The translations under genes and the position numbers were made by a program. Shown here piece by piece: positions 1 through 64,000 of a stretch of DNA of 64,000 bases. The notes beneath the pieces were generated by a model. The model was not told the DNA's origin. It was given only the letters and a program-made list of their open reading frames with translations, and did not search any database. Source of the DNA: Tardiphaga robiniae (GTDB lineage: Bacteria; Pseudomonadota; Alphaproteobacteria; Rhizobiales; Xanthobacteraceae); NCBI RefSeq assembly GCF_001618955.1, contig NZ_LVYV01000034.1, forward strand, positions 310,001-374,000. The letters run 5' to 3'. Position 1 is the first letter of the stretch; every line of letters starts with the position of its first letter.

Positions 1-461
1 GTGTCGGGGCCATCGTCCGGCGGATATGGTGGCAAGTTAGCGGCATGGGCCGGCTGCGCTGCCACGGGTCTCATCCGGCCGGCGAGCACCGCGCGGTGAA
101 GTTCGAGCAGGGGGGCGAGATTCCGTAGCACCGACGCGATCTCGTCGTCATCGCTCTGGCCCAGCAAGATCCTCGCGATCAGGTCATCGAGTGCCCTGAA
201 ACTGCCGTCCTCGCGGCTGAGCAAATGATGCTTTGCGATGAAGGCCCCGAGGGCCCGGATCTGCTCGGACCGAAGCAGCAATTCTGTGGTCCGCTCCTTG
301 CTCCCGGACGGATCATCATCGCTTGCTGTCGTGTCCGGATCTTTTAGGCGGGCGGTGCTGCGGTGCAGATGGTCCAGCATCTCAAGCGCGACGTCGTAGG
401 CGCGCGCACGCGGCGTGAGAAGGCCAAAATAAGCCAGCAACGCGTTCAGATAGGCCAGCAT
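1..461 (-). CDS. hypothetical protein, C-terminus beyond the window edge
   Basis: The minus-strand frame is open from an ATG at 461 to the left edge, giving at least 153 residues with no stop. A GGGGAG motif lies about 8 nt upstream of this ATG and supports the start. The N-terminus (MLAYLNALLAYFGLLTPRAR) is hydrophobic and could be a short membrane anchor or a helical segment. The visible remainder is charged, probably helical, with a Pro/Ala-rich stretch at the cut end. I do not recognise the family. The codon use matches the surrounding high-GC genes. The gene is divergent from the AraC regulator that follows. Confidence 0.6.
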   Translation of the reverse strand, partial: MLAYLNALLAYFGLLTPRARAYDVALEMLDHLHRSTARLKDPDTTASDDDPSGSKERTTELLLRSEQIRALGAFIAKHHLLSREDGSFRALDDLIARILLGQSDDDEIASVLRNLAPLLELHRAVLAGRMRPVAAQPAHAANLPPYPPDDGPD

Positions 462-648
462 CGGGAGGTCTCCCCTGATGGCGAGCACGACGTCAGCGCA
501 TCCTCGGCCCATGCCCTATGGCGTTTATGCAACCACAAGATGTTTATAGGGGCGAGTCCTATATTTGTGCAGAGACGTGGTTGAATATCCAGCTTCCCCC
601 AGCAAGACCGATCAAGACGCTCCCATCGCGTCATGCGATACCCGCCGC

Positions 649-1527
649 ATGAACCAGCCCATGCCGCACCGCGCGCCTGATCTCCCCGCCGTCCTCGCCT
701 GGATCGAGCAGCATCTCGACGATCCCCTGAACGTCGACGTGATCGCCGCGCGAGCCAACCTCTCGCCCTATCATTTCTCGCGGCTGTTCTCGGCCGCGAT
801 GGGGCGGGGCGTGATGGCGCATGTGCGCGGGCGCAGGCTGGTGCGCGCGGCGCAGCGGCTGACGGCCGATCCCGATCTACGCCTCGTCGATCTCGCAGCT
901 GATTGCGGCTTCGACTCGCAGGAGGCGTTCACCCGCGCCTTCGCCCGCGTGTTCGGCGTCGCGCCCGGGCGGTTTCGGCGCGGCTTCAGTGTCACTCCCA
1001 TCGAAGGACAATATCCGATGACCATGCCCGATGACGTCGCCGTCGCTGTCACTCGCTTGCCGGACCTGGTGGCGCTGGACGCCTTCACCGTCGCAGGTCC
1101 TTCGGCGCGGTTCGATGAGGCGAATAAGGCCGAGATTCCGCAACTGTGGTCGAAGCTGATGGGTGTGTTGCCGTTCAAAGGGCAGGCGCCGAGCTGGACC
1201 ACCTATGGCGTGGTCTGGAATGTCGACCGCGCCGAAGGCAGTTTCGATTACATGGCCGGCGTCGGCGTCAATGACGATGCGGCGCTGCCTGCGGGCTTCG
1301 CGGCAAAGCGCATCGCGGCTTCGAGTTATGCTGTGTTTCGCATCGTGCTGAACGGCGGCGCGGTGCATCCGCAGATCAAGCGCGCGATGGCGACCATCTG
1401 GGGCGAGCTGGTGCCGGCCTCCGGGCTCACGGTCGCCGACCGGCCGGATTTCGAGCGTTATGACAGCGAGTTCGCGCCGACCAAAAAAGGCGCGGTGATC
1501 GATTTCTATCTGCCGGTGGAGGTGTGA
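649..1527 (+). CDS. AraC-family regulator with C-terminal GyrI-like effector domain
   Basis: The 292-residue protein starts at MNQPMPHRAP. The frame extends upstream to a TTG at 565, but that stretch is not protein-like. Residues about 10-105 form the two helix-turn-helix motifs of an AraC/XylS DNA-binding domain, including the second-helix signature around GFDSQEAFTRAFARVFGVAP. Residues about 125-290 resemble the GyrI-like / AraC effector-binding fold, as in the Rob/SoxS-like family that binds small hydrophobic ligands. The HTH-first, sensor-last order is typical of that subfamily. Target genes are unknown; it is convergent with the next gene. Confidence 0.9.
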   Translation: MNQPMPHRAPDLPAVLAWIEQHLDDPLNVDVIAARANLSPYHFSRLFSAAMGRGVMAHVRGRRLVRAAQRLTADPDLRLVDLAADCGFDSQEAFTRAFARVFGVAPGRFRRGFSVTPIEGQYPMTMPDDVAVAVTRLPDLVALDAFTVAGPSARFDEANKAEIPQLWSKLMGVLPFKGQAPSWTTYGVVWNVDRAEGSFDYMAGVGVNDDAALPAGFAAKRIAASSYAVFRIVLNGGAVHPQIKRAMATIWGELVPASGLTVADRPDFERYDSEFAPTKKGAVIDFYLPVEV

Positions 1528-1539
1528 GCGGCGGGGCCA

Positions 1540-2205
1540 TCATCTCCGCCTGCTCCCCCTTGGCCGCAGCGCCGGATGATCCCGCTCCGGTGGCGTATGC
1601 GCCGCTTCCAGTAGCGCCATCGCGTCGTCCGGAATTTGTGTCACATCGACGCCGCCGCGGCGCATCTCCTTCAGCGCGGTGCGGATCGCAGCGTCGCGCT
1701 CCATCATCTCGCGGCCGGTGCGCGCGGGCATGTCGATAGGACGGCGCGGGCGCCGGCGGCCCATGGCCTCCAGCCGCGCCATCTTCAGCACCTGCAGCGC
1801 CTGCATCAGACGGTCGATGCCGACATCGGGCTGCGCTTCCAGCTCGCGCACGGCGCGCTCCGCCAGCGCGTGGAGCCGCTCGGCGAGTTTGCGCAGCTTG
1901 AGTTTCTGCGAGGCGCGGGCGGAGGGCACGGTGTCGGTGGCGCGGGGCGCGAAGAGCGGGCGCTTCCAGCCGCCGTCGCGCGTCCAGCGGCAGATCGAGG
2001 CGCGGCCGACGCCGGTTTGCTTCGCGATCTCGCCATAGGTCAGCACCGTCGTCTCGATCAGGCGGCGCACCTGCGCGCATTTGGCATCCCCATGCGGCCG
2101 CTTTGAGCCGCGCACCCGCGGGCCGCCCGCAAAGGCATCCGGCGCCTCGGGCTCATCGGGCGTAACGCGAAGGCGGATGATGGGGCCGAAGAAAGGATGG
2201 GTCAT
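1540..2205 (-). CDS. hypothetical protein with a helix-turn-helix segment
   Basis: The 221-residue protein is placed at the ATG at 2205 (MTHPFFGPIIRLRVTPDEPE). The frame runs 20 codons further upstream into AT-rich, promoter-like sequence. Around residues 60-85 the sequence LTYGEIAKQTGVGRASICRW reads as a resolvase/transposase-like helix-turn-helix. The rest is Arg/Ala/Leu-rich and helical. This looks like a small DNA-binding protein of the sort common in Bradyrhizobium, but no enzymatic domain is visible. No good ribosome-binding site precedes either start, so the N-terminus is uncertain. Confidence 0.65.
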   Translation of the reverse strand: MTHPFFGPIIRLRVTPDEPEAPDAFAGGPRVRGSKRPHGDAKCAQVRRLIETTVLTYGEIAKQTGVGRASICRWTRDGGWKRPLFAPRATDTVPSARASQKLKLRKLAERLHALAERAVRELEAQPDVGIDRLMQALQVLKMARLEAMGRRRPRRPIDMPARTGREMMERDAAIRTALKEMRRGGVDVTQIPDDAMALLEAAHTPPERDHPALRPRGSRRR

Positions 2206-2424
2206 GCAAAAGAATATATACCTAGTCGCGGGATTGCGCAAGCGGGCGTGCGGTGTCCGATGCATCGCCGTCCGTCGTCGCCGATTTCGTGGGAGGCGCG
2301 CATCCGGTCACTTGGCTGTACCTGTGATTGCGCGATAGGCTGGCACACGTCGATCGTGCCTAGCTCACAAAGAGGGGCCGGCGCGATGCGGCGGGATGCC
2401 CGGCGGGTACGGCAGGGGGATTTC

Positions 2425-3489
2425 ATGGCAGGTGTCGATTATCTGATCACCGCGCGCGGCATCTCGGGCGCTACCTTCAACGAGAATGTCGGCACCATCC
2501 GCTATCTGCGGGTGCCGTCCAATGTGGCGATCCCGACGCCGGCGATGGCGACATCGAGCAAGACCGACCTCGCCAAATGGGTGAAGGAGGTCCGCGATAT
2601 TGCTGACGGCGATCCCAACCAGAATTCGATCAGTGTGGCCGGCGACATTCTCGTCTTCATCCATGGCTACAACAACGATCTCGACATCATCATGAAGCGC
2701 CAGCGCCAGCTGGCGAAGGATCTCAAGGCCGAGGGCTGGAAGGGCCTCGTCATCGGCTTCGACTGGCCGAGCGACAACGAGACGCTGGCCTATTGGCAGG
2801 ACCGCTCCAAGGGCGCCGAAGTGGCGGTGAAGCTGGTGAGCGATTGCATCACCGTGCTGGCGCAGGGGCAGGAGAAGGACTGCGTCACCAATGTCCATCT
2901 GCTCGGCCATTCCACCGGCGCCTATGTGGCCATGGAAGCCTTCGTGCAGGCGGAGAAGGACGGCGCGCTGTTCAAGAGCAACTGGCGCGTCAGCCAGGTC
3001 GCCTTCATCGCCGGCGACGTGGCGTCGTCGAGCCTCTCGGTGAATGATTCCTGGTCGGGGCCGATGTTCAAGCGCATCCTGCGCCTCACCAACTACTCAA
3101 ACCCCTATGACAGCGTGCTGGCGGCCTCCAATGCCAAGCGGCTCGGCGTGGCGCCGCGCGCGGGCCGCGTCGGCCTGCCGGCGGATGCGCATTCGAAAGC
3201 CACCAATGTCAATTGCGGGGACTATTTCGCCACGCTCGATCCGAAGAAAAGCACCTTCTTCGGCGACTTCACCCATTCCTGGCACATCGGCAACCGCGTC
3301 TTCGCCCGCGACCTCGCCATGACCCTCGAAGGCGCGATCGACCGCGACGCGATCCCGACGCGCGCACTGGTCGGCGGCGCGCTCATGCTGCAGGACAGAC
3401 CGCGGCCGAAATTCATGGCCGACTGGGGCATCAAGGCCGCCGCCACCCGCGGCGGCGCGCCGCGCGATGGCACGGGCGTGCTGAGCTAG
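2425..3489 (+). CDS. alpha/beta hydrolase (DUF900-like)
   Basis: The 354-residue protein starts at MAGVDYLITARG, 7-8 nt after a GGGGG-type ribosome-binding site; the longer open frame upstream is not coding-like. It has the hallmarks of a serine alpha/beta hydrolase: an oxyanion strand (LVFIHGYNNDLD, near residues 75-86) and a nucleophile elbow GHSTG within LLGHSTGAYVAMEAF. A conserved His near the C-terminus (DFTHSWHIGNRVF) could complete the triad. The family is the DUF900 group of predicted esterases/lipases. No signal peptide is visible, so it is probably cytoplasmic. It is convergent with the phospholipase-D-like gene, 33 nt away. Confidence 0.85.
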   Translation: MAGVDYLITARGISGATFNENVGTIRYLRVPSNVAIPTPAMATSSKTDLAKWVKEVRDIADGDPNQNSISVAGDILVFIHGYNNDLDIIMKRQRQLAKDLKAEGWKGLVIGFDWPSDNETLAYWQDRSKGAEVAVKLVSDCITVLAQGQEKDCVTNVHLLGHSTGAYVAMEAFVQAEKDGALFKSNWRVSQVAFIAGDVASSSLSVNDSWSGPMFKRILRLTNYSNPYDSVLAASNAKRLGVAPRAGRVGLPADAHSKATNVNCGDYFATLDPKKSTFFGDFTHSWHIGNRVFARDLAMTLEGAIDRDAIPTRALVGGALMLQDRPRPKFMADWGIKAAATRGGAPRDGTGVLS

Positions 3490-3522
3490 CGCCGGGCACG
3501 GGGCGCCGGCGTGTTGTCGTGC

Positions 3523-5523
3523 TCAACGTTTCGATTTGGGTTTTGACTTTTTGGTCTTGGCCTTCTTGGTCTTGGCTATTTTGGTCTTCGCTTTTTTGGT
3601 CTTGGCCTTCGCGACCTTCTTGGATTTGACGGTCTTGGCCTTTTTGGCCGACGCGGCCTTCGCCGTCTTCTTCGTTGTTTTCTTCTTGGCTGTCTTCGTC
3701 TTCGCCTTCTTCGCTACGGCCTTCGCTGCCTTCTTCTTTGGCGGACGCACCGGTTCGTCATCGCTATGGGTTGCGGCATTGACGGTCCAGTTGGACGCCG
3801 GGATCGTGAAGAACATCTCGCGGCGCCGCGACTTGAATCCGCCGGGCTTGAAATAGCTCTGCGTCCATCGGTCGTCCGGATCGAGGAACACCTTTTCCGG
3901 CTTCTCGCCTTTCTTGCGTTTGCTGGCCACGTCATTGGCGACGTCGCGGAAATAGAAATGCCGGAACAGGCGGTCGAACTCGGTCATGTAGATGTCCGCC
4001 ACGCGGGTCGAGCCGCGGATCAGGATCATGTTTTCGTCGTTGGTGGTCAGCGATCCCTCCGAGAAATTCGCCGAGCCGGTGCAGATGAGGGGATCGTCGC
4101 TCAGGGGATCGATCAGCAGATATTTCGTGTGGACGAAGAAGATATTGCCTTCGTCGCGGGTGAGCTCCTCCTTGAGAAACCAACGGTCCAGCGGAAATTC
4201 CTTCACCTTGCGCTTGGCGGTCAGCTTGCCGTCGACCACCTTGAACTCGGCGCCCAGCACGGCGCCGAAGGAAATCTGCAGGTCGCGGTCACCCTTGAGC
4301 GCCTTGCGCTCGTCGGCGGTGGGTGGCTTTTCCTTGAGCACGAAGCGCAGGAAGTCGCGGTCGCGCGCCAGCGGCTCGATGAAATCGGCGGCGACATTGA
4401 ACGCGGCCGTGAACATGATCGACGACGTGGCGTCGCTCATCCGGTCGGCATACCAGTTCAGCATCGACGCCGTCTGGCGCGGCGAGAAGATGCAGGTCTG
4501 CGATCCCGGCTTCACGAGGGCAGGCGGGTAGGGCGAAATCTCCGCGACGCCTTCCTTCGCCGGCTTGCCGGTCGGGTTGTCGCTCAGGATCGTCCAGTAT
4601 TTCAGATATTGTTCGGCGACGTCGCTGTCATGGACGAGGTGGCCGACATTCGACTGGCCGAGGAAACCGGACGGCGTGATGTTGGTTGAGCCGGTCCACA
4701 CTTCTTGCGGCGCGTCGCCGTCGAGCTTGATGATGAACTTGTTGTGCGGGATCGGCGGCCGCGTGCGCCAGATCACGACCGGCTCGCCGTTATGCTCTGC
4801 CTTGACGTCGAGGCCGGCGGCCTTCATCGCCTTGCGGTTCTTGCCCTTCTTGTCGTCATGCACGATCAGCCGGACGTCGAAGCCGTCATCGATCTTTGCC
4901 TTCAACGCTTCGATGATGGGGGCATAGGTGAATTCGTAGATGCAGGCGCGCAGCGCCTCGCTCTTCTTCGTCGTGTCGATATAGTCCAGGCAGGCCTCCA
5001 GCAGGCCGCGCGAGAGCCAGACCGTGTGCTCGTCCTTCGGATTGTCCATCTCCGCTTCGGTCGGTTTGTGGTTCTTGAACTTGCGCGCATAGGCCTGGCT
5101 GGCGATGGCGCCGCGGTTGAACCAGATGCCGTGTTGACCATCGTCCTCCTTCTCCGTCGTGACGGTGAAGGCGAGCTTCGCGGCCTCGCGCAGTTCGGGC
5201 GCGGTCGGGTCGCCAAATACGGGGATGACCTCGAAGTGATAGGTCGTGCCGGGGTCCGCGGTGTAGTCGCTCCAGAGGAAACTCTGGATCGGAAATTGGT
5301 CGGTGAAATACTCTCCGTGCTCGGTATCGGGCTCTGGCTCGACCTCTTCGAACACCTTCAGCGATCGCAGGAATTCCGGCTTGCCGGCTCCCTTGGCGCG
5401 CCGGAACGCAAATCCCAGCAGCCCCTTGCACGCGGCCTCGTCGCAATTGAGGGCGATCATGATTGCGCGTGTGCCCGCGATCGCGCTCGCTTCGAAAGCT
5501 CCGGCAGACGTTGTGACGCGCAT
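3523..5523 (-). CDS. phospholipase D-like protein with lysine-rich tail
   Basis: The 666-residue protein carries two PLD (HKD-type) half-sites. The first is H260-x-K262 with a following GSTN (279-281). The second is H465-x-K467 followed by Asp and GSAN (483-486). Two such motifs form one active site that acts through a phosphohistidine on phosphodiester bonds (phospholipid or nucleic acid). Residues about 595-666 are almost only Lys, Ala and Thr in short KKA/TKK repeats, like the tail of histone H1 or alphaproteobacterial H1-like proteins. That makes nucleic-acid or anionic-surface binding plausible. There is no signal peptide. On the + strand the tail region reads as a long T/C-rich tract. 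Confidence 0.85.
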   Translation of the reverse strand: MRVTTSAGAFEASAIAGTRAIMIALNCDEAACKGLLGFAFRRAKGAGKPEFLRSLKVFEEVEPEPDTEHGEYFTDQFPIQSFLWSDYTADPGTTYHFEVIPVFGDPTAPELREAAKLAFTVTTEKEDDGQHGIWFNRGAIASQAYARKFKNHKPTEAEMDNPKDEHTVWLSRGLLEACLDYIDTTKKSEALRACIYEFTYAPIIEALKAKIDDGFDVRLIVHDDKKGKNRKAMKAAGLDVKAEHNGEPVVIWRTRPPIPHNKFIIKLDGDAPQEVWTGSTNITPSGFLGQSNVGHLVHDSDVAEQYLKYWTILSDNPTGKPAKEGVAEISPYPPALVKPGSQTCIFSPRQTASMLNWYADRMSDATSSIMFTAAFNVAADFIEPLARDRDFLRFVLKEKPPTADERKALKGDRDLQISFGAVLGAEFKVVDGKLTAKRKVKEFPLDRWFLKEELTRDEGNIFFVHTKYLLIDPLSDDPLICTGSANFSEGSLTTNDENMILIRGSTRVADIYMTEFDRLFRHFYFRDVANDVASKRKKGEKPEKVFLDPDDRWTQSYFKPGGFKSRRREMFFTIPASNWTVNAATHSDDEPVRPPKKKAAKAVAKKAKTKTAKKKTTKKTAKAASAKKAKTVKSKKVAKAKTKKAKTKIAKTKKAKTKKSKPKSKR

Positions 5524-5706
5524 GGCCCTGTCCCCCCGTTTTCGATGTGACGCTGATGCTCGCCCAACGCGGTGTTTTGGTCAACCTATAGAAGATTTGT
5601 GACAGGATGCACGTTTAAGGGGTGCGGGCGAGGGGCGGTGTGATGTCGTGTCGGGGTGCGCGAAAGTGGACACGGATCTGCAGTCCACGAACATGATCGC
5701 CTCATC

Positions 5707-5732
5707 GGAAACGATGCGTTTCCATCGTTTCC
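5707..5732. promoter_or_regulatory. perfect 10-bp inverted repeat upstream of the LLM oxidoreductase
   Basis: GGAAACGATG and its exact complement CATCGTTTCC are separated by 6 nt, 67 bp upstream of the LLM oxidoreductase start. This could be an operator for an unseen repressor or a hairpin in the leader. The rest of the 5524-5798 gap holds no recognisable gene. Confidence 0.4.
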
Positions 5733-5798
5733 CTTTTCTCCTCCCAATTCACGCCTAAATAGGTCCTCAGCAAACCCGTCCCTTGAGCACCCATTCCC

Positions 5799-6821
5799 AT
5801 GAAAAACATCGGCTTTCTCTCCTTCGGCCACTGGACCCCGTCCGCATCGTCACAGACGCGCTCGGCGGGCGATGCGCTGCTGCAATCCATCGATCTCGCC
5901 GTTGCTGCTGAGGAGCTCGGCGCCGACGGCGCCTATTTCCGGGTGCATCATTTCGCGCGCCAGCTCGCCGCACCGTTTCCGCTACTGGCGGCGGTCGGCG
6001 CGCGCACCAAGAAGATCGAGATCGGCACCGCCGTGATCGACATGCGCTACGAGAACCCGCTCTATATGGCGGAGGACGCCGGCAGCGCGGATCTCATCGC
6101 AAGCGGGCGGCTGCAGCTCGGCATATCCCGCGGCTCGCCGGAGCAGGTGATCGACGGCTACCGCTATTTCGGCTACGCGCCCCCTGAGGGTTCGAGCGAC
6201 GCCGACATGGCGCGGCGGCACACCGAGGTGTTTCTCGACGTCCTTCAAGGCAAGGGCTTTGCGCAGCCCAATCCCAATCCGATGTTTCCGAACCCGCCGG
6301 GCCTGCTGCGGCTCGAGCCGCATAGCGAAGGCCTGCGCGAGCGCATCTGGTGGGGCGCCTCCACCAATGCGACGGCGGAATGGGCGGCCAAGCAGGGCAT
6401 GAACCTGCAGTCATCGACGCTGAAGATCGACGAATCAGGCAAGCCGTTTCATGTGCAGCAGGTCGAGCAGATCCGGCTCTATCGCGACGCCTGGAAGGCG
6501 GCAGGGCACACGCGTGACCCGCGCGTCTCGGTCAGCCGCAGCATCTTCGCGCTGGTGGACGACCGCGACCGCGCCTATTTCGGCCGGGGCGATGAGGGCG
6601 AGGACAAGGTCGGCTACCTGCACGGCACCGAGCGCGCCATCTTCGGCCGCAGCTTTGCAGCAGAGCCGGACAAGCTTATCGAACAGCTCAAGGGCGACGA
6701 GGCGATTGCGGAAGCGGATACGCTATTGCTGACGGTGCCAAACCAGCTGGGAGTCGACTACAATGCGCATGTGATCGAGGCGATCCTGAAACACGTGGCG
6801 CCCGGCATGGGCTGGCGGTGA
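5799..6821 (+). CDS. LLM-class flavin-dependent oxidoreductase
   Basis: The 340-residue protein starts MKNIGFLSFGHW and has the luciferase-like monooxygenase TIM-barrel pattern: an early strand with FLSFGHW, the LAxxAEELGADGAYFRVHHFA block at about 30-50, the PFPLLAAVGARTKKIEIGTAV block, and the RLQLGISRGSP flavin-phosphate region near 105. These enzymes use FMNH2 or F420 and oxygen to oxidise small organic substrates. The length is normal for the family. It stands alone between an inverted repeat and a large palindromic repeat. The substrate cannot be deduced. Confidence 0.9.
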   Translation: MKNIGFLSFGHWTPSASSQTRSAGDALLQSIDLAVAAEELGADGAYFRVHHFARQLAAPFPLLAAVGARTKKIEIGTAVIDMRYENPLYMAEDAGSADLIASGRLQLGISRGSPEQVIDGYRYFGYAPPEGSSDADMARRHTEVFLDVLQGKGFAQPNPNPMFPNPPGLLRLEPHSEGLRERIWWGASTNATAEWAAKQGMNLQSSTLKIDESGKPFHVQQVEQIRLYRDAWKAAGHTRDPRVSVSRSIFALVDDRDRAYFGRGDEGEDKVGYLHGTERAIFGRSFAAEPDKLIEQLKGDEAIAEADTLLLTVPNQLGVDYNAHVIEAILKHVAPGMGWR

Positions 6822-6993
6822 TCTTTCTTACCCTCCCCTTGCGGGGAGGGTCGCGCGCTGAGCTTTTGCGAAGCGAGCGGGGTGGGGGAGCCCCACGCTC
6901 GATAGCGTCTGTTGCACCCCCACCCCGGCTCACTGCGTTCGCCGACCCTCCCCGCCTAGCGAAGCTTCGCTTCGCGCGGGGGGAGGGTAAGAT
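6821..6993. repeat. dispersed palindromic repeat, copy 1
   Basis: The element begins ATCTTTCTTACCCTCCCC and ends with the inverse GGGGAGGGTAAGAT, enclosing nested C-rich/G-rich hairpins. It contains the box CTAGCGAAGCTTCGCTTCGC at 6956-6975. The same architecture and box recur near 29.9, 43.9 and 51.5 kb. It sits between converging gene ends and probably acts as a bidirectional terminator. Confidence 0.8.
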
Positions 6994-7010
6994 CACGGCG
7001 CGCTTCGGCC

Positions 7011-8036
7011 TTACTTCCCGAAACCAACCTTCTTGATCAGCGCAATCGCGGCCTTCTGGCTGGCGGCGATCTGATCAATATCAAGCGTATCGCTCGGAAA
7101 CGCCCCCATCGCTGCCACCAGCGGTGCGCTCTCGGCATCTGCCGTCACCGGATATTCCAGCTCCGCGGCGGCATAGATTTTCTGCACCGCCGGTGTCACC
7201 AGGAATTCCAGAAACTTCAGCGCGGCCGCGCGATGCGGCGCATGTTTCGCCAGTGCCGCGCCGGTGAGGTTCACATGTGCGCCGTCGCTCGCGAATGTCG
7301 TCGGCAGCGTCTTCACCTTGTTCGCCCATGTCGTCCACTCCGCGCCCTCGCGGCCATCGCGGAGCTGCGCCAGCGCCACAGTATTGGCGATGCCGATGCT
7401 GCAGCGGCCTTCCGCAAGCTGGCGAATGACGTCGTTGTCCTTGCCTTCCGGCGCATGCGCCAGATTGGCCTTGATGCCGCGCAGCCAGGCTTCCGTGGCG
7501 TCCGCACCGTGGTGCACGAGATAGGCCGCAATCAGTGCGACATTGTTCTGATGCAATGGCGAGCGGATGCAGAGCTGGCCGCGAAAACGGGGATCGGCGA
7601 GATCCTCGTAGCGGATCGCGCCTTGTGGTGAGTCATTGCGCACCACCACCACGCGCGGGCGCACCGACAGGCCGATCCACTCCGCGCCGCGCAGCTGCGG
7701 CGGGATTGCCTTGTCGAGCAGGGCAGAGGCCGTCGGTTGCGAGAGGTCGTTCGCCGCAAATTGCGAGGTCTTGTCGAGGCCGATGGTCATCAGCACGTCG
7801 GCGGGGGAGGCGTCGCCCTCGGCCTGCATGCGCTTGACGAGATTGTCCTCGATATAAGTGAGCTTGACCGTGATCCCGGTCGCAGCCGTAAAGGATGCGA
7901 TGAACGGCGCGACGAGCTGTGGTTCGCGGGTCGAATAGAGATTGATCTCTTCGGCACGGCTTGTGGCCATGCCGAAGCTCAGCCACGTCGCGGCCAGCGC
8001 AATCAGTCCTGCAGTGGCGCGACGCGGTTTGGTCAT
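7011..8036 (-). CDS. periplasmic iron(III) ABC-transporter binding protein
   Basis: The 341-residue protein has a Sec signal peptide (hydrophobic core ALAATWLSFGMATSRA, cleavage near residue 28) followed by EEINLYSTREPQLVAPFIASF. This is the N-terminus typical of the FbpA/FutA class of ferric-iron binding proteins, in which tyrosines coordinate Fe3+. Later Tyr residues near the C-terminal lobe (YAAAELEYPVT) fit the family. It starts 2 nt after the stop of the TonB-dependent receptor gene, so the two are an operon. No permease or ATPase gene accompanies them, so the protein either serves a transporter encoded elsewhere or has another role. Confidence 0.85.
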   Translation of the reverse strand: MTKPRRATAGLIALAATWLSFGMATSRAEEINLYSTREPQLVAPFIASFTAATGITVKLTYIEDNLVKRMQAEGDASPADVLMTIGLDKTSQFAANDLSQPTASALLDKAIPPQLRGAEWIGLSVRPRVVVVRNDSPQGAIRYEDLADPRFRGQLCIRSPLHQNNVALIAAYLVHHGADATEAWLRGIKANLAHAPEGKDNDVIRQLAEGRCSIGIANTVALAQLRDGREGAEWTTWANKVKTLPTTFASDGAHVNLTGAALAKHAPHRAAALKFLEFLVTPAVQKIYAAAELEYPVTADAESAPLVAAMGAFPSDTLDIDQIAASQKAAIALIKKVGFGK

Positions 8037-8038
8037 CG

Positions 8039-10384
8039 TCAGAATTTTACCGTCGCTTCCAGCGAGAACCGGCGCACATCGCCGATCGCCACGTTCAGAT
8101 TGTTGACGGCCGACGGGTAGTAGGTTTGGTCGAAGAGGTTCTTCACGTTGAACTGATAGATCACCGGGAATCCCATCTGTTTGACCTCATAGCTCGCGAA
8201 CGTATCGGCGACCACGTAGGATGGCAGGTAGAAACTATTGTTGGCATCGCCTGGACGATCGCTGACATAGCGCGCACCGCCGCCGATGCGCAGGCGGCCG
8301 GGCAGCATGGTGCCGAAGTCATAGACCATGAACAGTGAGGCTGTATTGAGCGCGACGTTCTGCAGCGCCTTGCCGATCAATGTGGGATCGTCGGTGACGC
8401 GGGCATCGGTATAGCCATAGCTGCCGATCATGCTGATATTGTCGGTCAGGCGCCCGGTGATATCGACCTCGAAGCCGCGTGAGCGCACCTTGCCGGCCGC
8501 GCGCACCTGACTCACGCCGCCGCTGATAGGAATCGACACGAGCACATTCTTCTTGTCGATGTCGTAGAATGCGACATTGCCCGACAGCCGCTTGTTGATG
8601 TCGAACTTGATGCCGGTTTCCCACTGCACGCCTTCCTCAGGCTGGATGTTGGAATCGACTATGAAACCGACGGGAGCACCGGTGAACAAGTTGATTGTTG
8701 CAGTCGGCTTCAGCGACTCCGTGTAGCTGAGATACCAGGAGACCTCGTCGGTGAACTTGTAGATCACGCCGCCGATCGGCAGCACCTTGTCGCCGGCGAG
8801 GTTGGTGTTGGTAATGAATGGGTTTCGCCCGCGGCCGGCAAGCTGCTCGTATTCCATCCAGCGCACGCCGCCAACCAGCAGGAGCTGGTTGGTCAGATAG
8901 AACGTATCCTGGAGGAAGAGTGCGCGCGTCGACAGCGCGTCGGTCTGGTCGCTGTCGGTCGCGAGCACCGTCGTGCCGGGCGACAGCAGGCCATAGACTG
9001 GATTGTACATGTTGAACACGTTCGGCGTGGCCTGCCGGATCAGGTCCTGTCGCCAGATGGTCCGATATTGGGCGTCGCCGCCGAACACCACATCGTTGCG
9101 GAAGCCACCGGTCCAGACGGTGCCCTGCATGTAGGAAGTGCCGGCGCTGACATTGCTGAACGAATTGCGCGTGCCGTCATTGCTGCGGGTGATGAGGCCG
9201 GACACCGGATTAACGGTGACGATGCGGAGCTGGTTCGCGCTGAAGGTTTCGGTGTTGAAGCTGTAGGCGGCGAAGATCTTCCAGTTCTTGTTGATGCGGT
9301 GATCGACCGAGGCCTGCATCAGGTCCGTCGTTCCCCACATGTTGTTGTAGGCTTCGTCGAGACGGCGCTCCCGCGGAATGGCGAGCGGCGTGTTAGTGCG
9401 GCTGTCGAGCGACGTGCCGCGGTCGAACGGATAGGAGAAGTCGCGGTGCTCGTAGTTCAGATGCACCGTGGTGTCGTCGCCATACCAGGACAGGGATGGC
9501 GCAATCAGCGTGTCCTTGCGGGTGCCGAAGTTCCGCCAATAATCCTCGCTGGTGCCGGAGGCAATGAAGCGGTAGGCGAGGCCATCGGTGCCAATCGGTC
9601 CGGTGATGTCGAAGATGCCGTCGACGCCGTTCTTGCCGCCACCGAAGGTCGAGCCGAGCAGAGTGGCCGAGCCGTGCTGATAGAGGTCCGGGCGCTTGCT
9701 GATGGTGTTGACGATGCCGCCGGGATCGACAATGCCATACAGAAGTGATGCCGGGCCCTTCAGCACTTCGACGCTTTCGACGGCGGGATTGAGGCTCCGG
9801 CCTTGCACCAGCGGCAGGCCGTTGCGCATGATCGAGCCGTCGCGGTTATCGCCGAAGCCGCGGCGAATGACGGCGTCGAGCGTACCGGCCAGCGTATTGG
9901 TCTGGGTGATGCCGCTGATATTGGAGAGCGCGTCGTCGATGTTGCGCGGCAACTGATCCTTGATCACCTGCTCGGGGACGACATTGACGGTCTGGGCCGT
10001 GTTGAGCGGCGGCTGGCCTGACCGCAGCGTGGTCCCACTCGGCATCGCGCGGTAGCCGAGGATCTGTTCGTATTTCGCAGCGGCGGCAGCGATAGCGCGC
10101 TCGGTCGGTGTCGGCGGGGCGGGGGGCGGCGTGGCATTGCGGCGTACGGCGACAGCCCGCGCCCGGCTCGGCGTGGCGCTCGCAGCACGTGCGGGCCGGC
10201 GCGCCTGTGTCGGCGATTCGACGGTGACCGGCGGCAGCGTCGTATTCGTCTGTGCATTGGCGATCGAGGCCCCGGTCGCATAATCGCCCAGCAGGAACGT
10301 CGCGCCGATCAACCAATACGCGCGGCGCACTCTGAAGATGCTGCGTGCGTTGCTGTCGAGATTGCAATGGTTGTCCGTCGTCAC
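8039..10384 (-). CDS. TonB-dependent siderophore receptor
   Basis: The 781-residue protein is placed at a GTG at 10384. An N-terminal hydrophobic segment and AxA-type cleavage site (SIANAQT near residue 45) form the signal peptide. A Pro/Ala/Arg-rich linker follows, then the plug domain (about 115-240, including SVEVLKGPASLLYG and PGGIVNTISKRP). A long beta-barrel runs from there to the terminal aromatic strand ending in ATVKF. This is the FhuA/FpvA-like class that imports ferric siderophores using TonB-ExbBD energy. No FecI/FecR pair is nearby. An Irr/Fur-like site lies upstream. The start codon lacks a clear Shine-Dalgarno sequence. Confidence 0.92.
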   Translation of the reverse strand: MTTDNHCNLDSNARSIFRVRRAYWLIGATFLLGDYATGASIANAQTNTTLPPVTVESPTQARRPARAASATPSRARAVAVRRNATPPPAPPTPTERAIAAAAAKYEQILGYRAMPSGTTLRSGQPPLNTAQTVNVVPEQVIKDQLPRNIDDALSNISGITQTNTLAGTLDAVIRRGFGDNRDGSIMRNGLPLVQGRSLNPAVESVEVLKGPASLLYGIVDPGGIVNTISKRPDLYQHGSATLLGSTFGGGKNGVDGIFDITGPIGTDGLAYRFIASGTSEDYWRNFGTRKDTLIAPSLSWYGDDTTVHLNYEHRDFSYPFDRGTSLDSRTNTPLAIPRERRLDEAYNNMWGTTDLMQASVDHRINKNWKIFAAYSFNTETFSANQLRIVTVNPVSGLITRSNDGTRNSFSNVSAGTSYMQGTVWTGGFRNDVVFGGDAQYRTIWRQDLIRQATPNVFNMYNPVYGLLSPGTTVLATDSDQTDALSTRALFLQDTFYLTNQLLLVGGVRWMEYEQLAGRGRNPFITNTNLAGDKVLPIGGVIYKFTDEVSWYLSYTESLKPTATINLFTGAPVGFIVDSNIQPEEGVQWETGIKFDINKRLSGNVAFYDIDKKNVLVSIPISGGVSQVRAAGKVRSRGFEVDITGRLTDNISMIGSYGYTDARVTDDPTLIGKALQNVALNTASLFMVYDFGTMLPGRLRIGGGARYVSDRPGDANNSFYLPSYVVADTFASYEVKQMGFPVIYQFNVKNLFDQTYYPSAVNNLNVAIGDVRRFSLEATVKF

Positions 10385-10461
10385 TTTGTGTCGCTTTCAC
10401 GTTCGAGAAATGTGGTGAAAGCGATCTAGCAGTGGCTTGGGATGAAAACTTCGAATCCGGG

Positions 10462-10477
10462 TTTGAATAGCTCTAAA
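10462..10477 (-). promoter_or_regulatory. possible Irr-type iron control element upstream of the receptor
   Basis: On the coding strand of the receptor the site reads TTTAGAGCTATTCAAA, 78 bp upstream of its start. It resembles, imperfectly, the TTTAGAA/TTCTAAA palindrome of iron control elements bound by Irr in Bradyrhizobium. The surrounding 10385-10688 gap is AT-richer than average and contains no convincing gene. A small GACTC/GAGTC hairpin lies near 10655-10671. Confidence 0.35.
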
Positions 10478-10688
10478 GCAAAGCTATTGGCAGCGTGGTG
10501 TGTCTTCGATGATGCAGTCAAAGATCGGATGTTGTCACAATTGAACAATCGACGTGCACTTTGAGCAATTTGTAGCACGTGCATGCGAGCCGTCATCGGC
10601 ACGCTGTGCGACTCCGTTTCAGAATTTGCAGATCGCAATTCGGGATCTTCAGTGAGACTCTGCGAGTCTGGAACGTTTCAAAAGACAA

Positions 10689-10717
10689 GAGCCGCGCCAT
10701 CATACGATGCGCGGCTC
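10689..10717 (-). terminator. terminator of the zeta-subunit gene
   Basis: GAGCCGCGC pairs with GCGCGGCTC around an 11-nt loop, followed on the minus strand by a T-rich run (TTGTCTTTTG). It lies about 57 nt after the stop of the gene that begins at 11097. Confidence 0.6.
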
Positions 10718-10773
10718 CGTGAAACGTCATGAGTCGCAGCGAGGCGTCTCGCTGCAACTCAAAGCTGTGGATG

Positions 10774-11097
10774 TCAGGTTCCGGCCTTCACCTGTGCGAC
10801 GGCCTCAGCGGTCAGCTGATCCATCTTCACGCGCAGCTGTGGCTCGGTGATCGCGACGCCCTTGGCACCGAGATCGGCGAGGACCTTGCGCACCACGTCG
10901 CCGTCGCCGGCTTCCTCGAAATCGGCGGCGACGACTTCCTTGGCATAGGCGGCGGCCTCATCGCCGGACTTGCCGAGCTGTTCGGCGACCCACAGACCCA
11001 GCAGCTTGTTGCGGCGGGCCTCGGCCTTGAATTTCTGGCTTTCATCGAGCGCAAACTTGTTCTCGAAGGCGTCGCCGCGCTTGTCGAATGATGACAT
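10774..11097 (-). CDS. F1F0-ATPase inhibitor zeta subunit (DUF1476)
   Basis: This 107-residue protein starts MSSFDKRGDAFENKFALDES and is helical and acidic throughout, matching the DUF1476 family. In Paracoccus denitrificans that family was shown to be the zeta subunit, which inhibits reverse ATP hydrolysis by inserting its N-terminal helix into the F1 catalytic interface. The FDKRGDAFENKFA inhibitory segment is intact at residues 4-16. It is transcribed divergently from purC, an arrangement I recall from other alphaproteobacteria. The name rests on family resemblance. Confidence 0.85.
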   Translation of the reverse strand: MSSFDKRGDAFENKFALDESQKFKAEARRNKLLGLWVAEQLGKSGDEAAAYAKEVVAADFEEAGDGDVVRKVLADLGAKGVAITEPQLRVKMDQLTAEAVAQVKAGT

Positions 11098-11409
11098 GGT
11101 TAAGGTTCCCGTCGGGGTTGGTGGGCGGTCAGGCCGGCGTTGTAAACGGCGGTTCGGAGCTTAAATAAGGTCGAGATACCGTTGGAACAATCGGCCGCAA
11201 GGTCGCAGGCGGAACGGTATCCGGCAAGGCTTGTGCGAGGTTGGGGTAAACCCCCGCCGGACGGGCCGGGTCGATTGTAACGCCGGGGCTGATCGGGTAG
11301 GTTGCCGGCAGGCCCGGTTCTCGTTCTGTTTCCCGTACTGATTCCCGTTCCTGGCCTTCACGGCAGCTCCGTCGTGGGTCGACCCCGTTATTCGGAGCAC
11401 ACCACATCC
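11098..11409. other. divergent intergenic region between zeta subunit and purC
   Basis: These 312 nt must hold the promoters of both flanking genes, though no clear -35/-10 pair stands out. GATACCGTT (11175-11183) and AACGGTATC (11213-11221) are an exact 9-bp inverted repeat with 29 nt between them, able to form a stem. No small ORF is convincing. Confidence 0.4.
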
Positions 11410-12207
11410 ATGGATTTCAACAACACCCGGTACATCCCCATGAGCCGTCGACGTCGCATTTATGAAGGCAAGGGCAAGGTCCTGTATGAAGGCCCGGAGC
11501 CCGGCACCCTGATCCAGCACTTCAAGGACGACGCGACCGCGTTCAATGCCAAGAAACACCAGGTGATCGAGGGCAAAGGCGTCCTCAATAACCGGATTTC
11601 GGAATACCTGTTCCAGCATCTGAACGACATCGGCGTGCCGACCCATTTCATCCGCCGGCTCAACATGCGCGAGCAGCTGATTCGCGAAGTCGAGATCGTG
11701 CCGCTGGAAGTGGTGGTGCGGAACGTGGCGGCGGGTTCGCTGTCGCAGCGCCTCGGCATCGAGGAAGGCACCCAGCTGCCGCGCTCGATCATCGAGTTCT
11801 ATTACAAGAACGACCAGCTCAACGACCCGATGGTCTCGGAAGAGCACATCACGGCGTTCGGCTGGGCCACCCCGCAGGAAATCGATGACATCATGGCGCT
11901 CGCCATCCGCGTCAACGACTTCCTCACGGGTCTGTTTCTCGGTATCGGCATCCGTCTGGTCGATTTCAAGATGGAATGCGGCCGGCTGTTCGAGAACGAC
12001 ATGATGCGCATCATCGTCGCCGACGAGATCTCGCCCGACTCATGCCGGCTGTGGGATATCAAGTCGAACGAGAAGCTGGACAAGGATCGTTTCCGCAGGG
12101 ATCTCGGTGGCGTGCTGGAGGCCTATACCGAGGTCGCCAAGCGTCTCGGTATCCTGGCCGAAAACGAACGCCCGATGGGCACCGGTCCGGTATTGGTCAA
12201 GAGCTGA
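11410..12207 (+). CDS. purC: phosphoribosylaminoimidazole-succinocarboxamide synthase
   Basis: SAICAR synthetase joins CAIR and aspartate with ATP in step 8 of purine synthesis. The 265-residue product has the ATP-binding start ([16 protein letters not shown]; the family usually has GKAK), [17 protein letters not shown], the substrate loop [10 protein letters not shown] and the [13 protein letters not shown] motif. I chose the ATG at 11410, which has a GGAG 12 nt upstream. The ATG at 11443 ([10 protein letters not shown]) is an equally good start by homology. It leads purS and purQ, 9 and 15 nt apart. Confidence 0.95.
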
Positions 12208-12216
12208 GGAATCGAC

Positions 12217-12456
12217 GTGAAAGCGCGTGTTACGGTTACATTGAAGAACGGCATCCTTGACCCGCAGGGCAAGGCCATCGAAGGCGCGCTGAAGTCGCTC
12301 GGCGTCGATGGCATTGCCTCTGTGCGGCAGGGCAAGGTGTTCGACATCGAACTCGCCGGCGCCGACAAGGCGAAAGCCGAAGAGGCGCTGAAGGCCGCCG
12401 CCGACAAGCTGCTGGCGAATACGGTGATCGAGAACTATCGCGTCGAAGTGCTCTGA
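12217..12456 (+). CDS. purS: phosphoribosylformylglycinamidine synthase subunit PurS
   Basis: The 79-residue protein (GTG start, TGAGGA ribosome-binding site) begins MKARVTVTLKNGILDPQGKA and contains the SLGVDGIASVRQGKVFDIEL segment typical of PurS. PurS dimerises and bridges the glutaminase PurQ and the synthetase PurL in the three-part FGAM synthase. Its length is normal. It lies between purC and purQ, in the usual order. Confidence 0.95.
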   Translation: MKARVTVTLKNGILDPQGKAIEGALKSLGVDGIASVRQGKVFDIELAGADKAKAEEALKAAADKLLANTVIENYRVEVL

Positions 12457-12471
12457 GCCAGGTTAGCCGTA

Positions 12472-13173
12472 ATGAAATCAGCCGTCCTCGTCTTCCCAGG
12501 AATCAACCGCGAACGCGATATGGCGCGGGCGCTCAAACTGGCATCGGGGCAGGAGTCCACGATGGTCTGGCACGCCGAGACCTCGCTGCCGAAAGGCACC
12601 GATCTCGTTGTGGTGCCCGGCGGCTTTTCCTATGGCGATTATCTGCGCTGCGGCGCCATCGCGGCACGCTCGCCTGTGATGGATGCGGTGCGGGCGTTCG
12701 CGGCTGACGGCGGCCTCGTGATGGGCGTCTGCAATGGCTTTCAGATCCTGTGCGAATCCGGCCTCTTGCCGGGCATCCTGATGCGCAACGCCAAGCTGAA
12801 ATTCCTGTGCCACGACGTGCATCTGCGCGTCGAACGATCCGACACGGCGTTTACCCGTGGCTACAATGCCGGTCAGGTGATCCGCGTGCCGATCGCCCAC
12901 GGCGAGGGTAACTATACCGCCGATGCCGAAACGCTGAAGCGCCTCGAAGGCGATGGCCGCGTTCTCTATCGCTATTGCTCGCCGAACGGCGAGGTTGGCG
13001 ACATGCATAACATCAATGGCGCCGCCGCATCGATTGCCGGCATCGTCAGCGAGAAGGGCAACGTGCTCGGCATGATGCCGCATCCGGAAAATCACGTCGA
13101 AGACATCATGGGCTGCACCGACGGCCGCGGGTTGTTTGCTGGTCTTGTCGAGCATCTGGAGCGCGCTGCGTGA
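12472..13173 (+). CDS. purQ: phosphoribosylformylglycinamidine synthase glutaminase subunit PurQ
   Basis: The 233-residue protein is a class I glutamine amidotransferase. It has [11 protein letters not shown] at the start, [12 protein letters not shown], the nucleophile elbow GVCNGFQ (Cys near residue 87) and the C-terminal catalytic His/Glu in [10 protein letters not shown]. It supplies ammonia to PurL, which is encoded 14.5 kb away here rather than next to it. Its stop overlaps the GTG start of the next gene by 4 nt. Confidence 0.96.
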
Positions 13174-14141
13174 TCGCCGCTGTGGCGCGGCTGTCGAAGC
13201 TCGCCGCAACGCTTGCGCTCGTGCTGGGGACGTGTGTGTCGGCATCCGCCGATGATTATCCCAAGCGCCCCATCACCATGATCGTGCCCTTCGCGGCCGG
13301 CGGCACGTCGGACGTGATTGCGCGCGCGGTGGCCGAGCAGATGGCGGCGACGCTGGGCCAGACCATCATCATCGAAAACGTGGTCGGCGCGGGCGGCTCC
13401 ACCGCGCTGGCCCGTGCTGCGCGGTCTACGCCGGATGGTTACACCATCGCCATCGGCAATGCCGGCACCAGTGCGGCGACCTACATGATCTATCCAAAAC
13501 TGTCCTTCACGCCGGACTCCTTTGCCTCCATCGGCATGGTGGCCAAGACCTTCGGCGTCGTGGCGCTGCGCAAGGATTTCCCGGCGAGTGATCTCAAGGG
13601 CTTCATCGCCTATGCCAAAGCCAATCCCGGTAAGGTCAATCTCGGCCATGCCGGGATCGGCTCCTCGAATTACCTGATCTGCAAGAGCTTCGTGCAGGCC
13701 GCCGGCATCGACGTAACGCTGGTCGGCTATCGCGGCGCGGCGCCCGCGCTGACCGATGCCATCGGTGGCCAGATCGACGGCGTCTGCGATTCAGCGGCCT
13801 CCGTCTCGCAGGCCATCGACGACAAGCTGGTGAAGGGCATCGTGGTCGGCTCGACGGTACGGCTGGCGACGCTGCCTGATCTGCCGACCTCGGCAGAAGC
13901 AGGACTGCCCGAATTCGAGGCGCAGGGCTGGAATGGCCTGTTCGCGCCGAAGGGCACGCCGCCGGAAATCATCGCCAAACTCAACGCGGCGGCACGTGCG
14001 TCGGTTGAAAGCGATCTGGTGAAGAAGCGTTTCCGCGATTTGTCGACTGTGGCGCCCGATGCCGATGAGCATGCGCCGCAGGTGCTGCAGCAACTGGTGA
14101 CGCGCGATGTGGCGAAGTACAACAAGCTCCTGACGCCGTAA
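13170..14141 (+). CDS. Bug/TctC-family periplasmic binding protein
   Basis: The 323-residue protein begins at a GTG overlapping the purQ stop (GTGA). A signal peptide ends near VSASA (residue 27). It then shows [31 protein letters not shown] and the [22 protein letters not shown] signature of the Bug (TctC) family. These proteins bind carboxylates such as citrate, aspartate or aromatic acids, and many have no dedicated transporter. The tight overlap suggests co-transcription with purS-purQ, although a link to purine synthesis is not evident. Confidence 0.9.
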
Positions 14142-14475
14142 TCATCCTTTGCCCGAAGCTGTGCCATCGGTGCGGCTCAAATTTTCAGCACCGCCGTTGG
14201 CCTCATTTACGGGGCGATGGCCTGATATCTGCCAAGGCCCTTCTGCAGGTCGCCGCGTGCGATTGTCGGATCCAGCACGATGTTTCCGGTCAGGCCCGGC
14301 GGGTTGCTTTTGGAGCGAGGTGGGCATCAAATAGCACGCAAAGGTCGTAAGGCTCGGTCGAAAGCGACCTGAAGCGGACTTTCCAAGTCTATTATGGCCA
14401 CGTCTATTGCGGCGCGTGGTTTCTGAAGTGCTCGACGGTTGGCTACCAGCGTGTCTCGGCAGTTGGAGAAGCTGC
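14142..14475. other. intergenic gap without recognised gene
   Basis: No protein-like frame, RNA gene or strong hairpin was seen in these 334 nt between the Bug gene and the patatin gene. The base composition is somewhat less GC-rich than the coding flanks. The promoter of the patatin/permease pair presumably lies here. Confidence 0.3.
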
Positions 14476-15498
14476 ATGATGAACCGAAGTCAGGTGCTCG
14501 TGGATTTGGCGCTCCAGGGTGGAGGCTCGCATGGCGCATTCACGTGGGGTGTCCTCGATCGGCTGCTTGAGGAGCCGTGGCTGCAAATTGCCGGCATATC
14601 CGGAACATCGGCAGGAGCGATGAGTGCTGCCGTTCTGGCGGACGGTTGGACTGCCGGCGGTGCCGACGGAGCACGCGAGGCCCTGGACAAATACTGGCGA
14701 CGCGTTTCGCGGGCGGCGGCCTTCAGTCCGTTTCAACGCTCCCCCCTCGACCGCCTCATGGGACGCTGGTCGCTCGACACTTCTCCGGCCTATCTCTTCG
14801 CCGATCTGATGTCGCGAGTTCTGTCGCCTTATGATCTCAATCCGCTCGGCTACAATCCGTTGCGCGAGATACTGGCCGAGAGCATCGATTTCGAGCGTCT
14901 TGCCGGTGCGCCGATCAAGCTCTTCGTAACGGCCACGCGGGTACGAACAGGTCGCGGGCGAATTTTCCGTAACGCCGAGATCACCGCGGATGTGCTGCTT
15001 GCGTCGGCGTGCCTGCCAACGATGTTCCGCGCGATCGAGATTGAAGGCGAAGCCTATTGGGACGGGGGCTACGCGGGCAACCCCACGATCACGCCGCTTG
15101 TTCGCGAGACAGATGCGCAGGACACCATCGTCGTGCAGATCAATCCGACCGAGCGACTGGAGGAGCCGCGCACGGCTGCGGACATTCTCAACCGTCTCAA
15201 TGAAATTTCATTCAACTCGCCGCTGGCAAAGGAACTGCGGATGATTGCGCTGCTTCGTCAGGTGGCGGATCCCGGCACCGGGGAAGGCGCCCGATGGGCT
15301 CACATGAAGACGCACCGGATCAAGAGCGATCTGCTCGCGACTTTCGCCGCATCATCCAAGCTCAACGCCGAATGGGCCTTCGTATCCAAGCTGCGCGACG
15401 AGGGGCGGCAAGCGGCCGGTGATTTTCTCGACGCGCATGGCGCCGATCTTGGCGAGCGTTCGACGGCCGATCTCGACATCCTGTTGGCGGAGTGCTGA
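14476..15498 (+). CDS. patatin-like phospholipase
   Basis: The 340-residue protein starts at the first of two adjacent ATGs, 7-9 nt after GGAGAAG. It has all patatin landmarks: the oxyanion loop LQGGGSHGAF (near residue 12), the nucleophile motif GISGTSAGAMS (Gly-x-Ser-x-Gly, near 42-48) and the dyad Asp in WDGGYAGNP (near 196). Such Ser-Asp enzymes hydrolyse phospholipids or other acyl esters. The C-terminal third resembles the DUF3734 extension of some bacterial patatins. The permease gene follows after 4 nt, so the two are an operon. Confidence 0.92.
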   Translation: MMNRSQVLVDLALQGGGSHGAFTWGVLDRLLEEPWLQIAGISGTSAGAMSAAVLADGWTAGGADGAREALDKYWRRVSRAAAFSPFQRSPLDRLMGRWSLDTSPAYLFADLMSRVLSPYDLNPLGYNPLREILAESIDFERLAGAPIKLFVTATRVRTGRGRIFRNAEITADVLLASACLPTMFRAIEIEGEAYWDGGYAGNPTITPLVRETDAQDTIVVQINPTERLEEPRTAADILNRLNEISFNSPLAKELRMIALLRQVADPGTGEGARWAHMKTHRIKSDLLATFAASSKLNAEWAFVSKLRDEGRQAAGDFLDAHGADLGERSTADLDILLAEC

Positions 15499-15502
15499 CG
15501 TC

Positions 15503-16957
15503 ATGGGGCTTCTCGGCATTCTCGTCGGGCTTGGTCTTCTCATCTGGCTGGCTTTCCGGGGCTGGAGTGTTCTGCTGCTTGCTCCGCTCTCCGCACTGGT
15601 TGCGTCGGCTTTCGGCAGAGAGCCATTGCTTGCCAATTGGACGCAGACCTTCATGGGCAGCGCAGCCCAGTTTCTCGCTCAGTTCTTTCCCATCTTTCTG
15701 CTCGGCGCCGTATTCGGGAAACTGATGGACGACAGCGGCGCGGTCACTGCGGTCGCGACCTTCATCACCCGCCGCCTTGGCGAACGCCGGGTCATCCTCG
15801 CCGTGGTGCTCTCGGGGGCATTGGTCACCTATGGTGGCGTCAGCCTTTTCGTCGCATTTTTTGTGATCGTTCCGATGGCCCAGTCGCTGTTTCGCGCCGC
15901 GGGGATTCCGCGCCGCCTCGTGCCAGCGACGGTGATTCTCGGAACATCGACTTTCACCATGTCAGCCTTGCCGGGTACGCCATCGATTCAGAATGCGATA
16001 CCCATGCCCTTCTTTGGCACCACGCCCTTCGCTGCGCCGGGCCTCGGCATGATCGCGTCATTGATCATGCTGGGTATTGGACTGTGGTGGTTGCTTCGCG
16101 CCGAGAAGGCGGCACGACAAGCGAATGAAGGTTATGGCGAAGAATTGTCGATCGCGACCAGCGCCGCTGCCGATGACGAGCGCTTGCGCGGGCGTGCTAC
16201 GACGGCGCGCGAATTCGACCCGGCCGAAATATCCCATGGGCATCGCAGCGAAGCGGAAGTGCCTATCGTCAATGCCGTTCTTCCCCTGGTTGTCGTTGTC
16301 GTCGTCAATCTCGTGATGTCGCTCGTCGTCCTGCCCCGGCTTGATGTCTCCTTCCTGGCCGAGCAGCGCTGGGGCAGCACGTCTCTATCTGCCGTTGCCG
16401 GCGTGTGGTCCGTTGTCGTCGCGCTCGCAGGAGCGACCGCGACAGTCGTCATCTGCAACTGGACGCGACTGCCTGCGCTGCGACAGACGATGGATGCCGG
16501 GGCCAATGCATCCGTGCTGCCAGCGCTGACTGTCGCGAGCCTCGTTGGCTTTGGCGCTGTCATCGCATCGCTGCCTGCATTTGACATGGTGCGGGACTGG
16601 GCGCTGGACATTAAGGGAGGGCCGCTGGTGTCGTTGGCCGTTTCCACGAACCTGCTCGCGGCGTTGACAGGTTCGGCATCCGGCGGACTGACAATCGCGC
16701 TTGATGCACTCGGTCAGACCTATATGGACGTTGCTACGCGGGAGGGGATCGATCCCGGATTGCTACACCGCGTAGCTGTGATCGGCTCCGGCACCCTGGA
16801 CATTCTCCCTCACAATGGTGCTGTCGTCAGCCTGCTCGCGATCTGCGGCCTGACGCATCGCCAAAGTTATCTCGACATTGTGATGGTCGGCATCGTGAGC
16901 TCGGTTGTCGCTCTTGCCGCCGTGATTGCCATGGGCTCCGCATTGGGCTCATTTTGA
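15503..16957 (+). CDS. GntP-family permease
   Basis: The 484-residue integral membrane protein starts MGLLGILVGLGLLIWLAFRG, with GGAG 10 nt upstream inside the patatin 3' end. About 12 hydrophobic segments are visible, and the GntP/CitMHS-like motif region PGTPSIQNAIPMPFFGTTPFAAPGLG lies near 165-190. GntP proteins are proton symporters for gluconate and related hydroxy-carboxylates. A loop near residues 205-250 is charged and cytoplasmic. The pairing with a patatin suggests uptake of a carboxylate linked to lipid or polyester turnover, but the substrate is not determinable. Confidence 0.88.
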   Translation: MGLLGILVGLGLLIWLAFRGWSVLLLAPLSALVASAFGREPLLANWTQTFMGSAAQFLAQFFPIFLLGAVFGKLMDDSGAVTAVATFITRRLGERRVILAVVLSGALVTYGGVSLFVAFFVIVPMAQSLFRAAGIPRRLVPATVILGTSTFTMSALPGTPSIQNAIPMPFFGTTPFAAPGLGMIASLIMLGIGLWWLLRAEKAARQANEGYGEELSIATSAAADDERLRGRATTAREFDPAEISHGHRSEAEVPIVNAVLPLVVVVVVNLVMSLVVLPRLDVSFLAEQRWGSTSLSAVAGVWSVVVALAGATATVVICNWTRLPALRQTMDAGANASVLPALTVASLVGFGAVIASLPAFDMVRDWALDIKGGPLVSLAVSTNLLAALTGSASGGLTIALDALGQTYMDVATREGIDPGLLHRVAVIGSGTLDILPHNGAVVSLLAICGLTHRQSYLDIVMVGIVSSVVALAAVIAMGSALGSF

Positions 16958-17181
16958 ACTCCGGCCCCAACCGCTGTTTTGTCCAGATTTCGCAGTCGAC
17001 CACGTGCCGGGTGTGGCAGTGAGCCACCTTTGTCCGGCGCCGTTTGTCGGCTACGAATGAACTTTCGCCGCGCTCGCCGCGTCAACGAGATATCGGGCAA
17101 GCGAAGCGGCGGCGAATTGATACAATCGCAATCAAACGCCTGTACGATTCGCGATCGGAAGGCATTTGACCGGGGCACTGA

Positions 17182-18726
17182 ATGGCAAATCGATTGGCGA
17201 CGGCGCAACCCAACGCCGGAATGCGGCACTGGATATCTCCCGTCGTGGTGTTGGCAGCGGTGATCGCGGTGGCCGCTCCGGCGGCCGGAGCCGCCGCAAA
17301 GCAGGCGCGTCCCGCCCGCGCCGTCGAGGCGACTGCGCCGCGCGAAGCAGGCGAGCCGATGATGGCGATCGTGTCGATCAAGAGCCAGCAGGTCACGTTC
17401 TACGACGCCGATGGCTGGATCACGCGCGCACCGGTCTCGACCGGGGTGTCCGGTCGCGAGACGCCGGCAGGCGTCTTTGCGGTCCTTGAGAAGAACAAGG
17501 ACCATCGCTCCAACATGTATGACGATGCTGCCATGCCGAACATGCAGCGGATCACATGGAACGGCGTTGCATTGCATGGCGGGCCGCTGCCCGGCTATGC
17601 CGCATCGCACGGCTGCGTGCGGATGCCCTACGGCTTCGCGGACAGGTTGTTCGACAAGACGCGGATCGGGATGCGGGTGATCATCTCGCCGATTGACGCG
17701 GCGCCCGTCGAGTTTTCCCATCCGGCGCTTCTGATGCCAAAGGCGGAAGCCATCGCCGCTGCTCCCGGCCGTGTCGAGGTGGTCGCCCGTGAGGCTGCGG
17801 AGGCCGCTGCGGCTGCCGACGTGGCGAAGAAGCTCGCAGCGACTTCGGCGCGCGAGACGAAGCCGCTGCCGGCGGCCCTGCGCAAGCTGCAATCGCTAAA
17901 GGCGCGCTCCGATGCCGAGCTTGCATCCGCCGACAAGGCCGTCGTTGCGGCAAAGACCGACGAGGGCAACGCACGGGCTGAGGAATTGAAGCAAAAGGCT
18001 GCCGCCAGAGCCGCGGAGCTAGGTGCGCAATTCGAAACCGCAAAGGCCGATACGGCGTCGAAGCTCGATGCTGCCGCCGCCGCAAAGGACGCTGCCAAGG
18101 CGGCCGAGACCAAAAAGGTCGCCACCGCCAAGGCAGCGAGCGATGCGAAACTCGCGCTTGAGCCGGTCTCGATCTATATCAGCCGCGAGACGCAGATGCT
18201 TTACGTTCGGCGCAATACGCACAAGCCGGCGCCGGACGGCGGCGGCGAGGTGTTCGATTCAAGCATCGAAGTTCCTGTCACGATCCGCGATCCCGGCAGG
18301 CCGATCGGCACGCATGTGTTCACCGCAATGGCGCGGAGCGACGCTGGCTTGCGCTGGAGCGCCGTCACGATCGACGAAGGCGATAGCGCGAAGGCAGCCC
18401 TCGACCGCATCGCCATTCCGCAGGAGGTGCTCGACCGAATCGCGGCGACTGCACTGCCACGCTCGTCGATCGTGATCTCCGACGAGCCGCTCAGCAGCGA
18501 AACCAACTATCGCACCGAATTCGTCGCGGTCCTCAGCAACCAGCCGCAAGGTGGCTTCATCACGCGCAAGCCGACGCCACCTGCCGATCTCATGGCGAGC
18601 AGCGACGATGCGGATGGCGATGGCTTTGGCTCGTTCTTCCAGCGCTGGAATGCGGACCCCGCGCCCGTGCAGGCTCGCCGCAGGGTCGCGCCGTATCAGC
18701 GCCAGCCCCAAACCGGCTGGTGGTAG
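17182..18726 (+). CDS. L,D-transpeptidase with a second degenerate YkuD-like domain
   Basis: The 514-residue exported protein has a hydrophobic signal/anchor at about 17-38. The catalytic YkuD domain spans about 60-170, with H132 and the S142-H-G-C145 active-site motif that forms 3-3 cross-links or attaches proteins to peptidoglycan. Residues about 190-330 are Ala/Lys/Glu-rich and look like a coiled coil. Residues about 335-480 again resemble a YkuD fold (SIYISRETQMLYVRR, PGRPIGTHVFTA) but lack the His and Cys. The C-terminus is Pro/Arg-rich. The 224-nt gap upstream contains nothing recognised. Confidence 0.9.
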   Translation: MANRLATAQPNAGMRHWISPVVVLAAVIAVAAPAAGAAAKQARPARAVEATAPREAGEPMMAIVSIKSQQVTFYDADGWITRAPVSTGVSGRETPAGVFAVLEKNKDHRSNMYDDAAMPNMQRITWNGVALHGGPLPGYAASHGCVRMPYGFADRLFDKTRIGMRVIISPIDAAPVEFSHPALLMPKAEAIAAAPGRVEVVAREAAEAAAAADVAKKLAATSARETKPLPAALRKLQSLKARSDAELASADKAVVAAKTDEGNARAEELKQKAAARAAELGAQFETAKADTASKLDAAAAAKDAAKAAETKKVATAKAASDAKLALEPVSIYISRETQMLYVRRNTHKPAPDGGGEVFDSSIEVPVTIRDPGRPIGTHVFTAMARSDAGLRWSAVTIDEGDSAKAALDRIAIPQEVLDRIAATALPRSSIVISDEPLSSETNYRTEFVAVLSNQPQGGFITRKPTPPADLMASSDDADGDGFGSFFQRWNADPAPVQARRRVAPYQRQPQTGWW

Positions 18727-18836
18727 GACGTTCCTGGCCATTGCCCGCTTGGGACGCTGAGCAGCCTGATCGCATCTACGCGCGCGGCGCCGTCAGCCAG
18801 CGCTCCTCTGGTAATGCCGATGTTCACTGTTATTCG

Positions 18837-19733
18837 CTATGACGCGCGCGTGGTCTGTGCGCTTTTGGTCGTCTTGCGGGCGATCGCCATGAAAGCACGC
18901 GCGGCCGCCGTCTGGTAGCGATGGGCATCCCACAGCAAGGCTCCGGAACGGCGTATCCACGGAGGTCCGATCGGAATGATCGCAAGGTCTTTTCGGGCGT
19001 TCAGGCTTCGGTCGGCAAGAACCGTCGGCAGCCCTCCCGATTTCGCGAGTTCGATCAAGGCCTCGACCGAGTTCATCTCCACGCGCACGTCGAGCTTTGT
19101 ATCCGGTGGCAGCGACTGGTCGAGAATGCGGCGGGTCGCAAAGGCGGGGGTCAAAAGTGCCAGCGGACGTTGGGCGAGCGCCTGCAGCGTGATCGATTGT
19201 TGCCGTGACTGATTTTGCGACTTCGCAAGCACCAGGACGAGCCGCTCCTCGAATAACAGATCGACGCCCAATTCCGCGTGCTGGGGGGGCGCGAAAGCAA
19301 TCGCGAGATCGAGATCCCCGGACAGGATGCGTCGCTCGACATCGTTTGCGGAGCCGACCTCCACGCTGAGCCGAACCTCAGGGTATTTTTCGCCGAAGCT
19401 GCCGATGATCTTCGGCAGGAATGTCGTGCTGTAGGTGTAGATGACGCCGACACGAAGTGTGCCGGCCATGCCGCCCTCCAGCTCGGCTATCGCGGTGCGC
19501 GCAGCGTCGGTCTGAACCATCAGACGTTGCGCGTGTTCGCGCAGTGCATGTCCTGTCTCGGTCAGTTGCATGCCCTGGGGCGTTCGGTTGAACAGAACGG
19601 TGCCGAGGTCCTGCTCGAGGGCGCGTATCTGCTGCGACAGCGTCGGCTGGGCGACGCCGAGGGCTTCCGCAGCCTTCGCCATGCGCTTGTGGGTCGCGAT
19701 TGCCAGAAAATAGCCGAGACGTCTGGGGTCCAT
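18837..19733 (-). CDS. LysR-family transcriptional regulator
   Basis: The 298-residue protein begins MDPRRLGYFLAIATHKRMAK. The N-terminal winged HTH is clear (AAEALGVAQPTLSQQIRALE, near 22-41). The ligand-binding domain (about 90-295) contains RVGVIYTYSTTFLPKIIGSF. It is divergent from the Bug / binding-protein / catB / catC block, which is the usual geometry for a LysR activator of an adjacent catabolic operon. CatR or BenM homologues respond to cis,cis-muconate. That ligand is a reasonable guess here but is not shown by the sequence. Confidence 0.92.
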   Translation of the reverse strand: MDPRRLGYFLAIATHKRMAKAAEALGVAQPTLSQQIRALEQDLGTVLFNRTPQGMQLTETGHALREHAQRLMVQTDAARTAIAELEGGMAGTLRVGVIYTYSTTFLPKIIGSFGEKYPEVRLSVEVGSANDVERRILSGDLDLAIAFAPPQHAELGVDLLFEERLVLVLAKSQNQSRQQSITLQALAQRPLALLTPAFATRRILDQSLPPDTKLDVRVEMNSVEALIELAKSGGLPTVLADRSLNARKDLAIIPIGPPWIRRSGALLWDAHRYQTAAARAFMAIARKTTKSAQTTRAS

Positions 19734-19749
19734 AGCCGATTACAATCTT

Positions 19750-19764
19750 CTATCGCATCTATAG
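19750..19764. promoter_or_regulatory. LysR-type T-N11-A operator candidate
   Basis: CTAT-N7-ATAG forms a dyad containing a T-N11-A core, 17 bp upstream of the lysR start in the 146-bp divergent region facing the Bug gene. This is the standard position for autoregulation by a LysR protein. Confidence 0.5.
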
Positions 19765-19879
19765 TTTTGACTGTGTTGGCCTATCACGCGTCCCGTGCCA
19801 GTGTTTGTCAATATCGGACCTGGCCGGCACGCTTTTTGTGTGGCCGTCGAAACATAAGAACCGACTGGGAGGCTCTTTC

Positions 19880-20878
19880 ATGCTGTCACGACGCACCTTA
19901 TTTGCCCGGGCGACCCACACCGCGGTGGCGGCTTGCTGTATCGCCATGGGCGCAAACCGTGCGACGGCGCAGGAATATCCGACCAAGCCGGTCCAGTTGA
20001 TCGTCCCCTTCGCAGCCGGCGGAGCCGCCGACATCATCGGCCGCACGATCGCGGAAAAGCTCAGCCAGACCTGGGGCCAACAGGTCGTCGTCGAGAACAG
20101 GGGCGGGGCCGGATCGAATATCGGCATCAACGCTGCCGCCAAGAGTGCCCCCGATGGCTATACGCTGGTGCTCGCGTCGATCGCCGTGGCCGTCAATCCT
20201 TGGCTTTTCAAGTCGATGCCCTACGATCCGGTGAAGGATCTGACACCGCTGACGCTGGCGCTCGAGACGCCGAACGTGGTGCTGGTGCCGCCCTCATCGC
20301 GGATCAAGAACGTCAAGGATCTGATCGCCTTTGCGAAGGAAAAGGCGGCATCGGGTGGCGCCACCTATGGCTCTGCCGGCGTCGGTTCCTCCCTGCATCT
20401 GGCGGCGGAAGTCTTCCGGCAAAAGGCCAATGTCGAGATGACCCACGTTCCCTATCGCGGTTCATCGCCGGCCCTGACGGATCTGATGGCTGGCCGGATC
20501 GACCTGATGTTCGACAACGCCTCGACAGCGCTTCCGCAGGTGCAGGGTGGCAGCCTCCGCGCCATTGCCGTCACCACGAAGGAGCGCATCGCCGCACTGC
20601 CTGACGTGCCGACGATCAGCGAATCCGGTCTGCCGGGCTTCGAGCTCGCCAACTGGTGGGCCATTTTTGGTCCTGGGCAGATGCCACCGGCGCTGGCGGA
20701 GCGCATCAGCGGCGATATCCGCAAGGTTCTGGCAGATCCCGATGTGCAGAAGCGTTTCGCCGATGTCAGCGGGCGCGTCATCGCGTCGTCGCCCCAGGAA
20801 CTCGCTACGCATCTGGCGCAGGAGAGCGCCAAATGGAAGCAGATCGTCGACACCGCAGGCATCCGCGGCAGCCAGTGA
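19880..20878 (+). CDS. Bug/TctC-family periplasmic binding protein
   Basis: The 332-residue protein starts MLSRRTLFARATHTAVAACC after a GGGAGG ribosome-binding site. A twin-Arg-like RR precedes a hydrophobic signal segment, with cleavage near RATAQ (about residue 31). The mature part shows [30 protein letters not shown] and GGAGSNIGINAAAKSAPDGYT, the classic Bug signature. It is the first gene of the block ending in catB-catC, so a carboxylated aromatic-pathway compound such as muconate or benzoate is a plausible ligand. It is a different paralogue from the one after purQ. Confidence 0.9.
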   Translation: MLSRRTLFARATHTAVAACCIAMGANRATAQEYPTKPVQLIVPFAAGGAADIIGRTIAEKLSQTWGQQVVVENRGGAGSNIGINAAAKSAPDGYTLVLASIAVAVNPWLFKSMPYDPVKDLTPLTLALETPNVVLVPPSSRIKNVKDLIAFAKEKAASGGATYGSAGVGSSLHLAAEVFRQKANVEMTHVPYRGSSPALTDLMAGRIDLMFDNASTALPQVQGGSLRAIAVTTKERIAALPDVPTISESGLPGFELANWWAIFGPGQMPPALAERISGDIRKVLADPDVQKRFADVSGRVIASSPQELATHLAQESAKWKQIVDTAGIRGSQ

Positions 20879-20969
20879 CGACGGACGTCTGACACACACC
20901 GCGATCGATCACTAACGAATAGCAAGCGATAGACGAGCGCTCATGCTGAGGGCGCTCATGGAGAATGAT

Positions 20970-22172
20970 GTGAAGAAGTTACTCTCAGGCCTGACGGCAT
21001 CCGTCATGCTCGTCGCCACCTCGGCCATGGCACAGAACACCGGGCCGCTGAAACTGGGCGCCGTCCTCGACATGTCCGGCCTCTTTGCCGACATTACGGG
21101 GCCGGGCAGCGAGACTGCAGCGAAGATGGCCGTCGAGGATTTCGGCGGCGAGGTTCTTGGGCGCAAGGTCCAGATCGTGGTTGCCGACCATCTCAACAAA
21201 TCCGACCTGGCCGCGAACTTCACCCGTGAAATGATCGACAACCAGAATGTCGAGGCCATTGTCGATGTGGCTGGCTCCGCCACGGCGCTTGCTGCGGCGG
21301 AAATGGCCAGGACGCGCGGCAAGATCATCATGTTCAATGGTCCCGGCGCGGTGAGGCTGACCAACGAGGCGTGCGGTCCCTACATCGTCCACTACACCTA
21401 TGACACCTACGCACTGGCCAGCGTCACCGGCCTCGCCACGGTGAAGCGCGGCCTCAATAGCTGGTTCTTCCTCACGGCCGACTACGCGTTCGGCCAGGAA
21501 CTGGAGCGCGACACCTCGAACGTTGTCACCAAGGCGGGCGGCAAGGTTGTCGGCAGCGTGAAGCACCCGATCAACACTTCGGATTTTTCGTCATTTTTGC
21601 TCCAGGCGCAGAGCACCAAGGCCAGCGTGATCGGCCTCGCCAATGCGGGCGGCGATACCATCAATGCGATCAAGCAGGCCGCCGAGTTCGGCCTGACCCA
21701 GTCCGGGCAGAAGCTGTCGCCTTTGCTGGCCTTCATTTCCGATATCGACAGCGTCGGACTTGAAACCGCGCAGGGCCTGTTGCTGGCCGAAGCGTTCTAT
21801 TGGGATCTCAACGATGAAACGCGCGCATTCGCGAAGCGTTTCATGGAGCGGACCAAGCGCGCGCCGACGTCGGCGCAGGCCGGCGTCTATTCCTCCGTCA
21901 CGACCTACCTGAACGCGGTGAAGAAGGCAGGTACCACTGATGCAGCGGCCGTGATGAAGGTCATGAAGGAAACGCCGATCAACGACATGTTTGCGAAGAA
22001 TGGCCGGATCCGCGAGGACGGCCGCATGGTGCACGACATGTACCTGTTCGAAGTGAAGAAGCCGTCGGAATCGAAGGCGCGCTGGGACGACTACAAGCTG
22101 CTTGCGACGGTCTCCGGCGACGACGCGTTCCAGCCACTCTCGGCGTCACGCTGCCCGCTGATCAAGAAGTAG
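20970..22172 (+). CDS. ABC-transporter substrate-binding protein (branched-chain amino acid / aromatic acid type)
   Basis: I place the start at a GTG with an ideal GGAG 6 nt upstream, giving the signal peptide MKKLLSGLTASVMLVATSAMA. ATGs at 20943 and 20958 are possible alternatives. The mature protein (about 378 aa) is a type I periplasmic binding fold: LKLGAVLDMSGLFADITGPG, AVEDFGGEVLGRKVQIVVADH and an ITSxxNTS-like NTSDFSSFLLQAQ region. Relatives in Rhodopseudomonas bind aromatic acids. Neither permease nor ATPase genes are adjacent. It lies between a Bug gene and catB. Confidence 0.9.
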   Translation: MKKLLSGLTASVMLVATSAMAQNTGPLKLGAVLDMSGLFADITGPGSETAAKMAVEDFGGEVLGRKVQIVVADHLNKSDLAANFTREMIDNQNVEAIVDVAGSATALAAAEMARTRGKIIMFNGPGAVRLTNEACGPYIVHYTYDTYALASVTGLATVKRGLNSWFFLTADYAFGQELERDTSNVVTKAGGKVVGSVKHPINTSDFSSFLLQAQSTKASVIGLANAGGDTINAIKQAAEFGLTQSGQKLSPLLAFISDIDSVGLETAQGLLLAEAFYWDLNDETRAFAKRFMERTKRAPTSAQAGVYSSVTTYLNAVKKAGTTDAAAVMKVMKETPINDMFAKNGRIREDGRMVHDMYLFEVKKPSESKARWDDYKLLATVSGDDAFQPLSASRCPLIKK

Positions 22173-22238
22173 CACGATAGCAGATGGCAAAGCGACGGGG
22201 CGCCGGAAAGCTATCGGCGATCTGTTCGAGGCCCACCC

Positions 22239-23438
22239 ATGGACAACAGGAAAACGTCCTTCATGAGCACCAGTGTGGCAGTCCGCGTCGACGGGGTCGA
22301 GACTATCCTGATCGATGTGCCGACGATCCGCCCCCATCGGCTGTCGATGCATACGATGAACAGCCAGACCCTGGTTCTGGTCATGATCCGCTGCTCCGAC
22401 GGAACGGTCGGCATCGGGGAGGGCACGACCATCGGTGGCCTCAGCTACGGCGAGGAGAGCCCCGAGGGCATCAAGCTGACCGTCGACACCTACATCGCTC
22501 CGGCCATCATCGGCATGGATGCGTCGCGCGTCGCCGCGCTCATGACCGACGTGAAGCGACGGGTGAAGGGCAACCGCTTCGCCAAATGCGCGGTCGAGAC
22601 AGCGCTGCTGGACGCGCTCGGCAAGCGCCTGGGCCTGCCGGTGTCGGAGTTGCTGGGCGGGCGCCAGCACGACACCTTGCCGGTCGCCTGGACACTGGCC
22701 AGCGGCGATACCACGCGCGACATCGAGGAGGCCGAGCGGATGCTCGATGCGCGCCGCCACAATATCTTCAAGCTGAAGATCGGCCTGCGGTCCGTGGAGG
22801 ATGACGTGGCGCATGTGGCGGCCATCAAGCGCGCCCTCGGAGATCGCGCCAGCGTGCGGGTCGACGTCAACCAGGCCTGGAGCGAACCCGACGCACGGCG
22901 CGGCATTCCCGCGCTGGAGGCGGCCGGCGTGGACCTCATCGAGCAGCCTTTGTCGCGCGACAATCGCGGGGCTCAGGCCCGCCTTGCCGGTCGCTATGCC
23001 GTACCCATCATGGCCGATGAGGCACTGCATGGCACGACGGATGCGTTCGATGTTGCTTCGCGGGGCGCTGCCGACGTGTTCGCCCTGAAGATCAATCAGG
23101 CCGGCGGTCTGTACGATGCGGTGAAGATGGCTGCGATCGGCGATGCCGCGGGGATCGGCCTGTATGGCGGCACGATGCTGGAAGGCGGTGTCGGCACCGC
23201 TGCATCGGCCCAGGTGTTCTCCGTGCTGCCAAAACTCGCATGGGGCACCGAATTGTTCGGCCCGCTGCTTCTGACCGAGGAAATCCTAGCGACGCCGCTC
23301 CGCTATGGCGACTTCGTGTTGCAGGTGCCGACGGCGCCCGGCATCGGCGTCGAACTGGATATGGACCGCGTCGCATTCTTCCGCCGCGATGGCTACGCGC
23401 CGCGCATTCAGCCGGCCGGCGCAACAACAGGAGTTTGA
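22239..23438 (+). CDS. catB: muconate cycloisomerase (enolase superfamily)
   Basis: The 399-residue protein converts cis,cis-muconate to muconolactone in the catechol branch of the beta-ketoadipate pathway. The MLE-subgroup residues are present: the catalytic Lys pair in FKLKIG (K178, K180), metal ligands D209/N211 (VDVNQ), E235 (IEQPL) and D260 (MADEAL), and the second Lys in FALKINQAGG (near 284). The metal-binding barrel and capping domains are full length. The next gene is catC, which fixes the assignment over mandelate racemase or chloromuconate relatives. catA is not in the window. Confidence 0.9.
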   Translation: MDNRKTSFMSTSVAVRVDGVETILIDVPTIRPHRLSMHTMNSQTLVLVMIRCSDGTVGIGEGTTIGGLSYGEESPEGIKLTVDTYIAPAIIGMDASRVAALMTDVKRRVKGNRFAKCAVETALLDALGKRLGLPVSELLGGRQHDTLPVAWTLASGDTTRDIEEAERMLDARRHNIFKLKIGLRSVEDDVAHVAAIKRALGDRASVRVDVNQAWSEPDARRGIPALEAAGVDLIEQPLSRDNRGAQARLAGRYAVPIMADEALHGTTDAFDVASRGAADVFALKINQAGGLYDAVKMAAIGDAAGIGLYGGTMLEGGVGTAASAQVFSVLPKLAWGTELFGPLLLTEEILATPLRYGDFVLQVPTAPGIGVELDMDRVAFFRRDGYAPRIQPAGATTGV

Positions 23439-23441
23439 TGG

Positions 23442-23732
23442 ATGCTTTTTCAAGTGGAAATGGACGTTCAGATCCCGCTCGGTCTCGCCCCCGAGGTGGT
23501 TGAGCAACTGAAAAAGACCGAGCGTGAACGCGCGCAGGAGCTGCAAAAGACAGGCGAATGGCGCCATCTTTGGCGGATCGCCGGACGTTACGCCAATGTC
23601 AGCATCTTCGATGTGGCGAGCAATGAGGCGCTGCACGACATTCTGTCGACATTGCCGCTCTTTCCCTTCATGCGCGTCAGCGTGACGCCTTTGTGCCGGC
23701 ATCCTTCGTCGGTTCGCTCGGACGACAGCTAG
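23442..23732 (+). CDS. catC: muconolactone Delta-isomerase
   Basis: The 96-residue protein begins MLFQVEMDVQIPLGLAPEVV and contains the WRHLWRIAGRYANVSIFDV block characteristic of CatC. CatC isomerises muconolactone to 3-oxoadipate enol-lactone as a decamer. The catalytic Glu (E26-T-E-R-E-R region) and the small ferredoxin-like fold length fit. It starts 3 nt after the catB stop, so translation is coupled. Confidence 0.95.
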   Translation: MLFQVEMDVQIPLGLAPEVVEQLKKTERERAQELQKTGEWRHLWRIAGRYANVSIFDVASNEALHDILSTLPLFPFMRVSVTPLCRHPSSVRSDDS

Positions 23733-23799
23733 GCGCGGCGCCGGCCTCCGCCAGCGACAAATCCCAACATTGCGGCGATGGACGGCTCACACGGCTTCC

Positions 23800-24996
23800 T
23801 CAGCACAATCTCGCAAGCGTATCGAACAGTGCGAGGTTGAGCCGTTTCAGGTCGTTGTCCACCGGCTCCGGCTGCGACGAGAATTTTGCGACGACCACTT
23901 CGGCGCGCGGATTCACGTAGAGATATTGCCCATGAATGCCGAGCGCGAAGAACGCGCCGCTCGCATCGCCCGTCTGATACCATTTGTTGCGATAGCGGCC
24001 GTCAGGCAACCATTCGACGAATTTGCTCGCGCGCCAGGCCTCGGCAGAACCGTTGGTGATCGTATCCGACACCCAGTCCTGCGAGACGATCCGGCGGCCG
24101 TTGGCGATGCCGCCCAGCCGCATCATCTCGCCGATGCGGGCGAGATCGCGCGGTGTCATGCAGAAACCACCGCCGGTCCGGGCGCTGCCGATCGCATCGA
24201 CCGTGATATAGGCATCCTGCCGCGCCCCGAGCGGCTGCCACAAACGCGTGGCGGCAAAGTCGGCGAAACGCTGGCCCGAGGCGCGCTCGATCACCAGACC
24301 CAGCACATCCGAATTCGGCGAGCAGTAGTGAAAGGGGCCGCCATGCTCGCCGGGGCCCTTTTGCAGCGTAGCGAGGAAGGCAATGAGTGAGTCCGGAGTA
24401 TCTCCCGGCACTGACGGCTCAAGCAGGCCGGCGCGGCGGTACCGCGCGAAATCGCCGCGGGGATCCTGATAGGTCTCTTCGAAATCAAGGCTGACCCGCA
24501 TGTCGAGGACATCGTGCAGGCTGGCGTCCGAATAGGCGGAGGATTTGAGTTCGGGAACGTAGTGCGCGACGGTTTCGTCGAGATCGATCAGTCCGTCGCC
24601 ATGCAGGATTCCGGCGACGACTGATGTCACCGACTTGCTCGCGGAGAACAGAATGTGGCGCGATCGCCCGGTGAAATTCGGCGCACGGTAATCCGCAACA
24701 ACACGGCCGGATTTCATCACGACGAGGGCATCGGTCGAGGTCCTGCGCAGAACGTCTTCGATCGTCGCGGTTTCTCCATCGGTGGAAAAAGCCTGCTTGA
24801 GAAGATCTCCGGCGTGGACGGACGGATCCTCGATCAGCCCAGGCGTTGCAGGGATGTGCGCCGCCGGAATGAGTTCGGACACGTGACGGAATGCCCAGAC
24901 ATTCCAGGGCGCCTGACGCCAGTTATCGAGACGAACGTCGCTTCGCGCAAAGCCATAGTCGGCTTCGAAAGCCGATGATTGTGTCGGGCCGGTCAT
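23800..24996 (-). CDS. serine hydrolase, class C beta-lactamase fold
   Basis: The 398-residue protein starts at the ATG overlapping the PhzF stop by 4 nt (ATGA). The class C / esterase EstB-type motifs are visible: SxxK as S-A-S-K (FSASKSVTSVVAG), a Y-C-S-P-N motif (FHYCSPNSDVLGLVIERASG) and GIHGQYLYVNPRAEVVV near the C-terminus. No signal peptide is seen, so it is a likely cytoplasmic esterase, amidase or 6-aminohexanoate-dimer-hydrolase-like enzyme rather than a true beta-lactamase. It is in an operon with the PhzF gene. Confidence 0.88.
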   Translation of the reverse strand: MTGPTQSSAFEADYGFARSDVRLDNWRQAPWNVWAFRHVSELIPAAHIPATPGLIEDPSVHAGDLLKQAFSTDGETATIEDVLRRTSTDALVVMKSGRVVADYRAPNFTGRSRHILFSASKSVTSVVAGILHGDGLIDLDETVAHYVPELKSSAYSDASLHDVLDMRVSLDFEETYQDPRGDFARYRRAGLLEPSVPGDTPDSLIAFLATLQKGPGEHGGPFHYCSPNSDVLGLVIERASGQRFADFAATRLWQPLGARQDAYITVDAIGSARTGGGFCMTPRDLARIGEMMRLGGIANGRRIVSQDWVSDTITNGSAEAWRASKFVEWLPDGRYRNKWYQTGDASGAFFALGIHGQYLYVNPRAEVVVAKFSSQPEPVDNDLKRLNLALFDTLARLC

Positions 24997-25898
24997 GACG
25001 CAATCTTCTCGCATTCGGTCGGCTGAACGTCGCCGCCGAGCCAGCAGCCGTTGAGATCGCCGTCGTCGAAGCTGAAGCGCACCTTGATCGCGGAAGGGCG
25101 ATTCATGGCGCGTCCCTGGCGAATGGTGATCTGGCGCTCCGACGCGTCTACGATCCGGTTCGCGAGGAGACCGAATGACAAAGCGGAGGCCGCGATGCCC
25201 GTCGCGGCATCTTCCGGATATCCCGAAGAGCTCGGAAATTGGCGGGCATCTATGACCTGCGCCTGCTGGTCGGAAACAGCATAGGGGTAGAGACCGGTGG
25301 AGTTGATGCTGTTGCACAGCCGCTCGATCTTCGAGAAATCAGGTTTCAAGCCGTCGAGGATCGCGACGCTCTTCAACGGAATGAGGGTCTTGATGCGGCT
25401 GGTGCGTGCATTCTGGATCGGGAAGGGCGCGAGGTCGTCGAAGCCGATACCGAGAACGTCGAGAATGTCGTCGACGCTTTGGGGCGTATCGGGAAGCGGC
25501 TCGATGACACCCGCAGGTTGCGAGACCTCGACCGAAATATCCTGTCCAGTCGATTGGATCCTCGCATGGACGCGGCCACTCTTCGTCAGGATCGTGATCC
25601 GATCGCGCTGCAGTCGGCCGAGCCGCTGAAGCAGCCATGTCGCGCCGACGGTGGCGTGTCCGCACATCGACATCTCATGATTGGGCACCCAGAAACGAAA
25701 CTCGAAATCGCAGTCGGAGTCCGGCGGCGGCGGCAAGACAAACCCGCTCTCATGACCGTAAGCGCGCGCGACCTGCTGCATCTCTGCATCCGTCATGCTG
25801 GCTGCATCGACCACGATCGGTGCGGGATTGCCGCCCTGCGGGCCTGCCGCAAAGACGCTGACAAATCGAACCTGTGGTTCGGCGGACGTCGTGGCCAT
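24993..25898 (-). CDS. PhzF-family epimerase/isomerase
   Basis: The 301-residue protein starts MATTSAEPQVRFVSVFAAGP after GGAAAG. It has the family's FxxxxxxGNPAPIVVDA start and the catalytic Glu in ARAYGHESGFVLPPP (near 49-51). The conserved MSMCGHATVGATWLL segment and the C-terminal GYPEDAATGIAASALSFGLL glycine-rich loop are also present. PhzF proteins share the diaminopimelate epimerase fold; most paralogues have unknown substrates. No other phenazine gene is present, so phenazine synthesis is not implied. The upstream AraC gene lies on the same strand. Confidence 0.9.
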   Translation of the reverse strand: MATTSAEPQVRFVSVFAAGPQGGNPAPIVVDAASMTDAEMQQVARAYGHESGFVLPPPPDSDCDFEFRFWVPNHEMSMCGHATVGATWLLQRLGRLQRDRITILTKSGRVHARIQSTGQDISVEVSQPAGVIEPLPDTPQSVDDILDVLGIGFDDLAPFPIQNARTSRIKTLIPLKSVAILDGLKPDFSKIERLCNSINSTGLYPYAVSDQQAQVIDARQFPSSSGYPEDAATGIAASALSFGLLANRIVDASERQITIRQGRAMNRPSAIKVRFSFDDGDLNGCWLGGDVQPTECEKIAS

Positions 25899-26013
25899 GT
25901 GATGCACTTTCCAACCAGTTCGCGCGTTCGCAAGACGCGTCAGCCAACGCTGCACGGAATTCACCGGCATCAGGCTACGGAGGATGTTGCTGCAGCGCGC
26001 GTTCCAGCGGGCC

Positions 26014-26889
26014 CTAGAGTTTGATCGGCCGGGCCATTCGCTTGCGGACTTCGCTTGGCGATTGGCCGTCTGCCCGGCGCATCGCATGGGCGAGCGCCGC
26101 GCCGCTGTCGAAGCCGACACGGAGCGCGATCTCGCCGATCGGGAGATCGGTTACCTTCAGCAGTTCGTTGGCATTGTCGAGGCGGACTCGTTGCTGGAAT
26201 TCGCCAATCGACGCGCCGGTCCCCGCGCGGAACAACCGCGTGATATGACGCCGCGAGACGCCAAAGCGGCCTTGCAAGGCGTCGAGCGGAACATCCCGGT
26301 CGGCATGAAGGGTGAGATAGTCCCTCAGCTCCGCGACCAACGTCATGCCGTGTTCGCGATGTGAGGCACTGGACACGGCTTCGCCGCCAAGGGCTTCAGC
26401 AATGCACTCGACGAGCAGGGCGGAGGACAGTCCATGCCGGACATGGGCATTACCATAGGCGTGCCTGCCATCCCCGACCAGCAGCGCCTGCAGGGCGCGC
26501 AGTCTGTCTGACCGGCGAAACAGCCGGGTCGTTGATGTCCTGCGGCGGAATTCGCTCAGCGAGCCGTTCTCTCTTTCGAAGCGCTTCAGGATCGAGCCAG
26601 TTGCGTAGATGGCGACGTGGCTGTGCGCGCCGATCCCTGCGCGCGTCTCATGTGCCTGGTTCGGCGGAACGATCGCGAACCGGTCCTGCGACAGCCAGCT
26701 GCCTTCGCGTCCGGCTTCGTGCTTCAGTTCGATCGTCCCGCAGCTCGGCAGGATGAACATCAGGCAATCGTGCCAGTGCCACGGCATGGCGTAATCGCCG
26801 CGACCGGCGACAGCCGCATGCTCGTCGTCCGCCGCGATCAGGAGATCTGCTGTTGCCGTGTGACGTAATCGTTCGAATGAACTCAGCAT
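26014..26889 (-). CDS. AraC-family transcriptional regulator
   Basis: The 291-residue protein starts at ATG 26889 (MLSSFERLRHTATADLL). A GTG four codons earlier is possible. An N-terminal cupin-like sensor domain (MPWHWHDCLMFILPSCGTIEL, near 30-50) is followed by the two HTH motifs at about 185-285 (LQGRFGVSRRHITRLFRAGT and DLPIGEIALRVGFDSGAALAHAMRR). It lies 115 nt upstream of the PhzF/serine-hydrolase pair on the same strand, so that pair is the most likely target. Confidence 0.9.
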   Translation of the reverse strand: MLSSFERLRHTATADLLIAADDEHAAVAGRGDYAMPWHWHDCLMFILPSCGTIELKHEAGREGSWLSQDRFAIVPPNQAHETRAGIGAHSHVAIYATGSILKRFERENGSLSEFRRRTSTTRLFRRSDRLRALQALLVGDGRHAYGNAHVRHGLSSALLVECIAEALGGEAVSSASHREHGMTLVAELRDYLTLHADRDVPLDALQGRFGVSRRHITRLFRAGTGASIGEFQQRVRLDNANELLKVTDLPIGEIALRVGFDSGAALAHAMRRADGQSPSEVRKRMARPIKL

Positions 26890-26956
26890 GTTCGGGCCCA
26901 CATGTGTCGTCGACGAACCTAGCAGGATGCGCCAATGCCCGCCAATCGATGCCGGG

Positions 26957-27442
26957 CTACTCCGCCGTGATGGCCGCCGGCTTCGGGCGCTTCTTCACGC
27001 GCTTGATGGTGCCCGAGAAGGTCAACAGCGAACGTTCGCCGGCCTTCAGGATTCCGCGCAGGAAGATCAATGAGCCGCCGATCCGGGTCATTTCGCCGTG
27101 GCATTCGACCAGCTCGCCTTCGCGGGCGGCATCAAGGAATTCGCAGCCGAACGAGACGGTGATGCCGGGGCCCTGCAGTTCGCGGGAGGCCAGCGCAAAC
27201 AGGCAATAATCGGCGAAGGTCATGAAGCAGCCGCCATGAACGTTCTTCATGCCGTTGAGGTGCTTTTTCTCGACCCGGAAGGCGCAGCGGACGGAGCCGT
27301 CGGCCTCGACCTTGTGCCAGAACGGGCCGGAGACCGATTCGAAGGAATCCCGCTTCCAGGTGGTCCAGCCCGCAAATTCCCCCTCCGTCGCGGTATAGGC
27401 GTCGGCATGGAACGGGATGGTGGCATCGGCGGGCACATTCAC
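26957..27442 (-). CDS. PaaI-type hotdog-fold thioesterase
   Basis: The 161-residue protein has a GTG start with GGAG 9 nt upstream. It has the hotdog thioesterase core: the HLNGMKNVHGGCFMTFADYCL helix with the HGG motif near 70-80, and strands ITVSFGCEFLDAAREGELVEC. These enzymes hydrolyse acyl- or aryl-CoA thioesters. It is divergent from purL, with a 215-nt gap that contains the exact 12-bp palindrome TTGCCCGGGCAA at 27556-27567. Confidence 0.88.
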   Translation of the reverse strand: MNVPADATIPFHADAYTATEGEFAGWTTWKRDSFESVSGPFWHKVEADGSVRCAFRVEKKHLNGMKNVHGGCFMTFADYCLFALASRELQGPGITVSFGCEFLDAAREGELVECHGEMTRIGGSLIFLRGILKAGERSLLTFSGTIKRVKKRPKPAAITAE

Positions 27443-27657
27443 GGTCTGAACTCCTTGGATTGGCTGCGAAAAGTGTTAAATCCGATCCATCCGGCGGGCG
27501 CAATCCGGCGCCGGCGCAGGGCCTTATGCAGGCTGTTTTTCGAGCAGTTCGGGCATTGCCCGGGCAAAGCTTGGGACATGCGGGGAACGGGCCGGAATAG
27601 GCCTTTTCCGCATGCTCCGATCTCCTTATGAAGAAGCCTTACAGAGCCAAGAAACTG

Positions 27658-29877
27658 ATGACTGACCCCATGACCGAGCCAAAGATCACTCCCGAACTCG
27701 TCGCCTCCCACGGCCTCAAGCCTGACGAGTACGAGCGCATCCTGAAATTGATCGGCCGCGAGCCGTCTTTCACCGAGCTCGGCATCTTCTCGGCCATGTG
27801 GAACGAGCACTGCTCGTACAAGTCCTCGCGCATTCATCTGAAGGGGCTGCCGACCAAGGCGCCATGGGTGCTGCAGGGGCCGGGCGAAAATGCCGGCGTG
27901 ATCGATATCGGCGACAATCAGGCCATCGTCTTCAAGATGGAGAGCCACAACCACCCGAGCTATATCGAGCCCTACCAGGGCGCGACGACGGGTGTCGGCG
28001 GCATCCTGCGGGACGTGTTCACCATGGGCGCGCGGCCGATCGCCTGCCTCAACGCTTTGAGCTTCGGTGCGCCGGAACATCCGAAGACCCGCCATCTCGT
28101 GTCGGGCGTCGTTGCCGGCGTCGGCGGCTACGGCAATTCGTTCGGCGTGCCCACCGTCGGCGGCCAGACACGTTTCCACACCCGCTATGACGGCAACAAT
28201 CTCGTCAACGCCATGGCCGTCGGTCTCGCCGATGCCGACAAGATCTTCCTCGCTGCCGCTTCCGGCGTGAACATGCCAATCGTCTATCTCGGCTCCAAAA
28301 CGGGGCGCGACGGCATCCATGGCGCATCGATGGCGTCGGCGGAATTCGACGAGGATTCCGAGGAGAAGCGCCCCACCGTGCAGGTCGGCGATCCCTTCGC
28401 CGAAAAGCTGCTGCTGGAAGCCTGCCTCGAAATCATGGCCGCCGATTGCGTGATCGCGATCCAGGACATGGGCGCGGCGGGTCTCACGTGCTCTGCCGTC
28501 GAGATGGGCGCCAAGGGCGACCTCGGCGTCGAACTCAACCTCGATGCCGTGCCGACGCGCGAGGAGGGCATGACGGCGTACGAGATGATGCTCTCGGAGA
28601 GCCAGGAGCGCATGCTCATGGTGCTGAAGCCCGAGAAGGAAAAGCAGGCCGAGGATATTTTCCGGAAGTGGGGCCTCGACTTCGCGATCGTCGGCTACAC
28701 CACGCCGACGCTGCGCTTCGTTGTGAAGCATGGCGGCAAGGTGATGGCCGATCTGCCGATCAAGGAGCTCGGCGACGAAGCGCCGCTCTACGATCGTCCG
28801 CATGTGCCGTCTCCGGCGCTGCCTGTGATCCATGCGCGCGATATCGCCGCGCCGTCGTCGATCCCGGATGCGCTGGAGAAGCTGATCGGCACGCCGGAGC
28901 TGTGCTCGAAGCGCTGGGTGTGGGAGCAGTACGACCACGTCATTCTCGGCAACACCGTGCAGCGCCCCGGCGGCGACGCCGCGGTGGTGCGCATCGAGGA
29001 CGGCCCCAAGGGCCTGGCGATGTCCGTCGACGTCACGCCGCGCTATTGCGAGGCGGATCCGGTTGAGGGCGGTAAGCAGGCCGTCGCCGAAGCCTGGCGC
29101 AACATCACCGCGGTCGGCGGCAGGCCGCTGGCAGTCACCGACAATCTCAACTTCGGCAATCCGGAGCGGCCCGAGATCATGGGCCAGCTCGTCGGCTGCC
29201 TGAAGGGTATCGCGGAAGCCTGCATCACGCTCGACTTCCCGATCGTGTCCGGCAATGTCTCGCTCTACAACGAGACCAACGGCCGCGGCATCCTGCCGAC
29301 CCCGTCGATCGGCGGCGTCGGCGTGCTCGATGATTTCACCAAGTCGGCCACGCTCGCGTTCAAGGCGCCGGGCGAAGCGATCCTGTTGATCGGCGAAACC
29401 AGGGGCTGGCTCGGCCAGTCGGTCTATCTGCGCGACATCTGCGGCAAGGAAGAGGGTGCTCCGCCGCCGGTCGACCTCGCCACCGAGAAGCGCAATGGCG
29501 ACGTGGTCCGCGGTATGATCCATGCCGGCACCGCGACCGCTGTGCATGACGTCGCCGATGGTGGTCTCCTGGTGGCACTCACCGAAATGGCGATGGCTTC
29601 GGGCATCGGCGCTAAACTCGACGCAGCGCCGTCATCGACGGTGCCGCATGCCTGGTGGTTCGGCGAGGATCAGGCACGCTATATCGTGACTGTCGCGGAA
29701 GATCAGTTGCTGACGGTGCTGTCGAAGCTGAAGAATGTTGCCGTGCCCTGCGTGCAGATCGGCAAGACCGGCGGCCATGCCGTGGCCATTGCCGGTGAGC
29801 GCGCGGTGGACATCAAGGCGCTCGTGCATGCGCATGAAAGCTGGTTGCCGAACTATATGAGCGGCAAGGCGTCGTAA
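27658..29877 (+). CDS. purL: phosphoribosylformylglycinamidine synthase subunit PurL
   Basis: The 739-residue synthetase subunit of FGAM synthase is recognisable throughout: [20 protein letters not shown], the N-terminal catalytic region [32 protein letters not shown], GGVLxD-like loops and the repeated half ([16 protein letters not shown]). The frame continues 10 codons upstream, but [19 protein letters not shown] matches the expected start better; 27670 is another option. It works with PurS and PurQ, encoded 14.5 kb upstream on the same strand. Its stop is followed by a palindromic repeat that probably terminates transcription. Confidence 0.97.
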
Positions 29878-29878
29878 A

Positions 29879-30065
29879 ATCTTTCTTCTCCCTCCCTCAA
29901 GCGTGGCGGAGCCGCGCGCAGTGGGGAGGGTGGATCGAACGCTCTAGCGAAGCTTCGCTTCGCGCGGGCGTTCGAGACGGGTGGGGTGCTTCCACAAGCG
30001 CCGTCGCCTGTGGCACCCCCACCCCGGCCTATCGGCCGACCCTCCCCGCAAGGGGGAGGGAGACC
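29879..30065. repeat. dispersed palindromic repeat, copy 2
   Basis: CCCTCCC... and ...GGGGGAGGG ends enclose C-rich hairpins and the box CTAGCGAAGCTTCGCTTCGC (29944-29963). It has the same architecture as the copy at 6.9 kb and sits between the converging ends of purL and the dehydrogenase gene. Confidence 0.8.
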
Positions 30066-30101
30066 ATGCGCGATTGCGTTTTAGCTGCAACAATCTGACC
30101 G

Positions 30102-31088
30102 CTAATAGCTCAGCGTCCGATCGACCAAGTTCATCAGTGGCGCGCCACTCTCCGACCGTGCCACATTCTCTGCGATCTTCTCCGCTGCCGTTCCAACGCG
30201 CGTGGCAGCAGCGACGTGGGGTGAGATCGTGACACCCGGATGCGACCAGAACGGATGGCCTGATGGTACGGGCTCTGTGCGGAAGACATCGAGCGTCGCC
30301 TGCGCCACGCGTCCGCTGTCGAGCGCTGCGATCAGCGCGTCATCGTCGATCAGCGTGCCGCGTCCGGCATTGATGATGAAGCTGCCCCTCGGCAGCAGCG
30401 CCAGTCTCTCCGCATTCAGGAGATCGATCGTCTCCGGCGTTTGAGGCAGGAGGCCGATGAGGATTTCCGCCGAAGCCAGCGCCTTGGGCAGGCTCTCCGA
30501 TCCCGCAAGACAACGAGCGCCCGCAACCTCGCGCGGGCTACGGCTCCAGCCGGTGACGCGAAAGCCGAGTTGCGCAAGCGCGGTTGCCGCGGCCGATCCT
30601 AACTCGCCGAGACCGAGCACCGTGACAGAACGCTCGGTGGCGAGTGGCGGGACGTGCTGCTCCCACGTCAGCGGCTTTTGACAGACATAGCGGTCCATCC
30701 CGAGATGCGCGCGCAGGGCGTGACCGACGACCCATTCGACCATGCCCTGTCGGAGGCCGTCATCGACCATGCGGCACAAAGGCTGCGGCAGCGTCGCGTT
30801 GCCGACGATCTTCTCGACACCGGCCCAAAGGCTCAATACGGCGCGCGCATTGCTGAAAGGGGCGAAATCGGTGATGGGACCACCGGTCGCGTGGACGATG
30901 TAGTCCACGTCCTGATGCGCAATGTCACCCAGGAGACTGGCTCGCGCGTCGATGCTCCGGCGCCGGAGCGCATCCAGAATGGGTTCGCGATAGTCCTCGA
31001 ACAGCGCCGGCGTGACGTTGAACAGAAGATTGATCGCCTTGTCGCCGTTGTGTGCGCGCATGCTGGTGTCCTGCAGATCGTCGTTCAT
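30102..31088 (-). CDS. GhrA-like glyoxylate/hydroxypyruvate reductase
   Basis: The 328-residue protein is a D-2-hydroxyacid dehydrogenase. It has a Rossmann motif GLGELGSAAATALAQLGFRV (near 160), the catalytic Arg region FIINAGRGTLIDDDAL (near 238-253), Glu in DVFRTEPVPSGHPFW and the catalytic His in ISPHVAAATR (near 298). The LWAGVEKIVG and GMVEWVVGHALR motifs match the GhrA subgroup, which reduces glyoxylate and hydroxypyruvate with NAD(P)H. The length is normal. Confidence 0.9.
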   Translation of the reverse strand: MNDDLQDTSMRAHNGDKAINLLFNVTPALFEDYREPILDALRRRSIDARASLLGDIAHQDVDYIVHATGGPITDFAPFSNARAVLSLWAGVEKIVGNATLPQPLCRMVDDGLRQGMVEWVVGHALRAHLGMDRYVCQKPLTWEQHVPPLATERSVTVLGLGELGSAAATALAQLGFRVTGWSRSPREVAGARCLAGSESLPKALASAEILIGLLPQTPETIDLLNAERLALLPRGSFIINAGRGTLIDDDALIAALDSGRVAQATLDVFRTEPVPSGHPFWSHPGVTISPHVAAATRVGTAAEKIAENVARSESGAPLMNLVDRTLSY

Positions 31089-31119
31089 GTTGGAAGGCGG
31101 AAAAGACGGTGTGACGAAG

Positions 31120-32292
31120 CTACAGCACCCGCTTCACGCCTGGGATCGCCCGCAGCGCCCTTGTCGCCGCCCAGCTCGCCGCCAGCGTGCCCGCGAAGGC
31201 GATCAGCGCCTTCGATCCGGCGCCGAGCGGCGCGTTCAGCAGCGCATATTGCAGCCACAGCATCGGGATGTAGTGCAGCACGAAGATGCCATAGGCATCG
31301 CCGCGCAGCGGATCGAAGATGCTCTTCTCGCGTTGGCCGAAGCGCAGGAACAGCGCCAGCACCGCGAGGCAGATCAGCGTGCAGGCGACCGCGTAGATCA
31401 CGCCATAGCTCGACTGCCACCAGAACGGCGGCGCGCCGGTGAGGTTGGCGAGCTTCATGCGGCGGAAGTTAACGAGATAAGCGAGCGAGGCAAAGGAGGC
31501 GGCGGCGGCGATGGTCCACCACAGCCATTGCCGCGCCAGTGCGCCGGTGCGGGCCAGCAGGCCCTGATCGATATTGGCGGCGCCAATGCCCATGCCGGCG
31601 AAGAAGAACACGCCATAGATCGCCATGCGGCTGAACTGGACCTGCAGCGGGCCCCAGCTGAACCAGCGGACAGCGCCAACCGTAAACAGGAATGGGACAT
31701 AGGAGATCACGGCGATGATCGCGAGCACGGCGGCGAACAACCACGGTCGTTCGAAGGCACGGATCGATAGCCGGTTGATGCCGTCCACCAGTCGCGGTGC
31801 GAACAGGAAGACCGGAATCGCGACAAGGTCGAGAAACAGCAGATACCAGATGAACCAGCCGGGGCCGGCGAACCATTGGCCCTGTTTGAAATTGTTGACG
31901 TAGAATTCGACAAAGCCGGTCTTGTTTGTCGACAGACTGAACGACGCGTAATAGGCGATCGGCATCAGCACGAAGATCATCGCCAGGAAGGGCAGGCCGA
32001 GGCGCAGCGCGCGGTCGCGCAGGAAGTGGCCGATGCTCTTGCGTTTCAGGCTCGGCCATACGAACAGGCCCGACAGCATGAACATCAGACACATGAAGAA
32101 AGTGTCGTTGAACAGCGTCAGGATATTGAAGCCGATCCAGCGCTGGCTGTCGACGATCGGCGCGGTCGACCACAGATAGTGGTTCGGGTAATAGCGCCCG
32201 AAGGCGGTGTAAGCGACAGCGGCGTGGTTCGCCAGCACGAGCAGCGTGACGAAGGTGCGGGCGCGATCGAGCGCAGCGTTACGGTCTGACAT
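31120..32292 (-). CDS. membrane acyltransferase (acyltransferase-3 family)
   Basis: The 390-residue protein is placed at MSDRNAALDRARTF (ATG 32292, GAGGGGG upstream). The acyltransferase-3 signature DRARTFVTLLVLANHAA contains the key His at about residue 22. About ten transmembrane helices follow, including a GWFIWYLLFLDLVAIPVF segment, and the YGIFVLHYIPMLWLQYALL end. Family members acetylate or succinylate sugars, glucans or lipids at the inner membrane (OpgC/OafA type). No glycan gene is adjacent, so the acceptor is unknown. It may be co-transcribed with the dehydrogenase gene downstream. Confidence 0.88.
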   Translation of the reverse strand: MSDRNAALDRARTFVTLLVLANHAAVAYTAFGRYYPNHYLWSTAPIVDSQRWIGFNILTLFNDTFFMCLMFMLSGLFVWPSLKRKSIGHFLRDRALRLGLPFLAMIFVLMPIAYYASFSLSTNKTGFVEFYVNNFKQGQWFAGPGWFIWYLLFLDLVAIPVFLFAPRLVDGINRLSIRAFERPWLFAAVLAIIAVISYVPFLFTVGAVRWFSWGPLQVQFSRMAIYGVFFFAGMGIGAANIDQGLLARTGALARQWLWWTIAAAASFASLAYLVNFRRMKLANLTGAPPFWWQSSYGVIYAVACTLICLAVLALFLRFGQREKSIFDPLRGDAYGIFVLHYIPMLWLQYALLNAPLGAGSKALIAFAGTLAASWAATRALRAIPGVKRVL

Positions 32293-32401
32293 GTGAACGG
32301 CGAGCCCCCTCGCTTCCGCGCGCAACAGGCGCCGCCGGGCGCATCAGTGATGCGCGCCGTCATGATAAATGTCGAAAGCCGCTTCGGCAATCAGCCGAGG
32401 A

Positions 32402-32764
32402 TCAAGCGTGCACTTCCTCGATTTTCACCTTGTCTGGATAAAATGCGAGATAATCCTTGATCTCGGCCATCGCCGGAAATGGCGTCTCATAGGTCCAGAT
32501 CGCGTTGTCGAGCACCTTGTCGCCGGTCTTGATGCTGTAATAATTCGCGTCGCCCTTGTACGGGCAATGCGTCACACGGTCGGTGCGCGATACCGCGTCC
32601 ATATTGGCGTCCACGCGGGGGATATACACCACTGCGGGGTAGCTGGCCTCCTTGAGGGTCAGGGCATTGGTCGTGTCGGCGATCACGATGCCCCCGGCAG
32701 AAACGCGGATGTGTTTGCCGGTGGGCGCAATGGTGATCGGGTGGTCCGGGCCGGGAAGCTTCAT
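32402..32764 (-). CDS. DUF427-domain protein
   Basis: The 120-residue protein starts MKLPGPDHPITIAPTGKHIR after AAGGG. It contains the DUF427 core: GGIVIADTTNALTLKEASYPAVVYIP, then THCPYKGDANYYSI and AIWTYETPFPAMAEIKDYLAFYPDKV. These small beta-rich proteins have no established function. It is divergent from the bolA gene (181-nt gap), which holds the promoters of both. Confidence 0.9.
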   Translation of the reverse strand: MKLPGPDHPITIAPTGKHIRVSAGGIVIADTTNALTLKEASYPAVVYIPRVDANMDAVSRTDRVTHCPYKGDANYYSIKTGDKVLDNAIWTYETPFPAMAEIKDYLAFYPDKVKIEEVHA

Positions 32765-32945
32765 GATTAAACCCTTGTGACGGTCATATTTCACTTCTTC
32801 AGATGTGCGATCCCTCCGGCCTTTAAAAGGGGCATGCGAGGGATTATCGTTAGAAAGCCGTGACGTCATGCGGCAGCCGGGATAGGCTTGCAATCCGAGG
32901 CGGCGCCGACTGGCCGCGATTCGAACCTTTCTGGAGACCCGATTA

Positions 32946-33182
32946 ATGCCGATGGACGCCCGCGATATCGAGACCATGATCAAGGCCGCGATTCCCGACG
33001 CGCAGGTGACGATTCGTGATCTGGCCGGTGACGGCGACCATTACGCGGCAACCGTGATTTCGGAATCCTTTCGCGGCAAATCCCGCGTCGCCCAGCACCA
33101 GATCGTCTATCAGTCGTTGAAAGGCCAGATGGGCGGCGTGCTGCACGCGCTGGCGCTGCAGACGGGTGTACCGGAGGCGTAA
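32946..33182 (+). CDS. bolA: BolA-family protein
   Basis: The 78-residue protein begins MPMDARDIETMIKAAIPDAQ with GGAG 9 nt upstream; ATG 32952 is an alternative start. The class II KH-like BolA fold is visible: VTIRDLAGDGDHYAATVISESFRGKSRVAQHQIVYQSLKGQMGG in short, with the conserved His of the VAQHQ segment that ligates Fe-S in BolA-Grx complexes. In many alphaproteobacteria it lies between purL and grxD. Here grxD is 2.7 kb downstream, with egtB-egtD in between. Confidence 0.92.
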   Translation: MPMDARDIETMIKAAIPDAQVTIRDLAGDGDHYAATVISESFRGKSRVAQHQIVYQSLKGQMGGVLHALALQTGVPEA

Positions 33183-33184
33183 AG

Positions 33185-33307
33185 CTCAGTCCTCATGGTG
33201 AGGAGGCGCCATTTGGCGCCGTCTCGAACCATGAGTTGTGGGCACCCAAGCGTGCCGCCATCCTTCGAGACGCGCGCAAGAGCGCGCTCCTCAGGATGAA
33301 GGCTGAG
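33185..33307. repeat. second repeat family, copy 1
   Basis: Bounded by CTCAGTCCTCATGG and the inverse-like AGGATGAAGGCTGAG, it contains paired hairpins GGCGCC..GGCGCC and GCGCGC..GCGCGC separated by about 25 nt. The copy at 39.4 kb is the same element in opposite orientation. It lies between the convergent bolA and egtD ends. Confidence 0.85.
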
Positions 33308-33321
33308 TGTGGAGCAGTCTT

Positions 33322-34287
33322 TTACTCCACCGCCATCAGCGCATGCACCGAGAAATGCTTGTCAGCATCCGTCCATGACGCCTTCGGCTCCCAGCCCGAA
33401 CCGCGGGCCAGCGCCGCAAAACGCTCGATGCTGTATTTGTAGCTGCTCTCGGTATGGATGCTTTCGCCGGCACGGAACGCGAAGCTGCGACCGAGCACAT
33501 GCACGGTCTGCGGCTTCCTGGCGATCAGGTGCATCTCGATACGGTGGCGTTCCTTGTTGTAGATCGCGCGATGGGTGAAGGCCGAGAGATCGAAATCGCC
33601 GCCGAGTTCGCGGTTGATGCGCACCAGCACATTCATGTTGAACTTGCCGGTGACCCCTGCCGCGTCGTTATAGGCGGCGTGCAGCAGCTTCTCGTCCTTC
33701 TCCAGATCGATGCCGATCAGCATCAGGGCGTCCTTGCCGAGAATGGCGCGGGCGGAGCGCAGGAAGGCGCAGGCCTCGTGCGGCTCGAAATTGCCGAGCG
33801 TCGAGCCCGGGAAGAAGCCAACCTTCGGCATCATCCGGATATCGGCGGGAAGGTCGAAGGGTGCGGTGAAGTCGGCATTTACCGGCAGCACCTTGAGGCC
33901 CGGGAAATCCCTGCGCAACTCGGCTGCCTGTGCCTGCAGGAAGTCGCCTGAGATATCGACCGGCGCATAGGCGCCGACGTCGCATTCATCCAGCAGCAGC
34001 CGCACCTTGGTGGTGGCGCCGGCGCCGAATTCGATCAGTGCGGCGTTCTTCGGAATGATCGCGTTGATGTCCTTGCCGCGCGAGCGGAGAATGCCGAGCT
34101 CGGTGCGGGTCGGGTAATATTCCGGCAGCCTGGTGATCTGTTCGAACAGCTCCGAGCCGGCTTCGTCATAGAAGTATTTCGGCGACAGCCTTTTCGGATG
34201 CTGCGACAGGGCTTCGGCGACATCCGCGGCAAATGCGGAGGCTGAGGCATTCAGCAGCGACAGTGCCAACGGGGCATGAACGTTCAT
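33322..34287 (-). CDS. egtD: L-histidine N-alpha-methyltransferase
   Basis: The 321-residue protein starts MNVHAPLALSLLNASASAFA after GGAGACTGAC. EgtD trimethylates histidine to hercynine with SAM in the first step of ergothioneine synthesis. Motifs seen are the N-terminal LSPKYFYDEAGSELFEQIT with YYPTRTE, the SAM site LIEFGAGATTKVRLLLD, PVDISGDFL, GFFPGSTLGNFEP and the C-terminal FRAGESIHTESSYKYS. All are typical of EgtD. egtB lies 44 nt upstream, so the two form an operon. Confidence 0.95.
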   Translation of the reverse strand: MNVHAPLALSLLNASASAFAADVAEALSQHPKRLSPKYFYDEAGSELFEQITRLPEYYPTRTELGILRSRGKDINAIIPKNAALIEFGAGATTKVRLLLDECDVGAYAPVDISGDFLQAQAAELRRDFPGLKVLPVNADFTAPFDLPADIRMMPKVGFFPGSTLGNFEPHEACAFLRSARAILGKDALMLIGIDLEKDEKLLHAAYNDAAGVTGKFNMNVLVRINRELGGDFDLSAFTHRAIYNKERHRIEMHLIARKPQTVHVLGRSFAFRAGESIHTESSYKYSIERFAALARGSGWEPKASWTDADKHFSVHALMAVE

Positions 34288-34331
34288 GTCAGTCTCCTCA
34301 ACGCTTTCAAGCGCCGTGATGATGTTGGAAG

Positions 34332-35588
34332 TCAGTTGCCGTAATCGGCCAGCCGCAGGCCCGTGAATTGCCAGCGATGGTGGGGATAGAAGAAATTGCG
34401 GTAGGTGACGCGGCTGTGATCGTCCGGCGTTGCCAGCGACGAGCCGCGCAGCACCAGTTGATTGATCATGAACTTGCCGTTGTATTCGCCGAGTGCGCCT
34501 TCGATGGCGCGGTAGCCCGGATAGGCCGCGTAAGCGGAGCGCGTCCATTGCCAGACGATGCCGAACGCATCGTTGAGCTGACCGGCACGCGCGGCCACTT
34601 CCCATTCCATTTCAGTGGGCAGATGCTTGCCGCTCCAGCGCGCAAAGGCGTCACATTCGTAATAGCTGACGTGGCACACCGGCGCGTCGAGATCGATCGG
34701 CTGTAGGCCGGCGAGGGTCATGATCTGCCACTCGCCATTGACCTTGCGCCAGTGACCAGGCGCCTGCCACTCCTCGCGGGCGGCGGCGGCAAAGCCGTCC
34801 ATCAGCCACAGCGTCGCTTCCTCGTAACCGCCGGCCTCCATGAAGGCGAGCCATTCGCGGTTGGTGACGAGATTGCGTGCGAGCTTGACGGGGCCGACGA
34901 GGGCGCGATGCGCAGGCTTCTCGTTGTCGAAATGGAAGCTCTCGCTCTGGTGGCCGATGGTATGGATGCCCTCGGTAAGCGTCAGCCACGCATCGCCCGA
35001 TATGGTCGGTGCCGGAAAGCGCCAGTCGGAGTCATAGGCCGGCGGGATCGGGTTCTGCGCGAAGGCATGCAGGATGTCGGTGAGCATCAGCTCCTGATGC
35101 TGCTGCTCGTGATTGAAGCCGACTTCGAGCAGGGGGATCAGCGCGGTCAGCTTGTCGTCTGACGTCTCGTTGAAGAATTTGATGACAGCTGCATCGACGT
35201 GTTTGCGATAGGCGGTGACCTCGTCGGCGCCGGGCCGGGTGAGATGGCCGCGCTGGGCGCGGGCGTGGCGGGGACCGGCGGAGACGTAATAGGAATTGAA
35301 CAGGTAGGCGTAATCGGGGTGATAGACCTTGTAGCCGGGGGCGTGATCGCCGAGCAGGAATTGCTCCCAGAACCACGTCACATGTGCGCGGTGCCACTTC
35401 GCCGGGCTGGCGTCGGGCATCGACTGCACCAACTGATCTTCCGGGGAGAGCGGCGCGGCGCGGCGTTCGGTTTCGTGACGGACCGTCAGGAAGGCGTCAC
35501 CCAGTCTTTGGGCCAGAGAGCCTGCGGGGGCAGATTTGGACGCAGGGGACGCAATACCTGTACTCGCGGCGGAAGCTGGATTCGTCAC
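34332..35588 (-). CDS. egtB: ergothioneine biosynthesis sulfoxide synthase
   Basis: The 418-residue protein has a GTG start with GGAG 7 nt upstream. An N-terminal DinB-like four-helix bundle contains the iron site: a His in KWHRAHVTWFWEQFLL (near 66-69) and H160-x3-H164-x-E166 (HEQQHQE). The C-terminal half is a formylglycine-generating-enzyme-like domain (LPTEMEWEVAAR, HHRWQFTGLRLA). EgtB joins hercynine to a cysteinyl thiol with O2. egtA, egtC and egtE are not nearby, so it may use cysteine directly, as some bacterial EgtBs do. Confidence 0.94.
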   Translation of the reverse strand: MTNPASAASTGIASPASKSAPAGSLAQRLGDAFLTVRHETERRAAPLSPEDQLVQSMPDASPAKWHRAHVTWFWEQFLLGDHAPGYKVYHPDYAYLFNSYYVSAGPRHARAQRGHLTRPGADEVTAYRKHVDAAVIKFFNETSDDKLTALIPLLEVGFNHEQQHQELMLTDILHAFAQNPIPPAYDSDWRFPAPTISGDAWLTLTEGIHTIGHQSESFHFDNEKPAHRALVGPVKLARNLVTNREWLAFMEAGGYEEATLWLMDGFAAAAREEWQAPGHWRKVNGEWQIMTLAGLQPIDLDAPVCHVSYYECDAFARWSGKHLPTEMEWEVAARAGQLNDAFGIVWQWTRSAYAAYPGYRAIEGALGEYNGKFMINQLVLRGSSLATPDDHSRVTYRNFFYPHHRWQFTGLRLADYGN

Positions 35589-35886
35589 GAAAGTCTCCGA
35601 TTTTGGAGAGAACGTTGCTCTTGGTGATGGGTTCCCGAGCAGCCTGTCCTAAATAGGTCGTCCGATTGGTTATAAAAGGCCCGTCGTCATATGATCTTTG
35701 GCGCCGTGGGACTTGGCAAAAACTGCGGAAAGTGACCGTGGCGGGCCGGCAATAAGCCCCAATGCCTGCGATTTCAGGCTCTTGATCACGTCCATAAGAC
35801 TTGGGATGCGGAACGGATTCGGCTACATATATGACAAGTCTGACCGGGCGGTTCGCCCGATGGCTGGCCGCAACAAGGACGCGATC

Positions 35887-36222
35887 ATGAGCATTGAGCA
35901 ATTCATCGAGAACGAAGTGAAGACCAACGACGTGGTGCTGTTCATGAAGGGCACGCCGCAATTTCCGCAGTGCGGTTTCTCGGGCCAGGTGGTCCAGATC
36001 CTCGATCACGTGGGTGTCGGCTACAAGGGCCTCAACGTTCTCGAATCCGCCGATCTGCGCGACGGCATCAAGACCTATTCGAATTGGCCGACCATTCCGC
36101 AGCTCTATGTGAAGGGCGAATTCGTCGGCGGCTGCGACATCATCCGTGAGATGTTCCAGGCTGGCGAGTTGCAGAGCCTGCTGGCCGAGAAGGGCGTGAT
36201 TGCCGCCCCGGCCTCGGCCTGA
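35887..36222 (+). CDS. grxD: monothiol glutaredoxin (Grx4 type)
   Basis: The 111-residue protein starts [20 protein letters not shown] with AAGGA upstream; the frame extends 63 codons further but that part is not protein-like. It has the CGFS active site (C29), KGTP before it, [17 protein letters not shown] with the cis-Pro, and GGCD for glutathione binding. Such proteins carry 2Fe-2S clusters and partner with BolA. The 298-nt upstream gap contains a small GGGCG/CGCCC hairpin near the start and a TATA-rich stretch near 35830 that may be its promoter. Confidence 0.95.
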
Positions 36223-36263
36223 TTTCAAGTCGACAAATAGGCACGGCGACGCTGGACGTCGTC

Positions 36264-36764
36264 GTGGCCGACATCACGACCCTCCGCGTTGACGCCATCG
36301 TCAACGCGGCCAATGCGTCGCTTCTCGGAGGCGGGGGCGTGGACGGCGCCATCCATCGGGCTGCCGGCCCCGACTTGCTCGCTGAATGCCGCACCCTCAA
36401 GGGTTGCGAGACCGGCGACGCCAAAATCACCAAAGGTTACAAATTACCGGCGTCGCATGTGATCCATGCGGTCGGTCCGGTCTGGCATGGTGGCCGGAGC
36501 GGCGAGGATGAGGCGCTGGCGTCCTGCTACCGAGGGGCGCTGATGTTGTGTCAGGCGCATGGTCTGGTCTCCATTGCTTTCCCCGCCATCTCGACCGGCG
36601 TCTACGGCTTTCCAGCGGCGCGGGCAGCTCCCATTGCGGTCGGCTCGGTCATCGAGGTTTTGAAGGATGCGCCGGTGGTCACCGCCGTCACCTTCTGCTG
36701 CTTTTCCCAGCCGTCGGCGGACCTGCATCGCCTCGCGCTCGCACGCGCACTTCCCCTTGTCTGA
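36264..36764 (+). CDS. macrodomain protein (ADP-ribose / O-acetyl-ADP-ribose deacetylase type)
   Basis: The 166-residue protein has [28 protein letters not shown], the ADP-ribose pocket of MacroD/YmdB proteins with the catalytic Asn and Asp, and a second loop ISTGVYGFP. These hydrolyse O-acetyl-ADP-ribose or mono-ADP-ribosyl esters. The GTG start at 36264 cuts into the expected first beta strand. The frame upstream (reading IGTATLDVV) looks coding but has only ATA, CTG or ATT as possible starts back to the grxD stop, 41 nt away. The true N-terminus may therefore be non-canonical. Confidence 0.88.
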
Positions 36765-36810
36765 GAACGCCCCGCCGTTACACTCCTCTGATCAGGCAAA
36801 AGGAGCGGCA

Positions 36811-38109
36811 ATGAATTTGCGGCACAGACTACGCGCGCTGCTTTGCGGAGCGCTGTTGCTCGCCGGATCGCCCGTCTTCGCCCAGGATCGCTTTGCCGCC
36901 GAGGGCACCTTCGACATTCCCGCCGGCGCAAAATTCTCGCAGGAGAAGCTGGCCAAGATCGGCGAGTTCTTCCGCAAGCAGATCGCCGACGGCAAGATCC
37001 CCGGTGCGATCGTCCTGATCCAGCAGCACGGCAAGCCGGTCTACAAGGAATTCTTCGGCGTTCGCGATCCCGACACCAAGCAGCCGATGACCGATGACAC
37101 GATCTTTCGGCTGCATTCCATGTCGAAGCCGATCACCTCTTTCGCAGCGATGATGCTGATCGATCAGGGCAAGCTGAAGCTCGACGATCCCGTCTCGCAA
37201 TACATTCCGTCTTTCGCCAAGGCCAAGGTCGGCATCGAGAAGAAGCTGGAGAATGGCGAGAAGGCGCTGGACATCGTCGCGCCTAATCGCCCGGTAACGA
37301 TCCGCGACCTGCTGCTGCATACGTCCGGCATCACCTATGGCTTTTATGGCGAGAGCCTGGTGCGCCGCGCCTATGGCAATGCCGATATCTACAGCGGCGA
37401 TTTCGACAACAAGGAGTTCGCCGACCGCATCGCGCAGCTGCCGCTCGAGCACCAGCCCGGCACCATGTGGGACTACGGCCATTCCACCGACATTCTCGGC
37501 CGTGTGATCGAAGTGGTCACCGGCAAGTCGCTGCTCGGTTACGAGGAGCAGGCGTTCCTCGGACCGCTCGGGATGAAGGACACTGGCTTCTTCGTGAAGG
37601 AGAAGTCGAAGGAGGTCATGCTCGCCAAGCCGATGGCCTGGGATCGCAATTTCCGCACCGGCCGACAGGGCCGTCCCGACACCTATCAGAAATGGGAGTC
37701 CGGCAGCGGAGGCATGGTCTCGACACTGGCGGATTACACGAAGTTCGCGCAGATGCTGCTGAACGGCGGCGAATATGATGGCAAGCGCTTCATGAGCGCG
37801 GCGACGTTCAAGGATATGACCACAGATCATATCGGCAAGGAGTCCGGCGTCGCGCGCGATTATCTGTATTTCCCGGGCGATGGCTTCGGCTTCGGCTATG
37901 GCTTCGCCGTGCGCACTGATGCCGGCAATGCCAAGCCGCCGCCGCCGGGATCGCTCGGCGAACTGAAATGGGACGGCGCCAGCGGTTGCTATTTCATCAT
38001 CGATCCCAAGCAGGACTTCTTCTTCATCCTGCTCGAGCAGACGCCGTCGGAGCGACAGCGCATTCAAAGGTCACTGAAGCTGTTGGTCTATGAAGCGCTG
38101 GAGAAATAG
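36811..38109 (+). CDS. exported serine hydrolase, class C beta-lactamase fold (1)
   Basis: The 432-residue protein has AAGGAG before its ATG and a signal peptide (LRALLCGALLLAGSPVFA, cleavage near residue 24). The catalytic SxxK is S-M-S-K in FRLHSMSKPITSFAAMML. DYGHSTDILGRVIEVVTG supplies the tyrosine motif, and DGASGCYFIIDPKQDFFFIL is the C-terminal motif region. These periplasmic enzymes are usually esterases or peptidoglycan/D-Ala-type amidases. It overlaps the next, paralogous gene by 20 nt. Confidence 0.9.
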   Translation: MNLRHRLRALLCGALLLAGSPVFAQDRFAAEGTFDIPAGAKFSQEKLAKIGEFFRKQIADGKIPGAIVLIQQHGKPVYKEFFGVRDPDTKQPMTDDTIFRLHSMSKPITSFAAMMLIDQGKLKLDDPVSQYIPSFAKAKVGIEKKLENGEKALDIVAPNRPVTIRDLLLHTSGITYGFYGESLVRRAYGNADIYSGDFDNKEFADRIAQLPLEHQPGTMWDYGHSTDILGRVIEVVTGKSLLGYEEQAFLGPLGMKDTGFFVKEKSKEVMLAKPMAWDRNFRTGRQGRPDTYQKWESGSGGMVSTLADYTKFAQMLLNGGEYDGKRFMSAATFKDMTTDHIGKESGVARDYLYFPGDGFGFGYGFAVRTDAGNAKPPPPGSLGELKWDGASGCYFIIDPKQDFFFILLEQTPSERQRIQRSLKLLVYEALEK

Positions 38110-39367
38110 GCGCGCCGTACTCCTGCTGCTGACGCTGTGCGTCGGCACCGTTATCGTGCCTTCGCCGCCGGCCCGAGCTGAAAAACCGCAATCCATCGCG
38201 CGCGAATTTTCTGCCGAAAAATTGCTGGCGCTCGATCGCTACTTTCTCGATATGGTCGCGGAGCGGAAGATTCCCGGCGCGGTGGTGCTGGTGCAACAGC
38301 ACGGCAAGCCTGTCTATTTCGATACGTTCGGCAATCTCGACAGCGGGCATCCGATGACGAGAGATGCGATCTTCCGGCTGTATTCGATGTCGAAACCGAT
38401 CACCTCGGTGGCCGCCATGATGCTGGTCGAGGACGGCAAACTACACCTCGACGATCCCGTTGCGAAATATATTCCGTCCTTTGCTAAAACGAAGGTCGGC
38501 ATCGACACCAAAGGTGGCGACGAACACGCCACGTTCGGTCTGGTGCCGCTGCAGCGGCCGATCACCATCGCCGATCTGCTCAAGCATACGTCGGGTATCA
38601 CCTATGGCTTCTATGGCGACGATCCCGCGCGGAAACGTTATGCACAGCTCGATATCTTCGGCCGCGACTGGGACAACGCCTCATGGGCCGATCGCATCGC
38701 GCAGCTTCCGCTCGCCGAGCAGCCCGGTACGCTGTGGGACTACGGCCATTCCACCGACATTCTCGGCCGCGTCATCGAAGTGGTGTCCGGACAGTCGCTG
38801 TCCCATTTCCTCAAGAGCCGGCTGTTCGATCCGCTGGGGATGACAGATACGTCGTTCTACATCACCGACCTGCGGCATCGGGTGCGTGTCGCCGAACCTT
38901 TCCCGTCCGATCGCATGGTCGGGCCGGTGGTCGGTATGCACGATCCCGCGGAGATCATGCAATGGGAGGCGGGGGGCTCCGGTCTGGTCGGCACGATCTC
39001 GGACTATGCGCGCTTCCTGCAGATGCTGCTCAATGGCGGCACGCTTGACGGGAAGCGCTATCTCAAACCGGAAACGGTGGCGGAGATGACGCGCGATCAC
39101 GTCGGGCCTGATAGCGGCGTGAAGCGCGACTACTATTATTTCCCGGGCGCCGGCAGCGGCTTCGGCCTCGGCTTCGCGGTGCGCACCAAGGAGCTGGCCA
39201 GCGAGCCCGGCGCGATCGGCGAATATCGCTGGGACGGCGTCGGCGGCACGTTCTTCTGGGTCGATCCGAAGAATGACATGTTCGTGCTGGTGATGGCGCA
39301 ATCGCCGTCGCAGCGGGTGCGGATGGAGATCGACGTGCGGAAGATCATCGCTGAGGCGCTGGAGTAA
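38090..39367 (+). CDS. exported serine hydrolase, class C beta-lactamase fold (2)
   Basis: The 425-residue protein is clearly a paralogue of the preceding one: FRLYSMSKPITSVAAMMLVE, ITIADLLKHTSGITYGFYGD and LWDYGHSTDILGRVIEVVSG match almost residue for residue. The signal peptide is RRAVLLLLTLCVGTVIVPSPPARA. The start lies inside the 3' end of its neighbour (20-nt overlap), so the pair arose by tandem duplication and is co-transcribed. The two differ most in their N-termini and in the loop at about 265-300. Confidence 0.9.
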   Translation: MKRWRNRRAVLLLLTLCVGTVIVPSPPARAEKPQSIAREFSAEKLLALDRYFLDMVAERKIPGAVVLVQQHGKPVYFDTFGNLDSGHPMTRDAIFRLYSMSKPITSVAAMMLVEDGKLHLDDPVAKYIPSFAKTKVGIDTKGGDEHATFGLVPLQRPITIADLLKHTSGITYGFYGDDPARKRYAQLDIFGRDWDNASWADRIAQLPLAEQPGTLWDYGHSTDILGRVIEVVSGQSLSHFLKSRLFDPLGMTDTSFYITDLRHRVRVAEPFPSDRMVGPVVGMHDPAEIMQWEAGGSGLVGTISDYARFLQMLLNGGTLDGKRYLKPETVAEMTRDHVGPDSGVKRDYYYFPGAGSGFGLGFAVRTKELASEPGAIGEYRWDGVGGTFFWVDPKNDMFVLVMAQSPSQRVRMEIDVRKIIAEALE

Positions 39368-39404
39368 GCGGCAGGGCAGGTCATCGTGGTGCCTGTTCCA
39401 CATA

Positions 39405-39509
39405 CTCAGTCCTCATCCTGAGGAGCGCGCTCTTGCGCGCGTCTCGAAGGATGGGCCAAACATCTCATGGTTCGAGACGGCGCCAAGCGGCGCCTCCTCA
39501 CCATGAGGG
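39405..39509. repeat. second repeat family, copy 2 (inverted)
   Basis: It starts CTCAGTCCTCATCCTGAGG and ends CTCACCATGAGG. Its reverse complement matches the copy at 33.2 kb nearly throughout apart from the central spacer. It lies between convergent gene ends (serine hydrolase and threonine aldolase). Confidence 0.85.
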
Positions 39510-39523
39510 CCGTCGGGATAAGG

Positions 39524-40591
39524 CTAAACCGCTCGCACCACGTCCCTGATCAATCCCAACGTTTCTTCGATCATGTCAGCAGAGACATCCAGATGCGTGC
39601 AGGCGCGGATGCGGCCGTCCATGGTGGCGAGCAGCACGCCTTTCGCGCGCAAGGCTTTCACCATAGCAGCACCGCTGATGCCTGCGCCCGCGGGATCGAA
39701 GAAGACGAGATTGGTCTCCGGCTGCTGAACGGCGATCCCGTCGATCTGGCCCAGTCCGTGCGCCAGCGCGTGCGCATTCGCGTGATCGTCGGCGAGGCGC
39801 TCGACGTGATGGTCCAGCGCGTGGATGCAGGCGGCGGCAACGATGCCGGCCTGGCGCATCGAGCCGCCCAATCCCTGCTTCCAGCGCCACACTGCATCAA
39901 TGTAGTCGCGCGTGCCGGCGAGCACGGCTCCGATCGGCGCGCCGAGCCCCTTACTGAAATCGATCCACACCGAGTCCCAGCCATCGGACATCCTGCTCGC
40001 ACCGATACCGGTGGCGACGCAGGCATTCATCAGTCGCGCGCCATCCATATGCGTGGCAAGGCCGCGGTCACGCGCGATGGTGACGATCGCTTCGAGATCG
40101 GATTTCGACCAGATGGTGCCGCCGCCGATATTGGCAGTCTGTTCGACGCTGACCACGGTCTGCGCTGCCTCGTAGCGCGTGCGCGGATGCAATGCGGCGC
40201 GCAGCGCATCTGGCGTGAACTTGCCGTCGGCGCCGTCGAGCCCGGTAATCTGGAAGCCGCCAAGAGCGGCATGGGTGCCGCCCTCGCGCGAGAGAATATG
40301 CGCGGTGCGATGCGCGAGGATCTCGTCGCCGGGCCGGCAATGCGCCAGCAGGCCGGCGACATTGCACATGGTACCCGATGGCATGAACACTGCGGCTTCC
40401 TTGCCGAGCAGTTCGGCGACGCGGTCGCAGAGCGCGTTGACGGTGGGATCGTCGCCGACCTGCTCATCGCCGACATCTGCCGCAGCCATCGCCGCGCGCA
40501 TCGCGGGCGTGGGCTTCGTCTGTGTGTCCGACAGCAGATTGATGCGAACCGCCGGCTGTGATGGATCGGGGCGAGCAGGGGTGAAGGGCAT
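39524..40591 (-). CDS. low-specificity L-threonine aldolase
   Basis: The 355-residue PLP enzyme cleaves threonine or allo-threonine to glycine and acetaldehyde. The ATG at 40591 has GGAA 7 nt upstream; a GTG four codons earlier has no ribosome-binding site. Landmarks are LLSDTQTKPTPAMRAAMAAA, GDDPTVNALCDRVAELLGKEAA with PSGTMCNVAG, HMDGARLMNA (Asp for the PLP ring) and the PLP-binding Lys in DFSKGLGAPIG. The order is as expected for the fold type I family. Confidence 0.93.
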   Translation of the reverse strand: MPFTPARPDPSQPAVRINLLSDTQTKPTPAMRAAMAAADVGDEQVGDDPTVNALCDRVAELLGKEAAVFMPSGTMCNVAGLLAHCRPGDEILAHRTAHILSREGGTHAALGGFQITGLDGADGKFTPDALRAALHPRTRYEAAQTVVSVEQTANIGGGTIWSKSDLEAIVTIARDRGLATHMDGARLMNACVATGIGASRMSDGWDSVWIDFSKGLGAPIGAVLAGTRDYIDAVWRWKQGLGGSMRQAGIVAAACIHALDHHVERLADDHANAHALAHGLGQIDGIAVQQPETNLVFFDPAGAGISGAAMVKALRAKGVLLATMDGRIRACTHLDVSADMIEETLGLIRDVVRAV

Positions 40592-40642
40592 TGGGAATTC
40601 CACGTTGTTACGCGCGACAGCTTAACCCGTCAGTTGGGTAAC

Positions 40643-40671
40643 AAAAAAGGCCCCGGAAAATCCGGGGCCTT
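40643..40671 (-). terminator. rpsD terminator
   Basis: AAGGCCCCGG pairs with CCGGGGCCTT around a 5-nt loop, and on the minus strand it is followed by TTTTTTG. This is a strong intrinsic terminator 24 nt past the rpsD stop. It also separates rpsD from the threonine aldolase gene. Confidence 0.9.
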
Positions 40672-40694
40672 GATCTCGTCAGCGCTGTCAGAAC

Positions 40695-41312
40695 TTAGCG
40701 CGAATAGAATTCGACGATCAGATGCGGTTCCATCTGAACGGCGAAGGGGACGTCCGACAGCTGCGGAATGCGGATGAACCTGGCGGTCATCTTGCCGTGG
40801 TCGGTTTCGACGTAATCCGGGGTGTCGCGTTCGCCGAGCTGGCTGGCTTCGAGTACGAAAGCGAGCTGCTTGGAGGATTCCTTGATCTCGATGACGTCGC
40901 CAACCTTCACGAGATAGCTCGCGATGTTGACGCGCTTGCCGTTCACCTTGATGTGGCCATGGTTGATGAACTGACGGGCCGCAAACATGGTGGCGACGAA
41001 CTTGGCGCGATACACGACGGTGTCGAGGCGGCGCTCGAGCAGGCCGATCAGGTTTTCACCGGTGTCGCCCTTGAGACGGCCGGCTTCCACATAGATGGAG
41101 TGGAACTGGCGCTCGGAAATGTTGGCGTAATAGCCCTTCAGCTTCTGCTTGGCGCGCAGCTGCGTGCCGAAGTCGGAGAGCTTGCCCTTGCGGCGCTGGC
41201 CGTGCTGGCCGGGACCGTATTCACGCTTGTTGACCGGAGACTTGGGACGACCCCAAATGTTCTGGCCCATACGGCGGTCGATTTTGTATTTAGCTTCACT
41301 ACGCTTTGTCAT
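40695..41312 (-). CDS. rpsD: 30S ribosomal protein S4
   Basis: The 205-residue protein starts [20 protein letters not shown] after GAGGA. It has the S4 N-terminal domain ([29 protein letters not shown]) and the S4 RNA-binding domain ([23 protein letters not shown]... [13 protein letters not shown]). S4 nucleates 16S rRNA assembly and in many bacteria represses its own operon. The gene stands alone here. A hairpin in its leader is listed separately. Confidence 0.98.
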
Positions 41313-41330
41313 CGCGTCCTCGGTTTTGTC

Positions 41331-41351
41331 AGCCATCGCGAAGCGATGGCT
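41331..41351 (-). promoter_or_regulatory. rpsD leader hairpin
   Basis: On the rpsD strand AGCCATCGC-TTC-GCGATGGCT forms a perfect 9-bp stem, 18 nt upstream of the ATG and just before the GAGGA site. A second stem (TCGCGGG/CCCGCGA, 41474-41497) lies further upstream. Both are in the 308-nt gap before the aldolase gene and could be part of an S4 autoregulatory leader. Confidence 0.4.
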
Positions 41352-41620
41352 CTTTTGGTGGATGTGAGGAGACGCGCCCTCCTGTGTACCGTGATCAGTC
41401 CAGAGTCTGGAAAATCTCGGCACCGACAGGTTCATTCCCAAAGCTGGGTGGAGAACCACGGGTGCGAAACGCTTCGCGGGCCGAAAACGACCCGCGAGCA
41501 AGGCGGTTTCTAGGGTGAAGGCCCGGTTATGTCAATTGAAAGACAGGCATTTTGCCGTTTGGCGGGCTTATAGCGCCAATTCGGCCGGTTTCGACGCAAA
41601 ATCGGCCTCGAAAGGGCAAT

Positions 41621-42391
41621 TTACCGCCTGATGCCCTCGAATCCGGCGGCGATTCCGCGCTGGAACAGTGACCAGTCGAATCCCAACGCCAGGGCCACAT
41701 AGCCCCGCTCGATCATGGTGTTGCCCATCTCCGCGTTCAGCGCCGCGCCGCCCAGCGGCACGCCTGACTTGAGGATTCCCGCTTCGGCCTTTGCCACCAG
41801 CGCCTGCACCTCGGGATCGCCCGGCTGGCCGCGTTTGCCGATGGATGTCGCGAGGTCGCCGACGCCGATCACCGCGATGTCGATGCCCGGTGTGGCCATG
41901 ATCTCGCCGATCCGGTTCACCGCATCGATATGCTCGATGGTGATCATGCAGATCATGCTGTCGTCGGCGCGGGCCATGTAGTCGGGCATGCCCACGTTCC
42001 AGCGGAATGGCGCGTGGAACGGTCCCCACAGCCGCTCGCCCTGGGTCGGATAGCGCAGGCTGCGCGCCGCCTTATAGGCATCGTCCGCGCTGTTGATCAT
42101 CGGGAAGTTGATGCCCATCGCGCCGAAATCCATCGGTGCTTTCGCCAGCCATGGCTCATTGGCGGTGATCCGCACCAGCGGCGTGCAAGGCGTGCCCGCG
42201 GTGGCCATGATCATCCCGTGGGCGGTGTTGAGATCGATCGGGCCGTGTTCGAGATCGACGATGATCCAGTCCAGCGTCTGCGCCATGATGCGCACGGTCT
42301 GGATCGACGGGATGGTAGCAATGGCCCCGAAAGTAGGGCGGCCCTCGCGCCATTTCTGCTTGAGGTCGTGAAATGGCGCGGGGGTCGTCAT
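41621..42391 (-). CDS. HpcH/HpaI-family aldolase
   Basis: The 256-residue protein (ATG 42391; a TTG two codons earlier is possible) has the class II pyruvate aldolase pattern: LDWIIVDLEHGPIDLNTAHGM, VRITANEPWLAK, the active-site PFHAPFRW region and ICMITIEHIDAVNRIGEI with the metal-binding Glu, then IAVIGVGDLATSIGKRGQPG. Family members cleave 2-keto-3-deoxy- or 4-hydroxy-2-oxo acids with Mg/Mn. The substrate is unknown. A cupin gene lies 17 nt downstream, probably in the same operon. Confidence 0.9.
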   Translation of the reverse strand: MTTPAPFHDLKQKWREGRPTFGAIATIPSIQTVRIMAQTLDWIIVDLEHGPIDLNTAHGMIMATAGTPCTPLVRITANEPWLAKAPMDFGAMGINFPMINSADDAYKAARSLRYPTQGERLWGPFHAPFRWNVGMPDYMARADDSMICMITIEHIDAVNRIGEIMATPGIDIAVIGVGDLATSIGKRGQPGDPEVQALVAKAEAGILKSGVPLGGAALNAEMGNTMIERGYVALALGFDWSLFQRGIAAGFEGIRR

Positions 42392-42408
42392 CGTCAAATG
42401 GGATCCTG

Positions 42409-42801
42409 TTATTTCGGCGCGGGCGTCGCCACCGGCTTGCCGTCTTCCACGACATAGACTGCCATGATCTTCAGGCCCTTGTCGCCGGTCTTCACGTCAT
42501 GCGGAATTCCGGCCGGGACGGCATAGGAATCGCCGGGCTTGAGCGTTTGGTCTGGCTGGCCCTCGACGATCAGTGTCGCGTCGCCATCGAGGACGTAACC
42601 GGTATCGACACCCGGATGGGTATGGCGGCCGGCGAGCTGGTTCGGGCCGAGTTCAGCCACGACCGTCACGATGCGATGGCCGGCGGGATATTTGATGTCC
42701 TGCAGCGGCGTGCGCTTGATGCCTTGCGCGCTGGCAGCACCGGCGCAGGCCGTGATCGCCGCGCCGATGAAGAGTGCTTTGAGAAAGCTGGTCCTGAGCA
42801 T
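42409..42801 (-). CDS. exported cupin-domain protein
   Basis: The 130-residue protein has GGGAG before its ATG and a signal peptide (FLKALFIGAAITACAGAASA). A single cupin barrel follows with both motifs: GRHTHPGVDTGYVLDGDATLIVEG in the first (two His and a Glu-position change to Asp) and PGDSYAVPAGIPHDVKTG in the second. Cupins bind a metal and have many roles. It lies just upstream of the HpcH-type aldolase gene on the same strand. Confidence 0.88.
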   Translation of the reverse strand: MLRTSFLKALFIGAAITACAGAASAQGIKRTPLQDIKYPAGHRIVTVVAELGPNQLAGRHTHPGVDTGYVLDGDATLIVEGQPDQTLKPGDSYAVPAGIPHDVKTGDKGLKIMAVYVVEDGKPVATPAPK

Positions 42802-42884
42802 GTCGGTCTCCCTTTGCCGTTCTCTTTTCGGAACGGCGCGCCGCAAGGCTAGCAGCGCGCGAGGGAAAGTCGAGATGCCGCGGA

Positions 42885-43679
42885 CTATGCCGCGACCTGT
42901 CCGCCGAAGAACGGCGCCAGCGCTTCCGGCCAGGCATGGCGCTTGCCGGAGGTGTAGAGCAGCACGGCATCGCCGGGCGGTACGCCGGGCTGATGATCTC
43001 CGATCAGGCCGACCACGCGGCGTGCGATTGCCGGGGCCGGATCGATCCATGCCACCGGCCAGGGCGCGATGCGATTGAGGTGGTCGAGCAACAGCGGGTA
43101 ATGCGTGCAGGCGAGCACGATCGTGTCGGTGCGGGCACCGGCGGCGTCCTGCACGAAGCAGGGCGCGATCTCTCGAAACAGTTCGGCGTCGTCGATACCT
43201 TGGCCGCCGAGTGCGCCTTCCGCCAGTGCGGCGAGTTCGGCGGAGCCGACCAGCGTGACGATGCAGCCGCCGCCGAATTCGCGGATCAGCGTCTGGGTAT
43301 ATTCGCGCTTCACGGTGCCCGACGTGCCGAGCACGGAGACGCGCTTGCTGACCGAGCGCGCACAGGCCGGCTTGATCGCCGGCACGGTGCCGACAAAGGG
43401 CACGGCATAGGCGGCGCGCAGATGGCTGAGCACCAGCGTCGAGGCGGTGTTGCAGGCGATCACCACGAGATCCGGCCGGTGCGCAACGATCAGCTCGCCC
43501 ATCAGCGGCACCACGCGGCCGATCAGCGCCTCCTCGGTGTGCTGGCCGTAGGGAAAGAACGCGTCATCCGCCACATAGACATAGCGGGCATCCGGACGCG
43601 CCTTGGCGATCTCGCGCTGGACGGTAAGGCCGCCGAGACCGGAGTCGAACACAAGGATGGTGGGACGCGTCGGCATCAT
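42885..43679 (-). CDS. murI: glutamate racemase
   Basis: The 264-residue protein makes D-glutamate for peptidoglycan. Landmarks: [17 protein letters not shown] (D12/S13), [14 protein letters not shown], the first catalytic Cys in [17 protein letters not shown] (near 75), the [13 protein letters not shown] segment, and the second Cys/His in [15 protein letters not shown] (near 185). No strong Shine-Dalgarno sequence precedes the adjacent ATGs. The length is normal for MurI. It stands alone; a palindromic repeat lies upstream. Confidence 0.95.
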
Positions 43680-43778
43680 GAGAGCCTAGGGGAGGATGGT
43701 TACTGCGGGGTTGCTACGGGTCTGGCAATCAAGACAGGGGCATTCGGGCTTTTTCGGGAAGGGCTGGGGGCCTCTGTC

Positions 43779-43992
43779 TTAACCTCTCCCCGCTCTACGC
43801 GGGAGAGGTCGCCGCGTCTTCGCGGCGGGTGAGGGGCAAGGCACGCGGCCAGCCCCGCATCGTTCTCTTTCGAAGCGCGAATCTTCGACCCGCGAGCGAA
43901 ACGCGTGGGATAGGCCGTGCCTCGCCCCTCACCCCACCCCTCTCCCCGCCTAGCGAAGCTTCGCTTCGCACGGGAGCGGGGAGAGGGAGCGC
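43779..43992. repeat. dispersed palindromic repeat, copy 3
   Basis: CCTCTCCCC-type arms at both ends (with GAGAGGT and GGGGAGAGGG) enclose CGCGCGGGTGAGGGG/CCCCTCACCC hairpins and the box CTAGCGAAGCTTCGCTTCGC (43950-43969, same orientation as copies 1 and 2). It lies between murI and the MOSC gene. Confidence 0.8.
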
Positions 43993-44011
43993 TCTCACAC
44001 ATCTCGACTTG

Positions 44012-44551
44012 TTACACCGGCGCTAGCGGCTGCCGCGCTCCGGCCGGTAGCTCAACCTTGATCGCGTCGCCCGGCCTGACGTCTCCATCTGCGACAGCCA
44101 CAGCCATCACTCCGGCCTTGCAGATGACATTGCCTTCCGCATCGCGATCTTGCGTCGCGGCCTTCAGTCCCTCCTGAAAGCGATCCATCAGCACACAGGG
44201 CTCGCGCAGGCCGGTGAGTTCGATGATCGCATGCGTGCCGAGATGCAGCCGCGTGCCGGTCGGCAGTGCTGCGAGGTCGATTCCCGATGTGGTGACATTC
44301 TCGCCGAGATCGCCGGGCTGGATCGTGAACCCCTCAGCTCGCAATTCGTCGAACAGCTCGCGCGGGATCAGATGCACCTGGCGCAAATTGGGTTTTGTCG
44401 GATCGCGACGGCGGTCGTAACGGTGTTTCACCGTCGCGCCCATATGGCCATCGCCCTCGACGCCGAGCCCGCTGAGCAAACGTATGCTCAGGCTTGGCGT
44501 CTTGCTGAAGTGATGACCGCGCCGCAGACATACGGCGACGACGCGGCTCAT
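44012..44551 (-). CDS. MOSC-domain protein
   Basis: The 179-residue protein matches the MOSC fold: LSGLGVEGDGHMGATVKHR, VHLIPRELFDELRA, QPGDLGENVTTSGIDLAALPTGTRLHLG and the conserved Cys in LTGLREPCVLMDRFQ. MOSC proteins relate to molybdenum-cofactor sulfuration and to YiiM-type detoxification enzymes. The sulfur-carrying Cys is present. It follows purB by 7 nt on the same strand, so co-transcription is likely. Confidence 0.9.
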   Translation of the reverse strand: MSRVVAVCLRRGHHFSKTPSLSIRLLSGLGVEGDGHMGATVKHRYDRRRDPTKPNLRQVHLIPRELFDELRAEGFTIQPGDLGENVTTSGIDLAALPTGTRLHLGTHAIIELTGLREPCVLMDRFQEGLKAATQDRDAEGNVICKAGVMAVAVADGDVRPGDAIKVELPAGARQPLAPV

Positions 44552-44558
44552 CGAATGA

Positions 44559-45866
44559 TCAGCTCGCGCCGAACACGCGCTTGAAGATCGTGTCCACGTG
44601 CTTGAGGTGATAGCCGAGGTCGAACTTCTCGGAGATCTCGTCGTCGGTGAGATACTTCTTCACCTCGGGATCGTTCTTCAACAGTGTCTGGAAGTCGCCT
44701 TCGCCGCGCCAGACCGGCATGGCGTTGCGCTGCACGAGCTTGTAGCTGTCTTCGCGCGATGCGCCCTTCTGCGTCAGTGCGATCAGCACGCGCTGCGAAT
44801 GCACGAGGCCGCCGAGGCGGTCGAGATTCTTCTGCATGTTGGCGGGATAGACCAGCAGCTTCTCGATCACGCCGGCCATGCGGTTCAGCGCGAAGTCGAG
44901 GGTCACGGTGGCGTCCGGGCCGAACATGCGCTCGGCGGAAGAGTGCGAGATATCGCGCTCGTGCCACAGCACCACGTTTTCCAGCGCCGGCGTCACATAG
45001 GCGCGCACCATGCGGGCAAGGCCGGTGATGTTCTCGGTCAGCACCGGGTTGCGCTTGTGCGGCATCGCCGACGAGCCCTTCTGGCCTTCGGAGAAGAATT
45101 CCTCGGCTTCCAGCACCTCGGTGCGCTGCATGTGGCGGATCTCGACCGCGAGGCGCTCCATCGACGAGGCGATGACGCCCAGCGTGGCGAAGAACATCGC
45201 GTGGCGGTCGCGCGGGATCACCTGGGTCGAGATCGGCTCCGGCACGAGGCCCATCGCCTTGGCGACATGTTCTTCGACGCGCGGATCGATCTGCGCGAAG
45301 GTGCCGACGGCGCCGGAGATCGCGCAGGTCGCGACTTCCTTGCGCGCGGCGACGAGGCGCTCGCGGTTGCGGGTGAATTCGGCATAGGCATAAGCGAGCT
45401 TGAGACCGAAGGTGACCGGCTCGGCATGGATGCCATGGGAGCGGCCGATGGTCGGCGTCATCTTGTGCTCGAAGGCGCGCGTTTTCAGCGCCGCCAGCAG
45501 GCGGTCGATATCGGCGATCAGGATGTCGGCGCAGCGCGTGAGCTGGACGTTGAGGCAGGTGTCGAGCACATCCGACGACGTCATGCCCTGATGCACGAAG
45601 CGCGCTTCCGGGCCGACGATTTCGGCGAGATGGGTCAGGAAGGCGATGACGTCATGCTTGGTCTCGCGCTCGATCTCGTCGATGCGCTCCACATTGAAGG
45701 TCGCGTCCTTGGCCTTGGCCCAGATCGTCTTCGCCGCATCCTTCGGAATGGTGCCCAGTTCCGCCAGCGCATCGGCGGCATGCGCCTCGATCTCGAACCA
45801 GATCTTGAAGCGGGTCTGCGGCTCCCAGATGGAGGCCATTTCCGGACGGGTATAGCGAGGGATCAT
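44559..45866 (-). CDS. purB: adenylosuccinate lyase
   Basis: The 435-residue protein starts MIPRYTRPEMASIWEPQTRF and catalyses two fumarate-releasing steps of purine synthesis (SAICAR to AICAR, adenylosuccinate to AMP). Landmarks: the TSSDVLDTCLNVQLTR region, TIGRSHGIHAEPVTFGLK with a catalytic His, and the superfamily signature GSSAMPHKRNPVLTENI. The upstream frame is open for 23 more codons but is not conserved-looking. It lies 32 kb from purL on the opposite strand. Confidence 0.97.
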   Translation of the reverse strand: MIPRYTRPEMASIWEPQTRFKIWFEIEAHAADALAELGTIPKDAAKTIWAKAKDATFNVERIDEIERETKHDVIAFLTHLAEIVGPEARFVHQGMTSSDVLDTCLNVQLTRCADILIADIDRLLAALKTRAFEHKMTPTIGRSHGIHAEPVTFGLKLAYAYAEFTRNRERLVAARKEVATCAISGAVGTFAQIDPRVEEHVAKAMGLVPEPISTQVIPRDRHAMFFATLGVIASSMERLAVEIRHMQRTEVLEAEEFFSEGQKGSSAMPHKRNPVLTENITGLARMVRAYVTPALENVVLWHERDISHSSAERMFGPDATVTLDFALNRMAGVIEKLLVYPANMQKNLDRLGGLVHSQRVLIALTQKGASREDSYKLVQRNAMPVWRGEGDFQTLLKNDPEVKKYLTDDEISEKFDLGYHLKHVDTIFKRVFGAS

Positions 45867-45941
45867 CGACGTCTCTGACTGTTGGGGGTTACGCCGCGCT
45901 TTAGCAGATCGGGGCGGGGGAGGCCACCTGAACATGATAAG

Positions 45942-45961
45942 GCGGAATTCAGATATTCCGC
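45942..45961. promoter_or_regulatory. inverted repeat upstream of purB
   Basis: GCGGAAT and ATTCCGC are exact complements separated by 6 nt, 75 bp upstream of the purB start in an AT-richer stretch. This could be an operator. No other signal was found in the 253-nt gap up to the DUF3800 gene. Confidence 0.3.
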
Positions 45962-46119
45962 GGTCTGAGGAGAAAGTATTCCCTGCAATATGTTGTTCAT
46001 GTCGGCGAGCGGGGTATTTTTTAGGGAGAAGGGCGCGCTATCGTGATCGTAGCAACGAAGCTTTTCTGACGCTCATTCGTAGTTTTCCGAACTGCGTCGT
46101 ACGCGATGGTTGATGACCA

Positions 46120-46938
46120 ATGCTGGCCTTTATCGATGGAAGCGGAACGATCAACGACTCCCCAGTCTACGTAATGGCCGGCTACCTTGCGAGGGCAGAC
46201 GCGTGGGAAGCTTTCACGATTGAATGGAAGGCCGCATTGGACCACCCGAAGGCAATTAAGTACTTTAAAATGTCGGAAGCGTTTAGTCGGCGTGGGCAAT
46301 TTGCCGGGTGGGATGAAGCGTTGCGGGACGCGCGTCTTCGAATGTTGCCCTCAATAGTCAACCGCCACGCAATCTCTGCGATCATATTTGCTGTCTCAAG
46401 TGACGGGTGGAAAAACTACGCCGTCGGTCGGCTTAACGAGAAATACCACGACCGACCGTATTTCTTCGCGTTTCATACCATCATGGCGTCTGCTGTTAAA
46501 TATTTAGCTGAAAAGGGCATCAGAGAAAAAATTGACTTTGTCTTCGATGAAGAGGGAGGGGAATCCTCCAGACTAATGCTTGAAAGTTTTGATGGCTGGG
46601 CAGAAGTCGCGCCGAGCCACCTCAAAGAGTACATCGGGCAAAGACCAATTTATCGAGATGAAAAGAACACTTTGCCGCTGCAGGCCGCCGATCTTCTAGC
46701 TTGGCACGTTAGAAGGTCTTTTGCCGAAGGAATTCAAGGAAAGGACGTATCGCAATTGAGCTCCGCAATGCCCGAGCTTTTTGAAGTTGAGCAAGCAAGA
46801 TCTTTATGGGATGTGAATGATGTGAAGCGTTCGATTGATGGAATTCTTGTGAGGAGTTTTATTCTAGGATTGAATGGCGTGCCGTTAACTTTGCCAGATC
46901 CAACTACGGCGATCTGGATTTCGAGAAAAAGAGATTAG
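46120..46938 (+). CDS. DUF3800-domain protein
   Basis: The 272-residue protein starts MLAFIDGSGTINDSPVYVMA. DUF3800 hallmarks are an early Asp-x-Ser-type motif (FIDGSGT; the family usually has DESG), a mid-protein acidic motif (FVFDEEGGESS) and the C-terminal LPLQAADLLAWHVRRS. These suggest an RNase H-like fold with three acidic residues. Its role is unknown; relatives occur near mobile elements and defence genes. This gene is visibly AT-richer (about 48% GC) with codons unlike its neighbours, so it was probably acquired horizontally. No Shine-Dalgarno sequence is obvious. Confidence 0.82.
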   Translation: MLAFIDGSGTINDSPVYVMAGYLARADAWEAFTIEWKAALDHPKAIKYFKMSEAFSRRGQFAGWDEALRDARLRMLPSIVNRHAISAIIFAVSSDGWKNYAVGRLNEKYHDRPYFFAFHTIMASAVKYLAEKGIREKIDFVFDEEGGESSRLMLESFDGWAEVAPSHLKEYIGQRPIYRDEKNTLPLQAADLLAWHVRRSFAEGIQGKDVSQLSSAMPELFEVEQARSLWDVNDVKRSIDGILVRSFILGLNGVPLTLPDPTTAIWISRKRD

Positions 46939-47039
46939 GAGTGCCGTAGTTCGGATGGACGTTTGCGCAATCGCAGGTCTCAATGCGCCGTGGCACGTCC
47001 GGAAGTTCGCTTCGCTCTATGCGGGGGCGCCTGCTAAAA

Positions 47040-47828
47040 TTACGGCTTGGGCAGCCGCATCGTTACCGCCGTGAATCTTCTGTTCGGCCCGGCGTGAAAC
47101 TGATGCGCATCCACGGTTTCGACCAGCACCGCCAGCGTCTGCGTGCCGTCCTTGGCCTGATGATGATAGACATCGGCAATCCCGTAGGCGGTCACGCAGC
47201 GGCGGCGCTTGGGTAACTGCTTGTCCTGCGCCAGGGTGACGGGCGCGGCGCCGTCAATGCTCATTTGCAGGATCATGCCGGTGACGATGACGCTGCCATA
47301 GGTGCCGCGGCCGCCGGCGCCATAGCATGACGCCTTGCCGAGCGCCTGATCGGAGAGTGTGAGCACCAGCTTGCGGCCATCCGGCAAAGTGATGGTCTGC
47401 GTGGCGGCGAGCGGCTTCGGGTCCATCTGATAGATGCCGATCTCGTCGAGATCCATCGACGGTTTGCCGGCGAAGCGCGTGCCGGGCTCGGTGATACCAA
47501 GCTTGCCCAGCAGCGGCTTGGCCTTGGCCATCAGCTCGGCGCGCACGGCATCCACTTCGCGCTCGTCATCGTCTTTGGTGCGAATGGAGAAGGGCGTGCC
47601 CTTCGCAAAGTCGTCGGTGCGCGTGTCGATCACCTGGATTTCGGCGACGATCTCGGTCGCATCATAGAGCTGCGTATAGTGCTCGAAGGCGAAATGCGTG
47701 CCGTCCGGCGAGAAGCCGATCACTTTGCGCGCGGCGGCATCACCGGCCTGCGCCGTGCCGAGCAGGGCGAACGAGAGCAGGGGAGCGAGCAGGAAGCGGC
47801 GAAAGCCGGCGATTGAATGCTGTGTCAT
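47040..47828 (-). CDS. exported DUF2259-domain protein
   Basis: The 262-residue protein starts MTQHSIAGFRRFLLAPLLSF (ATG 47828), with a signal peptide ending near AQAGD. The mature region includes KVIGFSPDGTHFAFEHYTQLYDA, KPLLGKLGITEPGTRFAG and PDGRKLVLTLSDQALGKASCYGAGG, matching the DUF2259 predicted secreted family. The function is unknown. It is divergent from the putative RNA gene, whose promoter lies 58 nt from this start. The segment 46939-47039 contains nothing recognised. Confidence 0.82.
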   Translation of the reverse strand: MTQHSIAGFRRFLLAPLLSFALLGTAQAGDAAARKVIGFSPDGTHFAFEHYTQLYDATEIVAEIQVIDTRTDDFAKGTPFSIRTKDDDEREVDAVRAELMAKAKPLLGKLGITEPGTRFAGKPSMDLDEIGIYQMDPKPLAATQTITLPDGRKLVLTLSDQALGKASCYGAGGRGTYGSVIVTGMILQMSIDGAAPVTLAQDKQLPKRRRCVTAYGIADVYHHQAKDGTQTLAVLVETVDAHQFHAGPNRRFTAVTMRLPKP

Positions 47829-47885
47829 CCCGGTTGGTCGCGCTGCGCGGAGCAAAGTTCATGCGCATATTGGTCTTCGCAGGTG

Positions 47886-47913
47886 TTGACAATATTCCTT
47901 TAAGGACTATTAT
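47886..47913 (+). promoter_or_regulatory. sigma-70-type promoter of the putative RNA gene
   Basis: A consensus -35 box TTGACA (47886-47891) is followed after 16 nt by TATTAT (47908-47913). This is the clearest housekeeping-type promoter in the window. It sits in a local AT-rich patch, points rightwards, and predicts a start near 47920. Confidence 0.7.
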
Positions 47914-47919
47914 CTGAAT

Positions 47920-48301
47920 TGTCCGGTTCGCGAGGGGCGCTTCATGAGGCGTCTTGAGGTGGAACAGGGATGCGGCGCCTGCGGGCGGGAGGGAGACGTT
48001 CCCTCACGCACTCGGGAGGCCTTGGGTCACCGTCCGGCCCCACTACGGGGGTCTGCCACTCATGCTGGCTGGACGTGGCATTGGTGAACGGCGGGAAACC
48101 GTCGGGATCAGCGGAGTGCGGAGCTCTGCGCCTTTGCCCGGAAGAACGGTCCCGGGGACAGAAATCGCCGCGGTGGCGCGCCGTGAGGCGTTGCGCGGTT
48201 GCAGCTTGCCGGCGTTCCGGCGGAGCGGATCGCGACAGAAACCACCCCTTGCGCCTCACGGCGCGCCGCCACCCCTCATGTTTCGAGGGGAGACGATCCG
48301 C
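47920..48301 (+). ncRNA. putative structured non-coding RNA, about 380 nt, family not recognised
   Basis: Downstream of the promoter there is no credible protein on either strand, but there are many paired segments. These include GAGGGA/TCCCTC (47989-48005), TGCCAC/GTGGCA (48054-48080), a CCGG-CGTT-CCGG stem near 48210, and a long stem 48172-48190 with 48252-48273 (core CGCGCCGTGAGGCG). Another is CCCCTC/GAGGGG (48272-48290). GCGGATCG (48225-48232), inside the loop of the long stem, is exactly complementary to CGATCCGC (48294-48301) outside it, a possible pseudoknot. It does not show the conserved sequences I know for RNase P RNA or tmRNA. The 3' end is uncertain because no U-run is seen. Confidence 0.5.
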
Positions 48302-48370
48302 ACAGCTCGGGCTCATTGAGCCGCGAGACAGCGGAAGCGTGGCTGTTTGAAATTTGAATCGGGAGAGGCG

Positions 48371-49072
48371 CTACACCATCTCGCCGCGGGCATTCGCTGC
48401 CGCCGCGCGGATGTCGTCGATATTCGCCTTGTAGCTTTCCACCGTGCCGCCCTTGAATACGGCCGAGCCGGCAACGAAGGCATTGGCACCTGCTGCGGCG
48501 AGTTGTCCGGCGACTGCAGCGGACACGCCGCCATCGACTTCGATATCGATCGGACGGCCCGCGGTCATCGCGCGCAGGTCCGAGATCTTGCCGAGCGCGG
48601 ACGGAATGAACGCTTGGCCGCCGAAGCCGGGATTGACCGACATCACCAGCACGAGATCGACGAGATCGATCACATATTCGATGGCCGAGATGGGCGTGCC
48701 GGGATTGAGCGAGACGCCGGCCTTCTTGCCGAGATTGCGGATCGCCTGCAGCGAGCGATGCAGATGCGGGCCCGCCTCGGCATGGACGGTGATGTGGTCG
48801 CAGCCGGCCTTGGCGAAGGCTTCGAGATAGGGATCGCATGGTGCGATCATCAGATGCGCGTCGAAGATCTTCTTGGTGTGCGGGCGCATCGCCTTGATGA
48901 CGTCGGGGCCGTAGGAAATGTTCGGCACGAAATGGCCGTCCATCACGTCGAGATGCATCCAGTCGGCGCCGGCGGTATCCACGGCGCGGACCTCTTCGCC
49001 GAGCTTTGCGAAATCAGCCGCCAGAATGGACGGGGCGATCACCAGCGGGCGGGGCGTGAAGCTCTGGGACAT
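48371..49072 (-). CDS. rpe: ribulose-phosphate 3-epimerase
   Basis: The 233-residue TIM-barrel protein starts [20 protein letters not shown] after AGGA. The metal and substrate residues are in place: [13 protein letters not shown] with the Ser and Asp, [18 protein letters not shown] (His/Asp), DAHLMI (His), [10 protein letters not shown] and EVDGGVS (Asp). It interconverts ribulose-5-P and xylulose-5-P in the pentose phosphate and Calvin cycles. The length is normal. Confidence 0.96.
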
Positions 49073-49362
49073 CGAATTATCCTGGGGTTTTCCTGAACGT
49101 TTTCTGACGGCAGCGAATGGACCGCCTCGCGTAACATGGGGCCGGGGTGCGGGCAACGCGCCAGCCACGGCCGCGCCATCGACGCGCTGCAGCAGGATGG
49201 TCCCGGCACATTCTGCCGCAAGGGCACGATTTGCCGGGAAACGCGGGCGGCCCGTGCGACCAAGCCCGTTGTTTTATCGAACTTTTTTCGGTGGCATGGG
49301 GCTTGCTCCGTATTCCCCAGGGAATTCACGCCGCACGCTGCGGCATGATCAGGAATTTGACG

Positions 49363-50112
49363 ATGCTGCCAGCCCTTGCTGCCGCCACCACCGCGATCGA
49401 TGCGCTGCAGGCGCTCACGAAGTCGAAGTCGAAGGCCGCGACCACCACGACCGGTGTCACCCAGAAGAGCGCCAGCCCGTTCGATGTCGCCAGCACGTCG
49501 ACGGCGAGCGCCACGTCATCGACGGCAACCTCCGCCACCAGCAGCACGAACAGTTCCTACAAGCTGGCCCCGGGCACCATGAGCACGCTGCTCGATGCCC
49601 AGAGCCAGCCCGCGACGGCAGCCTCTTCGGCGAAACGATCTGAAGCGCTGAGCAGGCTGATGGGGCTGCTCGACAGCGACGGCAGCGGCGGCATCAGCAA
49701 GGCGGAGTTCGAGAAGAAGCTCGGTGCCGGCGGCACCAACACGGCCAATGCCGACAAGGTATTCGCCGAACTCGACAAGAACGGTGACGGCTCGGTCAAT
49801 ATCGATGAATTGAGCCCGGCGCTGAATGGCGGCAAGGCACATCACGCCGGCGGCGGCGGCGGTATGGGCGGTGGATCTGGTGGTGGCTCTGACACTGCTG
49901 GTTCGACCACAACGACCACGGTGAATGCTGATGGCAGCACCACGACGTCTATCGCCTATGCGGACGGATCGACGGTGAGTTCGACCACGGCCGTCCCGGC
50001 GTCGTCTACGTCATCAACCGCAAGCTCGTCCTATAACGCGATCGAAAAGATGATCGCGCGTCAGGCGCAGCAGATCTCAAATGCGAAGTCGACGCTGGCG
50101 ATCAGCGCCTGA
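49363..50112 (+). CDS. EF-hand domain protein
   Basis: The 249-residue protein is placed at ATG 49363 (AGGA 8 nt upstream); the ATG at 49345 lacks a ribosome-binding site. It opens with a short hydrophobic segment, then a Ser/Thr/Ala-rich low-complexity region. Two calcium-binding loops follow, DSDGSGGISKAEF and DKNGDGSVNIDEL (near 104 and 137). A Gly-rich stretch and a second Ser/Thr-rich region run to the C-terminus. This looks like a secreted or surface Ca-binding protein of unknown role. Its 3' end overlaps the convergent KTSC gene by 36 nt. Confidence 0.8.
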   Translation: MLPALAAATTAIDALQALTKSKSKAATTTTGVTQKSASPFDVASTSTASATSSTATSATSSTNSSYKLAPGTMSTLLDAQSQPATAASSAKRSEALSRLMGLLDSDGSGGISKAEFEKKLGAGGTNTANADKVFAELDKNGDGSVNIDELSPALNGGKAHHAGGGGGMGGGSGGGSDTAGSTTTTTVNADGSTTTSIAYADGSTVSSTTAVPASSTSSTASSSYNAIEKMIARQAQQISNAKSTLAISA

Positions 50113-50328
50113 TCTGCGCTCTGATCCCGAACGCGGGAGTTCACGATAGGTAAAACGATCGCGGACGCGGTGGTTAAAAAATACACCGCGTGACGCCGCG
50201 CTGCTGAAGGCCGCGTGAACTTCCGGCGGCACCTGCGCATAAGCATACCGACGGCCGCTCGTGAAGGTGACGCGCATTTCGCGACTCACCGGGTCATAAG
50301 TGACGTGTCGAATCGCAGTCGACGGCAT
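50077..50328 (-). CDS. KTSC-domain protein
   Basis: The 83-residue protein starts MPSTAIRHVTYDPVSREMRV after an ideal GGAGG site. It has the short KTSC-domain pattern (strands TYDPVSREMRVTFTSGRRYAY, then VPPEVHAAFSSAASRGVFFNHRVRDRF). This is found alone in small bacterial proteins or next to lysyl-tRNA-synthetase-like domains. The function is unknown. Its 3' end overlaps the EF-hand gene on the other strand. Confidence 0.85.
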   Translation of the reverse strand: MPSTAIRHVTYDPVSREMRVTFTSGRRYAYAQVPPEVHAAFSSAASRGVFFNHRVRDRFTYRELPRSGSERRSGADRQRRLRI

Positions 50329-50393
50329 CGCAATCCTCCGAATGTCTCCTGGATAGAAACAATCACCGATGCGATTGGTTGCGTAGCGATGAC

Positions 50394-51386
50394 CTAGTTC
50401 CGGTCGCGAAACGCTGGAAGCGCGCCGGCAAACGGCAGCGCCGTCGCTTCATAGACGCCACGCGCAATGGCGCGGGCGATCACATTACCCGCGATCATGC
50501 CGAGTTCAGTGAGTCCGACCAGTGGATCGATCGGCTTCTCGCCCGTCGCGGCCGCAAACACGATGTCGCCATCGAGCGGCGCATGCACCGGATAGATTGC
50601 GCGCGCAAATCCGGTCTGCGCCATCATGGCGAGACGCCGTGCCTGCGCCTTGGTCAGGATCGCATCTGTAATAACGACGGCAAGTGTCGTGTTCTCGATC
50701 GAGGTTGCCGCCGGTCCGCCCTTGATACGCATCGCCAGCACCTCGGGCTTCAACTTGTTCGGCATGCCGTGTCCGCCGAACTCATTGCCGACTTCGAAGG
50801 GCGCCGCCCAGAAGTGTGGGCCATCGCCGATCGTGACACTGCCGACCGCATTGACTGCAGCGAGTGCGGCGACGCGCACGCCCGATGGCGTGACGGCGGA
50901 GGCCGAGCCAATGCCACCCTTGTAGTTGACTGTCGTGGCGCCGAGCCCTGCGCCGACGCTGCCGAGCTTGAAGTCATCGCTGGCGGCCGCGGCGGCGGCA
51001 TAGCCGAGATCGCGATAGGGCGGAAAGCGGCCCCAGTTCTTGTCGCCGCCATCGAGCAGGTCGAACAGGATCGCGCCGGGCACGATGGGGATGACGGCAT
51101 TGCCGATCTGGTAGCCGCGGCCCTGTTCGGCGAGCCAGGCCTGTACGCCGCCGCCGGCTTCGAGCCCGAAGGCCGAGCCGCCGGCCAGCGCGAGACCGTG
51201 GATGGCGTCCACAGTGTTCACAGGATCGAGCAGGGCGCTTTCGCGCGTGCCCGGTCCGCCGCCGCGGATGTCCACCGAGGCCACGGCAGGCCTGTCGAAC
51301 AGGATGGCGGTGACGCCGGAGGCCAGTCTGGCGTCGTCCGCGTGGCCGACGCGAACGCCGGCGATATCGGTGAGCAGGTTCTTCAT
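50394..51386 (-). CDS. P1-family aminopeptidase (DmpA type)
   Basis: The 330-residue protein starts MKNLLTDIAGVRVGHADDAR. Family landmarks are the N-terminal VGHA, RGGGPGTRESALLDP, GLALAGGSAFGLEAGGGV, the Gly-Asn-x-Ser-like strand where the precursor self-cleaves (SIENTTLAVVITDA region: here Asn-Thr-Thr, so Thr is the likely nucleophile) and the conserved C-terminal DGDIVFAAATG. DmpA/BapA relatives cleave N-terminal D- or beta-amino acids. It is a typical length for an uncleaved precursor. Confidence 0.9.
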   Translation of the reverse strand: MKNLLTDIAGVRVGHADDARLASGVTAILFDRPAVASVDIRGGGPGTRESALLDPVNTVDAIHGLALAGGSAFGLEAGGGVQAWLAEQGRGYQIGNAVIPIVPGAILFDLLDGGDKNWGRFPPYRDLGYAAAAAASDDFKLGSVGAGLGATTVNYKGGIGSASAVTPSGVRVAALAAVNAVGSVTIGDGPHFWAAPFEVGNEFGGHGMPNKLKPEVLAMRIKGGPAATSIENTTLAVVITDAILTKAQARRLAMMAQTGFARAIYPVHAPLDGDIVFAAATGEKPIDPLVGLTELGMIAGNVIARAIARGVYEATALPFAGALPAFRDRN

Positions 51387-51405
51387 GGCGGTTCCGCTTC
51401 TTTCG

Positions 51406-51598
51406 TTCCCTCTCCCCCAGCGCAGCAAAGCTGCGCGCCGCGGGAGAGGGTGCCCGAGCGTAGCGAGGGCGGGAGAGGGCATTCTGGGCACGACTGCGTC
51501 TGGCGCAAGCCCTCTCCCGTCTCGCCCCCCGTGCGAAGCGAAGCTTCGCTAGAGGGTTCGATCCACTCTCTCCCGCAAGCGGGAGAGGGGAAAAAAAG
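51406..51598. repeat. dispersed palindromic repeat, copy 4 (inverted)
   Basis: CCCTCTCCC and GGGAGAGGG arms recur four times. The conserved box appears inverted (GCGAAGCGAAGCTTCGCTAG, 51533-51552). It lies between the P1 peptidase and ccdA. Confidence 0.8.
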
Positions 51599-51688
51599 CG
51601 CGATCACGCGCGATCACAACAGCCGGAAGTGGCGGGCATTTGATCCATCCCGCTTGCATCCCGTCATGTCAGCGGTGCATCTAGCCGC

Positions 51689-52423
51689 ATGATCTCCGAT
51701 GTCACGATCCCCGCCGCATTGATTGCCGGCATTGTCTCATTCCTGTCGCCCTGCGTGCTGCCGCTGGTGCCGCCCTATCTCATCTATCTCACGGGCGCGA
51801 CCATCGAGCATATTGCCGATGACGAGCAGGAAGCGGCCTCGAAGCGCGCGGTGATGATTTCGGCGGCCGTGTTCGTGCTGGGCTTCTCCACGGTGTTCGT
51901 GGCGCTCGGCGCCAGCGCCAGCCTGGTCGGCAGCGTGATCCGCTCCTATGCGGCGGAACTGTCAATCGTTGCCGGCATCCTGATCATCCTGATGGGCCTG
52001 CACTTCCTTGGCCTGACGCGCATCGGTCTCCTGATGCGCGAGGGACGTCTGAGCATGCCCAGGCCGGTTGGCCTGTGGGGCGCCTATGTGATGGGTCTGG
52101 CTTTCGCGTTTGGCTGGACGCCGTGTATCGGACCTATCCTTGCGGCGATCCTGTCGGTGGCGGCGGCAGAAGCAACGGTGACTAAGGGCGCGGGCTTGCT
52201 CGCGGTTTATTCCCTCGGCCTCGGCATCCCGTTCCTGATCGCGGCCTTCATGGTGGAGCAATTCTCCAGTATGTTCGCGCGCATGAAGAAGCATCTCGTC
52301 CATGTCGAGCGCGCGATGGGCGTGTTGATGGTGATCACCGGTATCGCGTTTCTCACCGGCGCCGTGTCGAATGCCAGTATCTGGCTGCTTGAAACGTTTC
52401 CCGCGCTGCAGAATTTCGGCTAG
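51689..52423 (+). CDS. ccdA: cytochrome c biogenesis protein CcdA
   Basis: The 244-residue membrane protein starts MISDVTIPAALIAGIVSFLS. Six helices carry the two redox cysteines in the expected SPCVLPLVPPYLIYL (near 20) and WTPCIGPILAAIL (near 143) contexts. CcdA passes electrons from cytoplasmic thioredoxin to periplasmic thiol proteins for cytochrome c maturation and other uses. The 3' end (52356 onward) has a degenerate copy at 55933; see the findings. Confidence 0.94.
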   Translation: MISDVTIPAALIAGIVSFLSPCVLPLVPPYLIYLTGATIEHIADDEQEAASKRAVMISAAVFVLGFSTVFVALGASASLVGSVIRSYAAELSIVAGILIILMGLHFLGLTRIGLLMREGRLSMPRPVGLWGAYVMGLAFAFGWTPCIGPILAAILSVAAAEATVTKGAGLLAVYSLGLGIPFLIAAFMVEQFSSMFARMKKHLVHVERAMGVLMVITGIAFLTGAVSNASIWLLETFPALQNFG

Positions 52424-52483
52424 GCGCATCAATCGCCGAACCTGTTATCGGGCCCTCGCCATCACGGCGTTCTGCGCACCGTT

Positions 52484-52624
52484 CTAGACCAGATCCCCGA
52501 TATCGAGCCCCGACAGCGCGCCGAGCACCGGCGTGTTCGTGGCCGCGTCGTCGGCCTTATGCGTCGCGTATGGGTGCGCGGTGATCGGGAAGCGATGTCT
52601 CGTCCGCTTCGGAATGTAATCCAT
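52484..52624 (-). CDS. 46-residue ORF, possible gene remnant
   Basis: An ATG at 52624 gives MDYIPKRTRHRFPITAHPYA and 26 further residues ending GLDIGDLV. The frame stays open upstream for about 30 codons and reads as plausible protein, but without a start codon. It may be the 3' end of a decayed gene. The family is not recognised. It lies in the 397-nt gap between ccdA and the porin. Confidence 0.3.
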   Translation of the reverse strand: MDYIPKRTRHRFPITAHPYATHKADDAATNTPVLGALSGLDIGDLV

Positions 52625-52739
52625 CGTGATGCATCGGACGGCTTCGGCGCCCGGCAGGGCTGACGACGCGACCTCCGACCGAATTGCGCTTCGATCATCC
52701 GATGCCTTGCATTTCGGCTTGCAGTCTCAGATGGCAGAG

Positions 52740-52767
52740 ATTAATAGTACGATATAGTTTGATTAAT
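52740..52767 (+). promoter_or_regulatory. 28-bp TetR-type element, copy 1 (porin)
   Basis: The core reads AGTACGRTATMGTTTGATT (IUPAC consensus of the two copies). It lies 53 bp upstream of the porin ATG and matches 25 of 28 bases with the element between the DUF2147 and TetR genes. The imperfect dyad ACGAT/ATAGT and the AT-rich flanks fit an operator overlapping a promoter. Confidence 0.6.
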
Positions 52768-52820
52768 GGCCGATGGTCATTTCGAGCTTGGGTGATCAGC
52801 AATGTGGGGAGACCGGGTCC

Positions 52821-53486
52821 ATGACCCTCGAAAATTCGATGAATAACTGGAAGGCGAGTTCTGCTTTGGTGCTGGCGGTCGTTCTTGCCGCGGGCGTCGC
52901 GCATGCGGCGGATCTGCCGTATCGCAAGGCCGATCCGGTCTATGCGCCGGCGTTGCCGGCAGCCTTTTCGTGGACCGGCTTCTATGCCGGCGCCAGCGTG
53001 GGCGGCGGTTTCAGCGGCACCGATGCTTTCAACAGCTATCTGGGAACGAGCGGCGGCAAGGCCGATGGCGTCGTTGGCGGCCTTCAGGTCGGCTACAATT
53101 ATCAGGTCTCGTCGCGGTTCGTGGTCGGCATCGAAAACGACTTCATGGCTTCGGGTCTCAAGACGAGCCGCAATGGCATCAACGAAGTGAGTTTGCCATT
53201 CTACGGGACGGGCCGCGGTCGTGCGGGCGTGACGTTCATGGATTCACATTTGCTCGTCTACGGCACCGGCGGCATGGCTTTCGGAGAGGTGAAGGACTCA
53301 GGGATCGACAAGATGCGCATCGGCTGGACCGCTGGTGGCGGCGTTGAATGGGCTTTTCGGCAGAACTGGTCGGCCAAGGTCGAATATCTCTACACCGATC
53401 TCTACAGGAACCTCAAAAAGGATGACTTGCCGGATCGCACCCAGAAATTCCAAACGATCACCGTCGGTGTGAACTATCATTTCTAA
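52821..53486 (+). CDS. outer-membrane beta-barrel protein (Omp25/31 type)
   Basis: The 221-residue protein has GGAG 9 nt before its ATG; an internal ATG at 52839 is possible. The signal peptide ends near AHAAD. The mature start (AADLPYRKADPVYAPALP) and FSWTGFYAGASVGGGFSG are typical of the Rhizobiales Omp25/Omp31 family. Alternating strands follow, including GGAWxFR-like GGGVEWAFRQNWSAKVEYLY, ending in VNYHF as outer-membrane barrels do. A TetR-type element precedes it and a strong inverted repeat follows. Confidence 0.9.
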   Translation: MTLENSMNNWKASSALVLAVVLAAGVAHAADLPYRKADPVYAPALPAAFSWTGFYAGASVGGGFSGTDAFNSYLGTSGGKADGVVGGLQVGYNYQVSSRFVVGIENDFMASGLKTSRNGINEVSLPFYGTGRGRAGVTFMDSHLLVYGTGGMAFGEVKDSGIDKMRIGWTAGGGVEWAFRQNWSAKVEYLYTDLYRNLKKDDLPDRTQKFQTITVGVNYHF

Positions 53487-53542
53487 GTTGTTCAAGCTGA
53501 TGTCTTCGGCCGATCGCGATTGATCTGCGACAAACGTGACGA

Positions 53543-53575
53543 GACCAAGAGCCTGCTGCGAGCCGGCTCTTGGTC
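53543..53575 (+). terminator. inverted repeat after the porin gene
   Basis: GACCAAGAGCC pairs exactly with GGCTCTTGGTC around an 11-nt loop, 56 nt past the porin stop. The stem is strong but no T-run follows, so termination may be inefficient. Confidence 0.5.
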
Positions 53576-53689
53576 ACGGGCGTCTCGTCGTTATCGAGAC
53601 CCGACGGTCTGTTGGTAACAGATGAAATCCTACACTCGTTCAATGTTGTTCTGATCAAGCGACAGGGACGAATCCGATACGACGCAGCA

Positions 53690-54352
53690 TCATCTCATTT
53701 GTGCGATCAGCGCATCTGCGCCCTGGTCGATCCCGGTTTCTGCCGCAGTCAGCGGTCCGACGGTTGCCTTGATGTTGGTCGGCTTCGGATATTGCTTGGT
53801 AACGAACGCGTTGAGCAGGCGGGAGGTCGACGCATCGAAGATCTCGACGGCATAGATGACCGAGCCCGTCATCGATCCCTCGCCGTCGCGGGCGGCTTGC
53901 ACGCCGTTGTAGACGAGGCCTCCGACGTCGATCCGTGACAGGGTGCCGAGCACCGGCGTGGTCTTGACGGCACCAGTCAGCGTCAGTCTCACACGTAGTG
54001 TATTTGGCCCCCGTTGATTGGCGAGCGCGAAGCGGCTGCCCAGCTTCTCCGCGAACCGCGCCTGCATGGTGCGCGCGAGCGACGCCTTGTCTTCTTCGGT
54101 CATGTCGCCGAATTGCTGATCCGCGCCCCGATAGATCACGATCGGTTCGATGATGACCTTGTTGTAGGAGCGCCAGTCCACCGTGGTGGAGTAGCGATAC
54201 GGAATACGTCCGGACGTATCGGACGGATTCGGTGCCAGTTGGGATGACGAAGCGACATCCGAATAGGGCACCGGCGCTATGCTTGCGCACCCCGTCAAGG
54301 CAGCGCAGAACGCGAGGACCGCCAGACGGTCCACTCGCGAGAGTGTGTACAT
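53690..54352 (-). CDS. DUF3313-domain lipoprotein
   Basis: The 220-residue protein has GGAG 7 nt before its ATG. A lipoprotein signal ends in the lipobox LTGC (C22), placing it in the membrane facing the periplasm. The rest resembles DUF3313 proteins: VDWRSYNKVIIEPIVIYRG, FGDMTEEDKASLARTMQARF, LRVRLTLTGAVKTTPVLGTLSR. The function is unknown. It follows the DUF2147 gene on the same strand by 85 nt, with a palindrome in the gap. Confidence 0.85.
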   Translation of the reverse strand: MYTLSRVDRLAVLAFCAALTGCASIAPVPYSDVASSSQLAPNPSDTSGRIPYRYSTTVDWRSYNKVIIEPIVIYRGADQQFGDMTEEDKASLARTMQARFAEKLGSRFALANQRGPNTLRVRLTLTGAVKTTPVLGTLSRIDVGGLVYNGVQAARDGEGSMTGSVIYAVEIFDASTSRLLNAFVTKQYPKPTNIKATVGPLTAAETGIDQGADALIAQMR

Positions 54353-54403
54353 CTCAAACTCCAGTTTTGATTTTTGAGGTCAATGCGAATGAAGGCGGCC
54401 GCA

Positions 54404-54423
54404 CCGATACGACGTGGTATCGG
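54404..54423. promoter_or_regulatory. palindrome between DUF2147 and the lipoprotein gene
   Basis: CCGATAC and GTATCGG are exact complements around 6 nt, 52 bp upstream of the lipoprotein start. The half-site GGTATCG also occurs in the 28-bp element by the TetR gene, so this could be a third site for the same regulator, or a hairpin that attenuates the operon. Confidence 0.4.
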
Positions 54424-54437
54424 AAGCTCCGCAGCCG

Positions 54438-55016
54438 CTATTTACTGGCGCGTGTCGTCGCTGGCGGTTTCGCCTGGGCCTTCTGCATCCACTCTTTATC
54501 GGCCTTGGGGCCGTTCGGATCGCCTGTCATGCCCACCAACTGTCCGGGCACGGCATTCGTGGTTTGAGTCCAGGTCTGCGTGGCGCAGAAAATCGACATC
54601 ATGCAGCCCTTGACCTTCAGGTCGATCGCCTCACGCCACAGCGAAATCTCGTAGGATTTGCCGTTCTCTGCATTGTAGATCTGGCCTTCAAAGCGCCCCG
54701 CCGGGTTGAGCTTCAGGCCCATGATCAATTGGTGACCGAGAACGGGTCGGAATTGCTTCGTCTTGTCCGGATTGTTCAGGTCTTTGAGTGGTTGCCCATT
54801 CGCGTCGTTGGGCTCTTTGGCCCAGACGATATAGCCGCAAATTTGCTCCTGCTTCGATCCGCATCGCTCGACGCGTATGCGCGCGCGGCCATCCTCCGTA
54901 AGCCAGGTGCCGCTCGGATCGGCTGGTGCTGCTGCGACGGGGCTGACGAGAGCCATCTGGCATATGGCGAGAGCGGTACGCACAACTATTCGGGAAACCA
55001 ATGTCATCTGTCTCAT
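54438..55016 (-). CDS. exported DUF2147-domain protein
   Basis: The 192-residue protein is placed at ATG 55016 because GAGGA lies 6 nt upstream; a GTG at 55034 is a longer alternative. A signal peptide (ALAICQMALVSPVAAA) precedes PADPSGTWLTEDGRARIRVERC, then GYIVWAKEPNDANGQPLKDLNNPD and the GRFEGQIYNAENGKSYE strand. These match the DUF2147 family of small periplasmic beta-barrel-like proteins. It shares the 28-bp element with the porin, so the two are probably co-regulated. Confidence 0.87.
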   Translation of the reverse strand: MRQMTLVSRIVVRTALAICQMALVSPVAAAPADPSGTWLTEDGRARIRVERCGSKQEQICGYIVWAKEPNDANGQPLKDLNNPDKTKQFRPVLGHQLIMGLKLNPAGRFEGQIYNAENGKSYEISLWREAIDLKVKGCMMSIFCATQTWTQTTNAVPGQLVGMTGDPNGPKADKEWMQKAQAKPPATTRASK

Positions 55017-55093
55017 ATCTGGTCCTCGGATCACGAAAAGCGCTGGAGCCCGTATTCCCGCGAGGGCTGCCGCTCTTTCGTTACCTCTACAAG

Positions 55094-55121
55094 ATTAATC
55101 AAACGATACCGTACTATTTAT
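55094..55121 (-). promoter_or_regulatory. 28-bp TetR-type element, copy 2 (DUF2147 / tetR intergenic)
   Basis: Read on the minus strand, this is the same element as at 52740-52767, facing the DUF2147 gene in the same orientation as copy 1 faces the porin (77 bp from the start). It lies 118 bp from the divergent TetR start. The dyad ACGGT/ATCGT is clearer here. Confidence 0.6.
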
Positions 55122-55238
55122 ACTCTACCGTGCGCCGTCGCAAGCCTATATGCGGTGAAATCGAATGATCGATTGCGCGGGCCGGGTGGTAAAAGCAGTC
55201 GGGAAGCGTGCAGAGAATGCCCCGGAGAGAAAGCCAAG

Positions 55239-55913
55239 ATGACTGTTGCCAAGGCCAAGCCGAGCAAAGCCGCGCCACGAAGCAGCGGGCGGCCGACGAA
55301 GGAACAGGCCGGGCGCATTACCGACCACATCGTCGAGGTGGCGAGAGGGCTCTTCCTGGAGTCGAGTTTCGAGGCGATCAGCGTTGATCTGATCGCGGCG
55401 ACAGCCCGGATCTCGAAGCAGACCTTCTACGCCCGCTTTGCCTCCAAGGAGGCGCTGTATGCGGCGGTGATCCGGAAGGGGACGAATGACCTTCTCAAGC
55501 CGGCCGTCACCGACTCCAATCGCGACGGTCCGATCGAAGCGACCTTGGTCAAACTCGGACTGGAGCTTTCAAAGCGCGCACTCGCGCCGGCGGCCATCGC
55601 GCTGGAACGGCTGGTGATGGCCGAAGCACATCAATTCCCGGAGCTGGCGTCTGCCTATCACGGGACTGGCCTTCACGTGCGAGAGCAGATTGCCGGCATT
55701 TTCACCAACGCCATGCGCGACGGACAGATACGATCAGGAGATGCCAGCTTCATCGCCGAGCAGTTCGTCTACGCGGTGGCCGACGGTCCTGTGCGAGCCA
55801 TGGTCCTCAGCGGTAAGATCGTCAAATCGGAGAAGGAGCTGCGCGAGCGTGTCACTGCCGCAGTCAGGCTGTTTCTGGATGGATGCCGCGATCGTCCTGC
55901 GCGGCACAGCTAG
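55239..55913 (+). CDS. TetR/AcrR-family repressor
   Basis: The 224-residue protein starts MTVAKAKPSKAAPRSSGRPT; a GGAGAG lies about 10 nt upstream. After a basic tail, the TetR HTH is plain (FEAISVDLIAATARISKQTF followed by YARFASKEALYAAVI, near 48-82). The C-terminal ligand domain (APAAIALERLVMAEAHQFPEL) resembles the AefR-like group. Divergent placement from the DUF2147 gene and the shared 28-bp elements suggest it represses that gene and the porin. Its stop is 19 nt from the ccdA-like remnant. Confidence 0.92.
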   Translation: MTVAKAKPSKAAPRSSGRPTKEQAGRITDHIVEVARGLFLESSFEAISVDLIAATARISKQTFYARFASKEALYAAVIRKGTNDLLKPAVTDSNRDGPIEATLVKLGLELSKRALAPAAIALERLVMAEAHQFPELASAYHGTGLHVREQIAGIFTNAMRDGQIRSGDASFIAEQFVYAVADGPVRAMVLSGKIVKSEKELRERVTAAVRLFLDGCRDRPARHS

Positions 55914-55932
55914 ATCAGTCCGGACTCCGGAG

Positions 55933-56004
55933 CCGGCGTGGTGTCCAATGCCAGCATCTGGCTGCTGTAGACGTTTCCAGTGTTGCAGAATTTCGGGTAG
56001 GGGC
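55933..56004 (+). pseudogene. degenerate copy of the ccdA 3' end
   Basis: These 72 nt align without gaps to 52356-52427, the last codons and stop of ccdA, with 60 identities. An in-frame TAG (CTG CTG TAG ACG) and the absence of any upstream ccdA sequence show it is not functional. The segment between the two copies is the porin / lipoprotein / DUF2147 / TetR cassette. Confidence 0.7.
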
Positions 56005-56027
56005 GGGCGTCAACACTCTCAACTGTC

Positions 56028-56070
56028 ATCGCCCGGCCTGGCGCGCAATTGCGCGCTTGGACCGGGCGAT
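56028..56070. repeat. palindromic intergenic repeat
   Basis: ATCGCCCGG and CCGGGCGAT close a long stem over a self-complementary GCGCGCAATTGCGCGC loop. It lies beside the ccdA remnant and upstream of the livK end. Confidence 0.65.
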
Positions 56071-56120
56071 CCAGTAAACAACGGCTTTAGTTGTGAAGCC
56101 GCTACGACAGCGTCTGCTGG

Positions 56121-56140
56121 ATCCCCGCTTTCGCGGGGAT
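56121..56140. repeat. short palindromic hairpin
   Basis: ATCCCCGC-TTTC-GCGGGGAT is an 8-bp stem with a 4-nt loop, 48 nt after the end of the livK gene at 56188. It may act as its terminator. Confidence 0.5.
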
Positions 56141-56187
56141 AACAGTCGTGGGGTGGCAGCGGCGGTCGGCGATGACGCGAATACGCC

Positions 56188-57303
56188 TCACGTCCCCTTC
56201 GCGTCGATCTGGGTGTAGTTGCCCTTGGCGTCCCACTTGTAGACGACGTAGTCGATCGCCTTGATGTCGCCCTTGGCGTCGAACGCCATCTTGCCGAGTA
56301 CGGTGTCCCATTCGCCGGCCTTGATCACGTCCATCACCTTCTTGGTGTCGGTGGTGCCGGCCTTGGCGACGGCCTGCGACCAGACCTGGAACGCTGCATA
56401 GGTGTAGAGCGTGTAGCCTTCGGGATCGATGTTCTTGGCCTTGAACTTCTCGACGATCGCCTTCGCCGTCGGCTTGTTGCGCGGATCGGGGCCGAAGGTG
56501 AACAGCGTGCCTTCTGCGGCCGGGCCGGTGATGGAGGCGAATTCCTTGTCGTTCATGGCGTCGCCGGCCATCAGCACGGTCTTGAGGCCCTGGTCGCGCA
56601 TCTGACGCAGAATGAGACCGGCTTCCTGGTGATAGCCGCCCACGTAAACCAGATCGATATTGTCGCGCTTCAGACGTGAGACGATCGAGTTAAAGTCCTT
56701 GTCGCCCTTGTTGTAGCTCTCGAACATCTTTTCGGTAAAGCCGGCCTTGTTGAGTGCCTTCTTGGTCTCGTCGGCGAGACCCTTGCCATAAGTGGTCTTG
56801 TCGTTGAGGATCGCGACGTTCTTGCCCTTGAAGTTCTTGGCAATGTAGTCGGCGGCAACGAGGCCCTGCTGGTCGTCACGGCCGCAGACGCGCAGCACAT
56901 TGGCGAGCTTGCGTTCGGTGAACAGCGGATTGGTCGAAGCCGGCGTGATCTGCAGCACGTTGCCGTCGGCATAGGCTTCGGAGGCCGGGATCGACGATGA
57001 CGAGCAGAAGTGGCCGGCGACGAACGGCATCTTGGAGCTTGCGAACTTCTCGGCGATCGAGCGGGCCTGTTTGGGATCGCAGGCATCGTCACCGACCTGC
57101 AGCGCCAGCTTCTTGCCGAGCACGCCGCCAGCGGCGTTGAGATCGGCCACAGCCTGGTCGGCGCCGTTCTTCATCTGGCGGCCGAAGGCCGATTCGCCGC
57201 CCGTCATCGGGCCGGCGACCGCGACGTTGATGTCCTGTGCAAAAGCTGCGGTTGAGAGCAGCGACGCGGCAAAGGCCAGGCCGATCACATTCAATGGTTT
57301 CAT
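56188..57303 (-). CDS. livK: branched-chain amino-acid-type ABC-transporter binding protein (copy 1)
   Basis: The 371-residue protein starts MKPLNVIGLAFAASLLSTAA after GAGG; signal cleavage is near AAFAQ. It is a type I periplasmic binding protein: INVAVAGPMTGGESAFGRQM, LALQVGDDACDPKQARSIAEKF, the ligand-binding FVAGHFCSSSSIPASEAYAD and the conserved VYVGGYHQEAGLI. It is nearly identical to the next gene over the C-terminal two thirds. The livHMGF transporter genes lie upstream on the same strand. The ligand could be Leu/Ile/Val or another amino acid or amide. Confidence 0.93.
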   Translation of the reverse strand: MKPLNVIGLAFAASLLSTAAFAQDINVAVAGPMTGGESAFGRQMKNGADQAVADLNAAGGVLGKKLALQVGDDACDPKQARSIAEKFASSKMPFVAGHFCSSSSIPASEAYADGNVLQITPASTNPLFTERKLANVLRVCGRDDQQGLVAADYIAKNFKGKNVAILNDKTTYGKGLADETKKALNKAGFTEKMFESYNKGDKDFNSIVSRLKRDNIDLVYVGGYHQEAGLILRQMRDQGLKTVLMAGDAMNDKEFASITGPAAEGTLFTFGPDPRNKPTAKAIVEKFKAKNIDPEGYTLYTYAAFQVWSQAVAKAGTTDTKKVMDVIKAGEWDTVLGKMAFDAKGDIKAIDYVVYKWDAKGNYTQIDAKGT

Positions 57304-57567
57304 GGGGATGATCCTCGCAAAGAGTTTTCGGCCACAAACGCAATCCGGCCGCCCGAACGATAGGATCATTCTCAACTTATTTTGATGCCGAGTCATCGGC
57401 AATTTTCGGCCGCAAACAGCCAGCCTGCGAGTCCGGCTGCGGCAGGTCGTCGCAAGAGCTTTCGCTGTGCGAGCCCGCTCCGGCGGATCAAAAAAGATGC
57501 CGAAACCGCCCTGGTGTGGGCAGTCGCGTCACGTCGGCACAGGCATCGACATCATGACGTGAGGCGA

Positions 57568-57600
57568 GCCGCACCTCTCGCTATGCGGGAGAGGTGCGGC
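57568..57600 (-). terminator. hairpin after the second livK gene
   Basis: GCCGCACCTCTC pairs with GAGAGGTGCGGC around a 9-nt loop, 8 nt beyond the stop at 57609 on the minus strand. No T-run is present. The rest of the 305-nt gap between the two livK genes holds no gene. Confidence 0.55.
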
Positions 57601-57608
57601 CGGCAGGC

Positions 57609-58718
57609 TTACTGCTTCAGTTCGGCGTAGTCGCCCTTGGCGTCCCACTTGTAGACGACATAGTCGATCGCCTTGATGTCGCCCTTGGCGTCGAACGCCA
57701 TCTTGCCGAGCACGGTGTCCCATTCGCCGGCCTTGATCGTGTCCATCACCTTCTTGGTGTCGGTGGTGCCGGCCTTGGCGACGGCCTGCGACCAGACCTG
57801 GAACGCCGCATAGGTGTAGAGCGTGTAGCCCTCGGGATCGATGTTCTTGGCCTTGAAGCGGTCGACGATCGCCTTGGCGGTCGGCTTGTTGCGCGGGTCG
57901 GGGCCGAAGGTGAACAGCGTGCCTTCCGCAGCCGGGCCGGTGATCGAGGCGAACTCCTTGTCGTTGATGGCGTCGCCCGCCATCAGCACCGTCTTGAGGC
58001 CCTGATCGCGCATCTGGCGCACGATGAGGCCGGCTTCCTGGTGATAGCCGCCCACGTAAACCAGATCGATATTGTCGCGCTTCAGGCGCGACACGATAGC
58101 ATTAAAATCCTTGTCGCCCTTGTTGTAGCTCTCGAACATCTTCTCGGTGACGCCGGCCTTGTTCAGCGCCTTCCTGGTCTCGTCGGCGAGGCCTTTTCCA
58201 TAAGTCGTCTTGTCGTTCAGGATCGCGATATTCTTGCCCTTGTAGGTCTTGGCAATGTACTCGCCGGCGACAAAACCCTGCTGATCGTCGCGGCCGCAGA
58301 CGCGCAGCACATTGGCGAGCTTGCGTTCGGTGAATAGCGGATTGGTCGAGCCCGGCGAGATCTGCAGCACATTGCCGTCGGCATAGGCTTCCGAGGCCGG
58401 GATCGACGACGACGAACAATAGTGACCGGCGACGAACGGAATGCGCGCGCTGGCGAATTTCTCGGCGATCGAGCGCGCCTGCTTGGGATCGCAGGCGTCG
58501 TCGCCGACCTGCAGCGCCAGCTTCTTGTTCAGCAGGCCGCCGGCGGCGTTGATGTCGGCGACGGCGAGTTCGGCGCCATTCTTGAACTGGCGGCCGAAGG
58601 CGGATTCGCTGCCGGTCATCGATGATGCGACGGCGACAGGAATATCCTGTGCCAGTGCAACGGACGCCAGCGCAATCGACGCACCCGCCGTCAGACCGAT
58701 GAGTTTGATGAATTTCAT
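57609..58718 (-). CDS. livK: branched-chain amino-acid-type ABC-transporter binding protein (copy 2)
   Basis: The 369-residue protein starts MKFIKLIGLTAGASIALASV with a signal peptide ending near ALAQD. It is a close paralogue of the neighbouring livK: most residues agree from about 60 onward, and both end with the same KWDAKGxYxxL pattern. Differences cluster in the signal peptide and the first 50 residues, e.g. VASSMTGSESAFGRQFKNGA. Having two binding proteins for one transporter is known in Leu/Ile/Val systems with different ligand preferences. Confidence 0.93.
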   Translation of the reverse strand: MKFIKLIGLTAGASIALASVALAQDIPVAVASSMTGSESAFGRQFKNGAELAVADINAAGGLLNKKLALQVGDDACDPKQARSIAEKFASARIPFVAGHYCSSSSIPASEAYADGNVLQISPGSTNPLFTERKLANVLRVCGRDDQQGFVAGEYIAKTYKGKNIAILNDKTTYGKGLADETRKALNKAGVTEKMFESYNKGDKDFNAIVSRLKRDNIDLVYVGGYHQEAGLIVRQMRDQGLKTVLMAGDAINDKEFASITGPAAEGTLFTFGPDPRNKPTAKAIVDRFKAKNIDPEGYTLYTYAAFQVWSQAVAKAGTTDTKKVMDTIKAGEWDTVLGKMAFDAKGDIKAIDYVVYKWDAKGDYAELKQ

Positions 58719-58865
58719 AGGAAGTCCCCGTGTTCCGTTCGAATGCAGACAAACGCGACGCCGTGACGGAATCGCGATTGGCGCATCATTCTACCTTCAG
58801 AATAGTGTCGATTGTTTGCATCGCTGTGCGTGTTCGATCGTCATGCGATGAAGGATATCAATCCG

Positions 58866-59599
<734 letters not shown>

Positions 59600-59603
<4 letters not shown>

Positions 59604-60430
59604 GTCTCGCCCTCCATCACTGCAATGGCTTCCTCTTCATCCGCGCCGAGATAGGCGGCGATGACTTTGGGATTGTCGCGAATTTGCTGCGGCGTGCCGT
59701 CGGCGATCTTCACGCCGTAATCGAGCACGTTGATATGGTCGGAGATCTGCATCACGACGGACATGTCATGCTCGATGAGCAGGATCGATGTGCCATGTTC
59801 GGCGCGGATCTTCAGCAATAGCTCATTGAGCGCCGCGCTCTCGCGCGCGTTGAGGCCGGCTGCGGGCTCGTCGAGGCACAGCAGTGCGGGTTCGGTACAC
59901 ATCGCGCGCGCGATTTCGAGGCGGCGCTGGTCGCCGTAAGGCAGGTTGCCGGCGGCATCGTCAGCGCGCTCCAGCAGGCCGATCTGATCGAGCCAGTAGC
60001 GCGCGAGGTCGATCGCAGCCTTCTCGGCGGCGCGATAGCTGGGCACGCCGAACAGGCCGAGGAGCGTGAAGCCCGAGGCGCGCATCAGCGTGTTGTGCTG
60101 CGCCACCATCAGGTTTTCCAGTGCGGTCATCCCGGGAAACAGCCGGATATTCTGGAAGGTGCGCGCGACCTTGGCGATCTTCGAGATGCGGAAGTCGTTC
60201 AGCCGCTCCAGCCGCCATTCACCGTCGCTGTGGCGCAGCTTGATGGTGCCGGATGTCGGTTTGTAGAAACCGGTGATGCAATTGAAGACGGTGGTCTTGC
60301 CGGCGCCGTTGGGGCCGATCAGCGCAGTGATCTTGCCGCGCTCGGCCGTGAAGGACAGATTGTTGACGGCGACGATGCCACCGAAGCGCATCGTCAGATT
60401 TTCAACGCTGAGGATGTCGTTGATGTTCAT
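59600..60430 (-). CDS. livG: LivG-type ABC-transporter ATPase
   Basis: The 276-residue protein has Walker A GPNGAGKTT, the signature NLPYGDQRRLEIARAMCT, Walker B LLCLDEPAAGLN and the switch HD region ILLIEHDMSVVMQ. The longer insert between the Walker and signature motifs (LMRASGFTLLGLFGVPSYRAAE) is typical of LivG. It overlaps livM and livF by 4 nt each. Confidence 0.95.
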
Positions 60431-61749
60431 CCATGCCCCTCTTTGACGAGGTCGGACGAGATTGCCGTGTTGCGTTCGAGAAAGACGGTCGGAGCGCGAT
60501 GGCCGATCAGGCCGCGCGGGCGCCAGATCATCAGCAGCACCATGGCGCCGCCGAATACGAGCATGCGGAATTGCTCGAGCCCTCTGAACAGCTCGAAGCC
60601 ACCGATCATCGCGAGCGCTGCGAGCGCCACGCCGAGCTGCGAGCCCATGCCGCCGAGCACGACGATGGCCAGCACCAGCGCCGACTCGTGGAAGGTGAAT
60701 GACTCGGGGCTGATGAAACCCTGACGGGTCGCAAAGAACGCGCCGGCGAAGCCGCCGAACATGGCACCGGTGGCGAAGGCTGTGAGTTTGGTCGTCGTCG
60801 TATTGATGCCGAGCGCGCGGCAGGCGACTTCGTCTTCGCGCAGCGCTTCCCAGGCGCGGCCGATCGGCAGGCGGCGCAGGCGGATGGTGACCCAGTTCGT
60901 GAGCAGTGCGAGCGCGAGGATCAGATAGAACAGGAAGACGATGCGGTGGGTCGGTGAGAACTCGATGCCAAGGCGGGCAGCAAGGCCGTCATCGCCCGGC
61001 GTCAGCGGAATGCCGAACATCGTGGGGCGCGGAATGCCGGAGATGCCGTTGGGGCCACCGGTGAGGGTCTGCCAGTTGATGATGACGAGGCGGATGATCT
61101 CGCCGAACGCCAGGGTGACGATGGCAAGGTAGTCGCCGCGCAGCCGCAGTACCGGAAAGCCGAGCAGCACGCCGAAGAACGCGGCGAGAATGCCGGCGAG
61201 TGGCAGGCAGATCCAGAACGACAGGCCGAAATTGGTGGCCAGCAGCGCGTAGGAATAGGCGCCGACGGCATAGAAGGCGACATAGCCGAGATCGAGCAGG
61301 CCGGCGAGGCCGACCACCACATTCAGACCCCAGCCAAGCATCACGTAAGTCAGCACGAGAATGCCGAGATCGAGGATGTAGCGCTCGTCGTAAAAGATCA
61401 CGGGTACGAGGAAGGCGAAGATCAGCAGTGCGGGCACCAGCGCGCGGCCGGCAAAGGAAAACGCCTTCTGCGCCGACGGCGGCACGACGCGAACGGTCTC
61501 CACCGGTCCCCACCAGTGGCGCAGCAACTCCATCACGATACTGCCGCCGAACACCACGGCGACCATGGCGGCGAGATCGCCGAAGCGGGTCCACCAGGTC
61601 AGTTGTCCGTCGGAGCCGGCTTCGGTGCGGATGCCGATCATCAGCGAGAACAGCACCAGCGCGACAAGCGCGGAGATCACGGCCTTCTTCAGGATGAATG
61701 CGGTATTCAGACCGTGGGCAGTTTTAGCTTGGGATGCGGTTGCTGCCAC
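60427..61749 (-). CDS. livM: LivM-type ABC-transporter permease
   Basis: The 440-residue membrane protein (GTG start, GGGATC upstream) has the LivM core (DLGYVAFYAVGAYSYALL, PVLRLRGDYLAIVTLAFGEI, NGISGIPRPTMFG) and about ten helices. It also has a longer N-terminal cytoplasmic and membrane part than E. coli LivM. It overlaps livG by 4 nt and follows livH by 10 nt. Confidence 0.94.
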   Translation of the reverse strand: MAATASQAKTAHGLNTAFILKKAVISALVALVLFSLMIGIRTEAGSDGQLTWWTRFGDLAAMVAVVFGGSIVMELLRHWWGPVETVRVVPPSAQKAFSFAGRALVPALLIFAFLVPVIFYDERYILDLGILVLTYVMLGWGLNVVVGLAGLLDLGYVAFYAVGAYSYALLATNFGLSFWICLPLAGILAAFFGVLLGFPVLRLRGDYLAIVTLAFGEIIRLVIINWQTLTGGPNGISGIPRPTMFGIPLTPGDDGLAARLGIEFSPTHRIVFLFYLILALALLTNWVTIRLRRLPIGRAWEALREDEVACRALGINTTTTKLTAFATGAMFGGFAGAFFATRQGFISPESFTFHESALVLAIVVLGGMGSQLGVALAALAMIGGFELFRGLEQFRMLVFGGAMVLLMIWRPRGLIGHRAPTVFLERNTAISSDLVKEGHG

Positions 61750-61759
61750 TTGGATCCCG

Positions 61760-62677
61760 TCAGACTTTTTCGACTTCGGGACGGCCGAGGAGGCCGGTCG
61801 GCAGGAAGATCAGCACCACGATCAGAATCGAAAAGGCGGCGACGTCCTTGTATTCGGTGGAGAAGTAGGCGGCCCACAATGTCTCGATCAGGCCGATCAG
61901 CAAGCCGCCGAGCATCGCGCCAGGCAGTGAGCCGATGCCGCCGAGCACGGCGGCCGTGAAGGCCTTGATGCCGGCGACGAAGCCCATGAAGAAATCGACG
62001 AGGCCGTAATAGAGCAGATACATCATCCCCGCGACGGCGGCGAGCGCGGCACCGATCACGAAGGTCATGGAGATGGTGCGGTCGACATCGACACCGAGCA
62101 GCGAGGCCATGGTCTGGTCCTGTTCGCAGGCGCGCATGTCGCGGCCGAGGCGCGTGCGGGCCACCAGCCAGGTGAATAGCGCCAGCAGCACGATGGTGGT
62201 GATGACGACGATGATCTGGATGTTGGACAAGCGTACGGCGAAACCGTCGGCACCTTCGTGCAGCGTGTAGCCGCCGGTAATGATCGGCGGCACTGGCTTG
62301 ACGCGGGCGCCCTGTGCGACCTGCGAGAAATTGGTCAGCACGAAAGACATGCCGATCGCCGACAGCATCGGCGCGAGACGGAAGGAATGGCGCAAGGGAC
62401 GGTAGGCGATGCGCTCGATGGTCCAGCCGTAGAGCGAGGTAATCGCCATCGACACCAGCAGCACCAGCAGCAGGATCACCGGCACCGTGGTGAGGCCGAT
62501 CGACACCAGGATGAGAAACGTGATCAGCGCGATGAAGCCGCCGATCATGAAGATGTCGCCATGGGCGAAATTGATCATGCCAACGATGCCGTAGACCATC
62601 GTGTAGCCGATCGCGATCAGGCCATAGATGGAGCCGAGCACGAGACCGTTGATCAGTTGCTGGGCGAAATAATCCAT
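61760..62677 (-). CDS. livH: LivH-type ABC-transporter permease
   Basis: The 305-residue membrane protein starts MDYFAQQLINGLVLGSIYGL and has the LivH pattern: YGIVGMINFAHGDIFMIGGF, RIAYRPLRHSFRLAPMLSAIGM, GVDVDRTISMTFVIGAALAAVAG and AFTAAVLGGIGSLPGAMLGG. It is the first gene of the livHMGF operon. A 21-bp palindrome lies 29 bp upstream. Confidence 0.95.
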   Translation of the reverse strand: MDYFAQQLINGLVLGSIYGLIAIGYTMVYGIVGMINFAHGDIFMIGGFIALITFLILVSIGLTTVPVILLLVLLVSMAITSLYGWTIERIAYRPLRHSFRLAPMLSAIGMSFVLTNFSQVAQGARVKPVPPIITGGYTLHEGADGFAVRLSNIQIIVVITTIVLLALFTWLVARTRLGRDMRACEQDQTMASLLGVDVDRTISMTFVIGAALAAVAGMMYLLYYGLVDFFMGFVAGIKAFTAAVLGGIGSLPGAMLGGLLIGLIETLWAAYFSTEYKDVAAFSILIVVLIFLPTGLLGRPEVEKV

Positions 62678-62706
62678 GCGCTGCCGGATTCGAGTGAGGC
62701 GCCACC

Positions 62707-62727
62707 ATGATCCGGCAGCCGGATCAT
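62707..62727. promoter_or_regulatory. perfect palindrome upstream of livH
   Basis: ATGATCCGGC and GCCGGATCAT flank a single central A (10+1+10, no mismatch), 29 bp before the livH start. Its size and symmetry suggest an operator for a dimeric regulator, although it may also form a leader hairpin. The rest of the 318-nt gap to the next gene has no ORF. Confidence 0.5.
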
Positions 62728-62995
62728 TGCGTCGTTGTATCGTTTTCTAACAGCGGCCATTGGAGGCGGCAACAGGGGGCGATGCGGCTAAAGTAGCCTG
62801 TACATGCTGTTTTTCGCGGCGATTGGCGTCCGTTCGCTTGCGCCGCAGCGCACACAAATCCGCGCCTTACTAGCGGCTGTTCCGGTGTCACAGTTGCGCC
62901 GTGCAACGGCCTTGCAATCATCACGCGGGAACCGAAACGAACATCGAGGCCGCTCGTTGTCAGGCGTTGAATGGTTCAACACAGGAGATTGAAGA

Positions 62996-63148
62996 ATGTC
63001 CAATCAGAACCAGCAAAAGCCCGGTCAGCAGAAGCCAGGCCAGCAGAGCCAGAATCCGGGGCAGCAGGGCCAGAAGCCCGGCCAGCAGCAGGGCGGGGGT
63101 CAAAATCCTGGCCATGAGCAGGACCCGAGCCGGCAAGGCCAGAAATAG
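62996..63148 (+). CDS. 50-residue Gln/Gly/Pro-rich repeat protein
   Basis: The ORF starts MSNQNQQKPGQQKPGQQSQN with an excellent AGGAG 9 nt upstream. It is built of QQKPGQQ-type repeats with a charged end (HEQDPSRQGQK). There are no hydrophobic residues at all, so it is intrinsically disordered and soluble. A clear terminator follows 55 nt later. Small Q/G/P-rich proteins of this sort occur in this bacterial group; the function is unknown. The strong ribosome-binding site and terminator support a real gene. Confidence 0.7.
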   Translation: MSNQNQQKPGQQKPGQQSQNPGQQGQKPGQQQGGGQNPGHEQDPSRQGQK

Positions 63149-63203
63149 GCCGCCAGGTCGACATCAATCGAGATTTGGGTCGTTCTCAGCGACCCATGTG
63201 GAA

Positions 63204-63228
63204 GGCCCCTCCGAAAGGCGGGGCTTTT
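63204..63228 (+). terminator. terminator of the repeat-protein gene
   Basis: The stem GCCCC-T-CC / GG-C-GGGGC with a GAAA tetraloop and one internal mismatch is followed by TTTT. This is a typical intrinsic terminator on the + strand. Confidence 0.8.
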
Positions 63229-63387
63229 CGTTTGGCGAGTGCTGATCGTATTCCGGGCCGCCGTTATCCCGGCAATTTTCGAATTAAGGTTACCAATTGG
63301 TTTACGTTGTCCGTCTGATTGAACGGGCGTTACGTCGGCGCAGGCGTGCGACTCCTGCGAGTCGCCGGCAGAGCGGTGGACGACGTC

Positions 63388-63984
63388 ATGGATCAGAGCA
63401 GCACAGACCAGGCCGGAGCCCATCAGGTTGGAACTCTCCAAGCTGGCACGTTCCAGACCTGGCGGATCAGCACGTTCACAGGCGCGCTGATCGCCTGCTA
63501 TTTCATCCCGACCTGGACGATCTTCGCGTTCCGCATCATGGTCTCGCCGATCCAGGGCTTCTATGAGCGGCCCAATATTTCACTGGCGCTGTTTCTCAGC
63601 GACTACATGCAATTTTCCAGCATGGGCACGGTGCGCTATGCGTGGCTGCTCGTCGTCGGCAAGCTGACGGTGGTTGCTTTCTTCACGGTATTCCTGGTGT
63701 TCATCACACGGCCGAAAATCCGCAAGACGGGCGGCTGCGACGAGGCGTTGATGATGGCGCTTGGCATCGGCGGCGCGATCTCGTTCGCCAGCATGATGAT
63801 GGCATCGAAAGTCGGCGAGATCGTCGCGATGCGGCTGCACATCACAGAATTGCTGCTGCTGCTGGGCACCGCGGTGTTGATGGCGATCGAGCCGCCGCTG
63901 CGCCGCGAAGCGGCGCAGGAGCTTGACCCCGGGCAACCGGGCAACGCAGCCAACGACACACAGCTTCTGCAAAAAGTCGCCTAG
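63388..63984 (+). CDS. hypothetical membrane protein, four predicted helices
   Basis: The 198-residue protein starts MDQSSTDQAGAHQVGTLQAG; the 23 codons upstream are not protein-like. After a hydrophilic, Gln/Thr-rich N-terminus, four hydrophobic stretches are visible: about 32-50 (TGALIACYFIPTWTIFAF), about 85-105 (WLLVVGKLTVVAFFTVFLVF), about 122-140 and about 152-168. The C-terminal 30 residues are charged. I do not recognise the family. The gene ends just before the window edge. Confidence 0.72.
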   Translation: MDQSSTDQAGAHQVGTLQAGTFQTWRISTFTGALIACYFIPTWTIFAFRIMVSPIQGFYERPNISLALFLSDYMQFSSMGTVRYAWLLVVGKLTVVAFFTVFLVFITRPKIRKTGGCDEALMMALGIGGAISFASMMMASKVGEIVAMRLHITELLLLLGTAVLMAIEPPLRREAAQELDPGQPGNAANDTQLLQKVA

Positions 63985-64000
63985 AGCCTTTTCGGTTTTG

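What the first reader, a model, noticed from the sequence alone, without database searches (positions are those of the whole stretch)
47886..48301. Promoter-driven, heavily structured non-coding locus of unknown family
TTGACA-16 nt-TATTAT is the best housekeeping promoter in the window, and it points into about 380 nt with no credible protein. That sequence has a long GC stem (48172-48190 with 48252-48273), several local hairpins, and an 8-bp match (48225-48232 with 48294-48301) that would make a pseudoknot. The combination looks like an abundant structured RNA, yet none of the conserved sequences I know for RNase P RNA or tmRNA are present. The Arg/Pro-rich minus-strand frame across it (47942-48316) is better explained as a shadow of the RNA. 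It could be a known RNA family I cannot name.
Basis: partly seen in the sequence, partly recalled or inferred. Interest (0 to 1): 0.7.

Follow-up and report, generated by a model that had tools for sequence, protein, structure and literature searches.

The report
Multi-copy structured RNA gene family
The stretch is one of many scattered copies of a large, intricately folded RNA gene with its own promoter, seen so far in one family of bacteria and in no RNA library searched; what the RNA does is not yet known.

Summary
The promoter (47886-47913) is the only site of at least 10 of 12 in the window. No Rfam family matches. Relatives occupy 16 places in the window's genome and occur in 62 of 119 genomes of the bacterial family, but in none of 239 other genomes sampled from the class. 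Among 53 diverged copies, 71 of 124 base pairs show changes on both sides; covariation is 0.314, against 0.177 shuffled and 0.07-0.11 slid. A promoter-like site at a fixed distance precedes 88 of 108 copies (controls 3 and 5). The frames across it are not coding. The long stem is real; the proposed pseudoknot is chance. A second RNA class of about 530 nt, sharing promoter block and tail, occupies the same sites in sister species. Copies are gained, lost and homogenised. Best reading: a new family of large RNA genes, probably acting in trans. Transcription and function remain unproven.

The parts
47886..47913 (+). sigma70-type promoter, TTGACA-16-TATTAT
   Evidence: 11 of 12, only site of at least 10 of 12 in the window; equivalent site of at least 9 of 12 in 88 of 108 copies, controls 3 and 5 of 108
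47920..48360 (+). body of the structured RNA (start and end approximate; the transcript was not measured)
   Evidence: alignment of 53 copies and pair counts; start inferred from promoter, end from the last conserved bases
47922..47970 (+). 5' domain: helix 47922-47932 with 47960-47970, enclosing hairpin 47935-47942 with 47947-47954
   Evidence: helices 1-3: 92.5-93.4% of cells paired, 9 of 18 pairs with changes on both sides (coordinates)
47972..48171 (+). core domain closed by 47972-47977 with 48166-48171: 47978-47992/48002-48016; 48018-48033/48146-48159; hairpin 48036-48041/48048-48053; hairpin 48055-48059/48065-48069; 48074-48084/48131-48140; 48089-48094/48099-48104
   Evidence: helices 4-12 (87.5-100% paired); coordinates
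48172..48270 (+). long hairpin 48172-48191 with 48251-48270, with inner helices 48194-48200/48228-48234 and 48208-48212/48217-48221
   Evidence: helices 13-15 (96.6, 83.0 and 81.3% paired; 20 of 32 pairs with changes on both sides)
48272..48290 (+). hairpin 48272-48276 with 48286-48290
   Evidence: helix 16, 82.1% paired, 1 of 5 pairs with changes on both sides: weaker
48306..48327 (+). terminal hairpin 48306-48314 with 48318-48327
   Evidence: helix 17: 9 of 9 pairs with changes on both sides, but only 72.5% of cells paired, because part of the family has a different 3' end
48339..48360 (+). conserved 3' tail GTGGCTGTTTGAAATTTGAATC, resembling the boxA of the genome's own rRNA leaders
   Evidence: 14-nt motif 21 times in G000 and 23 in G016, reversed pattern 0; 29 of 30 loci examined are element ends; present in place in only 38 of 94 copies of this class

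Best explanation
The window holds one copy of a dispersed family of intergenic RNA genes. Each copy is a housekeeping-type promoter followed by about 430-440 nt of RNA with a conserved multi-helix fold, ending in a hairpin and, in part of the family, a short conserved tail. Shown here: the family, the conserved fold, the fixed promoter, the lack of coding, the lack of a constant neighbour, gain and loss of copies between sister species, occupation of the same sites by a second RNA class, and homogenisation between copies. Inferred: the copies are transcribed constitutively into stable RNAs; because neighbours differ while products are alike, the RNA acts in trans as a common product supplied by many genes (an RNP or structural RNA, provided in the manner of rRNA genes) rather than controlling the gene beside it; copies move and are replaced together with the repeat-rich intergenic blocks they sit in, by recombination between copies. 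What the RNA binds or does is not known.
For: Family and range: with 0 of 239 as control. Fold: 71 of 124 pairs and 582 cells with changes on both sides, against 47.5 and 198.8 in shuffles and 37-45 and 110-146 in slid versions. Promoters: 88 of 108 copies, 86 of these 88 with the -35 box 32-38 nt before the first helix. Not coding. No constant neighbour: 94 of 95 copies overlap no called gene; next gene downstream opposite strand 50, same strand 44, none 1; ordinary neighbours. Exchange at one site. Homogenisation: the window core is 0.895 identical to its G016 counterpart while the flanks are 0.962 and 0.945, but 0.963 to a paralog in its own genome.
Against: No expression data. Patchy distribution (57 of 119 family genomes without a match) and site polymorphism also suit a selfish element. 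No trans partner was found. The structure was derived from the sequences it was scored on, which flatters the percentage paired. Of 108 copies, 20 lack a promoter-like site of 9 of 12.
Confidence: 0.6

Rival explanations
1. A selfish, non-autonomous mobile element whose transcript serves its own spread (RNA-guided or otherwise), with the fold conserved because mobility needs it.
For: Many copies, patchy distribution, presence and absence at the same site in sister species, replacement by another class at three sites, neighbouring palindromic repeats.
Against: No transposase, reverse transcriptase or integrase among the 25 most frequent neighbour families shown (of 116; 93 of 199 flanking proteins scanned). 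No match in plasmids or phages, and no exact core pattern in viral contigs. At the one site with element-free relatives, whole intergenic blocks differ and no clean insertion with target duplication was seen. Several sites are shared by sister species. Mobility machinery could be encoded elsewhere.
Confidence: 0.3
2. A boxA-bearing decoy or antitermination RNA: the tail binds the Nus factors used by rRNA operons, so the RNAs tune rRNA transcription.
For: The 12-mer GGCTGTTTGACA of many element tails is in both rrn leaders of G000.
Against: Only 38 of 94 copies of the window's class have the tail in the expected place; the window copy differs from the rrn 12-mer by one base; boxA lies at the 3' end here and in the leader in rRNA.
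Confidence: 0.06
3. A cis-acting element (leader, terminator or DNA-level palindrome) with no function as a free RNA.
For: It is intergenic, hairpin-rich and stands beside palindromic repeats.
Against: Own promoter at a fixed place; downstream genes in both orientations (50 against 44); long-range, multi-helix covariation.
Confidence: 0.03
4. A protein-coding gene on the minus strand (47942-48316) or plus strand.
For: Open frames of 121-126 aa in the window.
Against: Negative coding scores; frame not kept, indels not in threes, no third-position excess.
Confidence: 0.01

Closest known systems
Large ornate bacterial RNAs (OLE, GOLLD, ROOL)
   Same: Several hundred nt, covarying multi-helix fold, no known coding.
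   Different: No Rfam match; many chromosomal copies per genome here. That the others are few-copy or phage-borne is recalled; of PMC12286853 only the search listing was seen.
Dispersed structured repeats such as bcr elements of the Bacillus cereus group
   Same: Many intergenic copies with RNA structure (bcr details recalled; only search listings seen).
   Different: Other host group; here a conserved promoter at a fixed place and extensive covariation.
CGTC REPs and Br-REP1/Br-REP2 of Bradyrhizobium and Rhodopseudomonas (PMC3733652 passages; PMC5082802 abstract and passages)
   Same: Same bacterial group, intergenic, high copy; such palindromes stand just upstream of several copies.
   Different: Those are palindromes of 20-40 bp; this is a promoter plus about 440 nt of multi-helix RNA. 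[quoted passage not shown] whether that is related is unknown.
Mobile/repeat sequence candidates as defined in PMC11109978 (passages)
   Same: Many copies per genome, orientation to neighbouring genes not constant.
   Different: No frequent transposase, integrase, nuclease or helicase neighbour in the list shown.
rRNA genes
   Same: Strong promoter, non-coding, multi-copy, homogenised; part of the copies share a boxA-like 12-mer with the rrn leaders.
   Different: No sequence relation; more places per genome; gained and lost between sister species.

Membership tests
Any Rfam 15 family (including RNase P RNA, tmRNA, 6S, HEARO, OLE, GOLLD, ROOL) | covariance-model score at the family's gathering threshold | tested here: not met
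   0 matches in the window; at the locus only weak hits, best E 0.37, far below gathering; none at gathering in 7 other loci or 4 loci with the second class, where the best was mir-5882, E 0.014, 30.8 bits against 95
Large structured non-coding RNA | long, non-coding, with covarying structure | tested here: met
Large structured non-coding RNA | existence as a discrete transcript | not testable with these tools
   no RNA-seq; promoter evidence only
Mobile/repeat sequence candidate | multiple copies per genome | tested here: met
   16 places in G000, 10 in G016
Mobile/repeat sequence candidate | association with transposase, integrase, nuclease or helicase genes | tested here: inconclusive
   none in the 25 families shown of 116; 93 of 199 flanking proteins scanned
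Mobile element | clean insertion against an empty site, with or without target duplication | tested here: inconclusive
   presence and absence found at one site, but the whole intergenic block differs
CGTC REP / Br-REP2 | 20-40 bp palindrome with a CGTC-type tag | tested here: not met
   the element is about 440 nt of multi-helix RNA; such palindromes are separate neighbours
rrn-type boxA site | the boxA-like 12-mer of the genome's rRNA leaders | tested here: inconclusive
   one base off in the window copy; tail in 38 of 94 copies; no binding test

The most novel reading that the evidence does not exclude
One family of alphaproteobacteria carries an undescribed superfamily of large RNA genes: at least two classes, about 37 places in the window's genome, each locus with its own strong promoter, homogenised like rRNA genes and exchanged as cassettes at shared intergenic sites, together forming an abundant RNA component of the cell with an unknown structural or regulatory role.
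Probability: 0.4. Interest if true: 0.92.

Novelty: new variant of a known kind. Interest (0 to 1): 0.8.

Why it matters
Apart from rRNA, tRNA and some mobile elements, bacteria are not known (as far as I recall) for keeping dozens of copies of a large structured RNA gene. Here fold and promoter are conserved in copy after copy, so the RNA is probably made in quantity, yet it is in no RNA library searched. Naming the family would let transcriptome data from Tardiphaga, Rhodopseudomonas and Pseudolabrys be re-read. The replacement of one class by another at the same site gives a tractable case of concerted evolution outside rRNA, and such repeats lie at many contig ends of draft genomes.

Tried and rejected
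RNase P RNA, tmRNA and every other Rfam family: no match. Protein on either strand: rejected. Plasmid or phage carriage: no match for the window copy; exact core patterns of both classes gave 0 in viral contigs; the second class gave two plasmid records, each covering 11% of the query. A constant partner gene: none seen; PADLOC gave 12 families, each in 1 or 2 of 93 proteins. A universal boxA tail: rejected, 38 of 94. Target duplications: sought, not seen. Literature: ten searches of an open-access library listed no paper that, from its title and abstract start, describes this family; one search returned mostly eukaryotic papers and was uninformative. Papers seen: PMC11109978 (passages), PMC3733652 (passages), PMC5082802 (abstract, outline, passages), PMC4842269 (passages), PMC2267715 (none of my terms occurs). 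Supplements could not be read.

Limits and dropped rows: one search scores at most 15, at most 13 and at most 21 candidates per genome, so those copy numbers are lower bounds. Some places lie at contig ends and may be halves of one copy. Of the 83 loci held, 79 carry the core and 4 do not. Six loci were left out of the alignment; one of them, L137, is a true copy and is in the alignment. Alignment A1 has the window copy and 52 others, chosen from 131 profile hits (the same place can occur twice among them) by dropping those over 88% identical. Model R1 uses 37 of these 53. The gene caller is my own, trained on 35 long ORFs; it missed the ORF at 46120-46938.

Full report
Observation. The promoter TTGACA-16-TATTAT at 47886-47913 scores 11 of 12 and is the only site of at least 10 of 12 on either strand of the window under the rule used. 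The three open frames across the locus have negative coding scores (-27.6, -30.1, -31.6), whereas the DUF2259 and rpe genes beside it score +102.3 and +99.1. The RNA strand folds at -225.3 kcal/mol, z -2.61; the other strand has z -1.93. Rfam has no match at gathering score in the window and only weak hits at the locus.

It is a repeat family. A search with 47870-48365 found it in 21 of 41 related genomes, in many places per genome; the fullest matches start at the -35 box and end 450-480 nt later. A pattern from its core is in 21 of 198 genomes of the bacterial family, with the reversed pattern at 0 in each genome listed. Of 83 held loci with the pattern in named genome records, 79 carry the core; they come mainly from Tardiphaga, Rhodopseudomonas and Pseudolabrys. 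A covariance model of the centre (R1) finds it in 62 of 119 family genomes and 31 of 47 genera, with 16 places in the window's genome, and in none of 239 other genomes sampled from the class. The window copy has no match in plasmids or phages, and its exact core pattern none in viral contigs.

RNA-level selection. Fifty-three copies were aligned and the pairs counted. Of the cells, 91.2% form standard pairs (shuffles 83.1; slid partners 40-49); 71 of 124 pairs have changes on both sides (shuffles 47.5, sd 3.0; slid 37-45); 582 cells have such changes (198.8; 110-146); the covariation score is 0.314 (0.177; 0.073-0.106). The structure was derived from these sequences, which flatters the percentage paired; the excess of double changes is the stronger sign. 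Its pseudoknot is not: 154 of 382 cells, complete in 1 of 53. The weakest helices are the hairpin at 48272-48290 and the terminal one, which part of the family lacks. Against coding: 552 of 642 indel runs are not multiples of three, 47 of 52 copies have a stop in the minus frame, and substitutions do not favour third positions (1942, 1700, 1960).

Promoters. Of 108 distinct copies with enough upstream sequence, 88 have a promoter-like site of at least 9 of 12 just upstream, 86 of these with the -35 box 32-38 nt before the first helix. The same test gives 3 of 108 further upstream and 5 of 108 on the reverse strand. Among the sites, promoter segments of different sites in one genome are 0.35-0.89 identical, the cores 0.70-0.99. 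Eight of the 17 rows share a T-rich block before the promoter.

Context. By my own gene caller, 94 of 95 copies overlap no gene; the next gene downstream is on the opposite strand in 50, the same in 44, none in 1. Of 199 distinct flanking proteins, 93 were scanned; the 25 Pfam families shown (of 116) are ordinary, and some recur because sister species share a site. Palindromes of the CGTC or Br-REP2 kind (PMC3733652 passages; PMC5082802 passages) stand just upstream of several copies.

A second class. At the site of copy L041 three relatives (G016, G004, G001) carry a different sequence with a similar promoter block and the same tail; from first helix to tail it is 524-545 nt in 31 loci hits. 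At the site of L036, G016 and G004 carry the second class (G004's contig ends there), while G009 and G001 carry neither, with 75 and 87 nt between the flanks. At the site of L031 the two flanks are about 3.8 Mb apart in G016, the left one beside a copy of the window's class and the right one beside the second class; in G001 and G004 the second class lies beside the left flank. The second class has at least 21 places in the window's genome (at the scoring cap) and is in 31 of 119 family genomes. Its 5' part also covaries: 8 pairs and 20 cells with changes on both sides, against 3.7 and 5.2 in shuffles, but slid versions reach 3-9 pairs and 5-13 cells, so on 20 similar sequences this is a weaker case. 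Its 3' part reads to me like an H-type pseudoknot; that was not counted.

Homogenisation and turnover. At the rpe site the window copy's core is 0.895 identical to that of G016, although the flanks are 0.962 and 0.945; it is 0.963 identical to the paralog L037 in its own genome. The three subclass-B sites are as alike within a genome (0.968-0.989) as between orthologs (0.947-0.989). Other pairs are less telling: at site L033 orthologs are 0.930-1.0 alike, and at L043 the G000-G001 pair is only 0.726 (all). Of 16 other genomes of the genus with a fetched rpe locus, 3 have a match to the window copy near it (the second class was not sought there, and some loci are cut by contig ends). One, G004, has unrelated sequence between rpe and the DUF2259 gene.

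The tail. GTGGCTGTTTGAMA occurs 21 times in G000 and 23 times in G016, the reversed pattern 0 times; of 30 loci examined, 29 are element 3' ends (22 second class, 5 window class, 2 a variant) and one lies inside what reads as a gene. Both rrn leaders found in G000 carry GGGCTGTTTGACAAG. That this is a boxA is recalled knowledge of rRNA leaders, not a test. Only 38 of 94 copies of the window's class have the tail in the expected place, so it cannot carry the main function.

Mechanism and verdict. Shown: family, fold, promoter, non-coding, turnover, exchange, homogenisation. Inferred: transcription, stability, action in trans. Promoter and fold kept in copy after copy, with changing neighbours and similar products, is what one expects of a gene family that supplies one RNA in quantity. 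Patchy distribution and site polymorphism keep a selfish element alive as the main rival. Ten searches of an open-access library listed no description, which does not prove that none exists. I rate it a new RNA family of high interest and file it as a new variant of the known kind 'large or multi-copy structured RNAs'.

Noticed in passing
L214:870-1475, L229, L230, L224, L307, L308: A second class of large structured RNA (about 530 nt) with a similar promoter block and the same tail, at least 21 places in the window's genome; its 3' part may hold an H-type pseudoknot.
   Followed up: partly
L284 and L285 (rrn leaders of G000): Both rRNA leaders carry GGGCTGTTTGACAAG, sharing the 12-mer GGCTGTTTGACA with the tails of many elements.
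   Followed up: partly
G000 contig ends (for example C3, C6, C8, C15, C19, C21, C55) and several G009 contigs: Many element copies lie at contig ends, so these repeats probably break draft assemblies.
   Followed up: no
L031 flanks in G016, about 1.234 Mb and 5.048 Mb: The two flanks of one site are about 3.8 Mb apart in a sister genome, each beside an element copy: a possible rearrangement between copies.
   Followed up: partly
L155 (G004), between rpe and the DUF2259 gene: The interval that holds the RNA in the window holds unrelated sequence in this sister genome.
   Followed up: partly
window 46120-46938 +: A 272-aa ORF whose codon use is unlike that of the neighbours (not called by my caller); possibly acquired.
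   Followed up: no
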